Below are positions 1 through 37,943 of a stretch of DNA of 37,943 nucleotides, piece after piece. The DNA is from Aurantimonas coralicida DSM 14790. GTDB lineage: Bacteria > Pseudomonadota > Alphaproteobacteria > Rhizobiales > Rhizobiaceae. Below the pieces are notes generated by a model, which was not told the DNA's origin, did no database searches, and saw only the letters and a program-made list of their open reading frames with translations. Both the position numbers and the translations under genes were made by a program. The stretch spans positions 1-37,943 of the forward strand of contig NZ_ATXK01000016.1 in assembly GCF_000421645.1 (NCBI RefSeq), in the 5' to 3' direction. Positions within the stretch are counted from its first letter, which is position 1; the number at the start of each line of letters is the position of its first letter.

Positions 1-1112
1 TGGTACTCGCCCATGATGCCGTTGCCGCCATGCATGTCGCGGGCGGTGCGGGCGATGTCCAGCGCCTTGCCGCAATTGTTGCGCTTGACCAGGCTGATCA
101 TCTCCGGCGCCATGGCGCCCTCGTCGAACAGGCGGCCGACCCGAAGCGAGCCCTGCAGCCCCAGCGCGATCTCGGTCTGCATGTCGGCGAGCTTCTTCTG
201 GACAAGCTGGGTCTGGGCCAGCGGGCGGCCGAACTGGGTGCGCTCCATCGTGTAGTCGCGCGCCCGCTTCCAGCAATCCTCGGCAGCCCCCATGGCGCCC
301 CAGGAGATGCCGTAGCGGGCCCGGTTGAGGCAGCCAAAGGGACCGCCGAGCCCCGACACATTCGGCAGCAGCGCGTCTTCGCCGACCTCGACACCGTCCA
401 TGACGATCTCGCCGGTGATCGAGGCGCGCAAGGAGAGCTTGCCCTCGATCTTGGGTGCCGACAGGCCCTTCATGCCCTTGTCGAGAATGAAGCCGCGGAT
501 CTTGTTGTCATGGGCGGCGGACTTCGCCCAGACGACGAAGACGTCGGCGATGGGCGAATTGGAGATCCACATCTTGGCGCCCGACAGGCGGTAGCCGCCG
601 TCGATCTTCTCGGCCCGCGTGGTCATGCCGCCGGGATCGGAGCCGGCATCGGGCTCGGTCAGGCCGAAACAGCCGACATATTCGCCGGTGGCGAGCTTGG
701 GCAGGTACTTGCGGCGCTGAGCCTCGTCGCCATAGGCGAAGATCGGATACATCACCAGGGAGGACTGGACGCTCATCATCGAGCGATAGCCCGAATCCAC
801 CGCCTCGACGGCCCGCGCCACGAGGCCGTAGGAGACATAGGACGCGCCGGCGCAGCCATAATCCTCGGGCAGGGTCAAGCCGAGCAGGCCGAGCTCGCCC
901 ATCTCGTTGAAGATCGACCGGTCGGTGGTCTCGTTGCGATAGGCCTCGACGATGCGCGGCCGCAGCTTCTCCTCGGCATAGGACCGGGCGGTCTCGAAGA
1001 TCAGCCGCTCGTCCTCGGAGAGCTGGTCCTCGAGCCGGAACGGATCGGCCCAGTCGAAACCGGCGGACGGAGACGCAGACGGCGAAGGCGCGGCGGCCGA
1101 AGCGTTGGACAT
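1..1112 (-). CDS. acyl-CoA dehydrogenase, probably glutaryl-CoA dehydrogenase (3' end outside window)
   Basis: FAD-dependent oxidation of an acyl-CoA. About 370 codons are visible and the C-terminus lies beyond the left edge. Sequence features: a poly-Ala/Ser/Pro N-terminus, then '[18 protein letters not shown]', the substrate/FAD region '[17 protein letters not shown]', '[18 protein letters not shown]', and near the edge '[17 protein letters not shown]'. The 'DP..L..QL..DE' opening and '[13 protein letters not shown]' are typical of glutaryl-CoA dehydrogenases (lysine/tryptophan breakdown, decarboxylating to crotonyl-CoA), which is why I prefer that over a generic acyl-CoA dehydrogenase. The start at 1112 follows GAGAGGAAA at a good distance. 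It is transcribed in the same direction as the mat operon but about 200 bp beyond matB, so it probably has its own promoter. The catalytic Glu expected near the C-terminus cannot be checked. Confidence 0.9.
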
Positions 1113-1229
1113 GGCGGGATTTCCTCTCGAACGGATGGCGGCCATGCCGGGCATCGGACGGCCGCTGAAAAGGGCGGCGCGCCGAATCTCGATCCCGGAT
1201 GCGGCCCGCACTCGCGATCCGTTCTATCG

Positions 1230-1244
1230 CCCGGCGCCGCCGGG
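1230..1244 (-). terminator. possible weak terminator hairpin after matB
   Basis: A short GC-rich inverted repeat (CCCGGC-gcc-GCCGGG) lies between the matB stop and the acyl-CoA dehydrogenase start. There is no T-tract, so it may be a weak or Rho-assisted terminator, or chance in GC-rich DNA. Confidence 0.3.
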
Positions 1245-1317
1245 GAGCAATGGCATGGGGCGGGGTCAGCGACACTTCGCCGGCCCCACGCAGATCATGC
1301 GGTCATCGGCCTTGCGG

Positions 1318-2838
1318 TCACTTGTCGCCGAGGAGATCGGCGAAGCGGTCCCGCAGGATGTTCTTCTGCACCTTGCCCATGGTGTTGCGCGGCAGTTCGT
1401 CGACGAAAACGATGCGCTTGGGCTGCTTGAAGCGGGCGAGCCGTTCGGCCAGCGCGCTCGTCAGTTCGGCCTCGTCGAGCGGACGCTCGGCCACGACGAC
1501 GCCGACGACGCCCTCGCCGAAATCGGGATGCGGCACGCCGATCACGGCGCTTTCGACGACGCCCGGCAGTTCGTCGAGCGCCAGCTCGACTTCCTTGGGA
1601 TAGATGTTGAAGCCGCCGGAGATGATCAGGTCCTTGCCGCGGCCGACGATCGTCACATAGCCCTGCGGATCGATCAGGCCGAGGTCGCCGGTGATGAAGA
1701 AGCCGTCGGCCCTGAATTCGGCGGCCGTCTTCTCCGGCATCTGCCAGTAGCCGCAGAAGACGTTCGGACCCTTGACCTCGATGACGCCGATCTCGCCATC
1801 GGGCAATGGCTTGGCGGTGTCCGCATCGACGATCCGGAGCTCGACGCCGGGAAGCGGGAAGCCGACGGTTCCGGCGCGGCGCTCGCCCTCATAGGGGTTG
1901 GACGTCGACATGTTGGTCTCGGTCATGCCGTAGCGCTCGAGAATGCGCTGGCCGGTCCGCTCCTCGAAGGCGCGATGGGTCTCGGCCAGCAGCGGCGCGG
2001 AGCCCGAGGTGAACAGCCGCATATGGGCGGTGCGCTCGCGGTTGAGACGCTCGTCGGCGAGAAGACGGGTGTAGAAGGTCGGCACGCCCATCATCGCGGT
2101 CGCCTGGGGCAGGTACTTGAACACCTGCTCGACGTCGAATTTCGGCAGGAAGATCATCGTGCCGCCGGCGATCATCGCGGTGTTGGACGCGACGAACAGG
2201 CCGTGGGTGTGGAAGATCGGCAGGAGGTGCAGCAGCACATCGTCCGCGGTGAAGCGCCAGTAGTCGCGCAGCACTTCGGCGTTGGACAGGAGATTGTCCT
2301 GGGTGAGCATGGCACCCTTGGAGCGACCGGTCGTCCCCGAGGTGTAGAGGATCGCGGCAAGGTCGCTCGGCTGGCGCGCGACCGTGACGAATTCACCCGA
2401 GGCCGCATCGGCCTGCGCGTTGAGGCTGCCGGCGTCTGTGGCGCGTGCGCCGAGCGTTTCGAGGCGCGCGCCTGCGCCCTCGGCCGTGGCGGCCAGCCCG
2501 TCGCGCTTGGCCGGGTCGCAGACGAAGACGCGCGGCTTGGCGTCGTTGAGGAAGTAGTCGATCTCGGTCGGCGTATAGGCGGTATTGAGCGGCAGGAAGA
2601 CGCCGCCGGCGCGCACCGTGCCAAGATAGAGCATCAGCGCTTCGATCGACTTGTCGGCCTGCACGGCAACCCGGTCGCCCGGCTCGACGCCCAGCGCCAC
2701 GAGGGCATTGGCAAAACGCGCCGAGACCGCCTCGACATCGGCATAGGTGAATTCGCGGCCATCGGGCAGGATCGCGAAACACTTGTCCGGCGTCGTGCGT
2801 CCCGTGGCGAGGAGGCCGTCGAAGAGCGGGTTTGTCAT
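1318..2838 (-). CDS. matB: malonyl-CoA synthetase
   Basis: ATP-dependent ligation of malonate to CoA in the cytoplasm, via malonyl-AMP. The product is 506 residues, the usual MatB length, of the ANL (acyl-CoA synthetase) superfamily. The P-loop-like core YTSGTTGRSKG sits at residues 165-175. 'RYGMTETNM' is the A5-type adenine-binding motif, 'FFITGDLG' carries the conserved Asp, and the C-terminal 'LPRNTMGKVQKNILR' carries the adenylation lysine. The start codon overlaps the matA stop as ATGA, so translation is probably coupled. It is the last gene of the operon. Placement next to malonyl-CoA decarboxylase and a TRAP transporter separates it from other ANL ligases. I am confident of the function. 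Confidence 0.95.
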   Translation of the reverse strand: MTNPLFDGLLATGRTTPDKCFAILPDGREFTYADVEAVSARFANALVALGVEPGDRVAVQADKSIEALMLYLGTVRAGGVFLPLNTAYTPTEIDYFLNDAKPRVFVCDPAKRDGLAATAEGAGARLETLGARATDAGSLNAQADAASGEFVTVARQPSDLAAILYTSGTTGRSKGAMLTQDNLLSNAEVLRDYWRFTADDVLLHLLPIFHTHGLFVASNTAMIAGGTMIFLPKFDVEQVFKYLPQATAMMGVPTFYTRLLADERLNRERTAHMRLFTSGSAPLLAETHRAFEERTGQRILERYGMTETNMSTSNPYEGERRAGTVGFPLPGVELRIVDADTAKPLPDGEIGVIEVKGPNVFCGYWQMPEKTAAEFRADGFFITGDLGLIDPQGYVTIVGRGKDLIISGGFNIYPKEVELALDELPGVVESAVIGVPHPDFGEGVVGVVVAERPLDEAELTSALAERLARFKQPKRIVFVDELPRNTMGKVQKNILRDRFADLLGDK

Positions 2839-4193
2839 GCTACGTCCTTCATGGAATCAACTTCGCCGCGCTTGGGCAGCAGCGACGTCACGGCCCGGCT
2901 GGCGGCGATGTCGCCATCCGCTGCATAGGCCTCGTGACGCTGCTCGACGCGCGGCAGGTCGTACAGATAATTGACCATCAGCCCGTGGGCCTGGGCGAGG
3001 CCACCCGGCGAGACGTCGCCCAGATGCATGATGCGGTTGAGCATCGCGCCATTGCCAAGATGGAAGCGGGCGACCGGATCGACCGGTCCGCCGCGCGGGC
3101 GCCGGGCGCGCAGGAAATAGCGGGCGCCGAGCGACAGCAATCCGGGACGGGCGGCTTCCGTCTTCGCCGGATCGCCGGCCCAGCCGGGCTCGCCGACGAT
3201 CTCGATCGCGCGTTTTTCTGCCGCTTCGAGCCGGTCGATCGTGGCGGGCGGCAGTGCGGCGAGCCAGCCGGCAAAGCCGGGAACCGGCGACAGGGTCACG
3301 AAGGTGCGCAGGTTCGGAACTGCGTCCTTCAGGTCCTGCGCCACCTGCTTGATCAGGAAGGAGCCGAAGGACACGCCGGCCAGGCCCTTGTGGCAATTGG
3401 AGATCGAATAGAACACCGCGGTCTGCGCGTCCTGCGGCGCCAGGGCCGTGCGCTGCGGGTCGAGCACCGAGGCGATCGACGCCGGGATTTCCGCCGTCAG
3501 CGCCACCTCGACGAAGATCAACGGATCGTCCGGGATCGAGGGGTGGAAGAAGGCGAAGCAGCGCCGGTCCGGCGGGGCGAGCCGCTGGCGCAGCTCGTCC
3601 CAGTTGCCGATGGCGTGGACCGCCTCGTAGCGGATGATCTTTTCCAGGATGCTGGCCGGGGTGTTCCAGTCGATCGGCCGCAGCAGCAGGAAGCCGCGAT
3701 TGAACCAGGACTGGAACAGATGGCAGAGATCGGCATCGACCGGGCCGTAGCGCTTGCGGTCGGCCTTGAGCAGCGGCAGCAGGCGCTCGCGCAGCGTGAC
3801 CAGTTCGGCAGTGCCGCCCGGTGCGAGGTTCAGGCGGCGGAACAGCTCCTGGCGCGGCGCCTCGGCATGGTGCTGGAGCCGCGCCAGCGTCTCGGCGTCG
3901 GGCGTGTCGAGGAACGCGGCGGCCGCATCGGTCAGGGCCGCCTGGTCCGGAGTGAACTCATCCGCCAGCATCTGGAAGAAGCGCTCGGCGTCGGCGTCGC
4001 TGAGGCCGCGGAAGCCGCGCAGGATCTCGGCCGCAAGGCGTACCCCTGATGCTTCGCCGCGCGAGGAGACCAGCTCGTGGCAGAGCGCCGCCAGCTGGCC
4101 GACGCCGATCGTCCGGTTGGCGTTGTCGCCGAGGAACCAGGACCGGGCGCCGATCGAATCGAGAAGGTCGGACAGGAGGGAGACGCGGCTCAT
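2835..4193 (-). CDS. matA: malonyl-CoA decarboxylase
   Basis: Decarboxylates malonyl-CoA to acetyl-CoA, completing malonate use. The product is 452 residues. An N-terminal helical domain is followed by the GNAT-like catalytic domain. By comparison with the characterised family, the catalytic Ser lies in 'YSISNC' (about residues 262-267) and the catalytic His in 'RFHLGNGAML' (His about 378). 'LAQAHGLMVNYLYDL' is the conserved C-terminal segment. There are no membrane segments. The gene overlaps matB downstream and the TRAP large permease upstream, both by ATGA, so M-A-B form one translationally coupled unit. The pathway assignment rests on family and on the neighbours together. Confidence 0.95.
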   Translation of the reverse strand: MSRVSLLSDLLDSIGARSWFLGDNANRTIGVGQLAALCHELVSSRGEASGVRLAAEILRGFRGLSDADAERFFQMLADEFTPDQAALTDAAAAFLDTPDAETLARLQHHAEAPRQELFRRLNLAPGGTAELVTLRERLLPLLKADRKRYGPVDADLCHLFQSWFNRGFLLLRPIDWNTPASILEKIIRYEAVHAIGNWDELRQRLAPPDRRCFAFFHPSIPDDPLIFVEVALTAEIPASIASVLDPQRTALAPQDAQTAVFYSISNCHKGLAGVSFGSFLIKQVAQDLKDAVPNLRTFVTLSPVPGFAGWLAALPPATIDRLEAAEKRAIEIVGEPGWAGDPAKTEAARPGLLSLGARYFLRARRPRGGPVDPVARFHLGNGAMLNRIMHLGDVSPGGLAQAHGLMVNYLYDLPRVEQRHEAYAADGDIAASRAVTSLLPKRGEVDSMKDVA

Positions 4194-5518
4194 AGCTCAG
4201 GCCCCATGACGAGTTCGGGCAGGAGGAGGGCGATCTGCGGAAACAGGCACAGCGTGATGATGCCGAGGATCATGCAGACGACGTAGGGCAGGGACCCGCG
4301 CAGGATCTGGCCGAGCGTGATGTCGGGCGCGATGCCGTTGATGACATAGAGGTTGAGGCCGACCGGCGGGGTGATCAGGCCGATCTCCATGTTGATCGTC
4401 AGAATGACGGCGAACCAGTAGGGGTCGAAGCCGGCACCGGTGATGATTGGCAGCAGGATCGGCGCCGTCATCAGGATGACAGCGACCGGCGGCAGGAAGA
4501 AGCCGGCGACCAGCAGGAAGAGGTTGACCACGCCCATCAGCACCCAGCGGTTCACGTCCATGTCGGCGATGAAGGCAGCGATCGACTGGGTGATGAACAG
4601 CGAGGACAGGGCAAAGGCGAAGAGCTCGGACGCGCCGATGATCAGCATGATCATCACGCTCTCCTTGAGCGTGTCGCGGAAGATCACCGTCATCTGCGAG
4701 AAGCGCCAGGTGCGCGAGATCATGCCGTAGATCACCGCGACGAGGATCAGGCAGAACAGCGCTCCGACACCGGCCGCCTCGGACGGCGTGGCGACGCCGC
4801 CATACAGGACGAAGAGCACGGCGACGATGATCGCCAGGAAGGGCAGCACCCGTGGCAGCGCGGCGAAGCGCTCGCGCATGGAGAAGCGCTGCGACAGTTC
4901 GGTGAGACCCAGACCCTGCCGCTTGCAGGCATAGATGGTCCAGATCATGAAGAACACGGTCAGCATGATGCCGGGGCCGACACCGGCCAGGAACAGGCGG
5001 CCGATCGAGGTTTCTGTGGCTATGCCGTAGACGATCATCGTCACCGAGGGCGGGATCAGGATGCCGAGGGTGCCGCCGGCGGCGATGGAACCGGCCGCGA
5101 TCTCCGGCGGATAGCCGCGCTGGCGCATCTCGGGGATGCCCATCTTGCCGATCGCCGCGCAGGTGGCGGGCGAGGAGCCGGACAGGGCCGCGAAGATCGA
5201 GCAGGCGCCGAGATTGGACAGGACGAGGCCGCCGGGCACCCGGTTGAGCCAGCGATCGAGCGCCTCGTAGAGGTCCTTGCCGGCGGGCGAGGAGGCGACG
5301 GCGGCGCCCATCAGGATGAACATCGGGATGGCGACGAGGCCGAAGGACGCCATGCCGCCGAAGAACTGCTCACCGAGGGTTTCGAGGAAGAACGGCCCGT
5401 AGACGACGAACAGCGCGCCCATGGAGACGAGGCCGAGGGCGAAGGCGATGGGCGTGCCGATGGCAAGCAGCACCAGCAGGACGCCCAGCATGGCGAAACC
5501 GGAGACGGTCGGGCTCAT
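4190..5518 (-). CDS. matM: malonate TRAP transporter, large permease (DctM family)
   Basis: Inner-membrane Na+-coupled permease of a tripartite ATP-independent periplasmic transporter. The product is 442 residues with about 12 hydrophobic segments. DctM-family signatures are visible: 'GSSPATCAAIGKMGIPEM' in the first half, 'AGGTLGILIPPSV' after it, 'TPSEAAGVGA' in the middle, and 'EIGLITPPVGLNLYVINGI' near the end. It overlaps matA by ATGA and lies 3 bp after the small permease. Gene order P-Q-M-A-B matches the malonate TRAP operon known from Sinorhizobium meliloti, so the substrate is inferred to be malonate. The symbol is given on that synteny. Confidence 0.9.
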   Translation of the reverse strand: MSPTVSGFAMLGVLLVLLAIGTPIAFALGLVSMGALFVVYGPFFLETLGEQFFGGMASFGLVAIPMFILMGAAVASSPAGKDLYEALDRWLNRVPGGLVLSNLGACSIFAALSGSSPATCAAIGKMGIPEMRQRGYPPEIAAGSIAAGGTLGILIPPSVTMIVYGIATETSIGRLFLAGVGPGIMLTVFFMIWTIYACKRQGLGLTELSQRFSMRERFAALPRVLPFLAIIVAVLFVLYGGVATPSEAAGVGALFCLILVAVIYGMISRTWRFSQMTVIFRDTLKESVMIMLIIGASELFAFALSSLFITQSIAAFIADMDVNRWVLMGVVNLFLLVAGFFLPPVAVILMTAPILLPIITGAGFDPYWFAVILTINMEIGLITPPVGLNLYVINGIAPDITLGQILRGSLPYVVCMILGIITLCLFPQIALLLPELVMGPEL

Positions 5519-5521
5519 CGA

Positions 5522-6061
5522 TCAGGCTTTCTTGACGGTATCGGAGAACAGGGCGTCCTGATTGGCGAGGTGCGGATCGGCACCATCGAGCCACAGGCGC
5601 ATCAGTTCGGCGATGTATTGGACGGCGAGCCAGACGGTGCCGACCAGCATGGGCAGGACCGGGATCCAGAGCGGGATGGCCCAGACCGATTCGGTCATCC
5701 AGCCATTCGTCCAGCTCTCGTGGAAATGGTACCAGGAGGCGTAGGCGATCAGCCCGACGAAGACGAGCGAGGCAAGCCCCGACAGCGCCTGCAGGATGGC
5801 GCGGACCCGCGGCCCAGAGGCGATCTGCAGGATGTCGACATTCACGTGGCCGCGCTCGATGAGCACCCAGGGTGCCCCGAGGAAGGTGGCCGCGACGATG
5901 GCGAAGATCGTGAACTCGGTCTGCCAGACGGTGGACTGCACGAGAACGTAGCGCACGAAGACCATGTGCGAGACGGCGAAGATCGCCGCGAGCAGCAACA
6001 GGGCACCGATGACGCCGAGAAGGCGCGAGACCGCCGAGACGGCGCGGATGAAGGACCGCAT
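5522..6061 (-). CDS. matQ: malonate TRAP transporter, small permease (DctQ family)
   Basis: Four-helix small membrane subunit that pairs with the large permease. The product is about 179 residues. Hydrophobic segments are seen near residues 10-35, 45-70, 85-110 and 125-150, with the loop 'VQSTVWQTEFTIFAIVAATF' and 'ERGHVNVDIL', typical of DctQ. I chose the start at 6061 ('MRSFIRAVSAVSR') because an in-frame ATG at 6124 would add a Pro/Ser-rich leader unlike the family. A weak GGA precedes the chosen start. The gene sits between the binding protein and the large permease. Confidence 0.88.
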   Translation of the reverse strand: MRSFIRAVSAVSRLLGVIGALLLLAAIFAVSHMVFVRYVLVQSTVWQTEFTIFAIVAATFLGAPWVLIERGHVNVDILQIASGPRVRAILQALSGLASLVFVGLIAYASWYHFHESWTNGWMTESVWAIPLWIPVLPMLVGTVWLAVQYIAELMRLWLDGADPHLANQDALFSDTVKKA

Positions 6062-6139
6062 GTCAGATTCCGAGCTTGAGGCCTGGGAAACGGGAGCCGG
6101 CCAGGCCGGCCCCCGTTGTCGCATTGGCGGCGTTACGGG

Positions 6140-7129
6140 CTATTCGACGGCCAGTGCCGCGTCGATCAGCGCCTGACCGTTCGGGACCTTCTCGGCGAAC
6201 TCCTTGTAGGAGGTCTCCTTGGCGATCGCGAGCCAGGCGTCGTAGTTCTCCTTGGTCATCTCGGTGACCTCGACGCCGTTCTTCTTGTAGACCTCTATCA
6301 GTTCGGCATCGAGCTTGGACGCTTCCTCTGCGAAATAGGCCTCGGCCTTCTCGCCGGCGGCCATCAGCGCATCCTGCTGTTCCTTGTTCAGCTTCTCGAA
6401 GGAGCGCTTCGACATCAGGATCGGCTCGTACATGAACCACAGGGCGTTCTCGCCCGGTGCGGTCAGGCAGGTCGAAACCTCGTAGATGCGATAGGACACC
6501 AGCGAACCGGACGAGGTGTTGGCGCCCTGCAGGACGTTCTGCTGCATACCGGTGTAGATTTCCGAGGACGGCATCGACGAGATCGACGCGCCCGCTCCGA
6601 CCAGCATCTGCTCGAAGGCCGGTCCAGCGGCGCGCAGGGTCTGGCCCTTGGCGCTTTCCGGGCTGGTGATGCAGGTCTTGGACGACACGAAGCCGCCGGC
6701 GAGCCACGCATCCGACAGGACGAGGGCGCCGGCCTCGTCGATCGACTTCTTGATTTCGTCCATGAAGGGCGAATCGTTCAGCCGCTGGGCGCGGTCGTGG
6801 TTGCCGACCAGGCCGGGCATGAGCGTCGCGGAATACTCAGGATGACGGCCGGACGCGTAATCCAGCGGGAAGGCTGTGATGTCCACCTGGCCCTTGGTCA
6901 CGGCGCCCCACTGGTCGCGCGGCTTGAACAGCGAACCGTTCGGGAAGACCTGGACCTTCAGCCCGACATTGGCGGCCTCGACCTCCTTGCCGATCATCTG
7001 GACCATCTCGTCGCGCACGTCGCCCTTGCCGCCCGGCCACTGGTGCGAGGCGCGCAAAGTCACGTCCTGCGCCAGGGCGGAAGCTGTCAGGGCAAGGCCA
7101 CATACGGCCGTCAGCAACATCGTCTTCAT
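6140..7129 (-). CDS. matP: malonate TRAP transporter, periplasmic solute-binding protein (DctP family)
   Basis: Periplasmic receptor that delivers substrate to the Q/M permease. The product is 329 residues. A Sec signal peptide ends around 'ASALAQDVTL'. The mature protein begins 'LRASHQWPGGKGDVRDEM', then 'WGAVTKGQVDITAFPLDY' and 'GMQQNVLQGANTSSGSL', which fit the DctP fold. The start at 7129 is set by a strong ribosome binding site (GGGAGGAGAATTCC-ATG); a longer in-frame ORF to 7210 would cross the promoter and operator. It is the first gene of the malonate operon, divergent from the GntR regulator. Malonate specificity is inferred from the downstream matA and matB. Confidence 0.9.
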   Translation of the reverse strand: MKTMLLTAVCGLALTASALAQDVTLRASHQWPGGKGDVRDEMVQMIGKEVEAANVGLKVQVFPNGSLFKPRDQWGAVTKGQVDITAFPLDYASGRHPEYSATLMPGLVGNHDRAQRLNDSPFMDEIKKSIDEAGALVLSDAWLAGGFVSSKTCITSPESAKGQTLRAAGPAFEQMLVGAGASISSMPSSEIYTGMQQNVLQGANTSSGSLVSYRIYEVSTCLTAPGENALWFMYEPILMSKRSFEKLNKEQQDALMAAGEKAEAYFAEEASKLDAELIEVYKKNGVEVTEMTKENYDAWLAIAKETSYKEFAEKVPNGQALIDAALAVE

Positions 7130-7181
7130 GGAATTCTCCTCCCGTTGATTGTTCTGCCGCGCCTCCCGACGCGTTGGGGCA

Positions 7182-7226
7182 AGCCAATACTCTCTTGCAT
7201 GCCTTGTCAATTGGATTGTATACGAT
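7182..7226. promoter_or_regulatory. divergent matR/matP promoter region with GntR/FCD operator
   Basis: The palindrome ATTGTATACGAT (7215-7226) has one mismatched pair and fits the T.GTATAC.A consensus of FadR-type (FCD) GntR regulators. On the plus strand a possible promoter is TTGCAT (7195-7200), an 18-bp spacer and TATACG (7219-7224), so the operator would cover the -10 of matR. On the minus strand TTGACA (7210-7205) and TATTGG (7189-7184) are a weak -35/-10 pair for matP, with the operator just upstream of the -35. This geometry suggests autorepression of matR and activation of the transporter operon. The boxes are seen; their roles are inferred. Confidence 0.65.
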
Positions 7227-7230
7227 CTGG

Positions 7231-7974
7231 ATGAGCGTATCGGATGTTCCCGCAGCGACGATCATGCCTCCCGCCGGGGATGGCAAGTCCGCTGCCGTCT
7301 CGAAGGGCGGGCTCGCCTCGGCGCGGCCCAAGGCCAGCGAGATCCGCGACGCGCTCGAACAGGAAATCGTCACCAATGCCCGCACGGCGGGCGAGCGCCT
7401 CGACGAGCAGGCGATCGCCCGCCGCTTTGCGGTGTCGCGCACCCCGGTCCGGGAGGCGATCAACCAGCTGGCATCGGCCGGGCTGATCGAACAGCTGCCC
7501 AATCGCGGCGCCTTCGTGCGGCAGGTCGGCCTCGGCGAACTGGTGGAGATGTTCGAGGTGATGGCCGAGCTCGAGGGCATGGCCGGACGCCTGGCCGCGC
7601 GCCGTGCGGCGCCGCAGGCCCTGGCGGCCCTGCAAGCCGCGCTTGTCGCCTGCAGCGCAGCGGCAGCCCAGCAGGATACCGACGCCTATTATTACGAGAA
7701 CGAGCGGTTCCACCACGCGATCTACGACGCCTGCGGCAATGCCTTCCTCGCGGCCGAGGCGAAGCGGCTGCACATGCGGCTGAAGGCCTATCGCCGCCTG
7801 CAGCTGCGCGTGTCGCAGCGCATGAAGCAGTCGCTGCAGGAGCATGAGCGTATCGTCGCTGCGATCGCCGCCGGCGATGGCGAGACGGCCGAGCGGGAAC
7901 TGCGGGCGCATATCGCCGTCCAGGGCGAGCGCTTCGCCGATCTGGTGGCCAGCGTTGGCGCAGCCGCGCGATAG
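7231..7974 (+). CDS. matR: GntR-family regulator, FCD subfamily; probable malonate regulator
   Basis: Transcription factor of about 247 residues. An N-terminal winged helix covers residues 34-98 ('ASEIRDALEQEI...', 'RFAVSRTPVREAINQLASAG', 'RGAFV'), followed by an all-helical FCD ligand-binding domain (about 105-240) with 'ENERFHHAIYDACGNAFL' and 'QEHERIVAAIAAGD'. The FCD metal/ligand residues D/N and H..H are visible. I start it at 7231 because upstream in-frame codons (7174) lie inside the divergent promoter. No Shine-Dalgarno precedes 7231, and the predicted -10 would start the transcript at about the ATG, so a leaderless mRNA is plausible; ATG 7264 is an alternative. The divergent position to matPQMAB and the operator between them support a MatR role. 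Confidence 0.85.
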   Translation: MSVSDVPAATIMPPAGDGKSAAVSKGGLASARPKASEIRDALEQEIVTNARTAGERLDEQAIARRFAVSRTPVREAINQLASAGLIEQLPNRGAFVRQVGLGELVEMFEVMAELEGMAGRLAARRAAPQALAALQAALVACSAAAAQQDTDAYYYENERFHHAIYDACGNAFLAAEAKRLHMRLKAYRRLQLRVSQRMKQSLQEHERIVAAIAAGDGETAERELRAHIAVQGERFADLVASVGAAAR

Positions 7975-8027
7975 CCGTCGCGGCGGCTCAGACGACAACC
8001 GACCGATCCGGCTCCTTGTGGCAGGCA

Positions 8028-8060
8028 AGAAAAAGCCCGGCGCGCTGTCGCGGCCGGGCC
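8028..8060 (-). terminator. Rho-independent terminator of the lipoprotein gene
   Basis: Read on the minus strand, a GCCCGGC/GCCGGGC stem (8053-8059 with 8035-8041) is followed by TTTTTCTT. It lies about 40 bp after the stop of the gene at 8098. It could also stop matR transcripts from the other side, although no T-tract follows on that strand. Confidence 0.75.
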
Positions 8061-8097
8061 TGATCGTCGATGAACGAGAAGCGTCGCGGGGACGGTC

Positions 8098-8745
8098 CTA
8101 CGAGTTCATTTCCTTCAGCGTGTTGATGTAGTTCTCCGGGAACAGCATGTGGTTGGGCGCCTTGAGGCCCATATGCTCGGCGATGTCGCCGACGAAGGAA
8201 CTGCAATTGTAGAGCACCGCGTGCCAGACCGGCGAAGAGTCCTGCAGACTGCGGATATAGCCGACGACGTCGCGATACTCTTCCTCGGTCAGGTCGATCC
8301 GGTAGTTCGCGGTCATGTAGGCGATCTCGGTGTCGCCGTCGCTGGGGCCGGTCTCGGACGGCACCGGCAGGAAGTGACCGATCGTATAGGGCACGTTGCT
8401 GGTCGACGCCGGATGCAGGCCGGCGACCTCGGTCACGCCGGGAATCAGCACGCCCTTCGAATCGGTCGGGACACGGCCGTTCTGGTCCAGCTTGCCGAAG
8501 ACCACGAAGGTGTGGCCATAGCTCATTGCGTTGCGGGCGCGGAAGTCGATGAAATAGGGCTTGGAGAGCTGCTGCGCGGCGCCGGACTGTCCGGGAGGCG
8601 GAGCGAAGGCGGCTGGCGCGACGAGCGCGGCGCTGGAGTTCACCGGTGCACCGGCCGACATGGTATTGGCCGAGTTCGAGGTACAGCCCGTCACGAGGGC
8701 GCCGAGAGCCGCGGCGAACGCGATTCGCAGGAATTTCGAAGACAT
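8098..8745 (-). CDS. lipoprotein with a possible permuted papain-like (Lnb/DUF4105-type) domain
   Basis: 215 residues. The signal peptide ends with the lipobox 'ALVTGC', so it is probably lipid-anchored. A low-complexity Ala/Ser/Pro linker follows, then a domain with 'FRARNAMSYGHTFVVFGKLD' and, further on, 'VLYNCSSFVGDIAEHMGL'. The order His (GHTFVVFG) then Cys (YNCSSF) resembles circularly permuted papain-fold proteins such as the Lnb N-terminal periplasmic domain; this is motif reading, not a search result. The start at 8745 follows AAAGG. It appears monocistronic, with a terminator downstream. The substrate is unknown; a cell-envelope amidase, peptidase or acyltransferase activity is possible. 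Confidence 0.75.
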   Translation of the reverse strand: MSSKFLRIAFAAALGALVTGCTSNSANTMSAGAPVNSSAALVAPAAFAPPPGQSGAAQQLSKPYFIDFRARNAMSYGHTFVVFGKLDQNGRVPTDSKGVLIPGVTEVAGLHPASTSNVPYTIGHFLPVPSETGPSDGDTEIAYMTANYRIDLTEEEYRDVVGYIRSLQDSSPVWHAVLYNCSSFVGDIAEHMGLKAPNHMLFPENYINTLKEMNS

Positions 8746-8861
8746 TGTCGGCCTTTCAAGTCGAAGACGGCCAGGGGCCATTCGACGGGGACAAGACATA
8801 GAAGCGCCCCCCGATGTCGAGCATCGCGGAACGCGTAGCGTGGACCAGTAATTGGTCGGCG

Positions 8862-8894
8862 CTTGGAGGGAGCGCCGGAGCGACTCCCTCCAAG
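8862..8894 (-). terminator. perfect 11-bp hairpin after the small lipoprotein gene
   Basis: CTTGGAGGGAG (8862-8872) and CTCCCTCCAAG (8884-8894) form a perfect 11-bp stem with an 11-nt loop, 9 nt past the stop of the 48-residue lipoprotein. No T-tract follows, so it may be a 3' stabiliser or an atypical terminator. Confidence 0.55.
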
Positions 8895-8903
8895 AAACCA
8901 AGG

Positions 8904-9050
8904 TCAGCCCTTGGTGACGTAGGTCTGCTCGACGACCATCGGCTCAGCAACCGGTGCCTTGCCCTTGCCCTTGCCGATGCCCTTGCCCATGCAGCCAGCG
9001 AAGGATGCGAGGGCGACGACCGCGACCGATGCGATGACGATTTTCTTCAT
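8904..9050 (-). CDS. 48-residue lipoprotein with Gly-Lys repeats
   Basis: A small gene of 49 codons. It begins MKKIVIASVAVVALA, reaches the lipobox 'ASFAGC' with Cys20, then a 'GKGIGKGKGKGK'-type stretch and the tail 'VVEQTYVTKG'. TAGGTAG lies 8 nt before the ATG and a perfect hairpin follows the stop. The signal peptide and lipobox make it very likely real despite its size. The function is unknown. The basic Gly-Lys segment just after the lipidated Cys could touch membrane phospholipid, peptidoglycan or DNA; this is speculation. It lies among other envelope-protein genes on the same strand. Confidence 0.75.
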   Translation of the reverse strand: MKKIVIASVAVVALASFAGCMGKGIGKGKGKAPVAEPMVVEQTYVTKG

Positions 9051-9404
9051 TTTGAACTACCTATCAATGTGACGGTTGGTGCCGCAGCTTGAATATTCCG
9101 ACGCCTTTTTGCGGCCGGTGCGACAAGAACCTGTTGCGTTTGGGTGGTACGGGCAAGTGCGGAAATGCCACACATCGCAGGCAACGTGACGGAATAGAAG
9201 CGTTTGGCTCCGACGTGTGACTGCGGATTATGAAGAACCCTTCATAAGCGCCTGAAACTCCGTGTTCGTCCCTCTGCTCTCTCAATCCGAAAACGGTCCT
9301 GTTTGCAAGGGCCGCCAAGGCTCAAGATTCGTTAAATCCTGCAACAGAGTGCTGCATTTACCGCACTGCACCGCGTTGCTCTCCAAGCCGCAGGACGCGA
9401 CCCC
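9051..9404. other. 354-bp intergenic stretch, no gene supported
   Basis: A somewhat more AT-rich stretch between two minus-strand lipoprotein genes. It must hold the promoter of the small lipoprotein, but I see no convincing -35/-10 pair or operator. Short ORFs here have no ribosome binding site and atypical composition. Confidence 0.5.
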
Positions 9405-9941
9405 TCAGTTTGCCGCGACATTCGTCGGCGGACCCTGAATCACCGCCCGCGATTCGCGGATTGCGGCGACGTTCTGATCGATGACGGTCGGGCGTTCGGC
9501 AGCCGTGAAAGCGAAGCCATCGACCCCCGTCGTCGTGACGATTTCCTCCTGCAGGCGCTCCCGCGTGGTGCCGCAGCTGGCATAGGCGATCTCGGCGAGG
9601 GACATCTCGTCCTGCACCTCGATCGACGCCTTCACGGCCTCGTCGTAATTGCAGAAGGCGTCGGCCCGCAGCGCCTGGTCCAGCCGCTCGTCGAGCATGC
9701 CGTATTGCTGCTGGATCGCGATTTTGCGGGCGTTGTAATTGTTCAAATAGGTCTTGCGCAGCGCCAGCCGGCACTGGGCATAGACCAGTTCCCCGGGAAT
9801 GATCAGCAGGCTTCGGCAATGGGCGTCGTCCTGCGGGGCCGAGAGATCGAGCGCGGCCATGTCCATGTCGTCTCCCACGCAACCGGCGAGGAGTACGGCG
9901 AGAGCCGCAACAGGAGCGAGGGCGGGAATGCGCATGACCAT
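9405..9941 (-). CDS. hypothetical lipoprotein
   Basis: About 178 residues with no family I recognise. The signal peptide 'MRIPALAPVAALAVLLAGC' (or two codons longer, MVM...) ends in the lipobox LLAGC. The mature part has four Cys (in 'AHCRSL', 'AQCRLA', 'AFCNY', 'ASCGTT'), which could form disulfides in the periplasm. It is largely helical and charged in the middle ('NYNARKIAIQQQYGMLDERL'). The start could be 9941 or 9935; neither has a strong Shine-Dalgarno. A perfect 8-bp inverted repeat sits just upstream. Confidence 0.7.
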   Translation of the reverse strand: MVMRIPALAPVAALAVLLAGCVGDDMDMAALDLSAPQDDAHCRSLLIIPGELVYAQCRLALRKTYLNNYNARKIAIQQQYGMLDERLDQALRADAFCNYDEAVKASIEVQDEMSLAEIAYASCGTTRERLQEEIVTTTGVDGFAFTAAERPTVIDQNVAAIRESRAVIQGPPTNVAAN

Positions 9942-9949
9942 CTTCGTCT

Positions 9950-9967
9950 TTCTACGGTTCCGTAGAA
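9950..9967. promoter_or_regulatory. inverted repeat upstream of the hypothetical lipoprotein
   Basis: TTCTACGG-TT-CCGTAGAA is a perfect 8-bp inverted repeat with a 2-nt centre, starting 9 bp before the start at 9941. It overlaps the ribosome binding region, so it could be an operator or an RNA hairpin that occludes translation. Function inferred from position only. Confidence 0.4.
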
Positions 9968-10289
9968 CCCGGCTGTCTGTCGGATCGGCACCGCGACGTT
10001 GGCGCGGCACCATATGATCGCAAGGAAATTAAGGATCTGTTGCCCACGTCTGACGATCGTCTCGCAAGACTGCACGAACCCGGTTCGCACGCTGGACCGG
10101 ACGGACCGGCGCAACCTGATCGGACGCGAGACGCGCACGAAACGGGTCACGCCGCGGGCGAGAACGTCAGAGGGTTCAATTCCGGCGAAGGTGTGACGCA
10201 GGTGGGGCTTTCCGGACGCAGTACGCATGAAAGCTGCCCCTCGGGAGTATAGCGTACAGCGACCCGGTGATGGCGGCAGGCGTGATCGC
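9968..10289. other. intergenic stretch without a supported gene
   Basis: About 320 bp between two minus-strand genes. Six-frame reading gives only Arg-rich shadow frames. No clear promoter, repeat or RNA was seen. Confidence 0.5.
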
Positions 10290-10670
10290 CTATTCCTGCG
10301 CGGTCCCGGCCTCGATTCCGCGGCGTACCTCGTCGCGCAGTTCCTCGGTCATTTCCTTCGCCGCGCAGGTCCGCGTGGGGCTGATGACCTCCTGCTGCGC
10401 GAGGTCCTCGCGCGAGATCGGGCAGACCTTGCCGGCGAGTTCCGGCGTCACCGAGATGGTCAGTGGCAGCTCGGAGACCTTGATGCCGAGATCCGTCGCC
10501 AGCGCCGTCTTCAGATCCCAGTCGCCGAGCGACACCTCGACGAATTCCGAACCGGGTTCGCCATCGATCGCGGGCGCCTCGGTCTGCGCGGCGGCGGGAT
10601 ATTGCAGTGCGGTCGCCATCGCGCCTGCCAGAAGCAGGGCCAGGGGTGTCGACGCGATCCGGTGATACAT
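10290..10670 (-). CDS. small secreted protein, unknown function
   Basis: 126 residues. The start at 10670 ('MYHRIASTPLALLLAGAMA') is supported by TTGGAG upstream and by a signal peptide ending near 'YPAAAQTEA'. The mature part contains 'FVEVSLGDWDLKTALATDL' and two Cys ('GKVCPISRED', 'TRTCAAKEM') that could pair, and ends in a charged helix 'EMTEELRDEVRRGIEAG'. I recognise no family. It is read in the same direction as the two upstream lipoproteins but separated from them by about 350 bp, so it is probably transcribed on its own. Confidence 0.7.
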   Translation of the reverse strand: MYHRIASTPLALLLAGAMATALQYPAAAQTEAPAIDGEPGSEFVEVSLGDWDLKTALATDLGIKVSELPLTISVTPELAGKVCPISREDLAQQEVISPTRTCAAKEMTEELRDEVRRGIEAGTAQE

Positions 10671-10936
10671 TTCGTTGGCTCCAAGACTGCTGCAAGCGGT
10701 CGGCCCGCATGCCTGATTTCCCGCAAGCATAGGGTCCGACCGTGACTTTGCCATGGCGGAGGCGTCGCGCTCGGCACGGGAGTTCGCCGCAGGCGCCGCG
10801 ATAGACATCGGCAATCGCCCGATTTGCCTAGGCGGTCCGACAATATTTCATGGCTGCCATGCCGTTGTGCGTTGCAGCAAAGACGCCTAGCTGTCGGGAC
10901 AGGGAGGTCCAATTCTTCTTCAGAGGGACCAAAGAC

Positions 10937-11284
10937 ATGAAAACTGCAATCGCAACCGCCGCCATCGCCCTGTTCGCATTCGGCGCCGCACAGGCCGAAG
11001 AACTGAAGCCGCTGGCCGGCAAGACCATCGATCTCGGCGGCGTCAAGGGCGCGGCCTATTACACGGTCGAGGGCGAAGATTTCCGCGTCGTGACCACGCT
11101 GCAGGCCGGCGAGACGGGCAGCCCGCTGCGTTTCGTCTCGACGCTGTCGGACGGTGAGACACTGACCGTTCAGGTTCCGTCCCGCAATGGCGGCACCACC
11201 GAGGACCTGATGATCACCCGCACGGGCGACGTCCTCGACGTCTCGCCGAAGGCCGATCTGCGCGCCGCTGCCAGCCTTCGCTGA
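10937..11284 (+). CDS. small secreted protein, unknown function
   Basis: 115 residues. The signal peptide 'MKTAIATAAIALFAFGAAQA' is cleaved before 'EELKPLAG'. The mature protein is a compact, probably all-beta domain ('KTIDLGGVKGAAYYTVEGED', 'FRVVTTLQAG', 'LRFVSTLSDGETLTVQVPS'). The start at 10937 follows AGAGGGA. I know no function; the composition fits a periplasmic protein. A strong hairpin follows 30 bp after the stop. Confidence 0.75.
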   Translation: MKTAIATAAIALFAFGAAQAEELKPLAGKTIDLGGVKGAAYYTVEGEDFRVVTTLQAGETGSPLRFVSTLSDGETLTVQVPSRNGGTTEDLMITRTGDVLDVSPKADLRAAASLR

Positions 11285-11315
11285 CACCGCCAGACCGTAC
11301 GACCAGGTTTCAGAC

Positions 11316-11354
11316 GCAACGGCCATGCCGGAGAGATCCCGGCATGGCCGTTGC
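11316..11354 (+). terminator. perfect 16-bp hairpin after the secreted protein gene
   Basis: GCAACGGCCATGCCGG (11316-11331) pairs perfectly with 11339-11354 around a 7-nt loop. No T-run follows (CGTTCGGG). It probably ends or protects the transcript of the gene at 10937. Confidence 0.65.
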
Positions 11355-11440
11355 CGTTCGGGCTCACGGAATGTGGCTCCGGGTGCCGTTGCTGCGCGTG
11401 CGGACTTTCCTCGCGGCGAACGAACTGTCAGGTTCGGGTC

Positions 11441-12118
11441 ATGGCGAATATCGATATCAAGCATGACGATGCGCTGATCATCGTCGACGTACAGAACGAC
11501 TTCTGCCGGGGCGGCGCCCTGGCGGTGCTCGACGGCGACAGCGTCGTGGCGCCGATCAACGCGCTGGCGCCGCATTTTCCGGTCGTCGTCCAGACCCAGG
11601 ACTGGCACACGCCGGACCACGTCTCCTTTGCGTCCAGCCATCGGCGCAACGCGTTCGAGATGATTACCTTGCCCTATGGGCCGCAGGTGCTGTGGCCCGA
11701 TCACTGCGTCATGGGCATGAGCGGCGCGGACTTCCATCCGGCCCTGCATGTCCCCAACGTTCAGATGATCGTCCGCAAGGGCTTCCATCCGTCCGTCGAC
11801 AGCTATTCCGCCTTCGTCGAAGCCGACCACGCCACCCAAACGGGGCTGGCCGGTTATCTGCGCGAGCGCGGCGTCGGCCGGGTCTTCGTGGCGGGCCTGG
11901 CAACGGATTTCTGCGTCGCCTGGACGGCGCTGGACGGGCGGCGGGCCGGCTTCGAGGTGGTCGTCGTGGAGGATGCCTGCCGGTCGATCGACCTCGACGG
12001 CTCGCTGGCGCGGGCCTGGCGGGACCTTAATGCCGCGGGTGTCGGGCGCTGCCAGTCCGACGAGATTCTCCCCGGTTCGCCGGCGGGCGAGGATGCCGAT
12101 CGCGCTTCATCAGCCTGA
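11441..12118 (+). CDS. pncA: nicotinamidase / pyrazinamidase (isochorismatase-like hydrolase)
   Basis: Hydrolyses nicotinamide to nicotinate in the NAD salvage pathway, in the cytoplasm. The product is 225 residues, the usual PncA length. The catalytic triad is visible: Asp16 in 'IIVDVQNDFC', Lys113 in 'MIVRKGFHP', and Cys158 in 'GLATDFCVAWTALDG'. Metal ligands are Asp54, His56 and His60 in 'QDWHTPDHVSFAS'. The start at 11441 is preceded by a short AGG; a longer in-frame start (11351) would overlap the hairpin and is Cys-rich, so I reject it. An RraA-family gene follows after 67 bp. Confidence 0.93.
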   Translation: MANIDIKHDDALIIVDVQNDFCRGGALAVLDGDSVVAPINALAPHFPVVVQTQDWHTPDHVSFASSHRRNAFEMITLPYGPQVLWPDHCVMGMSGADFHPALHVPNVQMIVRKGFHPSVDSYSAFVEADHATQTGLAGYLRERGVGRVFVAGLATDFCVAWTALDGRRAGFEVVVVEDACRSIDLDGSLARAWRDLNAAGVGRCQSDEILPGSPAGEDADRASSA

Positions 12119-12185
12119 CTTGGCATTTGATCGCGCCGCGACTTGCGGTATCGATGGCCACCGTCATCAGCAGGAAGCGTGTTCC

Positions 12186-12884
12186 GTGAGTCAAACCTCG
12201 ACCAACGAAGTCTTTCGCAAGATCGCCACCGCGACGATCACTACGATCCTCCTGAAGAAGGGTCTGCGCAATGTCTGGCTGCGCGGCCCGATGCCGATGG
12301 AAGACGGCATGGAGCGGATCGTCGGCCGCGCCTTCACGCTGCGCTTCGTGCCGGCGCGCGAGGATCTGGCGACACCGGAATCCTGGTCGTCGCCCAATTC
12401 CACCCGTGGTGCCATCGAGGCGATGCCGGACGGCTGCATCGCCGTCGTCGATGCCATGAGCGTCGATGACGCCGGCATCTTCGGCGACATCCTGTGTGCC
12501 CGCATGGTCAAGAAGGGCGTCGCTGCCCTCGTCACCGACGGCGTCGTGCGCGATCTCGCCGGCGTGCGCGGCACCGGTCTGCCGGTGTGGTGCGCGGGCG
12601 TTGCCGCACCCCCTTCGGTGGCCGGGCTGACCTTCGTCGGCTGGCAGGAGCCGATCGCCTGCGGCGGCGTCGCGGTGTTCCCCGACGATCTGATCGTGGC
12701 GGACGACGATGGTGCCGTGGTGATTCCCGCCGCTCTCGTCGACGAGGTGCGCGATGCCTGCGTCGAGCAGGAAGAGCTGGAAGCCTGGATCATGACCGAG
12801 GTCGATCGCGGTGTTGCACTGCCGGGCCTCTATCCGCCGAATGTGGAAACCCGCGAGCGCTACGAGAAGAGCCGCGGCCGCTAA
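12186..12884 (+). CDS. RraA / HMG-CHA aldolase-family protein
   Basis: 232 residues starting at GTG 12186, set by AGGAAG 9 nt upstream. The RraA fold is shown by 'AIEAMPDGCIAVVDAM', 'GDILCARMVKKGVAALVTDG' and 'VVRDLAGVRGTGLPVWC'. The DG..RD signature holds the Arg and Asp that, in 4-hydroxy-4-methyl-2-oxoglutarate aldolases, bind the substrate and, through water, the metal. It could be a pyruvate-forming aldolase, an oxaloacetate decarboxylase or a regulator; true RNase E regulators are shorter (about 160 residues), so an enzyme is more likely. A perfect terminator follows. Two more family members occur at 32128 and 33836. Confidence 0.85.
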   Translation: MSQTSTNEVFRKIATATITTILLKKGLRNVWLRGPMPMEDGMERIVGRAFTLRFVPAREDLATPESWSSPNSTRGAIEAMPDGCIAVVDAMSVDDAGIFGDILCARMVKKGVAALVTDGVVRDLAGVRGTGLPVWCAGVAAPPSVAGLTFVGWQEPIACGGVAVFPDDLIVADDDGAVVIPAALVDEVRDACVEQEELEAWIMTEVDRGVALPGLYPPNVETRERYEKSRGR

Positions 12885-12910
12885 GGCTCAGCGCGCCTCG
12901 TCAGAACGCA

Positions 12911-12940
12911 AAAGGGCGGCGCCGCAGCGCCGCCCTTTTT
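12911..12940 (+). terminator. Rho-independent terminator (bidirectional)
   Basis: AAAGGGCGGCGC-cgca-GCGCCGCCCTTTTT. A perfect stem with T-tracts on both strands serves the RraA-family gene (plus) and the small hydrophilic gene ending at 12964 (minus). Confidence 0.92.
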
Positions 12941-12963
12941 CATGTCCGATCTGTCAGGACGGC

Positions 12964-13179
12964 CTAGGTGTCGTCGGCCGTGCCATCGCCCTTGACCGTC
13001 TCGGCCGGGCGCCGCTCGATCTCGCCGCCCAGCCGGTCGACGCTGCCCGGGCGATCGAAGGCGTTGTCCTGCGAGGGCCGCGCCTTCGGCGCGTTCTGGC
13101 GGTAGCTGACGTCCTGGTCACGATCCTGGGCGTCGGGATTGTTCTGCTGGTTGTCGAACCTGTCCGGTACATTGCTCAT
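12964..13179 (-). CDS. small hydrophilic, probably disordered protein
   Basis: 71 residues beginning [18 protein letters not shown]. It is rich in Asn, Gln, Asp and Arg with no hydrophobic core, so it is probably intrinsically disordered. GGGAG lies 7 nt before the ATG at 13179, and the bidirectional terminator follows the stop by about 25 bp. A second frame overlaps it (12954-13172) but lacks a ribosome binding site. Function unknown; similar hydrophilic small proteins in alphaproteobacteria are often stress-induced, which is only a guess here. It is divergent from msrB. Confidence 0.65.
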
Positions 13180-13304
13180 ATGACACTCCCGTGCGTTGCG
13201 GCGGCAGCGCCCCTATATGGGAGCCAGCCGATCCGTTCGGGGGGCAATCCGCTGCGGCGGGCTTCGTTCCCGACGGACCGGAACAGACACGGAAGGATAC
13301 CGAC

Positions 13305-13712
13305 ATGGACGCCAAGACCTACCCCGTCACACGCACCGATGCCGAGTGGCGCGCGATGCTGTCGCCGGAGCAGTATCAGGTGATGCGCGGCCACGGGACG
13401 GAGCGCCCGGGCAGCTGTGCCCTGCTGCACGAGAAGCGGCCGGGGACCTTCACCTGCGCCGGCTGCGGGCAGCCGCTGTTCATCGCCGGCCAGAAATTCG
13501 AGAGCGGCACCGGCTGGCCGTCCTTCGACACGCCGGTGGAAGGCGCCGTCGAGACCACCGAGGATCGCAGCCACGGCATGGTCCGCACCGAGTGCCATTG
13601 CAGCCAGTGCGGCAGCCATCTCGGGCATGTCTTCCCGGATGGCCCGCCGCCGACGGGTCTGCGCTACTGCATTAACGGCGTCGCCATGGATTTTGAGCCC
13701 GACGACGCCTGA
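13305..13712 (+). CDS. msrB: peptide-methionine (R)-S-oxide reductase
   Basis: Repairs methionine-R-sulfoxide in proteins using thioredoxin. The product is 135 residues, standard for MsrB. Two zinc-binding CxxC pairs are present: Cys51/Cys54 ('TCAGCGQ') and Cys99/Cys102 ('[18 protein letters not shown]'). The catalytic Cys122 is in '[12 protein letters not shown]'. '[14 protein letters not shown]' is the conserved substrate loop. The start at 13305 follows GGAAGGA. No signal peptide is present, so it acts in the cytoplasm. It converges on fixS, sharing a hairpin terminator. Confidence 0.95.
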
Positions 13713-13720
13713 TCACGACC

Positions 13721-13749
13721 GCCACGCACCGGCGATCCCGGTGCGTGGC
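13721..13749. terminator. shared terminator between msrB and fixS
   Basis: GCCACGCACCGG (13721-13732) and its exact complement (13738-13749) around a 5-nt loop lie between the convergent stops of msrB and fixS. There is no long T-run; it could act on both strands. Confidence 0.7.
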
Positions 13750-13750
13750 G

Positions 13751-13909
13751 TCACCTGTCGCCCGGTGGCGTGTCGTCATCGGCGAGAATGCGCCATGCCG
13801 CGCCGTCGAGATCCTCGTACTGGCGGGTGCGCACGGTCCACAGGAAGGCCGCGAGGCCGACCAGCCCGAGCAGCAGCGCGATCGGCACGAGGATCAGCAG
13901 GTTATTCAT
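13751..13909 (-). CDS. fixS: cbb3-type cytochrome oxidase assembly protein CcoS
   Basis: Small single-span membrane protein needed to insert heme/copper cofactors into the cbb3 oxidase. The product is 52 residues. The N-terminal helix 'MNNLLILVPIALLLGLVGL' is followed by 'AAFLWTVRTRQYEDLDGAAW', the typical CcoS motif (F.W....GQ(Y/F)DD...), and a polar tail. The start at 13909 overlaps the fixI stop as ATGA, the usual fixI-fixS coupling. It is the last gene of fixGHIS. Confidence 0.93.
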   Translation of the reverse strand: MNNLLILVPIALLLGLVGLAAFLWTVRTRQYEDLDGAAWRILADDDTPPGDR

Positions 13910-16215
13910 GCCGTTGCCTCGGCAGCCGGCTCGAAGCCCGATGACCGGGCTTCCGTGACCGGCTGCGCCGACGTCCCGGCTTTGCCGTCGAAACCGCCTC
14001 CGGACAGTCGCAGGCTGTTGGCCACCACGATGATCGAGGACGCCGACATGGCGATCGCCGCCACGAGCGGCGTGACCAGACCCGCCATGGCCAGCGGCAC
14101 GGCGATGCAATTATAGGCGATCGCCAGTCCGAAATTCTGCCGCACCAGCCGCTTTGCGCGCAGCGCGATGTCATGGGCAAAGGGCACGCTGCGCAGACTG
14201 TCGCGCGTGAAGACGAAGTCGGCGGCGAGCCGCCCGGCATCGCAGGCCGAGGCCGGCGCCATGGAAACATCGGCGGCGGCAAGGCTCGGCGCGTCGTTAA
14301 GGCCGTCACCGACCATCAGGACATGGGCACCACCTGCCTGAAGCGCGCGGATCCGGTCGATCTTTGCCGCCGGCGACTGGCCGGCTGCCGCATGCCCGAT
14401 CTCCAGTTCGCCCGCCACCCGGTGCACAGCCACCGCGCCGTCGCCCGACAGCAATTCGGTGTTGAGCCCAGCCGATCGCAGGGCTTCGAGAGCCTCATGC
14501 GCGCCGGTCCGCAGCGATTCCCCAAGCGTGAAATTCGCCAATGTCTGCCCCTCGATGGCGAAGCAGACACCCTCGGTGGCAGGCGCAGCCTGGCCCGCGA
14601 TCTCGGCGACCCAGTCCGCGCGTCCGAGCCGGACGCGGCGACCCTGCCTGAGGGCGGCAATGCCGCATCCCGGCCATTCGCGGATGTCGTCGAGCTCCGC
14701 CACAGGACCGCTTCCCAAATAGTGCCGCAGCGCGAGTGAGGCGGGGTGGTTCGAGCGGCCGGCGAGGGCGCGCGCCACGTCGCGACCGGTTGCGGGCATG
14801 TTCGACGCCGCGACATGGGGCGTGCCCGTCGTCAGGGTTCCGGTCTTGTCGAACAGCACCGTGTCGATCTCGGCCAACCGCTCAAGCCCGGTGCCGTCCT
14901 TCATCAGGATGCCGGCCTCGAAGAGGCGCGTGGCGCCGATGACATGGACCACCGGAACGGCAAGGCCGAGCGCGCAGGGGCAGGTGACGATCAGAACCGC
15001 AATCGCCGCATAGAGCGCCTGATACCAGTCGCCGCCGGTCGCGATCAGCCACAGAAGGAACGTCGCCGCGGCGAGGAGATGGACCGCCGGCGCGTAGATC
15101 CGCGCCATCCGGTCGGCGACGCGCACATAGCGTCCGCGACCGGTCTCGGCCGCTTCCATCATGCGGACGATCTCGGCGAGGAAGGAATCGTCCGCGCTCG
15201 TCAGCGCCTCGACCTCCAGGGCGCCCGACAGGTTGAGGGTGCCGGCCTCGACGCGGGCGCCCGGCGCCACGGCGAGGGGCGCGCTTTCACCGGTGACGAG
15301 CGAGCGGTCGAGTTCGCTCCGGCCCGTGAGGACCATCGCATCGACCGGCATCCGCTCGCCGGCGGCGACGCGCAGGACCATGCCGGGCTGCACCTCGTCG
15401 AGGGGCACGTAGCGGGTTTCGCCATCGGCGAGCAGCGTCGCGCCGCGTGCGGCCAGTCGCGAGATGGCGACGACGGCGCTGCGGGCGCGCTCGCGCATGC
15501 GCTGGTCGAGATACCGGCCCACCAGCAGGAAGAAGATCAGCGTCACGGCCGCGTCGAAATAGGCTTCGGCGCCGCCGTTCAGGCTCTCGTAGAGACTCAT
15601 GGCGAGGGCCAGGAGGACGGCCAGCGAGATCGGGACATCCATGTTCAGGCGCCCGACCCGCAAAGCCGAGACGGCCGAGCGGAAGAAGGGCTGGCCGGCG
15701 AAGGCCACGGTCGGCACCGCGATCAGGGCCGAGACGAGATGGAAGAGATCCCGCGTCGCGGCATCGGCCCCGGACCAGACGGAGACCGACAGAAGCATGA
15801 TGTTGGCCGCCCCGAATCCGGCGATCGCCAGCGCTGTCAGCAGTCGTGTCGATTCGCGCCGGGTGCCCAAGGTTTCGAGATCGCCGAGATCGACGGGCGT
15901 GCCGGGATAACCGAGCGCGTCCAGTGCGCTGGTGATGACCGCCGGCGAGATTTTGGCGGAGCGTGTGACCACGGTCACCCGGCGCAGGGTGAGATTGACC
16001 CGAACCGAGGCGATGCCAGGCAGGGGCTTCAGGCCGGATTCGATGGCCGACAGGCAGGCGCCGCAGCGAATGCCGGGCACCGACAGGACATAGGTCACCG
16101 TGCCGTCCGGGGCCTGCCGCCCGGCATGGCGCAGTTCCTCGGTCCGTGGGTCGACGGGGCCGGCGACGTCGCCGAGGTCAGCGGGGAGCGTGAAGGCGGT
16201 GCCGCAGCAGCTCAT
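13906..16215 (-). CDS. fixI: copper-exporting P-type ATPase of cbb3 oxidase assembly (CcoI)
   Basis: P1B-type ATPase that moves copper across the inner membrane for cbb3 oxidase maturation. The product is 769 residues. Order of domains: a Cys-rich N-terminus (MSCCG), a heavy-metal-associated domain with the metal pair 'GIRCGACLSAI' (about 48-58), membrane helices, the actuator loop 'VTGES', the transmembrane metal site 'TCPCALGLAVP' (Cys about 412 and 414), the phosphorylation motif DKTGT (about 456-460), 'NHPAS' in the nucleotide domain, and 'MVGDGLNDAP' (about 634-643). The start at 16215 is preferred over an in-frame ATG at 16278 inside fixH. Its place between fixH and fixS separates it from general CopA exporters. 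Confidence 0.95.
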   Translation of the reverse strand: MSCCGTAFTLPADLGDVAGPVDPRTEELRHAGRQAPDGTVTYVLSVPGIRCGACLSAIESGLKPLPGIASVRVNLTLRRVTVVTRSAKISPAVITSALDALGYPGTPVDLGDLETLGTRRESTRLLTALAIAGFGAANIMLLSVSVWSGADAATRDLFHLVSALIAVPTVAFAGQPFFRSAVSALRVGRLNMDVPISLAVLLALAMSLYESLNGGAEAYFDAAVTLIFFLLVGRYLDQRMRERARSAVVAISRLAARGATLLADGETRYVPLDEVQPGMVLRVAAGERMPVDAMVLTGRSELDRSLVTGESAPLAVAPGARVEAGTLNLSGALEVEALTSADDSFLAEIVRMMEAAETGRGRYVRVADRMARIYAPAVHLLAAATFLLWLIATGGDWYQALYAAIAVLIVTCPCALGLAVPVVHVIGATRLFEAGILMKDGTGLERLAEIDTVLFDKTGTLTTGTPHVAASNMPATGRDVARALAGRSNHPASLALRHYLGSGPVAELDDIREWPGCGIAALRQGRRVRLGRADWVAEIAGQAAPATEGVCFAIEGQTLANFTLGESLRTGAHEALEALRSAGLNTELLSGDGAVAVHRVAGELEIGHAAAGQSPAAKIDRIRALQAGGAHVLMVGDGLNDAPSLAAADVSMAPASACDAGRLAADFVFTRDSLRSVPFAHDIALRAKRLVRQNFGLAIAYNCIAVPLAMAGLVTPLVAAIAMSASSIIVVANSLRLSGGGFDGKAGTSAQPVTEARSSGFEPAAEATA

Positions 16216-16225
16216 GGTCGTGCGC

Positions 16226-16708
16226 TCACTTGACCACGAAGCGGATCGCGCTTTGCCAGGGCTTTTCGCCAGTCGCATCGACCCGGACTTCTGCCTCCCA
16301 GATCCCCGGCGCGAGATCGGTGGTCACGCCGTAGCCACCGGCGCGCAACGGCGCGAGGCGCAGGGTCCGGTCGTCGCGCTCGGTGGCGGGGCGCCCGATG
16401 GTGGCGGCGACCAGCGCGCCCCGCAGCGGCCGGGCCCCGGCATCGCGCAGATCGACGCGGAAGACGCCGTCGGAATAAGCCGTCGTCGCCGTCCAGCCGC
16501 GCCCGGCCTGGGCGGTGCGCTCGGCCGTCAGCTCGTTGAAATGCTGGCTGGCGATATAGCTGTTCTCGACGACGAGGCCGCTCCAGCTCGTGCTGGCGAA
16601 GATGGCCAGGGTGAGATTGACCGAGATGATGGTGCCGAAGAACAGCGCCATGACGCCGATCATGTGCAGGCCGGTGAATTTGTCAGGACGAAACACGCGA
16701 CGCAGCAT
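16226..16708 (-). CDS. fixH: cbb3 oxidase assembly protein FixH/CcoH
   Basis: 160 residues with one N-terminal membrane helix ('GVMALFFGTIISVNLTLAIF') after a short cytoplasmic leader 'FRPDKFTGLHM', then a periplasmic beta domain. 'STSWSGLVVENSYIASQHFN' is the hallmark FixH segment. It stabilises the assembling oxidase. The gene starts 3 bp after the fixG stop and ends 10 bp before fixI, so all four assembly genes are one transcript. Confidence 0.93.
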   Translation of the reverse strand: MLRRVFRPDKFTGLHMIGVMALFFGTIISVNLTLAIFASTSWSGLVVENSYIASQHFNELTAERTAQAGRGWTATTAYSDGVFRVDLRDAGARPLRGALVAATIGRPATERDDRTLRLAPLRAGGYGVTTDLAPGIWEAEVRVDATGEKPWQSAIRFVVK

Positions 16709-16711
16709 GGG

Positions 16712-18265
16712 TCAGTTCCCCGTCTCGAAGATTGCGGAATAGCTGTCGGTCTCACCCGCGACCGGATCGGTGACCACGAAGCGGAAGCTGGTCTCGCCCG
16801 CCTGCAGCGCGCTCGCCGGCTGGGCGACGAAGACCCGCAGTGCACGCAGCTGATCCGGCGCGACGGGAATGTCGAAGCTTCGCGCGGCCGGCGCATCGAT
16901 GTCGGCGATGGTCATCGTCGCTTCCGGCAGCCCTTCGAGCGCCAGCCCGATCGTGCGCGGCTGCGGCAGCATGTTGAGCAGCTTCACGGTGTAGCCGTTG
17001 CGGATGGACCCGTCGGCGAGGGTGACGGCGACCGGGTTGCGGTCGTGCTGGACGTTGATCTGCAGACGGTCGCGGGCCAGCAGCGCGATGGTCAGCCCGA
17101 CGCCGATCGCCGACCACATGGCCAGGTAGATCAGGGTGCGGGTGCGCAGGATGATGCGCCAGTCGAAATGCCGCAGCCCCGCGATGAAGCGGCCCGCATG
17201 GTCGCGCACGCGGGACGGGTCGATGGCGCCGGTCGCCGGGTCCGTGGCGGCGGCCATGTTGGCGTTGTAGTCGCTGAGCGTGGCGTAGGAGATCAGGCCG
17301 CGCTCGCGCCCGAGCTTGTCCATCACGCCATCGCAGGCGTCGATGCACAGGGCGCAGGTGATGCAGGCCATCTGCTGGCCGTCGCGGATGTCGATGCCCA
17401 TCGGGCAGACCGCGACACAGGCGTTGCAGTCGACGCAGTCGCCGGCCGGCACGCCCGCCGCGGCAGCCTTCTTGGCGCCGCGAGTCCGCGGTTCGCCGCG
17501 CCAGTCATTGTAGGTGACGGTGAGCGAATCCTCGTCGAGCATGGCCGCCTGGATGCGCGGCCAGGGACACATGTAGATGCAGACCTGTTCGCGCATCAGC
17601 CCGCCGAAAACGTAGGTGGTGGCGGTCAGGAGAGCGACGGTGGCATAGGCGATGAACGGCGCCTCGCCGGTGACGAAGCTCGTCAGCAGGCTCGGGGCGT
17701 CGGCGAAGTAGAAGATCCAGGCGCCGCCGGTCGCCACGGCGACGACGATCCAGGTGGCGTGCTTCAGGACCCGCTTGCGCAGCTTGTCGAGGCTCCAGGG
17801 CGCCTTGTCGAGCTTGATGCGGGCATTGCGGTCGCCCTCGAAGAAGCGCTCGATGACGAGGAAGAGGTCGGTCCAGACCGTCTGCGGGCAGGTGTAACCG
17901 CACCACGCCCGGCCGACGACGGAGGTGACCAGGAACAGGCCGACGCCGGCCATGACCAGAAGCCCGGCGACGAAGAAGAATTCCTGTGGCCAGATCTCGA
18001 TGAAGAAGAAATAGAAGCGGCGGTTGGCCATGTCGATCAGGACGGCCTGATCGGGCGCGTAGGGACCACGATCCCAGCGCAGCCACGGGGTCACGTAGTA
18101 GATGCCGAGGGTGATCGCCATGATCAGCCATTTCAGCTGGCGAAACTGCCCCTCGGTGCGCCTGGGGAAGATCTTCTCGCGCTTGGCGTAGAGGGGCTGG
18201 TCCTGGCGACTGGCGGCGTTGACGGCTTCGACGTCGAGGCGTTCGATGTCGGGCTGATGCAGCAT
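16712..18265 (-). CDS. fixG: cbb3 oxidase assembly ferredoxin-like protein FixG/CcoG
   Basis: Membrane protein with 4Fe-4S centres; family members reduce copper during cbb3 assembly. The product is 517 residues. It has several helices, 'RAWCGYTCPQTVWTDLF', 'CIYMCPWPRIQ', and two ferredoxin-type clusters ('CVDCNACVAVCP' and 'CITCALCIDACD'). A C-terminal immunoglobulin-like periplasmic domain follows the last helix. I start at 18265 (MLHQPDIERL), preceded by GAGAGA; a longer frame to 18304 lacks a ribosome binding site. It is the first gene of fixGHIS, with a FixK box about 80 bp upstream. Confidence 0.95.
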   Translation of the reverse strand: MLHQPDIERLDVEAVNAASRQDQPLYAKREKIFPRRTEGQFRQLKWLIMAITLGIYYVTPWLRWDRGPYAPDQAVLIDMANRRFYFFFIEIWPQEFFFVAGLLVMAGVGLFLVTSVVGRAWCGYTCPQTVWTDLFLVIERFFEGDRNARIKLDKAPWSLDKLRKRVLKHATWIVVAVATGGAWIFYFADAPSLLTSFVTGEAPFIAYATVALLTATTYVFGGLMREQVCIYMCPWPRIQAAMLDEDSLTVTYNDWRGEPRTRGAKKAAAAGVPAGDCVDCNACVAVCPMGIDIRDGQQMACITCALCIDACDGVMDKLGRERGLISYATLSDYNANMAAATDPATGAIDPSRVRDHAGRFIAGLRHFDWRIILRTRTLIYLAMWSAIGVGLTIALLARDRLQINVQHDRNPVAVTLADGSIRNGYTVKLLNMLPQPRTIGLALEGLPEATMTIADIDAPAARSFDIPVAPDQLRALRVFVAQPASALQAGETSFRFVVTDPVAGETDSYSAIFETGN

Positions 18266-18337
18266 GGTCTCTCTCGACGTTCGGCGGGCACCGCAGGGCG
18301 GCATCCGTGTCGATAGCCCCGCGTCGGCGGACCGGCC

Positions 18338-18351
18338 TTGATCTGCATCAA
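18338..18351 (-). promoter_or_regulatory. FixK/FNR box upstream of fixG
   Basis: TTGATCTGCATCAA is a perfect match to the TTGAT-N4-ATCAA consensus, centred about 79 bp before the fixG start. Activation of fixGHIS under low oxygen by a FixK/FnrN-type protein is inferred; no such regulator is in the window. Confidence 0.9.
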
Positions 18352-18417
18352 CGCCCGGCGGTGCGTGGGTGCGTCGCGGGAGCGCACCATCGTGGACGAG
18401 GCCTTGCCGACAAGACG

Positions 18418-18446
18418 AAGCCCCCGGCTGGCGGGCCGGGGGCTTT
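18418..18446 (-). terminator. terminator of the fixNOQP operon
   Basis: AAGCCCCCGGC (18418-18428) and GCCGGGGGCTT (18435-18445) form a perfect 11-bp stem about 36 bp after the fixP stop. Only short T stretches flank it. It separates fixNOQP from fixGHIS, which has its own FixK box. Confidence 0.8.
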
Positions 18447-18481
18447 GGTCGCGACCTCCCTCGCGACCGGGCGGCGGGATC

Positions 18482-19354
18482 CTATTCGCCGCCGCCGAGA
18501 CTGTGGACGTAGACCGCGAGTTCCTTGATCGCGGTGTTGCCGAGGCGCTCGCCCCAGGCCGGCATGACGCCATGGCGCGGACGGCTTATCTGCGTCGCGA
18601 TGGCGGTCGCGTCGCGGCCGTAGAGCCAGATCGCGTCGTTGAGCGCGGGCGCGCCGACCTCCTTCATGCCTTCGCCCGCCTCGCCATGGCAGAAGACGCA
18701 GTTCTGCGCGTAGATGTCGGCACCACGCGTTGCGGCGTCGGGCCGGTCGTCGCGGCCGGTCAGCGACAGGACATATTGCGAGACGTCGGCGATCTGGTCG
18801 CGATCGAGAATGCCGTCACGACCGAAGGCCGGCATGTCGGCGACCCGGGTGTCGGGGTCCGGCGCATAGCGGATGCCGTGCTGCAGGGTGACGGCGATCT
18901 CCTCCAGCGAACCGCCCCAGATCCAGGCGTCGTCGTTGAGGTTCGGATAGCCCGGGCTGCCGGCGGCGCCGGAGCCATGGCACTGGACGCAATTGACCTT
19001 GTAGGACGCTTCGCCGGCGGCGATCGCGAACGGACGAAGCTCCGGATCGGCGGCGATGGTCGCCACGTTCGAGGTGCGGATGGCGGCGATGCGGTCGGCA
19101 TTCGCCATCTCCAGCGCCGACATCTCGGTGCGCAGATCCGCACGGCTCGACCAGCCGAGCAGGCCCGTCGTCGCCGAATTGACCAGCGGCCAGGCCGGAT
19201 AGAGCGCCGTATAGACCGCCGCGAAGGCGATGGAGGCGTAGAAGGTCCACAGCCACCAGCGCGGCAGCGGGTTGTTGAGCTCCTTGATGCCGTCCCAGGA
19301 ATGGCCGGTCGTCTCGATGCCGCTGACGTCGTCGATGTCCTTGTGATCGCTCAT
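18482..19354 (-). CDS. fixP: cbb3 oxidase diheme cytochrome c subunit
   Basis: Electron-entry subunit of the cbb3 terminal oxidase; membrane-anchored, with hemes in the periplasm. The product is 290 residues. The N-terminal cytoplasmic segment 'DGIKELNNPLPRWWLWTFYA' leads into one helix. Two c-type heme sites follow: CVQCH (122-126) and CVFCH (219-223), with distal Met ligands likely in 'VADMPAFG' and 'HGVMPAWG'. Length and motif spacing are normal. It follows fixQ by 3 bp and is the last gene of the structural operon. Confidence 0.96.
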   Translation of the reverse strand: MSDHKDIDDVSGIETTGHSWDGIKELNNPLPRWWLWTFYASIAFAAVYTALYPAWPLVNSATTGLLGWSSRADLRTEMSALEMANADRIAAIRTSNVATIAADPELRPFAIAAGEASYKVNCVQCHGSGAAGSPGYPNLNDDAWIWGGSLEEIAVTLQHGIRYAPDPDTRVADMPAFGRDGILDRDQIADVSQYVLSLTGRDDRPDAATRGADIYAQNCVFCHGEAGEGMKEVGAPALNDAIWLYGRDATAIATQISRPRHGVMPAWGERLGNTAIKELAVYVHSLGGGE

Positions 19355-19357
19355 CGG

Positions 19358-19513
19358 TCAGTCCTCCTTGAAGGGGATGCTGGCGGCATCGTCGGCGGCG
19401 CGCTTGGCGCCCGGCCGGAGGACCCAGGCGAGAACGCCGAGGAAGAACAGCGTCAGGGCGAGAAGCGCCCAGCTGTCTGCGAAGGCACGCATGCTGTGGT
19501 AGTCGAAATCCAT
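19358..19513 (-). CDS. fixQ: cbb3 oxidase small subunit CcoQ
   Basis: 51 residues with a single membrane helix ('WALLALTLFFLGVLAWVLRP') and the polar tail 'AADDAASIPFKED'. 'DYHSMRAFADSW' is the usual CcoQ opening. It stabilises the core complex. The start at 19513 follows AGGAG at about 8 nt. The longer frame to 19690 would run inside fixO, so I reject it. Confidence 0.94.
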   Translation of the reverse strand: MDFDYHSMRAFADSWALLALTLFFLGVLAWVLRPGAKRAADDAASIPFKED

Positions 19514-19523
19514 CCGGAGGCTC

Positions 19524-20324
19524 CTAGCGGTCGTTGCGTTCCGGCTCGTAGACGGAGAAGTCCACCAGGGTGCCGAGCATCTGCAGGTAGGCGACCAGCG
19601 CATCCATCTCGGTGAGACGCTGGTTGTTGCCGTCGAAGGTGCCGACGACCGCCTTGGGGTAGCGGGCGAGAAGGCCGGTCGTGTCGCCATTGGCGGTCGC
19701 CTGGACCATCAGGTCGGCCCTGGCGTTCTCGATCATCTCGTCGCTGTAGGGCACGCCGACGGCGCGATTGGCCCGCAGGTGACCGGCCGGATCGCGCATG
19801 TCGAGATCGGTGGTCGCCAGGAAGCCGTAGGATGGCATCACCGATTCCGGCACGACCGAGCGCGGCTCGATCATGTGCTGAACATGCCATTCGTCGCTGT
19901 AGCGACCACCGACACGGGCAAGATCGGGGCCCGTGCGCTTCGACCCCCACTGGAACGGATGGTCGAACATGGATTCCGCCGCGAGGCTGTAATGGCCGTA
20001 GCGCTCGACCTCGTCCCGGAACGGCCGGATCATCTGGCTGTGGCAGGTATAGCAGCCCTCGCGGATGTAGATGTTGCGCCCGGCGAGCTCGAGCGGCGAG
20101 TAGGGCCGCATGCCCTCCACCTTCTCGATGGTGTTCTCCAGGTAGAACAGCGGGGCGATCTCGACGATGCCGCCGACGCTGACCACCAGCAGGGACAGGA
20201 CGAGAAGCAGCGTGGCGTTGCGCTCGACCCGGCCATGCTTGGCGAGAATGCCCCGGGCGACCGGGTCGGCCTTCACTTCCGGCAGGGCGCCGTCGAGGGT
20301 GGGACGTTCGGTTTCCTTGCTCAT
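19524..20324 (-). CDS. fixO: cbb3 oxidase monoheme cytochrome c subunit
   Basis: Membrane-anchored monoheme cytochrome that passes electrons to the catalytic subunit. The product is 266 residues, somewhat longer than usual because of a charged N-terminal extension ('[19 protein letters not shown]'). One N-terminal helix follows ('[18 protein letters not shown]'), then the heme motif '[15 protein letters not shown]' (Cys91, Cys94, His95) and '[11 protein letters not shown]' with a Met ('VMPSYGF') as likely ligand. AAGGGG precedes the ATG at 20324. It lies 11 bp after fixN. Confidence 0.96.
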
Positions 20325-20334
20325 GTCTGGCCCC

Positions 20335-21978
20335 TTACCCTGCCATCTGGATTGCGGGCGTCTGTCCGCCCATCGGTACTTCCGACCGGATCTCGCCGCG
20401 GATGGTCTTGTAGACGTTGAAGGCCATGATCAGCGCGCCGGCGAGGTACATCAGGCCGCCGATCATGCGCAGCACGTAGTAGGGATGCATGGCCGCGACG
20501 GTTTCGGCGAAGGAGTAGACGAGGTAGCCGTCGGCTCCGTATTCGCGCCACATCAGGCCCTGCATGATGCCCGAGACCCACATCACCGCTGCGTAGACGA
20601 CGATGCCGAGCGTCGCGAGCCAGAAGTGCCAGTTGACCAGGCGGAGGCTGTAGAGCCGCTCGCGGTGCCAGAGCTTGGGCACCAGATGATAGACCGCGCC
20701 GAAGGAGATCATGCCGACCCAGCCGAGCGCACCGGAATGGACGTGTCCGATGGTCCAGTCGGTGTAGTGGCTCAGCGAGTTCACCGCCTTGATCGACATC
20801 ACCGGACCCTCGAAGGTCGACATGCCGTAGAAGGCGACGGAGATGACCATCATGCGCAGGATCGGATCGGTGCGCAGCTTGTCCCAGGCACCCTGCAGCG
20901 TCATCAGGCCGTTGATCATGCCGCCCCAGGAGGGCATCCACAGCATGATCGAGAAGACCATGCCGAGCGTCTGCGCCCAGTCGGGCAGGGCGGTGTAGTG
21001 GAGGTGGTGCGGCCCGGCCCAGATGTAGAGGAAGATCAGCGACCAGAAGTGGATGATCGACAGGCGGTAGGAATAGACCGGCCGGTTCGCCTGCTTCGGA
21101 ATGAAGTAGTACATCATGCCGAGGAAGCCGGCGGTGAGGAAGAAGCCCACGGCGTTGTGGCCGTACCACCACTGGGTCAGCGCATCCTGCACGCCGGAGA
21201 AGGCCGAATAGCTCTTGGCGCCCATGAAGGAGACGGGCATCGAGAGATTGTTGACCACGTGCAGCATCGCGATGGTCACGATGAAGGCCAGATAGAACCA
21301 GTTGGCGACGTAGATGTGGGGTTCCTTGCGGCGGATCAGCGTGCCGAGGAACACCGCCAGATAGGCGAGCCAGACCACCGTCAGCCACAGATCGACATAC
21401 CATTCCGGCTCGGCATATTCGCGGCTCTGGGTGATGCCGAGAAGGTAGCCGGTCGCCGCCAGGACGATGAAGAGCTGGTAGCCCCAGAACACGAACCAGG
21501 CGAGATTGCCGCCCCACAAGGTTGCCCGGCAGGTGCGCTGGACGACGTAGAAGGAGGTGGCGATCAGCGCATTGCCGCCGAAGGCGAAGACCACGGCGGA
21601 GGTGTGCAGCGGACGCACGCGGCCGAAATTGAACCAGGGTTCGATGTTGAGATCGGGCCAGGCAAGCTGCGCGGCGGCGAGCACGCCGACGAGAAATCCG
21701 ACAATGCCCCAGGCGACTGTCGCGATGACGCCGTAGCGCACCACCTCGTCGGCATATTCGGTGCCGTTGGTCTTCAGCGGGATCTGCGCGGCGTCGGCGA
21801 ATTCGATGCGCCGCAGCAGCACCACCGTCGCGCCCGCCAGGATGAAGAACAGGACATAGGCATGCGCGGCGAACTGCGCATCCCTGGCAAAGCCGGCCCC
21901 GAGCAGCGCGACCAGCGCCGCGCCGCCGATGAACATCGCCTCGGTTTGGTATTTCACGTCAGGAACCCCCTCGGTCAT
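20335..21978 (-). CDS. fixN: cbb3 oxidase catalytic subunit I
   Basis: Heme-copper oxidase subunit that reduces O2 at the b3-CuB site. The product is 547 residues from ATG 21978 with 12-14 membrane segments. The CuB/heme histidines are visible in '[17 protein letters not shown]', '[17 protein letters not shown]', '[16 protein letters not shown]' and '[13 protein letters not shown]'. The start is uncertain. ATG 21978 has no clear Shine-Dalgarno, whereas GTG at 21957 ('VKYQTEAMF') follows GAGGGGG at about 7-8 nt and matches the usual FixN opening, giving 540 residues. It is the first gene of fixNOQP. Confidence 0.96.
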
Positions 21979-22058
21979 AGGCCCGCCGGACGCCGATTCG
22001 ATCAGACGGTCGCAATCGCGGGATGGGGGTGGTGTGGCAGCGGCGACGGGCCGGCGCT

Positions 22059-22072
22059 TTGATGTCGATCAA
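22059..22072 (-). promoter_or_regulatory. FixK/FNR box upstream of fixN
   Basis: TTGATGTCGATCAA is a perfect TTGAT-N4-ATCAA palindrome, centred 87 bp before ATG 21978. It is the expected anaerobic activation site of fixNOQP. I see no convincing -10 hexamer at the matching distance. Confidence 0.9.
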
Positions 22073-22245
22073 GCGGGGTCGCGGGAGGCGGCGTTATGCG
22101 CTGGCGGCGGGTGTTGCGGGCGCAAGCGCGTGGGCTCGGCCGGTGCGGGGTGTGACGGATGCGGCGTGGATTGTCAGGGGGAGCAGCGGTTGCCGCGGCG
22201 CGGCGGAGCCCATGCCCGCGAGGCGGTAGGCGGCTGCCAGGATTT

Positions 22246-22279
22246 GGCATGGGTCCTCGGGTCGAGCCCGAGGATAACG
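22246..22279. repeat. RIME-like intergenic palindrome, copy 1
   Basis: Core CCTCGGG-tcgag-CCCGAGG with flanks. It is a near-exact inverted copy (32 of 34 positions) of the element at 22526-22559. Such palindromes are common between genes in Rhizobiales; translated, they give the spurious peptide 'GPRVKPEDD'. Confidence 0.75.
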
Positions 22280-22334
22280 ACCTTGTTCGGGAGCTTGGCG
22301 CGTAAGACGACCTCGTTCGGGAGTATGGCGCGTC
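22277..22334. repeat. two imperfect tandem copies of a 30-bp unit
   Basis: Units start at 22277 and 22307 with the shared core CGTTCGGGAG (TTGTTCGGGAG in the first) and end in GGCGCGT. They are contiguous with the first RIME-like element. Confidence 0.6.
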
Positions 22335-22416
22335 AGCGCACTGGACGGCGCGTGCTGGCCGATGCAGATCGGCAGCGATGGCGACCACGACGGTGGCGGG
22401 TGACGATGATGATAGC

Positions 22417-22444
22417 GAAGCCGGAAGCCGGAAGCCGGAAGCCG
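22417..22444. repeat. tandem heptamer, four copies of GAAGCCG
   Basis: Four perfect head-to-tail copies of GAAGCCG. A simple-sequence tract of this kind may vary in copy number between strains. Confidence 0.85.
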
Positions 22445-22525
22445 ACGCTGAACAGAACGTGGTCAAAACGCAGAAGCAGAAGCGACCGCAGAGGCGCACG
22501 ACGGCTGGCCGCCACATCCCCCGCG

Positions 22526-22559
22526 CGTCATCCTCGGGCTTGACCCGAGGACCCATGCC
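22526..22559. repeat. RIME-like intergenic palindrome, copy 2 (inverted)
   Basis: Core CCTCGGG-cttga-CCCGAGG in opposite orientation to copy 1 and about 250 bp away. Together they could form a long stem across the intervening repeats. The stretch from 21979 to 22642 otherwise holds only the fixN promoter and the two tandem repeats listed. Confidence 0.75.
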
Positions 22560-22642
22560 TCGACGGTGGCGGTATCAGAGGCGCTGCAGAACGGCCGTCA
22601 CCGACGCGCCGTCGCCCGTCACGCCCCGCGCAGCGCCACGCC

Positions 22643-23065
22643 TCACTCGAACGCCTTGCCGTTCCACTTCACCGAGACCGACTGGCCGCCATGCCCGTAC
22701 ATGGAGATGGGCGGGCGGCGGCCCTCGCCGATCGTGACGCCGCCGCCGAGCACCTCGCCGACCTTCTTCAGGAGCCCGCCACGGCGCACATAGAAGATCA
22801 CCGAGCAGACCTGCGCGCCGCAGAACATGCTGCGACCGAACCGACCGTCGCCGCAGAAGATCGCGTCATGGGACAGGATAAGGTCCGACTTGCCGTCGCC
22901 GTCGAGGTCGCGCTCGATCACGCCGACCGGATCGATCGTGCCCCGCCCGCCATCGCAGGCCTCGGCGATCTGTTCCTTCACCACCCAGGCGGCCGCCTTG
23001 GTCCGTGCCTCGACCGGCGTCCACGCCAGGGCGAGGGTAAAGATCGTCACCAAAGCCCTCTTCAT
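22643..23065 (-). CDS. secreted protein with an FG-GAP/VCBS-like calcium loop
   Basis: 140 residues. The signal peptide 'MKRALVTIFTLALAWTPVEA' precedes a mature domain with the acidic loop 'ERDLDGDGKSDLILSHDAIF', the D.DGDG..D pattern of FG-GAP/EF-hand-like calcium sites. Four Cys ('EACDGG', 'IFCGDG', 'MFCGAQVCSV') could form two disulfides in the periplasm. The C-terminus is basic. GGTAGG precedes the ATG at 23065. I cannot name a function. It is isolated between repeat-rich regions. Confidence 0.75.
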   Translation of the reverse strand: MKRALVTIFTLALAWTPVEARTKAAAWVVKEQIAEACDGGRGTIDPVGVIERDLDGDGKSDLILSHDAIFCGDGRFGRSMFCGAQVCSVIFYVRRGGLLKKVGEVLGGGVTIGEGRRPPISMYGHGGQSVSVKWNGKAFE

Positions 23066-23319
23066 CGCATGCCTACCGTTGCGTCACCCGATCAAGCTGC
23101 CGGGAGTGTCGGCGCAAGGCAAGCGCGGGCGGGTGCCTCCGGGACGGGAGAGCGAACGTCCGTCGCAGGTCATGACGCCGCAGAGGGCCGTTCTGGCTCG
23201 TCGCGCCGTGCAGGGTTGCTGCCAATCCGTTTGCGGCGGCAGGCCGGCCCCGTACGCGCGCCGTCGCGTGAAACCGGGGGAGTCCAGCCACCCGGAGCAG
23301 GAGTCTCGTCACCAAAACG

Positions 23320-23354
23320 AAAAAGCCCCGGAAGCAGGGCTTCCGGGGCTTTTT
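23320..23354. terminator. perfect bidirectional terminator without an obvious gene
   Basis: AAAAAGCCCCGGAA (23320-23333) pairs with 23341-23354, giving T5 on either strand. No gene ends just before it on either side, so it may mark a deleted gene or protect the unit at 23581 from read-through. The rest of 23066-23580 has no supported gene. Confidence 0.85.
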
Positions 23355-23358
23355 GTCC

Positions 23359-23460
23359 CGCGACACATAGTTTCCCGCAATCGTCCCACTCGGCCGGCTC
23401 GAAATCAACGACTTACGCGATCGGCGCGCCACATAGTTCGCCTCAGGTGACAATAGGATT
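23359..23460. repeat. IS-end-like repeats, copies A and B
   Basis: Copy A, CGCGACACATAGTTTCCCGC at 23359 onward, matches copy C at 24038-24058 in 20 of 21 positions and in the same orientation. Copy B (from about 23424) shares the ACATAGTT core and then a segment like copy C's flank (CAGGTGACAATAGG against CAGGCGACAACGGG). Multiple diverged sites of this kind resemble transposase-binding repeats at IS21-type ends; that identity is inferred. Confidence 0.5.
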
Positions 23461-23580
23461 TGTCGCAGAAGGTCGGCGCGAAGCGCCAGCAGCCGGTGAG
23501 ATCCGTCTCCCAGATCCGGGAGCAGGAACGGGCCGCGCCTTTGCCAGTTGTTTCGGCAAGGCAGATCATTGGAGGGTGAA

Positions 23581-23889
23581 ATGACAGACTTCGTTGACAA
23601 CACGCTCGGAGCTATTGAGGCGGAAATGAAGGCCAAGGCTGAAGGCGGGACAGTCACCATCGATGCGGCGCACTGTTCGGGTGAAGAGATCATCGACCTC
23701 GTCAAGGGAGCCGCAAAGCTGGCATCTGAAAACGGGCAGAAGCTCAAAGGTGTCCGCCTTGCCGCGGAGTGCTTCACGCGAGCCGGCATCGAGCGAACGA
23801 CTGGCAATAGCGGAGAGGTAGCAGGGGTGCCAGTGGTCCAGGTTATTGATTTCGACAAGATGGATCTGGTGTTCGAGGCCGGCGTCTAG
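23581..23889 (+). CDS. unknown 102-residue protein
   Basis: A cytoplasmic alpha/beta protein beginning MTDFVDNTLGAIEAEMKAKA. It has an acidic N-terminal helix, then 'GGTVTIDAAHCSGEEIIDLV', a helical 'KGAAKLASENGQKLKGVRLA' and a C-terminal strand region 'VPVVQVIDFDKMDLVFEAGV'. GGAGG lies 6 nt before the ATG at 23581, so the start is firm. I do not recognise the family. IS-end-like repeats lie on both sides (23359-23460 and 24038-24080), so it may be cargo or a bystander of a lost mobile element. Confidence 0.7.
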   Translation: MTDFVDNTLGAIEAEMKAKAEGGTVTIDAAHCSGEEIIDLVKGAAKLASENGQKLKGVRLAAECFTRAGIERTTGNSGEVAGVPVVQVIDFDKMDLVFEAGV

Positions 23890-24345
23890 TGCCGGCGCGC
23901 CGGCAAATCGTGCCTGCGTGAAAATCTTGGCTGCCGACGTGAAAGAAGAGCGGGCGAGCGGAATCTTGCGGCATGTGCCGCAACGCTTCCTGATACCGTG
24001 GGTCGGCGACGACCCCAATGTTCGGGCAACGATGTCACGCGATACATAGTTTCCCGCAGGCGACAACGGGTTTCCCGCAGTCTCATTTGAGGGCTGAATC
24101 CATCGTCGCTTCGAGGGAGGTGCCCTCATATTCGCGGCCTGATGGTAGTAGATGGTTTTCCCCGCGTTGTTCCGGACCAGATACGGCGAAAAGCGGACTC
24201 CCTTGGCGCTGAACCCAAAACGGAATTGCTGATCTCTTCAGAGTCGCGGCCATTCGGCTGTTCGAATACCCCGGACCTTTGAAGGCGGCCGTAGCTATAT
24301 GGTTCAAGGAATAATCATCGAAATGGGGTGCGGGGGAGGGTGACC
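23890..24345. other. gene-free stretch with a repeat cluster
   Basis: About 450 bp with no supported gene. It contains repeats C and D and becomes AT-richer toward the HNH gene, whose promoter must lie here. No clear -35/-10 pair stands out. Confidence 0.5.
24038..24080. repeat. IS-end-like repeats, copies C and D
   Basis: TTTCCCGCAG occurs twice (24050-24059 and 24071-24080), the first inside the copy of the repeat seen at 23359. Together with copies A and B they bracket the unknown gene at 23581. Confidence 0.5.
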
Positions 24346-25131
24346 ATGTCAGATCAAAAAGTAGATCAGCTTCAGCGTGCTGGGCGACTGTGGTTGATTT
24401 TAGTGAGGACTGCGAAAGCAGAAACCTCGGTTACATATAAGCAAGCGGCGGACGAAATTGGTATACATTGGAGGCCAATGGCTTATGTGCTAGGTCCGAT
24501 CCAGGACTACTGCCAAAGCGAAGGTTACCCGCGCCTGACTGCTCTCGTACACAACAAGGCGAGCGGTGTTCAGGGCGGCGGCTACCTGGGGGTGCCGGGC
24601 GATCAAACTGATCTGGAAGAAATCTACCAGTTCGATTGGGATAACCTCGAGAACCCATTTTCTATAAGAAAACAGGAAGATCTGAACAAAATTGCATCCG
24701 AGCTACTGCAAGAGCCGAATACGGCGCCGGATAAATGGGTAGCCACTCTTTCTAGGGGAGATGTGCAGCGGGTCTTCCGGAGCGCGATCCTAGAAGCGTA
24801 CGGATATCGCTGTGCTGTTTGCTCGATAGGCTTCACCGAAATTTTGGAAGCCGCTCATATCGTCCCTTGGGCATCTGGTCAGCGCAAGTTGAGAGCAGAC
24901 CCGAGGAACGGCATCTGCCTTTGCGCGAATCATCACCGCCTGTTCGACGCCGGGTGGCTGCAAATTGGGCCTGATAGGATCGTCCGCTTCAGTGATCCCG
25001 ACATGGAGTGCGGTGGATATGAGCCAATCGACGAGGCTGCGGTGATGTCGCTCCATGGCTCGAGACTGAAGCTGCCGGAAAATGAGGATTTATGGCCGGA
25101 CGCCGAACTGCTGCGGGGAAGACAGGCATAG
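24346..25131 (+). CDS. HNH endonuclease, stand-alone restriction-like protein
   Basis: 261 residues. The N-terminal part (about 10-85) looks like a small winged-helix module: 'SVTYKQAADEIGIHWRPM' and 'GPIQDYCQSEGYPRLTALV'. The C-terminal HNH domain has a zinc pair Cys156/Cys159 ('YRCAVCSIGF'), the first catalytic His171 in 'LEAAHIVPWA', Asn188 in 'NGICLCANHH', and His196/197 before 'RLFDAGWLQI'. All nuclease residues are present. The start at 24346 follows GGAGG. Base composition is clearly lower in GC than the fix and mat genes, which suggests transfer. No methylase is next to it, so it may cut modified DNA or act in phage defence. Confidence 0.85.
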   Translation: MSDQKVDQLQRAGRLWLILVRTAKAETSVTYKQAADEIGIHWRPMAYVLGPIQDYCQSEGYPRLTALVHNKASGVQGGGYLGVPGDQTDLEEIYQFDWDNLENPFSIRKQEDLNKIASELLQEPNTAPDKWVATLSRGDVQRVFRSAILEAYGYRCAVCSIGFTEILEAAHIVPWASGQRKLRADPRNGICLCANHHRLFDAGWLQIGPDRIVRFSDPDMECGGYEPIDEAAVMSLHGSRLKLPENEDLWPDAELLRGRQA

Positions 25132-25226
25132 CCATGATTCGAATCTAAGGTAAAATCCGAGGTCTACCGATAATGTGTCATCGACATCTTGCAACGATCA
25201 CATCGGGTCGGGTTCTCGTGCATTGA

Positions 25227-25260
25227 AAACCCTTGCCAGTCAGATCGCCGGCAAGGGTTT
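25227..25260 (+). terminator. terminator between the HNH gene and the AAA+/protease gene
   Basis: AAACCCTTGCC (25227-25237) and GGCAAGGGTTT (25250-25260) form a perfect 11-bp stem between convergent genes. It is about 95 bp after the HNH stop and 5 bp beyond the stop of the minus-strand gene. Confidence 0.8.
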
Positions 25261-25264
25261 GCAC

Positions 25265-27235
25265 TCAACGTCGAAGGTCGTGTTCCCTAGCGAAACTCTC
25301 TAGAGCGGCGCGTCCGAGCACGCGCCTTGCGATCGCTAACGCGGCTAGTGCTTCTATCGCTGGCTTATGCTGCCGAACGATCACGACCGTTTCGGCATAG
25401 AGCCGCGCCAAACGACCATGGACGAGCCTGCTGTCTATCTGAGCGCCATGGACAAGCGACGACCCGAGCCCGAGCGAGCCTTCGGTCCTTGCGACCAGTC
25501 GTGTCGCCTGGGCAAGATCGGAGCTATCCGATCCACCCGCGCCAGCCGAAGCCGCACCCAGGATGACCTCTTCCGCCGCTCGACCGGCCAGCAACGCGAC
25601 GACCTGCCGATGCAGATCCACTGCAAGCCCTTCAAAGCTTTCATCGTCGATCGCGTAGGTGACATGCCCGCCGGAGCCAGCGCCGTCGATCAGCGAGAGA
25701 GCCATGGGGAATTCCCCCATGGCCATTCCGATCACGGCGTGGCCCGCTTCGTGGATCGCAATTCGCCGGATCATTGCTGGCGAGCGCGTATCGGGCGGGA
25801 TTGCAACCGCGATCAAATCATCGCCGCCAAGCGGACGCTTTGCCATGCGCGCCCGACGCCGGGCATCGCGTGCGATGCGCACGACGTCCGCGCCGGAAAT
25901 CGTGCCAGCGAACAGCGCAGCGACGTCCTCAATGACAGCGCTCTCGATCCCGTCACCGAGGTGATGGCGAAAGATGCCTGCAAGCGCTTCCTCGTTGGGC
26001 AGGTCGATCCAGAACCTCCGGTCGAGACGTCCGGACCGGACAAGCGCCGCGTCGAGGTTCGCATCGTCATTGCACGCCGCGATGACCACGACGCCCTCGC
26101 GCCGACCAATCCCGTCCAGACACTCCAGGAGGCAGGTGACGATCGCCGTGAACCAGGCGTCGGCGGACCTGTTAGATCCACCGCGCCCTTGGACCGTGTC
26201 GATCTCGTCGATGAAGACGATCGCCGGCAGGTTCTTCGCGGACGCCTCGAAGACGGCACGAATGGCCTTGGTGACATCCCCCAGATGACCAGACTTGTTG
26301 GACTGCCACTGGGCGTAGCTCGTCGCTGTGAAGTGGACGCCGGCAGAATTCGCGATTGCTTGCGCGAGCAGGGTCTTGCCCGTCCCGGGCGGGCCGACGA
26401 AGAGTGCGCCGGCGTCGACGTCTTCCCAGCCGATCTCGCCCCGCCGATAGGCGGATAGATCCGCAACGAGTTGCAGCGCCCATCGCCCCGCATCACCATA
26501 GCCGTGCAGATCTTCTATGCGGGGACCCGTCGTGATGTTTCTCCCGGGCGTCGCCTGCTCGCTCGCAATCCGCATGCCGCGGATCTCTTCAAGCAGGCGA
26601 AGGCGCTCGGCGGGCGTGCGGCCGCGCCCGCCCGCAAAGTCGAGTTCGAGTGGCCGGTAGACCGAGCCGGTCGTCCCATCAGGCAGATGCGGAGGCTCGT
26701 CCAGGAAGCCGAGCCGAAACTCGAGGTCCTCGCGCGAAGGATCAATGATCTCGATGAAGGCGTCCGAGATAACGCGCAGGATCTCCGGAGCCTCGTGTTG
26801 GGGCGGGAACAGGCAGATGCAGGGTGTCGTCTCGTTCAGCATCTCAGGCAGTCGATGAAGCTCGAACGGATAGCCATGATCGAGCCGGTGCGCCGTCGTC
26901 GCGGTCATCGTCGTGATCGGCAGGTGTGGATCCGGCCATGCCGCTCGGATCGCGGTCTTGATCGCTTGCCTGGCGCTGTCCAGCCAGTGATCCGAAAACA
27001 CGCTCGCGGTGACGAGGAGCGGCCGGTCACCTCGCAAGCGGGTCGTGGCCGCGATGTTCGCATCGACAGCGTCAAACAACATGCGAGCAGACGGACTCAG
27101 GTCCTCGACGATCTCGTATGTGGCTGCGTTGAACAACGCCAAATCTTCCGGGTCCGGTCGGTTTCTCATCGCATGTCTTCCTCGGCGCGCCCGCAGGCGC
27201 AGCCCTTCGAATCCTGTTCTCAGTTCTGTCGACAT
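25265..27235 (-). CDS. soluble FtsH-like AAA+ ATPase with M41 metalloprotease domain
   Basis: 656 residues from ATG 27235 (AGGTGAGA upstream); ATG 27169 after GAGGAA is an alternative. Residues 1-200 are a unique domain with no membrane helix, unlike FtsH. The AAA+ module follows: Walker A GPPGTGKT (281-288), Walker B VFIDEID (340-346), and arginine fingers in 'RSGRLDRRFWIDLP'. The C-terminal peptidase has the zinc motif 'AIHEAGHAVIGMAMGE' (HEAGH 495-499) and the third ligand in 'SDSSDLAQATRLVARTEG' (Asp about 573). ATPase and protease sites both look intact. It overlaps the upstream TnsA-like gene by 16 bp, so the two are translationally coupled. Substrate and trigger are unknown. Confidence 0.88.
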   Translation of the reverse strand: MSTELRTGFEGLRLRARRGRHAMRNRPDPEDLALFNAATYEIVEDLSPSARMLFDAVDANIAATTRLRGDRPLLVTASVFSDHWLDSARQAIKTAIRAAWPDPHLPITTMTATTAHRLDHGYPFELHRLPEMLNETTPCICLFPPQHEAPEILRVISDAFIEIIDPSREDLEFRLGFLDEPPHLPDGTTGSVYRPLELDFAGGRGRTPAERLRLLEEIRGMRIASEQATPGRNITTGPRIEDLHGYGDAGRWALQLVADLSAYRRGEIGWEDVDAGALFVGPPGTGKTLLAQAIANSAGVHFTATSYAQWQSNKSGHLGDVTKAIRAVFEASAKNLPAIVFIDEIDTVQGRGGSNRSADAWFTAIVTCLLECLDGIGRREGVVVIAACNDDANLDAALVRSGRLDRRFWIDLPNEEALAGIFRHHLGDGIESAVIEDVAALFAGTISGADVVRIARDARRRARMAKRPLGGDDLIAVAIPPDTRSPAMIRRIAIHEAGHAVIGMAMGEFPMALSLIDGAGSGGHVTYAIDDESFEGLAVDLHRQVVALLAGRAAEEVILGAASAGAGGSDSSDLAQATRLVARTEGSLGLGSSLVHGAQIDSRLVHGRLARLYAETVVIVRQHKPAIEALAALAIARRVLGRAALESFAREHDLRR

Positions 27236-27870
27236 CGGGATCTCACCTGTGTCTCGGGGCCGATTGGCGTTTCGCGCCACTCCAGGGCGATCACGCGCTT
27301 CAGGGCGAGCGCGACGACGGCACCGATGGGTTCGGGGCTCTCGCGCATGGCGGAGGCGGCCTCGATCAGTGTGATCGGCGACATCTCCTCGAGGTAGGCG
27401 AGCAGGCGCACCCGGTCGCCGAGCGGCACCACGCGTTTGGCGTAGCGCATCATCTCGCGGGCGTTGGCGAGCGCCGGTTCGACGCGGATCTCGTCTTCAG
27501 GAATCGTGCGATAGGTGATCGTCGGGCCGATCGGTGTCAGGCCGGTCTCGCCGGCATCCAGGAAGCTTTCGCGCCCTTCGCTGCCGACGACACGGAAATC
27601 GGGCACGTGATTGACGATCTCACCATCGGCGCTCGCCAACTCGACGACGGCCGGCAGGCACGACCATGCGGTGACAGCCGGATCGAGATCGAGAAGCAAC
27701 GCGAGATCGCGGGCAATCTGCGAGCGGAAGACAGGGCGGCCGATGCAGAAGACCGTACCCACGGGCCCGAAGCGCCGGGCGGAGGAGGCCCGACGACGGG
27801 AAAGCGTGTGCAGGTCCGTAAAATTGCCGGCGTTGGAATTGTCAGAAAGGGAATGATTGCGGGAGGGCAT
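27220..27870 (-). CDS. protein with a degenerate TnsA-like endonuclease fold
   Basis: 216 residues. The middle reads 'RPVFRSQIARDLALLLDLDP', then 'SCLPAVVELASADG' and 'HVPDFRVVGSEGRESFLDAG', which follows the TnsA N-terminal nuclease pattern (ES..ERD....DFDP, then PDF, then EVK). The catalytic Asp of PDF is kept, but the expected Glu of the first motif and the Lys of EVK are replaced (S/Q and G), so cutting is doubtful. A helical C-terminal part follows. The family call is my motif reading. It is the first gene of a two-gene operon with the FtsH-like protein, and a LexA box lies about 134 bp upstream. No strong ribosome binding site precedes 27870. Confidence 0.7.
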   Translation of the reverse strand: MPSRNHSLSDNSNAGNFTDLHTLSRRRASSARRFGPVGTVFCIGRPVFRSQIARDLALLLDLDPAVTAWSCLPAVVELASADGEIVNHVPDFRVVGSEGRESFLDAGETGLTPIGPTITYRTIPEDEIRVEPALANAREMMRYAKRVVPLGDRVRLLAYLEEMSPITLIEAASAMRESPEPIGAVVALALKRVIALEWRETPIGPETQVRSRCRQN

Positions 27871-27925
27871 GTCGTCGGTCCGAAAGAAAACGCGTGGGCG
27901 TTCGCCGGACGACGGGCTGATTACC

Positions 27926-27997
27926 CTATCCGGCGCTGCAGGTCGTCGGGCGCACAGCCACGACGACGGACATCTTCTTTTCGGTGCGCTTGATCAT
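27926..27997 (-). CDS. possible 23-residue leader ORF
   Basis: ATG 27997 to TAG 27926 reads MIKRTEKKMSVVVAVRP and ends TTCSAG. It starts 7 bp inside the LexA box edge, with no Shine-Dalgarno. It could be a leaderless leader peptide or chance. Confidence 0.2.
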   Translation of the reverse strand: MIKRTEKKMSVVVAVRPTTCSAG

Positions 27998-28003
27998 GAA
28001 TGA

Positions 28004-28022
28004 GAACATAGTGCGAACATAG
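28004..28022 (-). promoter_or_regulatory. LexA (SOS) box of the alphaproteobacterial type
   Basis: On the minus strand CTATGTTCGCACTATGTTC is an 8-bp direct repeat with a 3-bp gap and contains GTTC-N7-GTTC, the LexA site of Rhizobiales and Rhodobacter. It lies upstream of the TnsA-like/FtsH-like operon. The match is seen; SOS control is inferred. Confidence 0.75.
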
Positions 28023-28059
28023 GCCGGCGGTCAACGCTGATTCGTCGGGGGTTCGAAGG

Positions 28060-28200
28060 TTAACGGAGGGGATTATGCAAGCGCATCGAACCGAACGGGC
28101 CGACCAAGCACGCGATCTCGACGAGGCCGCCCAGTGCATATCGGCCGGCTACGTCAGGAAGCGCAGGACATGAGAAACCGCGCCAGGCATCGCCAGCCAA
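28060..28200 (-). pseudogene. possible C-terminal remnant of a carboxymuconolactone-decarboxylase-like gene
   Basis: The minus-strand frame ending at 28060 reads 'GRYALGGLVEIACLVGPFGS' then 'MRLHNPLR'. This resembles the end of CMD/AhpD-like proteins (G..ALVELV.LVGYY....LNAF). There is no start or ribosome binding site and the upstream frame does not look like protein. The rest of 27871-28301 holds the LexA box and nothing else I can support. Confidence 0.25.
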
Positions 28201-28301
28201 TTTGCGTATTGGAAGCCGGAACAAGGATATGGTCGCCTCCGGCAGGACGACCTGTGTACATGCCTGGCGTGATACGAAACGCGCTGCTCTCGAAAAAGAC
28301 G

Positions 28302-29120
28302 TTAAGCGAGCGCGCCGACAGAAATCGTCGTCTCTTCTGACACGGCCTGCAAATCGGGCAGACAACCGTCAGTGAGTTGCGAGACGCTCATACGGTTGGA
28401 ATGGGCGCACACGCTTATCGCGGCCACCGCATCGCCTGTTCGGGGCGAAATGATCGGAACGGCTAAGGACCGCACGCCCTTTTCGAGTTCCTCATCCACG
28501 ATCGCGAAGCCTTTCTTGCGCGCGATCCGAACCTGATCGAGAACCAGATTCCTCGCGGCATGAGGATCGTGCGACGCCAAAATCCTGCCATCACGTGCCA
28601 GAATCTTCATCACGGCGTCGTCGCTCAGGGCGGCTAGAAGAACCCTACCTTGCGCTGAATAGGCGACCGAAAGCCGATCGCCAGCTTCGAGGTATATCGA
28701 CATGAGCCGGTCGCTCCGGGCGTATGCCATGATCCGGATGGAAGCATCTTCGAGGGTTCCGCACGACGAGGCTTCACGATGACGGTCAACTAGCCGTCTC
28801 ATCCTCGGCAGCGCGTGGCGAGCGAGGAGTTCCGCCTCATTGTCTTGGTTTCCGAACCGAACGGCGTTCGGAAGAAGACGGTATCCATGATCCTTCTGTT
28901 CGGCATGGCCGAGGCGAACCAGCGTCAGCACGTAACGTCTCGCTGAAGCACGCCCTTGGCCTGACTTCGCTGCGATCTCGCTGATTGTCGCAGGGCCCGA
29001 CATTCCGCTCATCGCCGAGAGAACGTCCAGCCCCTTTGCGAAGCTTTCGACGTACTCGTTTCGATCATGAACGCTGCCCAAAACTTCGTCGGTGGTTCCG
29101 GCGGCGGAGTTGACAGGCAT
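28302..29120 (-). CDS. IclR-family transcriptional regulator
   Basis: 272 residues. The N-terminal winged helix is 'EYVESFAKGLDVLSAMSGMS', 'ATISEIAAKSGQGRASARRY' and 'LTLVRLGHAEQKDHGYRL'. The C-terminal IclR effector domain includes 'RLSVAYSAQGRVLLAALSDD', 'RKKGFAIVDEELEKGVRSLA' and 'AAISVCAHSNRMS'. The opening 'ESFAKGLDVL' is typical of the PcaR/PobR-like branch that controls aromatic-acid genes. It is divergent from the TRAP/RraA operon, with an operator-like palindrome between them, so it probably controls that operon and itself. The effector is unknown. Confidence 0.92.
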   Translation of the reverse strand: MPVNSAAGTTDEVLGSVHDRNEYVESFAKGLDVLSAMSGMSGPATISEIAAKSGQGRASARRYVLTLVRLGHAEQKDHGYRLLPNAVRFGNQDNEAELLARHALPRMRRLVDRHREASSCGTLEDASIRIMAYARSDRLMSIYLEAGDRLSVAYSAQGRVLLAALSDDAVMKILARDGRILASHDPHAARNLVLDQVRIARKKGFAIVDEELEKGVRSLAVPIISPRTGDAVAAISVCAHSNRMSVSQLTDGCLPDLQAVSEETTISVGALA

Positions 29121-29139
29121 CGACGTGCCATCCTAATGC

Positions 29140-29180
29140 TTGCAGTGCGATCACTGTGATTGCTGTGCAAACACTATAGC
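29140..29180. promoter_or_regulatory. IclR operator-like palindrome and promoter of the TRAP/RraA operon
   Basis: Arms TTGCAGTGCGATCAC (29140-29154) and GTGATTGCTGTGCAA (29156-29170) are inverted with 12 of 15 positions matching around a single central T. TATAGC (29175-29180) could be the plus-strand -10, putting the palindrome over the -35. Binding by the adjacent IclR regulator is inferred. Confidence 0.7.
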
Positions 29181-29230
29181 GGGGCAGGTCGGGAGAGTAA
29201 ACCGGCACCGCTGTCGGGAGGACGACAGAC

Positions 29231-30253
29231 ATGAAGTTTACGCGCATTCTCGCGGGCACGTTGATCGCGTGTTCCACTGCTCTTTCGGCCGGCCACGCGG
29301 ACGCGGAAACCCGCATCAGCGTCGCCGACGCGTTTCCGAGCGGTCACTACCTTTCCGAAGAGGCGGTGAAGTTCTGGATGGGACGGGTTGAGGAATTGTC
29401 GAATGGAGAAGTCACCTTCGACTATTTCACCAGCGGCCAGATGGGACCTCTCGCTGACATGCTCGACATGGCGAAGAACGGCATCGCAGACGTAACCTAC
29501 GTTCCGATGTCGTCGTTCGCGGATCGGCTGCCGCTGTCGGGTGTCACCGAGCTTCCGGGCTTCTTTGAGAAGTCCGTTCGTGGCACTGCAGCGTTCCAGG
29601 AATTTCTCGATTCCGATCTCGCTGCAGAAGAATTCGAGCCTGAAGGTGTCGTCCCGCTCTTCGGAGCCATGCTCCCGCCGTATCAGGTCGCTTCGACCAA
29701 GGGCGCCATCAATTCGGAAGCTGGCTTCGATGGCGTCCGCCTTCGCACGCCCGGTGGCATTCTCGAGATAGCCGCAGAGCGCCTTGGCGCGACCGCCGTT
29801 CCAATGGGCGGTCCTGACATGTATGCCGCTCTCCAGCGCGGGACCGTCGATGCCACGGTCAACGCGTTCGCGTCGCTCAAGGGTTACAGGCTGAACGAGG
29901 TCCTCAAGGCCGTCTCGGACAATGGCAGCTTCGGAAGCTTCGCATTCACCCTCGTCATCGGGAAGGAAAAGTTCGAAAGTCTTCCTGACGACGTTCAGAA
30001 GGCAATGACAGAAGCTGGCGATGAGACCGCGAAACACGTCGCCGAGTGGATGGACGAGAACGAGCAGAAGATCGCCGAAGAATTCTCCTCCGAAGGTATT
30101 GACGTTTATTCGATTGACGCCCCGGTCCTTGAGGACTGGAACAAAAAACTGTCCGGCGTGGCGGATACATGGGCTCAGCGCCTCGATGAGCGCGGCAAGC
30201 CAGGAACAGAGATCCTGAAGAAGTGGAAGGCTGCGCTCGACGCAACCAACTGA
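29231..30253 (+). CDS. TRAP transporter periplasmic solute-binding protein (DctP family)
   Basis: 340 residues. The signal peptide 'MKFTRILAGTLIACSTALSA' ends near 'GHADAETRI'. The mature protein follows the DctP fold: 'VADAFPSGHYLSEEAVKFWM', 'SNGEVTFDYFTSGQMGPLAD', 'MAKNGIADVTYVP', 'LRTPGGILEIAAERLGATAV' and 'GGPDMYAALQRGTVDATVNA'. 'RTPGG' contains the Arg that in the family pairs with the substrate carboxylate. GGGAGG lies upstream of the ATG. It is the first gene of a six-gene operon. It is not closely similar by eye to the malonate binding protein at 6140, so the substrate probably differs. Confidence 0.93.
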   Translation: MKFTRILAGTLIACSTALSAGHADAETRISVADAFPSGHYLSEEAVKFWMGRVEELSNGEVTFDYFTSGQMGPLADMLDMAKNGIADVTYVPMSSFADRLPLSGVTELPGFFEKSVRGTAAFQEFLDSDLAAEEFEPEGVVPLFGAMLPPYQVASTKGAINSEAGFDGVRLRTPGGILEIAAERLGATAVPMGGPDMYAALQRGTVDATVNAFASLKGYRLNEVLKAVSDNGSFGSFAFTLVIGKEKFESLPDDVQKAMTEAGDETAKHVAEWMDENEQKIAEEFSSEGIDVYSIDAPVLEDWNKKLSGVADTWAQRLDERGKPGTEILKKWKAALDATN

Positions 30254-30259
30254 TCAGGT

Positions 30260-30289
30260 GCGCGGATGAAGCCTGGTCTTCATCCGCGC
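30260..30289 (+). terminator. intercistronic hairpin between the dctP- and dctQ-like genes
   Basis: GCGCGGATGAAG (30260-30271) and CTTCATCCGCGC (30278-30289) form a perfect 12-bp stem. Such hairpins after binding-protein genes usually stabilise the 5' mRNA and reduce read-through, giving excess receptor over permease. Confidence 0.75.
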
Positions 30290-30324
30290 CTTCTTCCGCC
30301 CCTTAAACTATCCCGGAAACGAAA

Positions 30325-30828
30325 ATGCTCGACCGTGCCTTGACGGTAGTCGAACGAGCCCTGGTCTTCGGAACTTATCTCGCGCTGATGGCGATGATGG
30401 TTCTGATAACGGTCGACGCCATCCTCCGATATGCTTTCGCCGAGACGCTGCCAGACGTCTACCATCTGACCGAACTCTATCTGATGCCGATGGTGATATT
30501 CTTCGCTCTGGCAAATACCCAGCGTCTCGATGGGCATGTCTCGGTTTCTCTTTTCCATCGTTTCCTGCCTGATACAGCCCGCAGGAGCGCACTCTTGCTG
30601 GTTTATCTGGCAGCTTCAGCATGCTTCGCGGCGATCGCATGGAAGAGTGGTCAGACTGCCTGGTCGGACATAGCGGCCTGGCGTGTCACTGCAGGTGTCG
30701 TGCCGTGGCCTACCGGACTCTCACGAGCCATCGTTCCTGTTGGTTCCGCAGTCCTGGCCATCCGGCTTTTCGTTGACGGTCTTAAGCTTGTCGGACGTTC
30801 GGGGAATCGCGAGGTGAAGTCGATATGA
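30325..30828 (+). CDS. TRAP transporter small permease (DctQ family)
   Basis: 167 residues, four predicted membrane segments: around 'LVFGTYLALMAMMVLITVDA', 'YLMPMVIFFALANTQ', 'ALLLVYLAASACFAAIAW' and 'LSRAIVPVGSAVLAIRLFV'. 'RLDGHVSVSLFHRFLP' is the usual DctQ loop after helix 2. It pairs with the large permease, whose start overlaps its stop as ATGA. No strong Shine-Dalgarno is seen before 30325. Confidence 0.9.
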   Translation: MLDRALTVVERALVFGTYLALMAMMVLITVDAILRYAFAETLPDVYHLTELYLMPMVIFFALANTQRLDGHVSVSLFHRFLPDTARRSALLLVYLAASACFAAIAWKSGQTAWSDIAAWRVTAGVVPWPTGLSRAIVPVGSAVLAIRLFVDGLKLVGRSGNREVKSI

Positions 30829-32114
30829 CGCTCGCTCTTCTCGCCATCATGCTTCTTGTCCTGATCGTCATCGGGGCGCCCATCGCCTTCGCCTTGTTGA
30901 TCACGGGGACGGCCGGGCTTCTTCTGCAACTCGGATTGAATCCGACGCTCGGCATTCTCCAGACGTCGCCCTATCGTTCCAGCGCATCCTTCCTGCTGAC
31001 GACAATTCCGATGTTCATCCTGATGGCCGAGTTTCTCGCGGGCGGCCGGATGGCGCAGGACATTTTCCGAGCAGGTCACTACTGGCTCGGTCACCTACGG
31101 GGCGGCATGGCGGTCGCAACGACGCTCGCGAGCGCGCTGCTGGCGGCGCTACTTGGATCCAGTCCTGCAGCGGCTGCCACGATGTCCTCAATTGCTGTGC
31201 CAGAAATGCGCAAGTACGGCTACGACGATCGGCTTTCGCTCGGGATCGTGGCCTCGGCCGGAACTCTGGCCGTCATCATTCCGCCGAGCGTCATCTTGAT
31301 CCTTTACGGCATCCTGACGGAAAGCTCGATCGGACGGCTGTTCGTTGCCGGCCTGATACCCGGTATCATGACAGCGACGGGCTACATCCTGCTGGTCAAC
31401 ATCTGGGCACGCGTCGAGCCTTCGGTCGCACCAACCGCCGAGAAGAAGTTTACCCGCGAGGAGAAGATGGGCTCTTTGAAGCCTATCTGGCCTGCGATCC
31501 TTCTCATCGCGGTCGTGCTTGGCGGCATCTATTCCGGTTTTGTGACGCCAACCGAGGCGGGCGCTGTAGGCGCGGCTGGGGCCTTCGTCATCGGCATCCT
31601 GTTCAGTGGCCTGCGCCGGAAAGGGATCATCGGCGCGCTTGAAAGGGCTTCGAAGACGACCGCGATGATATTTGCGATCATCATCGCCGCATCGATCTTC
31701 GGCTATTATCTGACTTCGACACAGATCGCCCAGGATACCATCCGCTGGGTGCAAGCCTCCGGCATGCCTACCACCGCCGTCTTGGTCGCCGTCCTGCTCG
31801 TCTATCTGGTTTTGGGTGCTTTCCTGGATCCAGTGTCGATCCTCGTACTGACGCTTCCTTTGGCGTTCCCTCTGATCATCAGCCTTGGCTACGACGCAAT
31901 CTGGTTCGGCATTATCGCGACGAAGATGGTCGAGATCGGATTGGTCACGCCGCCCGTAGGGATCAACGTTTTCGTGACTGCGGGAGCCGTCAATGCGGAT
32001 CTCAAAGACGCGTTCAAGGGTGCTTCCCTGTTCATCCTCGTCGACGTGATCGTGGTGATTCTGCTGATCCTGTTCCCGCAGATCGTCACCTTCCTTCCCG
32101 ACCTAATGTTCTGA
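30825..32114 (+). CDS. TRAP transporter large permease (DctM family)
   Basis: 429 residues with about 12 hydrophobic segments. Signatures: 'GSSPAAAATMSSIAVPEM', 'SAGTLAVIIPPSVILILYGI', 'TESSIGRLFVAGLIPGIM', 'TPTEAGAVGAAGAF' and 'EIGLVTPPVGINVFVTAGA'. It forms the transport channel of the second TRAP system and is coupled by ATGA to the small permease. Thirteen bp separate it from the first RraA-family gene. Confidence 0.95.
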   Translation: MTLALLAIMLLVLIVIGAPIAFALLITGTAGLLLQLGLNPTLGILQTSPYRSSASFLLTTIPMFILMAEFLAGGRMAQDIFRAGHYWLGHLRGGMAVATTLASALLAALLGSSPAAAATMSSIAVPEMRKYGYDDRLSLGIVASAGTLAVIIPPSVILILYGILTESSIGRLFVAGLIPGIMTATGYILLVNIWARVEPSVAPTAEKKFTREEKMGSLKPIWPAILLIAVVLGGIYSGFVTPTEAGAVGAAGAFVIGILFSGLRRKGIIGALERASKTTAMIFAIIIAASIFGYYLTSTQIAQDTIRWVQASGMPTTAVLVAVLLVYLVLGAFLDPVSILVLTLPLAFPLIISLGYDAIWFGIIATKMVEIGLVTPPVGINVFVTAGAVNADLKDAFKGASLFILVDVIVVILLILFPQIVTFLPDLMF

Positions 32115-32127
32115 AAGGCCACCACCG

Positions 32128-32796
32128 ATGGACACCGACAGCCGGAGCGCCGTCGCCGCTCTCCGCGACCTCTCGACCTCGGAAATCTCCGATGCCCTCG
32201 ATAAGTTGGGAATCCCCGGTCAGGCGCTCGGGATCAAGCCAATGTATCCGTGCGAGCGTCTTGTAGGACCGGCCTTTACTCTGGCCTATCTCCCGCAAGG
32301 GATGTCCGAGGGCAACGTCGGCGATTTCATCGACGACTGCGACGCCGGCGACGTCGTCGTGATCGATAATCACGGTCGTCTCGATTGCACCGTCTGGGGC
32401 AACATCCTCTGCGAAACCGGTAAGCTTCGAGGCGTGGGCGGTGCAGTGATCGATGGCATCTGCCGCGATGTCGACGAAGCCACCGGAATTGGCTTTCCGG
32501 TTTTCGCCCGTTCGGCGGCGATGCGGACAGGGAAGGACAGGGTCGTTCTCGATCGCGTCGGGGTTCCAGTCTCAATATGCGGCGTCCGAGTGGAGCCGGG
32601 CGATATGGTCGTCGCTGATCTGGGCGGTGTTGTCTTCATCCCGCGCAACAGGATCGACGAAGTGATCGAAATCGCGAGCGGCATAGCCGAACGCGAAGAA
32701 AACATTCTCGAAGAGGTCCGCGCCGGAAAACCGCTCATCGAGGCGCGCCGGAATGCCGGATATCACTCCCTTCAGACAAGACAGGACCGTGCATGA
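32128..32796 (+). CDS. RraA / HMG-CHA aldolase-family protein (first of the operon)
   Basis: 222 residues. 'SEISDALDKLGIPGQALGIK' opens the fold. Then come 'GDVVVIDNHGRLDCTVWGNI', 'LCETGKLRGVGGAVIDG' and 'ICRDVDEATGIGFPVFARS'. The WGN.L and DG..RD motifs hold the residues that in 4-carboxy-4-hydroxy-2-oxoadipate aldolase bind metal and pyruvate enolate. It probably splits or decarboxylates a branched hydroxy-oxo-diacid, giving pyruvate or oxaloacetate; the substrate is unknown. AAAGG lies upstream of the ATG. It ends in an ATGA overlap with the reductase gene. Confidence 0.88.
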   Translation: MDTDSRSAVAALRDLSTSEISDALDKLGIPGQALGIKPMYPCERLVGPAFTLAYLPQGMSEGNVGDFIDDCDAGDVVVIDNHGRLDCTVWGNILCETGKLRGVGGAVIDGICRDVDEATGIGFPVFARSAAMRTGKDRVVLDRVGVPVSICGVRVEPGDMVVADLGGVVFIPRNRIDEVIEIASGIAEREENILEEVRAGKPLIEARRNAGYHSLQTRQDRA

Positions 32797-33839
32797 ACAG
32801 CTTCGTCTTCGAGCCGTATCCTACCCGGATCGTTTTTGGGCGCGGCAAGGTCCGGACCGTCACCGATGAGGTCGGCAAGCTCGGTCTCCAACGCGTGCTC
32901 GTCATCTCGACAAATGGACGATCAGAGCTAGCAGAAAAGCTATCCGCATCACTCCCAGGCTCGAACCTGTTCGCCAAAGCGGTGGTCCACGCTCCGGCAG
33001 AATGTGTCGCCGATGCACTTGCTGCGGCACGAGACATGGATGCTGACGGCATGATTTCGGTCGGCGGTGGCTCACCGATCGGCATCGCCAAGGCGGTCGC
33101 GATCGAACGACCGGTTCCAATTCTCGCAGTTCCCACGACCTATTCGGGGTCGGAAATGACTCCGGCTTGGTCCGTGACTAAGGACGGCACGAAGAAGGGC
33201 GGCAAGAGCCGCGAGGTGGTTCCGCGTACGGTCGTCTACGATCCAGATCTGACCGACGGGATGCCGCGGTCCACCGCCGTGACCAGTACAATCAACGCGA
33301 TGGCTCATTGCTGCGAGGCTCTGTATCCGGAAGACCAGTCGCCGCTGGTAACGACGATCGCTGAGGAAGGGCTTCGTCGCCTGGCGGGCGGAATACGATC
33401 CACGGGGGCCTACGAAGGCGACGGGGGGGCGGATCTTCTTTACGGAGCACATCTGGCCGGCCTCGTCATGGCTCACTCGGGCATGGCCGTCCACCACAAG
33501 CTCTGTCACGTCCTGGGTGGGACGTTCGGGCTCCCTCATTCTGAAACGCATACAGTCATGCTCCCGCATGCAATCGGCTACAACGCCGATGCCGCGCCCG
33601 AGGCAATGCGACGGATCGCCAATGCGATCGGCACCGAGAAGGCCGCAGCGGGTCTGTGGGATCTGGCGGACGCCTGCGACGCCCCGATGACTTTGACTCA
33701 GTTCGGCTTCGATCCCGCAGATATCGACGAAGCCGCGGATCTCGTACTTGCCGCCCCGTATCCCAATCCACGTCCGATGGAGCGCGATGCGATCGTGTCC
33801 GTTCTTCGTGATGCATGTGTTGGCCGGAGGCCACAATGA
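32793..33839 (+). CDS. maleylacetate-reductase-like iron-containing alcohol dehydrogenase
   Basis: 348 residues. The NAD(P) part contains 'GLQRVLVISTNGRSELAEKL' and 'MISVGGGSPIGIAKAVAIE'. 'LAVPTTYSGSEMTPAWSVT' and 'RTVVYDPDLTDGMPRS' are typical of maleylacetate reductases. The metal-site region is 'TSTINAMAHCCEALY' and 'AVHHKLCHVLGGTFGLPHSE', followed by 'THTVMLPHAIGYNADAAP'. The family reduces maleylacetate to 3-oxoadipate in aromatic breakdown. No ring-opening enzyme is in this operon, so a related unsaturated or oxo diacid is possible. It overlaps both flanking RraA-family genes by ATGA. Confidence 0.9.
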   Translation: MNSFVFEPYPTRIVFGRGKVRTVTDEVGKLGLQRVLVISTNGRSELAEKLSASLPGSNLFAKAVVHAPAECVADALAAARDMDADGMISVGGGSPIGIAKAVAIERPVPILAVPTTYSGSEMTPAWSVTKDGTKKGGKSREVVPRTVVYDPDLTDGMPRSTAVTSTINAMAHCCEALYPEDQSPLVTTIAEEGLRRLAGGIRSTGAYEGDGGADLLYGAHLAGLVMAHSGMAVHHKLCHVLGGTFGLPHSETHTVMLPHAIGYNADAAPEAMRRIANAIGTEKAAAGLWDLADACDAPMTLTQFGFDPADIDEAADLVLAAPYPNPRPMERDAIVSVLRDACVGRRPQ

Positions 33840-34432
33840 CCAGTCTCGCAGACTTCGGAACGGCCACGATTCATGAAGCGAGTGGGCAGAAAGGCGCGCT
33901 CCCATCGTCGATCAAGCCGTTGGTAGCCGGCATGCGTGTTTATGGCCCAGCATTCCCGGTGAGATCCCCGGGCGGGGACAATCTCATGCTGCATGCCGCC
34001 ATTCTTGGCGCGCCAAAAGGCAGCATCATTGTCGCAGATGCCGGCTTCGAGTCCGAAGCCGGTCCCTGGGGGGACTTGATGACGCTCTCTGCAATGCAGA
34101 AGGGAATTGCTGGCCTGGTCATCAGTGGATCGGTCCGCGACGGCGACGATATCGCTCGATACGGCTTCCCCGTATTTTGTACAGGTCAATGCATTCGTGG
34201 GACCACGAAGAAGATGAAGGGGCCGGCGCCGGATACCGTGCGTATTGGCGAGGTGACCATCGCGCCAGGAGACATTATTGTCGGAGACAATGATGGACTC
34301 GTGGTCGTCGATGCCAACATGGTCCGAACCGTCACCGAAGCGTGCCACAAGCGGGAAGAGAAAGAGGCATCGTTCCGCTCTCGAATGGAAGCCGGGGAAA
34401 GCTTGCAATCGATTATGGGCCTCGTCCTTTGA
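33836..34432 (+). CDS. RraA / HMG-CHA aldolase-family protein (second of the operon)
   Basis: 198 residues. It starts at 33836 (ATGA overlap with the reductase), reading 'MTSLADFGTATIHEASGQ', the LigK/ProA-like opening. 'SPGGDNLMLHAAILGAPKGS', 'WGDLMTLSAMQKGIAGLVIS' and 'GSVRDGDDIARYGFPVFCTG' follow. The usual DG..RD is SG..RD here: the Asp of the DG is Ser, while the Arg-Asp pair is kept. 'DIIVGDNDGLVVV' is conserved. It may form hetero-oligomers with the first RraA-family protein or catalyse a sequential step. The last codons overlap a small convergent ORF. Confidence 0.88.
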   Translation: MTSLADFGTATIHEASGQKGALPSSIKPLVAGMRVYGPAFPVRSPGGDNLMLHAAILGAPKGSIIVADAGFESEAGPWGDLMTLSAMQKGIAGLVISGSVRDGDDIARYGFPVFCTGQCIRGTTKKMKGPAPDTVRIGEVTIAPGDIIVGDNDGLVVVDANMVRTVTEACHKREEKEASFRSRMEAGESLQSIMGLVL

Positions 34433-34574
34433 AGCTGTACCTGATGAAGTTGAGGCTCAGGAATTGGCCGGCGCGGATCTGAGCGAGCAGATAGACAAGA
34501 TCGCTCTTGTGCCAGCGCTTGGCAGGAGAAGTCGCAACCACCCGTTCGTTATTCACCTCGGCGGGTTTGCTCAT
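34413..34574 (-). CDS. possible 53-residue protein
   Basis: ATG 34574 to TAA 34413, reading 'MSKPAEVNNERVVATSPAKR' then 'WHKSDLVYLLAQIRAGQFL'. The W..(S)D...L...I..G spacing recalls small HTH proteins, but the C-terminus diverges, so it may be a truncated remnant. It follows the phosphoesterase by 13 bp and overlaps the convergent RraA-family gene by 20 bp. Upstream, a 9-bp stem (34576-34584 with 34588-34596) overlaps its ribosome binding region. Confidence 0.35.
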   Translation of the reverse strand: MSKPAEVNNERVVATSPAKRWHKSDLVYLLAQIRAGQFLSLNFIRYSFKGRGP

Positions 34575-34587
34575 CGAGGTCTGACGC

Positions 34588-35388
34588 TCAGACCTCAATG
34601 ATTTGGTTCGGATCGAACCCGGATGCCTCACCGGCGCGAACCTGCGGGTTCGCGACGATCCGCGTATCACCGAGCGCATAGTCGCGCACGGTATGGATGT
34701 GTCCGTGGATCCACGCGGCTGGACGCCAACCCCTGATCTTAGGCTCAAGGTCCGAGGCATAGCAGTGGTTTAGGCGGTCACCGGGCAACGCCAGCGATCG
34801 CGGACTGGGCGCGTGATGCGTAACGACGATCGTGCGCCGAGGATCGACGCCGTCGGCGAATGCGTCCGCGAGGAAGCGCCGCGTGCGGCGATGCCATGCG
34901 AGCGTGTCGTCAGGGGTGATCCGCCGCGACCGCCGTGTAGACGAGGCACGATGGATGAATTGATAGTCGTTCATCCACCGGTTCGCCTCGGCGAACGCAT
35001 GGCGCCGGCTGGCATGCAGACGCGAATGCAGATCGGTCCAGAGCGTCGCGCCGAGGATCGTCAAACCGCCTATCGTCGCGACTTCGTCGGACAGCAGGGT
35101 GATCCCGAGCCGGGCTGCCAGATCGCGACCGGCCGCAAGCTCGTCTTCGATCGTGAAGCCGAACGCAGAGCCGTCTCGGTACCAGTCGTGATTTCCAGGG
35201 ACGTAGATCGTCGGCACCCCAGCGAAGCGCTCGCCAAGCCATGCGACCGACGATGTCAGCCGGCCGGCACAGTCGCCGGCGACGATCGCGATGTCGAACG
35301 GTGTGCTGATTTCGGTCGCCGGGTCAAAGGGGCGGCCGCCATCGTTCTGATGAAGATCCGATAGGATCAGAAGGCGCGGATTATCCAT
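34588..35388 (-). CDS. calcineurin-like metallophosphoesterase
   Basis: 266 residues from ATG 35388 (GAGG about 10 nt upstream; a longer frame to 35457 adds a Phe-rich stretch). The dimetal motifs are complete: 'LLILSDLHQND' (D.H), 'DIAIVAGDCAG' (GD), 'IYVPGNHDWYRDG' (GNHD), 'TIVVTHHAPSP' (H), and 'WIHGHIHTVRDYALGDTRIV' (GH.H). It hydrolyses phosphoester bonds in the cytoplasm; cyclic nucleotide, nucleotide or nucleic acid substrates are all possible. No second domain is present. It lies between the catabolic operon and the HNH operon and may belong to the accessory region. Confidence 0.92.
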   Translation of the reverse strand: MDNPRLLILSDLHQNDGGRPFDPATEISTPFDIAIVAGDCAGRLTSSVAWLGERFAGVPTIYVPGNHDWYRDGSAFGFTIEDELAAGRDLAARLGITLLSDEVATIGGLTILGATLWTDLHSRLHASRRHAFAEANRWMNDYQFIHRASSTRRSRRITPDDTLAWHRRTRRFLADAFADGVDPRRTIVVTHHAPSPRSLALPGDRLNHCYASDLEPKIRGWRPAAWIHGHIHTVRDYALGDTRIVANPQVRAGEASGFDPNQIIEV

Positions 35389-35584
35389 GGCGCCGTACCT
35401 CGAGATGGACTGGAAGCGAACGTCCAGAAAGAAGAAAGCTGCCCGATGTTCGGACACGTGATGACGATCGCCAGCAGCGTTAGCGCTGCGGCGTTTCCTT
35501 CATCACGACGGGCTTTCTGGTCTCGTAGGTCATGTACTCGAGATAGCTCCAATTTCGCTAATAGTCGAGTGGGGCCGTAAGCGG

Positions 35585-35749
35585 ATGGTTTCCGCCTCTG
35601 TAGTACGGTTATTCACCGGGGAGGGCAGTGCACCATTCGTAGCCAAGCTTGATATCGACGGCAATATTCCAGCGACCGCCGACCAAGCGTGGCTGACGAA
35701 TTCTGCTGCTCGACTAGGTTCTCCCTACGATGAGTATGGCCGACGCTGA
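35585..35749 (+). CDS. possible 54-residue protein upstream of the HNH pair
   Basis: A short ORF reading MVSASVVRLFTGEGSAPFVA, KLDIDGNIPATADQAWLTN and ending SPYDEYGRR. Composition is protein-like and the frame stays open upstream to about 35465 without an ATG, so it may also be the tail of a damaged longer gene. It overlaps the next micro-ORF by 20 bp, which fits operon structure. No good Shine-Dalgarno is seen. Function unknown. Confidence 0.4.
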   Translation: MVSASVVRLFTGEGSAPFVAKLDIDGNIPATADQAWLTNSAARLGSPYDEYGRR

Positions 35750-35873
35750 CTTTCGTGTTCTTGTCGATCATGCCAAACAACTGACAGAGACCTCGTGGGT
35801 ATATCACGGTCGTTGGGTGTATGGGGGCATGATGATTGTGAAGCGGGCGGCCCCTCGAAGTATGACGAGGTAA
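35730..35873 (+). CDS. possible 47-residue protein upstream of the HNH pair
   Basis: Reads MSMADADFRVLVDHAKQLTE, then 'TSWVYHGRWVYGGMMIVKRA' and a basic tail. AGG lies upstream. It ends 4 bp before the first HNH gene, so it is placed as the upstream partner in the same operon. The W/Y-rich centre does not match any family I know. It could be a small regulator or antitoxin-like partner; this is inferred from size and position only. Confidence 0.4.
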   Translation: MSMADADFRVLVDHAKQLTETSWVYHGRWVYGGMMIVKRAAPRSMTR

Positions 35874-35877
35874 CGCC

Positions 35878-36798
35878 ATGCCGGGCGTTTTTACCTGGAG
35901 GCCAGGTACCGACTACGAAGATCGGATCGAGAGCGAGTATCGATTTCGTTCGCGTCATGATGGTCAGATGAAGGAGGTCGGACTCGGGTGGGTGGTCATC
36001 CATCGATCCCGCCGAGGTGACGGTAGCGCACCCTCGGCCTACATCGGCGTCGGCGAGGTCTACTCGGTAGAGCAACTGACGGTGCCGATTGGCATGCGCG
36101 TCGCACGCATTCGGAACTTCCTCGCCTTCGAGCCGCAGGTGCCGTTCCGAGACGGGTCGGAAAATCGTGAGGAGGCGCTTCGTAAACTGCCGAACATCGC
36201 GGTCGGCCCTCATACCCAAGGTAACCCGATACGTCCGCTCTCGAACGAGGACTTCGGCGCGATCGTCCGTGCCGGCCTTGCCGACCTGTTTGATCCGAGG
36301 AAGACGGCGCTTCTCGATCTCGATGATCCCGAACTCATCCGCGATGGCGCCGATCTGCTGAATCTGCCGTTCGATCAGCAGATCCGGCGCATGCAGGAAA
36401 TCCTCATGAAGCGTCCAATCCGCGAGGCCGCGTTCAGGCGGGATGTCCGCAGCGCCTATGACTTCAAATGCGCGTTCACCGGCCTGTCGATTCGCAACGG
36501 CGGCGGCAGGCCGGAAGTCGATGGCGCGCATATATGGGAGGTAAAGGACGGCGGACCCGACGTCGTCCAGAACGGCATCGCCCTGTCGAAGACGGCGCAC
36601 TGGATGTTCGACCGCGGACTGATCCGAGTTAACGACGACTATTCCCTGCAGATCTCCGACAACAAGGTGCCGGCGGAGTTCAAGCGGCTTGTCGAGCCTT
36701 ATCGGAAGCGGATCCATCTGCCGAAGGACAAGAGCCTGAGTCCGCACAAGTTTTATCTGCAGAAGCACCGTGACAAGCACATGGCGGGCAGCCTGTGA
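35878..36798 (+). CDS. HNH endonuclease with PUA/EVE-like N-terminal domain
   Basis: 306 residues; GAGG precedes the ATG. Residues 1-95 ('DYEDRIESEYRFRSRHDGQM', 'GWVVIHRSRRGDG', 'AYIGVGEVYSVEQL') resemble the base-reading PUA-like module found in putative restriction HNH enzymes. 'HTQGNPIRPLSNEDFGAIVR' is a linker typical of that family. The HNH domain (about 200-255) has 'YDFKCAFTGLSIRNG', 'EVDGAHIWEVKDGGPD' with the first His, 'VQNGIALSKTAHWMFDRGLI' with the Asn and later His. It may recognise modified bases and cut; no methylase is present. Its stop overlaps the GTG start of the second HNH gene. Confidence 0.82.
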   Translation: MPGVFTWRPGTDYEDRIESEYRFRSRHDGQMKEVGLGWVVIHRSRRGDGSAPSAYIGVGEVYSVEQLTVPIGMRVARIRNFLAFEPQVPFRDGSENREEALRKLPNIAVGPHTQGNPIRPLSNEDFGAIVRAGLADLFDPRKTALLDLDDPELIRDGADLLNLPFDQQIRRMQEILMKRPIREAAFRRDVRSAYDFKCAFTGLSIRNGGGRPEVDGAHIWEVKDGGPDVVQNGIALSKTAHWMFDRGLIRVNDDYSLQISDNKVPAEFKRLVEPYRKRIHLPKDKSLSPHKFYLQKHRDKHMAGSL

Positions 36799-37853
36799 GT
36801 ATGGCGGTCGACACCGGACCTCTTGCCGGCGCCTTCCGCGACATGACGGCGTCCTACAAGGCATTCTGGTTCCTGTCGCTCATCGAGGCCGTGCGGGACA
36901 GGGCAGGCCGGGCCTCGATCGATCTGTTCGTGCCGTTCGACGAGATGGCAGGGCGGATGCTCGACATGGCGTTCTGGCCGGCCGTCACCTACCGCCTGTC
37001 GTTCGGACCGCAGGATCAGATCCATCGGAAGCTCGCCGGCCTGCGCGACGACGACGGGAATGCGGTGAAGCCGACCTTCGATCGCGAGCGCGGGAAAGGC
37101 ATCCTTCGCTACGTTCCGGACAAGTTCCTTGAGCCCTGGCTGAAGGCGGCCGGCCGATCGGGGCGCGAGGCTGCGCTCGAACTCTTCGCGACGCCGGGTG
37201 CCGTGCCCTATCGAATCGACAAGGTGGGGATCGAGATCGAACGTCATTGGTTCGACCATATCGCCGACAATCTCGGCGTCATGCGCGCCCTCGGCGAGCG
37301 TGAACTCATCCGGTTCCTGCAGTCGCGCAATCCGACTGTGCCTGGCATCCCCGAGAAGATCGGCCCGCCCGACCGCGGTGGTGGCCTCGGGTACAAGCGG
37401 AAGTTCTGGATCTCGACGCTCGAGAACGCGGATCCAGAGTGCTTCTACACGGGGCGGGCGCTCCAAGGACGGGAGTTCTCGCTCGACCATTTCGTACCGT
37501 GGTCGTTCGTCGCTCACGACCGGATCTGGAACCTCGTGCCGATGGCGACGTCACTCAACGCCAGTAAGGGCGTCCGACTGCCCAACATCGGTCTCGTTGA
37601 GAGGATGGGTGGATTCCAGCGCGAAACGCAACATGCTCATGAGAAGCGGATTCGGACGTCCTTGCCAAGTTCCTGGAGGAGGCACTGGAAAGGGGTGATG
37701 AAGCCGAGGCATTTGCGCGGCGTGGTGTTGAGGCTGACAATGGCGTCCTGGAGATCGGCTTCGGACAGGGTGTCGAGATCGAGCCATCTGGGCAGCCATC
37801 GTCGCAATCGTCCGTTGGCGTTTTCGACGCCTCCCTTCTGCCAGGAAGCGTAG
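36795..37853 (+). pseudogene. second HNH endonuclease, truncated by an IS30-family insertion
   Basis: Starts at GTG 36795 (GTGA overlap) or ATG 36801. Native sequence runs to about 37607; the remaining codons to 37853 come from the insertion element read on its reverse strand. The N-terminal domain is 'MTASYKAFWFLSLIEAVRDR' and 'AFWPAVTYRLSFGPQDQIHR'. The nuclease part is 'ECFYTGRALQGREFSLDHFV' then 'PWSFVAHDRIWNLVPMATSL' and 'NASKG', with Asp-His, Asn and Asn as the HNH residues. The HNH core is complete, so the hybrid protein might still cut, but the native C-terminus is lost. Confidence 0.8.
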
Positions 37854-37943
37854 GCGTCGCAGAACCAGGTCGACATGCCGAACAGGTCGTCGAGCAGGCG
37901 GTGGCGGGCGAAGGCGGTGTCGTTATCAAACGTCACCGAGGAG
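37608..37943 (-). mobile_element. IS30-family insertion sequence, right end (continues outside window)
   Basis: The transposase C-terminus is followed on the minus strand by TGAGCATGTTGCGTTTCGCG and then GCTGGAATCCACC, where the HNH reading frame is broken. I place the element end near 37608, by the point where HNH-like sequence stops. The other terminal repeat and any target duplication lie outside the window. Confidence 0.75.
37637..37943 (-). CDS. IS30-family transposase (5' part outside window)
   Basis: The last 102 codons of a DDE transposase. 'TFDNDTAFARHRLLDDLFG' holds the second catalytic Asp, and 'WQKGGVENANGRLRRWLPRW' the catalytic Glu. 'LNTTPRKCLGFITPFQCLLQ' and 'ELGKDVRIRFS' are the standard IS30 C-terminus. 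The visible part has no frameshift, so the element may be active. Confidence 0.93.
   Translation of the reverse strand, partial: SSVTFDNDTAFARHRLLDDLFGMSTWFCDAYASWQKGGVENANGRLRRWLPRWLDLDTLSEADLQDAIVSLNTTPRKCLGFITPFQCLLQELGKDVRIRFS

Follow-up and report, generated by a model that had tools for sequence, protein, structure and literature searches.

The locus raises the question of what a nuclease-like protein does when it appears to have lost its catalytic residues and is encoded directly ahead of an ATP-dependent protease. The window (the whole stretch of 37,943 nt that was analysed) displays, in its open reading frame list and translations, a two-gene operon on the reverse strand with chain lengths of 216 aa (P1) and 656 aa (P2). 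The genes had been described as overlapping, and the overlap is 16 nt when counted from the ATG of P2; an alternative P2 start is a GTG at position 27280.

27220..27870, reverse strand: P1, predicted nuclease-dead TnsA homologue of 216 aa with a restriction-endonuclease-like N domain and a winged-helix-like C domain (NF033179, hhalign, AlphaFold)
25265..27235, reverse strand: P2, soluble AAA+ ATPase fused to an M41 zinc peptidase, 656 aa from the ATG
28004..28018, reverse strand: LexA-type box GTTC-N7-GTTC (GTTCGCACTATGTTC), which begins 148 nt before the start codon of P1

The kinship of P1 with TnsA is visible only by profile-profile and fold comparison, and plain sequence searches missed it. 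A Pfam search with the window P1 gave no family, 26 P1 members gave chance-level Pfam matches only (in 3 of 26), and a plain sequence search of the PDB yielded no relative. An hhalign comparison of P1 with the TnsA proteins of linked elements gives a full-length match with a probability of 97.3 (E = 1.9e-11) over 173 columns. The NCBIfam model NF033179 (TnsA-like) gives P1 27.5 bits, below its cut-off of 110 (E = 1.9e-6), and is matched by 19 of the 26 aligned P1 proteins, the window's included. The AlphaFold model of P1 (pLDDT 89) has TnsA chains as its best PDB matches (9bw1_M, E = 3.1e-7; 1t0f and 1f1z, E about 1e-3). The preliminary description had made its reading depend on a nuclease fold and had proposed an HMM search against TnsA and structure prediction; Pfam came out negative, and the predicted fold, hhalign and the sub-threshold NF033179 match came out positive.

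The catalytic triad of TnsA consists of Glu, Asp and Lys. Two of these positions in P1 are:

27712..27714, reverse strand: Ala53, at the site of the catalytic Glu in TnsA; no Glu in 26 of 26
27598..27600, reverse strand: Asp91, the Asp of the PDF motif, retained and invariant in 26 of 26

The column of the catalytic Glu holds 21 Ala, 4 Val and 1 Thr (n = 26). Lys is found in 0 of 26 sequences at the third position, where 24 carry another residue, in one case Arg, and 2 have a gap. The replacement of two of the three catalytic residues, first noted in the window protein, is thus common to the alignment. P1 is, as judged from sequence and model, a TnsA homologue with both domains of the TnsA fold (PDB 1f1z, 1t0f, 9bw1) whose nuclease activity is predicted to be lost. 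The fold suggests that P1 may act as a DNA-binding sensor.

P2 displays two Pfam domains, AAA (2.8e-28) and Peptidase_M41 (1.1e-11), with the following sites:

26372..26395, reverse strand: Walker A GPPGTGKT, P2 residues 281-288; Lys287 and Thr288 invariant in 25 of 25
26198..26218, reverse strand: Walker B VFIDEID, P2 residues 340-346; Asp343 and Glu344 invariant in 25 of 25
25739..25753, reverse strand: zinc site HEAGH, P2 residues 495-499; His495, Glu496 and His499 invariant in 25 of 25
25517..25519, reverse strand: Asp573, likely the third zinc ligand by analogy with FtsH; invariant in 25 of 25

The ATPase and zinc protease motifs, called intact in the preliminary description, are therefore conserved beyond the window, and HExxH is present in 97/97 P2 relatives. 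The top structural matches of the P2 model lie in the FtsH family. The membrane anchor of FtsH had been reported as absent, and the 19-residue hydropathy maximum is indeed 0.72 in the N-terminal 250 residues of the window P2 versus 2.53 in the N-terminal 220 residues of the FtsH of its own genome; as the maximum is at least 1.6 in 20 of the 97 relatives, the anchor-free status covers the window protein and not the whole family. The N-terminal region (~230 residues) also differs from that of FtsH. A housekeeping FtsH copy was set aside on the score of the NCBIfam FtsH model (155 bits, cut-off 600) together with the absent anchor. A TnsC-like role was set aside as well, since the AAA domain is FtsH-type with a peptidase and is not TniB/AAA_22.

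The ATPase domain of all 25 P2 sequences matches IetA models. In the IetAS system an AAA+ ATPase is likewise coupled to a protease. One IetA model gives P2 77.8 bits, in the AAA domain only, and a true IetA 225.6 bits. P1-P2 also differs from IetAS in that a subtilisin IetS is absent (none in the pair; P1 has no PADLOC match), the protease is an M41 domain in the same chain, and a TnsA-like partner and an SOS box are present.

Comparison with other genomes confirms the initial observation and strengthens it. The preliminary description had let its case stand or fall with joint conservation of the pair: 23/30 loci (window counted) have P2 behind P1 in the same orientation, and the other 7 P1 loci show no P2 match within the short locus examined. 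An apparent P1-P2 fusion (L059) proved to be a remnant in which P2 is reduced to its start. Literature searches (Tn7-like elements with FtsH and TnsA; M41 peptidase in anti-phage AAA proteins; inactive TnsA) yielded no paper describing such a pair, in keeping with the initial statement that no named system contains it.

GTTC-N7-GTTC is the LexA motif printed for alphaproteobacteria in PMC3323433. Two copies are found in the window against 1.06 expected, which is no evidence when the window is taken alone. The perfect box first noted upstream of P1 is however kept, in exact form, in 25/31 loci (window counted), and shuffles gave a mean of 0.175 and a maximum of 2. It lies upstream of P1 in 7/9 plasmid loci and in 3/4 named genomes. 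The same motif precedes lexA in 8/8 genomes, there in GAAC orientation. It is this conservation across loci, rather than the single box in the window, that points to a LexA operator. The box is absent from the upstream regions of tnsA (0/22), so that P1 differs from TnsA in its own LexA box as well as in its lost Glu and Lys and in an operon partner that is a protease instead of TnsB. The P2 operons with a PD-(D/E)XK-like partner show the box in GTTC orientation in 0/18, with one GAAC-oriented match (L169). P2 genes that carry the box in the absence of P1 also occur (L126, L127, L133, L134, L185, L209). An independent-pairs test on the P2 tree for P1 with the box gave 4.3 pairs for and 0 against, of 8 (p 0.06-0.38, not significant). 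P1-P2 is apparently switched on by DNA damage through LexA, as far as the upstream sequences indicate.

P2 also occurs with other partners. Among 97 P2 loci, in counts taken from all six-frame open reading frames, the partner is P1 in 26, a PD-(D/E)XK-like protein in 18 and an exonuclease (DEDDh-type) in 4; 49 have none. The PD-(D/E)XK-like partner gave no profile match with P1 or TnsA (prob 0.2 and 1.4), so that P1/TnsA and these partners are without demonstrated homology. Judged by these sequences, P2 is a member of a family that swaps partners: a predicted dead TnsA, a PD-(D/E)XK-like protein or an exonuclease. The genome of the window has several P2-type copies.

The distribution is patchy, with P1 present in 32/247 genomes. 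At the order level P1-profile matches occur in 13/297 genomes, most of the weaker ones spanning the C-terminal part only. At the class level, with at most 4 candidates scored per genome, P2-type scores above 390 bits were found in 11/289 genomes, the window's own included; matches below 300 bits are FtsH, judged by the score gap. A first scan of genome contigs with P2 alone as query gave no relative. The operon carriers are soil bacteria, and the operon is often seen near Tn7-like transposons or phage-defence genes.

TnsA-TnsB-TnsC-TniQ genes are found near P1 in many loci. P1 is carried by 22/27 genomes with TnsB (330 bits or more) versus 10/220 others, a co-occurrence biased upward because the TnsB profile derives from P1-linked TnsB; the Fisher tests ignore relatedness. 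P1 lies within 10 kb of TnsB at 11/38 places (~0.17 expected) and within 40 kb at 16/38; the 38-kb contig of the window shows no strong TnsB. A same-strand tnsA lies downstream of P2, no more than 0.9 kb away, in 5/26 P1-type loci (L044, L046, L047, L054, L114) and in 2/4 named loci (L205, L206). The gap has no called gene in L046, L054, L114 and L205, an open reading frame of 70-72 residues in L047 and L206, and an opposite-strand one in L044. A Mantel test over 20 pairs, which include pairs separated by 18-38 kb or lacking P1, finds no correlation between P2 distances and TnsB distances (r 0.115, p 0.196); co-evolution or co-inheritance with the transposase is thus unsupported on these pairs, and the module is exchanged between elements. 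The independent-pairs test for P1 with TnsB gave 2.9 for and 0.7 against (median p 0.5, not significant). A search for transposon ends near P1-P2 in five loci gave no clear end repeats and no convincing TnsB-site repeats. The main text of a cargo survey (PMC8649781) has 0 mentions of protease, FtsH or SOS.

Defence genes are also found in these neighbourhoods. PADLOC names PglZ and BrxL in G137, where they lie 9-14 kb upstream of P1, GajA/GajB adjoining P1 in L114, Avs3a adjoining P1 in L055, a PDC-S37/Hhe helicase in L060, HamA ~7 kb from P1 on pRL1, and a real IetA/IetS ~2 kb from P1-P2 on pRapFH23a. Record annotation near other copies lists KwaB-like, CBASS, HORMA and Lit proteins. BREX, Gabija, Hachiman, IetAS and CBASS are the systems seen near copies of the pair; G022 has genes that look, by eye, like the PglZ/BrxL of G137. 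The ten neighbour proteins tested with PADLOC were chosen by eye and thus do not amount to an enrichment test. A wider scan of 115 neighbours at family level has cytosine methylases in the lead (2/56 and 4/59). On one plasmid P1 adjoins two Ku genes, and toxin-antitoxin-like genes were seen nearby by eye.

We tentatively favour a reading of P1-P2 as an adaptor-protease module that LexA represses and that belongs to mobile and defence islands. The Tn7-like transposition complex is rated its likeliest substrate because P1 resembles TnsA and P2 directly adjoins tnsA in several loci. DNA damage, including the donor break from cut-and-paste Tn7 transposition (Tn7 excision leaves such a break, PMC11406308), would lift LexA and turn the operon on. 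P1, nuclease-dead with the TnsA fold kept, would probably recognise either DNA itself or a protein complex bound to it, and would pass what it has recognised to P2. P2, cytosolic, FtsH-like and presumably hexameric, would then unfold and degrade the substrate, which may be TnsB/TnsC of a resident or incoming Tn7-like complex. ClpX, a housekeeping protein of the host that has no protease domain itself, acts on MuA in the Mu transposition complex, and the proposed role of P2 resembles this. According to PMC12326709, ClpX is hypothesised to take apart the post-transposition complex of a CAST, and clpX deletion in E. coli lowers selection-phage propagation with an evolved PseCAST TnsB ~200-fold. 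P2 would share this mode, an AAA+ unfoldase on a transposition complex, and is unlike ClpX in being mobile, SOS-linked and equipped with its own peptidase.

A narrower form, which we consider unlikely, is a dedicated SOS-triggered anti-transpososome machine in which P1, as a TnsA decoy, docks on TnsB/TnsC at Tn7-like ends and feeds P2, so that transposition is aborted or ended after the donor break and competing Tn7-like elements are excluded. It would, as far as we know, be the first case of a transposase subunit turned into an adaptor for a protease, in a broader family of proteases that swap nuclease-like partners. The uncorrelated P2/TnsB distances, the 10/32 P1 genomes without a strong TnsB, the boxless tnsA, the box-bearing P2 genes without P1 and the P1 loci without P2 speak against the favoured reading. 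The copies among defence genes also fit an SOS-induced anti-phage or anti-plasmid defence, carried as cargo by Tn7-like transposons and plasmids. Here the targets recognised by the dead TnsA would be replication complexes or the DNA of an invader, and P2 would degrade key proteins, directly or, if the target is a host protein, as suicide. We regard such a defence as possible: PADLOC-named and annotated defence genes share the same stretches, the ATPase domain matches IetA, and the spread is patchy with exchange between elements. The hand-picked neighbours weigh against it, and the seven loci with tnsA directly beside P2 go beyond what a cargo role requires. A search of viral contigs with the window P1 as the sole query, which reaches close relatives only, found no P1, and SOS control is, as far as is known, unusual for a first-line defence.

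A function in DNA repair seems improbable. P1 would sense broken or crosslinked DNA and P2 would digest trapped proteins, much as SPRTN/Wss1 digest proteins trapped on DNA, and the pair would be SOS-controlled as other repair genes are. The SOS box, the pairing of an AAA+ zinc protease with a partner that resembles a DNA enzyme, the adjoining Ku genes and the nuclease-like partners of sister P2 genes are consistent with this, but presence in 32/247 genomes, on islands and plasmids with repeated partner swaps, is unlike core repair. Least probable, in our estimate, is a remnant or toxin-antitoxin-like module that islands maintain selfishly, with no specific DNA-bound substrate. Several P2-type copies in one genome, exchange and decay, and the toxin-antitoxin-like neighbours would suit it; the conserved catalytic residues of P2 (25/25) and the conserved LexA box argue for a selected function. 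The interpretation first offered, of a DNA-binding sensor with a damage-induced protease in defence or repair regulation, stands in part: conservation of the pair, the nuclease fold and conservation of the box agree with it, and partner swapping, the Tn7-like linkage and the defence genes close to several copies were invisible to it.

If the favoured reading of an adaptor-protease module holds, bacteria and Tn7-like transposons would own a machine that destroys proteins, is controlled by DNA damage and takes its guidance from a disarmed transposase subunit. Disassembly of transposition complexes matters for genome-insertion tools, in which ClpX has served as a helper (PMC12326709). The alphaproteobacterial SOS response would then gain an AAA+ protease whose nuclease-like partners can be exchanged, as defence or as transposition control.

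P1, a TnsA-like protein, and P2, a protease, are encoded by adjacent genes of the window, preceded by a LexA-type site (the box):

28004–28018, minus strand: GTTC-N7-GTTC site, starting 148 nt upstream of P1
27220–27870, minus strand: P1, 216 residues, upstream gene of the pair
ATG at 27235, stop at 25265, minus strand: P2, 656 residues, downstream gene of the pair

The genes overlap, as the preliminary description stated; in the window the overlap is 16 nt. In this window the box has no meaning alone, because two exact GTTC-N7-GTTC sites are observed against 1.06 expected by chance. The other exact site (37113–37127, plus strand) is within a predicted coding sequence and is probably a chance occurrence.

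An HNH endonuclease (24328–25131, plus strand) is convergent with P2; it scores 64 bits, below the cut-off of 180, as a phosphorothioated-DNA-binding restriction endonuclease. A calcineurin-like metallophosphoesterase (34588–35457, minus strand) stands alone about 7 kb from P1-P2. Its close relatives are directly downstream of P2 in two of the sister operons that this genome carries (L039, L040), and on plasmids, too, several loci with the pair have a metallophosphoesterase after P2.

Searches with single sequences reveal almost nothing about the identity of P1. The window protein has no match in Pfam and no relative among PDB sequences, and NCBIfam gives a weak TnsA-like match; 19 of the 26 aligned P1 proteins (window included) match NF033179. 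An hhalign comparison of the P1 profile with TnsA proteins from Tn7-like transposons near P1 in other genomes covers 173 columns (probability 97.3, E = 1.9e-11). The AlphaFold model of P1 (pLDDT 89) has TnsA chains as its top PDB matches (9bw1_M, E = 3.1e-7; then 1t0f and 1f1z, E about 1e-3). Both the proposed TnsA likeness and the nuclease fold are thus borne out. The replacement of two of three catalytic residues, noted earlier for the window protein, extends to the whole alignment: at the TnsA positions Glu is present in 0/26 and Lys in 0/26 (the Lys position has two gaps and one Arg), and the catalytic-site Asp is retained in 26/26. Since Glu and Lys are gone throughout and Asp is kept, the chemistry appears to have been lost family-wide, and not in a recent wreck. 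P1 is predicted to be a nuclease fold without its chemistry, a loss common to the family.

P2 displays AAA+ ATPase and M41 peptidase domains (Pfam), and the nearest structures to its model (pLDDT 84.5) are FtsH. An alignment of 25 P2 proteins agrees with the report of intact ATPase and zinc protease motifs: the Walker A Lys/Thr, the Walker B Asp/Glu and the HE..H of HEAGH are invariant, as are a later Asn, two Arg and an Asp downstream of HEAGH. HExxH is present in 97/97 relatives. The hydropathy of window P2 shows no FtsH membrane anchor, as had been described; this holds for the window sequence and is not established for all relatives, because 20/97 have a stretch of hydropathy of at least 1.6 before Walker A.

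P1 is found in 32/247 genomes of the same family (26/109 genera), with plasmid matches in Rhizobium and Sinorhizobium, which point to Rhizobiaceae as the family. The expected conservation of the pair is seen in 23/30 loci (window included), where P2 is downstream of P1 on the same strand; the overlap is 4 nt in six of these 23. Seven P1 loci have no downstream P2: two show remnants and five show none when wider stretches are examined. The P2 reading frame is broken in L058. L059 (8879–9982) is a decayed fusion, with P1 in frame with the first part of P2 and the remainder gone. L043 has a P2 C-terminus relic and a phosphoesterase near genes that resemble, by eye, an IS21-type element. In the Rhizobium plasmid locus L201, P1 has no box upstream and adjoins two Ku genes, and an IS3 transposase follows P1 at the expected P2 place.

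The exact box is upstream of P1 in 25/31 loci (window included), against a mean of 0.175 and a maximum of 2 when the same upstream regions are shuffled. The loci without it are L011 and L013, which have one-mismatch sites, L015, L035, and L032 and L033, which are near copies of each other. It is also present in 7/9 plasmid and 3/4 named-genome loci, sets from other searches with possible overlap in species. GTTC-N7-GTTC is the motif printed for alphaproteobacteria (PMC3323433), and as a positive control one box is upstream of lexA in 8/8 of these genomes (GAAC-N7-GAAC on the gene strand). Two sets served as negative controls. Upstream of tnsA there is no box (0/22, both orientations), and in P2 operons with a PD-(D/E)XK-like partner (PD type) the region that starts 350 nt ahead of the PD gene and runs to P2 has none in GTTC orientation (0/18); one of these (L169) has a GAAC-oriented match. 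By operon type, the box is in 20/26 P1-type versus 0/18 PD-type operons (Fisher 1.6e-7, plain counts); tree-based independent pairs give 4.3/8 for and 0 against, which is not significant (p 0.06–0.38). The spacers differ between loci, and therefore simple recent copying is not the explanation. The LexA box at P1 is, on sequence comparison, a conserved element. Among 49 P2 loci without recognised partner, five have a box. A typical box is directly upstream of P2 in L126, L127, L133, L134, L185 and L209, and no six-frame open reading frame there gives P1; these may represent P1 loss.

The window's genome has four sister P2 genes (L039, L040, L041, L042), two of them 73%–74% identical, with a different partner, a 354–368-residue protein with a PD...D-x-K-like motif. 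Three of the four operons have a small gene between and two a calcineurin-like phosphoesterase behind. The (D/E)-x-K is kept in 18/20 PD-type partners; three tested against Pfam gave nothing above cut-off. Other partners are RNase_T-type exonucleases, which follow P2 in L104, L110, L166 and L170 (313–458 residues); L104 and L110 are close to TnsB. Mapped onto a P2 tree (97 proteins), the label for P1 takes 13–14 changes, and of 14, nine are forced by well-supported branches. Window P2 groups with the PD-type L039 and L040 of its own genome and L128 of genome G137, whereas the comparison with genome G022 gives 70% identity for P1 and only about 51% for P2. P1 and its box thus resemble a cassette swapped in front of different P2 genes.

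tnsA-tnsB-tnsC-tniQ is near P1-P2 in many loci (representatives confirmed by Mu-transpos_C, TniB and TniQ domains). TnsB (at least 330 bits, nearly all matches full length) is in 27/247 genomes, and P1 is in 22 of these 27 versus 10 of the 220 others, a count biased towards co-occurrence by a TnsB profile built from P1-linked loci. TnsB is within 10 kb of 11/38 P1 places (about 0.17 expected) and within 40 kb of 16/38. P2 is followed within 0.9 kb by a same-strand tnsA in 5/26 P1-type loci (L044, L046, L047, L054, L114) and 2/4 named-genome loci (L205, Microvirga aerilata; L206, Rhizobium sp. CF080). No gene is called in the gap in four of the seven; L047 and L206 have a 70–72-residue open reading frame and L044 one on the opposite strand. 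The fetched stretch has TnsB in 10/26 P1-type, 0/18 PD-type, 2/4 exonuclease-type and 3/49 other loci (P1 type versus rest, Fisher 0.0005). TnsB with P1 is not significant in independent pairs on the tree. Counting against a core role in transposition, there is no correlation between the distances of P2 and those of TnsB, the genome's one TnsB is on another contig than the window, and near P1-P2 no transposon ends could be located.

Defence against phages or plasmids is a possible function, rated nearly as probable as the action on transposition complexes proposed below. Among ten proteins picked by eye for PADLOC, PglZ and BrxL are 9–14 kb upstream of P1 in G137, GajA and GajB adjoin P1 in L114, Avs3a adjoins it in L055, L060 has a PDC-S37/Hhe helicase, and two plasmids carry such genes close to P1: pRL1 has HamA at a distance of about 7 kb, pRapFH23a IetA and IetS at about 2 kb. 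Record annotation adds KwaB-like, CBASS with HORMA, and Lit genes. The other plasmid regions fetched have Ku genes, carry no annotation, or show no defence name except an N-6 methylase. In a family-level summary of 115 neighbours, cytosine methylases lead (2/56 and 4/59 proteins). This context fits defence cargo and is no proof of it. Repair is an unlikely function.

A literature search, mostly outside subscription journals, gave no paper on the P1-P2 combination, and protease, FtsH and SOS have 0 occurrences in the main text of a Tn7 cargo survey (PMC8649781). As far as these searches show, the component families are known and the combination, LexA box and partner exchange undescribed.

PMC12326709 documents a need of a Tn7-like element for ClpX, comparable to the role proposed here for P1-P2. 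In clpX-deleted E. coli, selection-phage propagation with evolved PseCAST TnsB fell about 200-fold; in human cells, wild-type TnsB gave on average 4.0-fold more integration with ClpX, which was hypothesised to disassemble the post-transposition complex. Excision of Tn7 leaves a break in the donor (PMC11406308). For P1-P2 we tentatively propose a mechanism in which an adaptor and a protease act on transposition complexes. DNA damage would remove LexA and P1 and P2 would be made together; P1, TnsA-shaped and unable to cut, would bind DNA or a Tns nucleoprotein and bring P2 to the bound target, which P2 would unfold and degrade.
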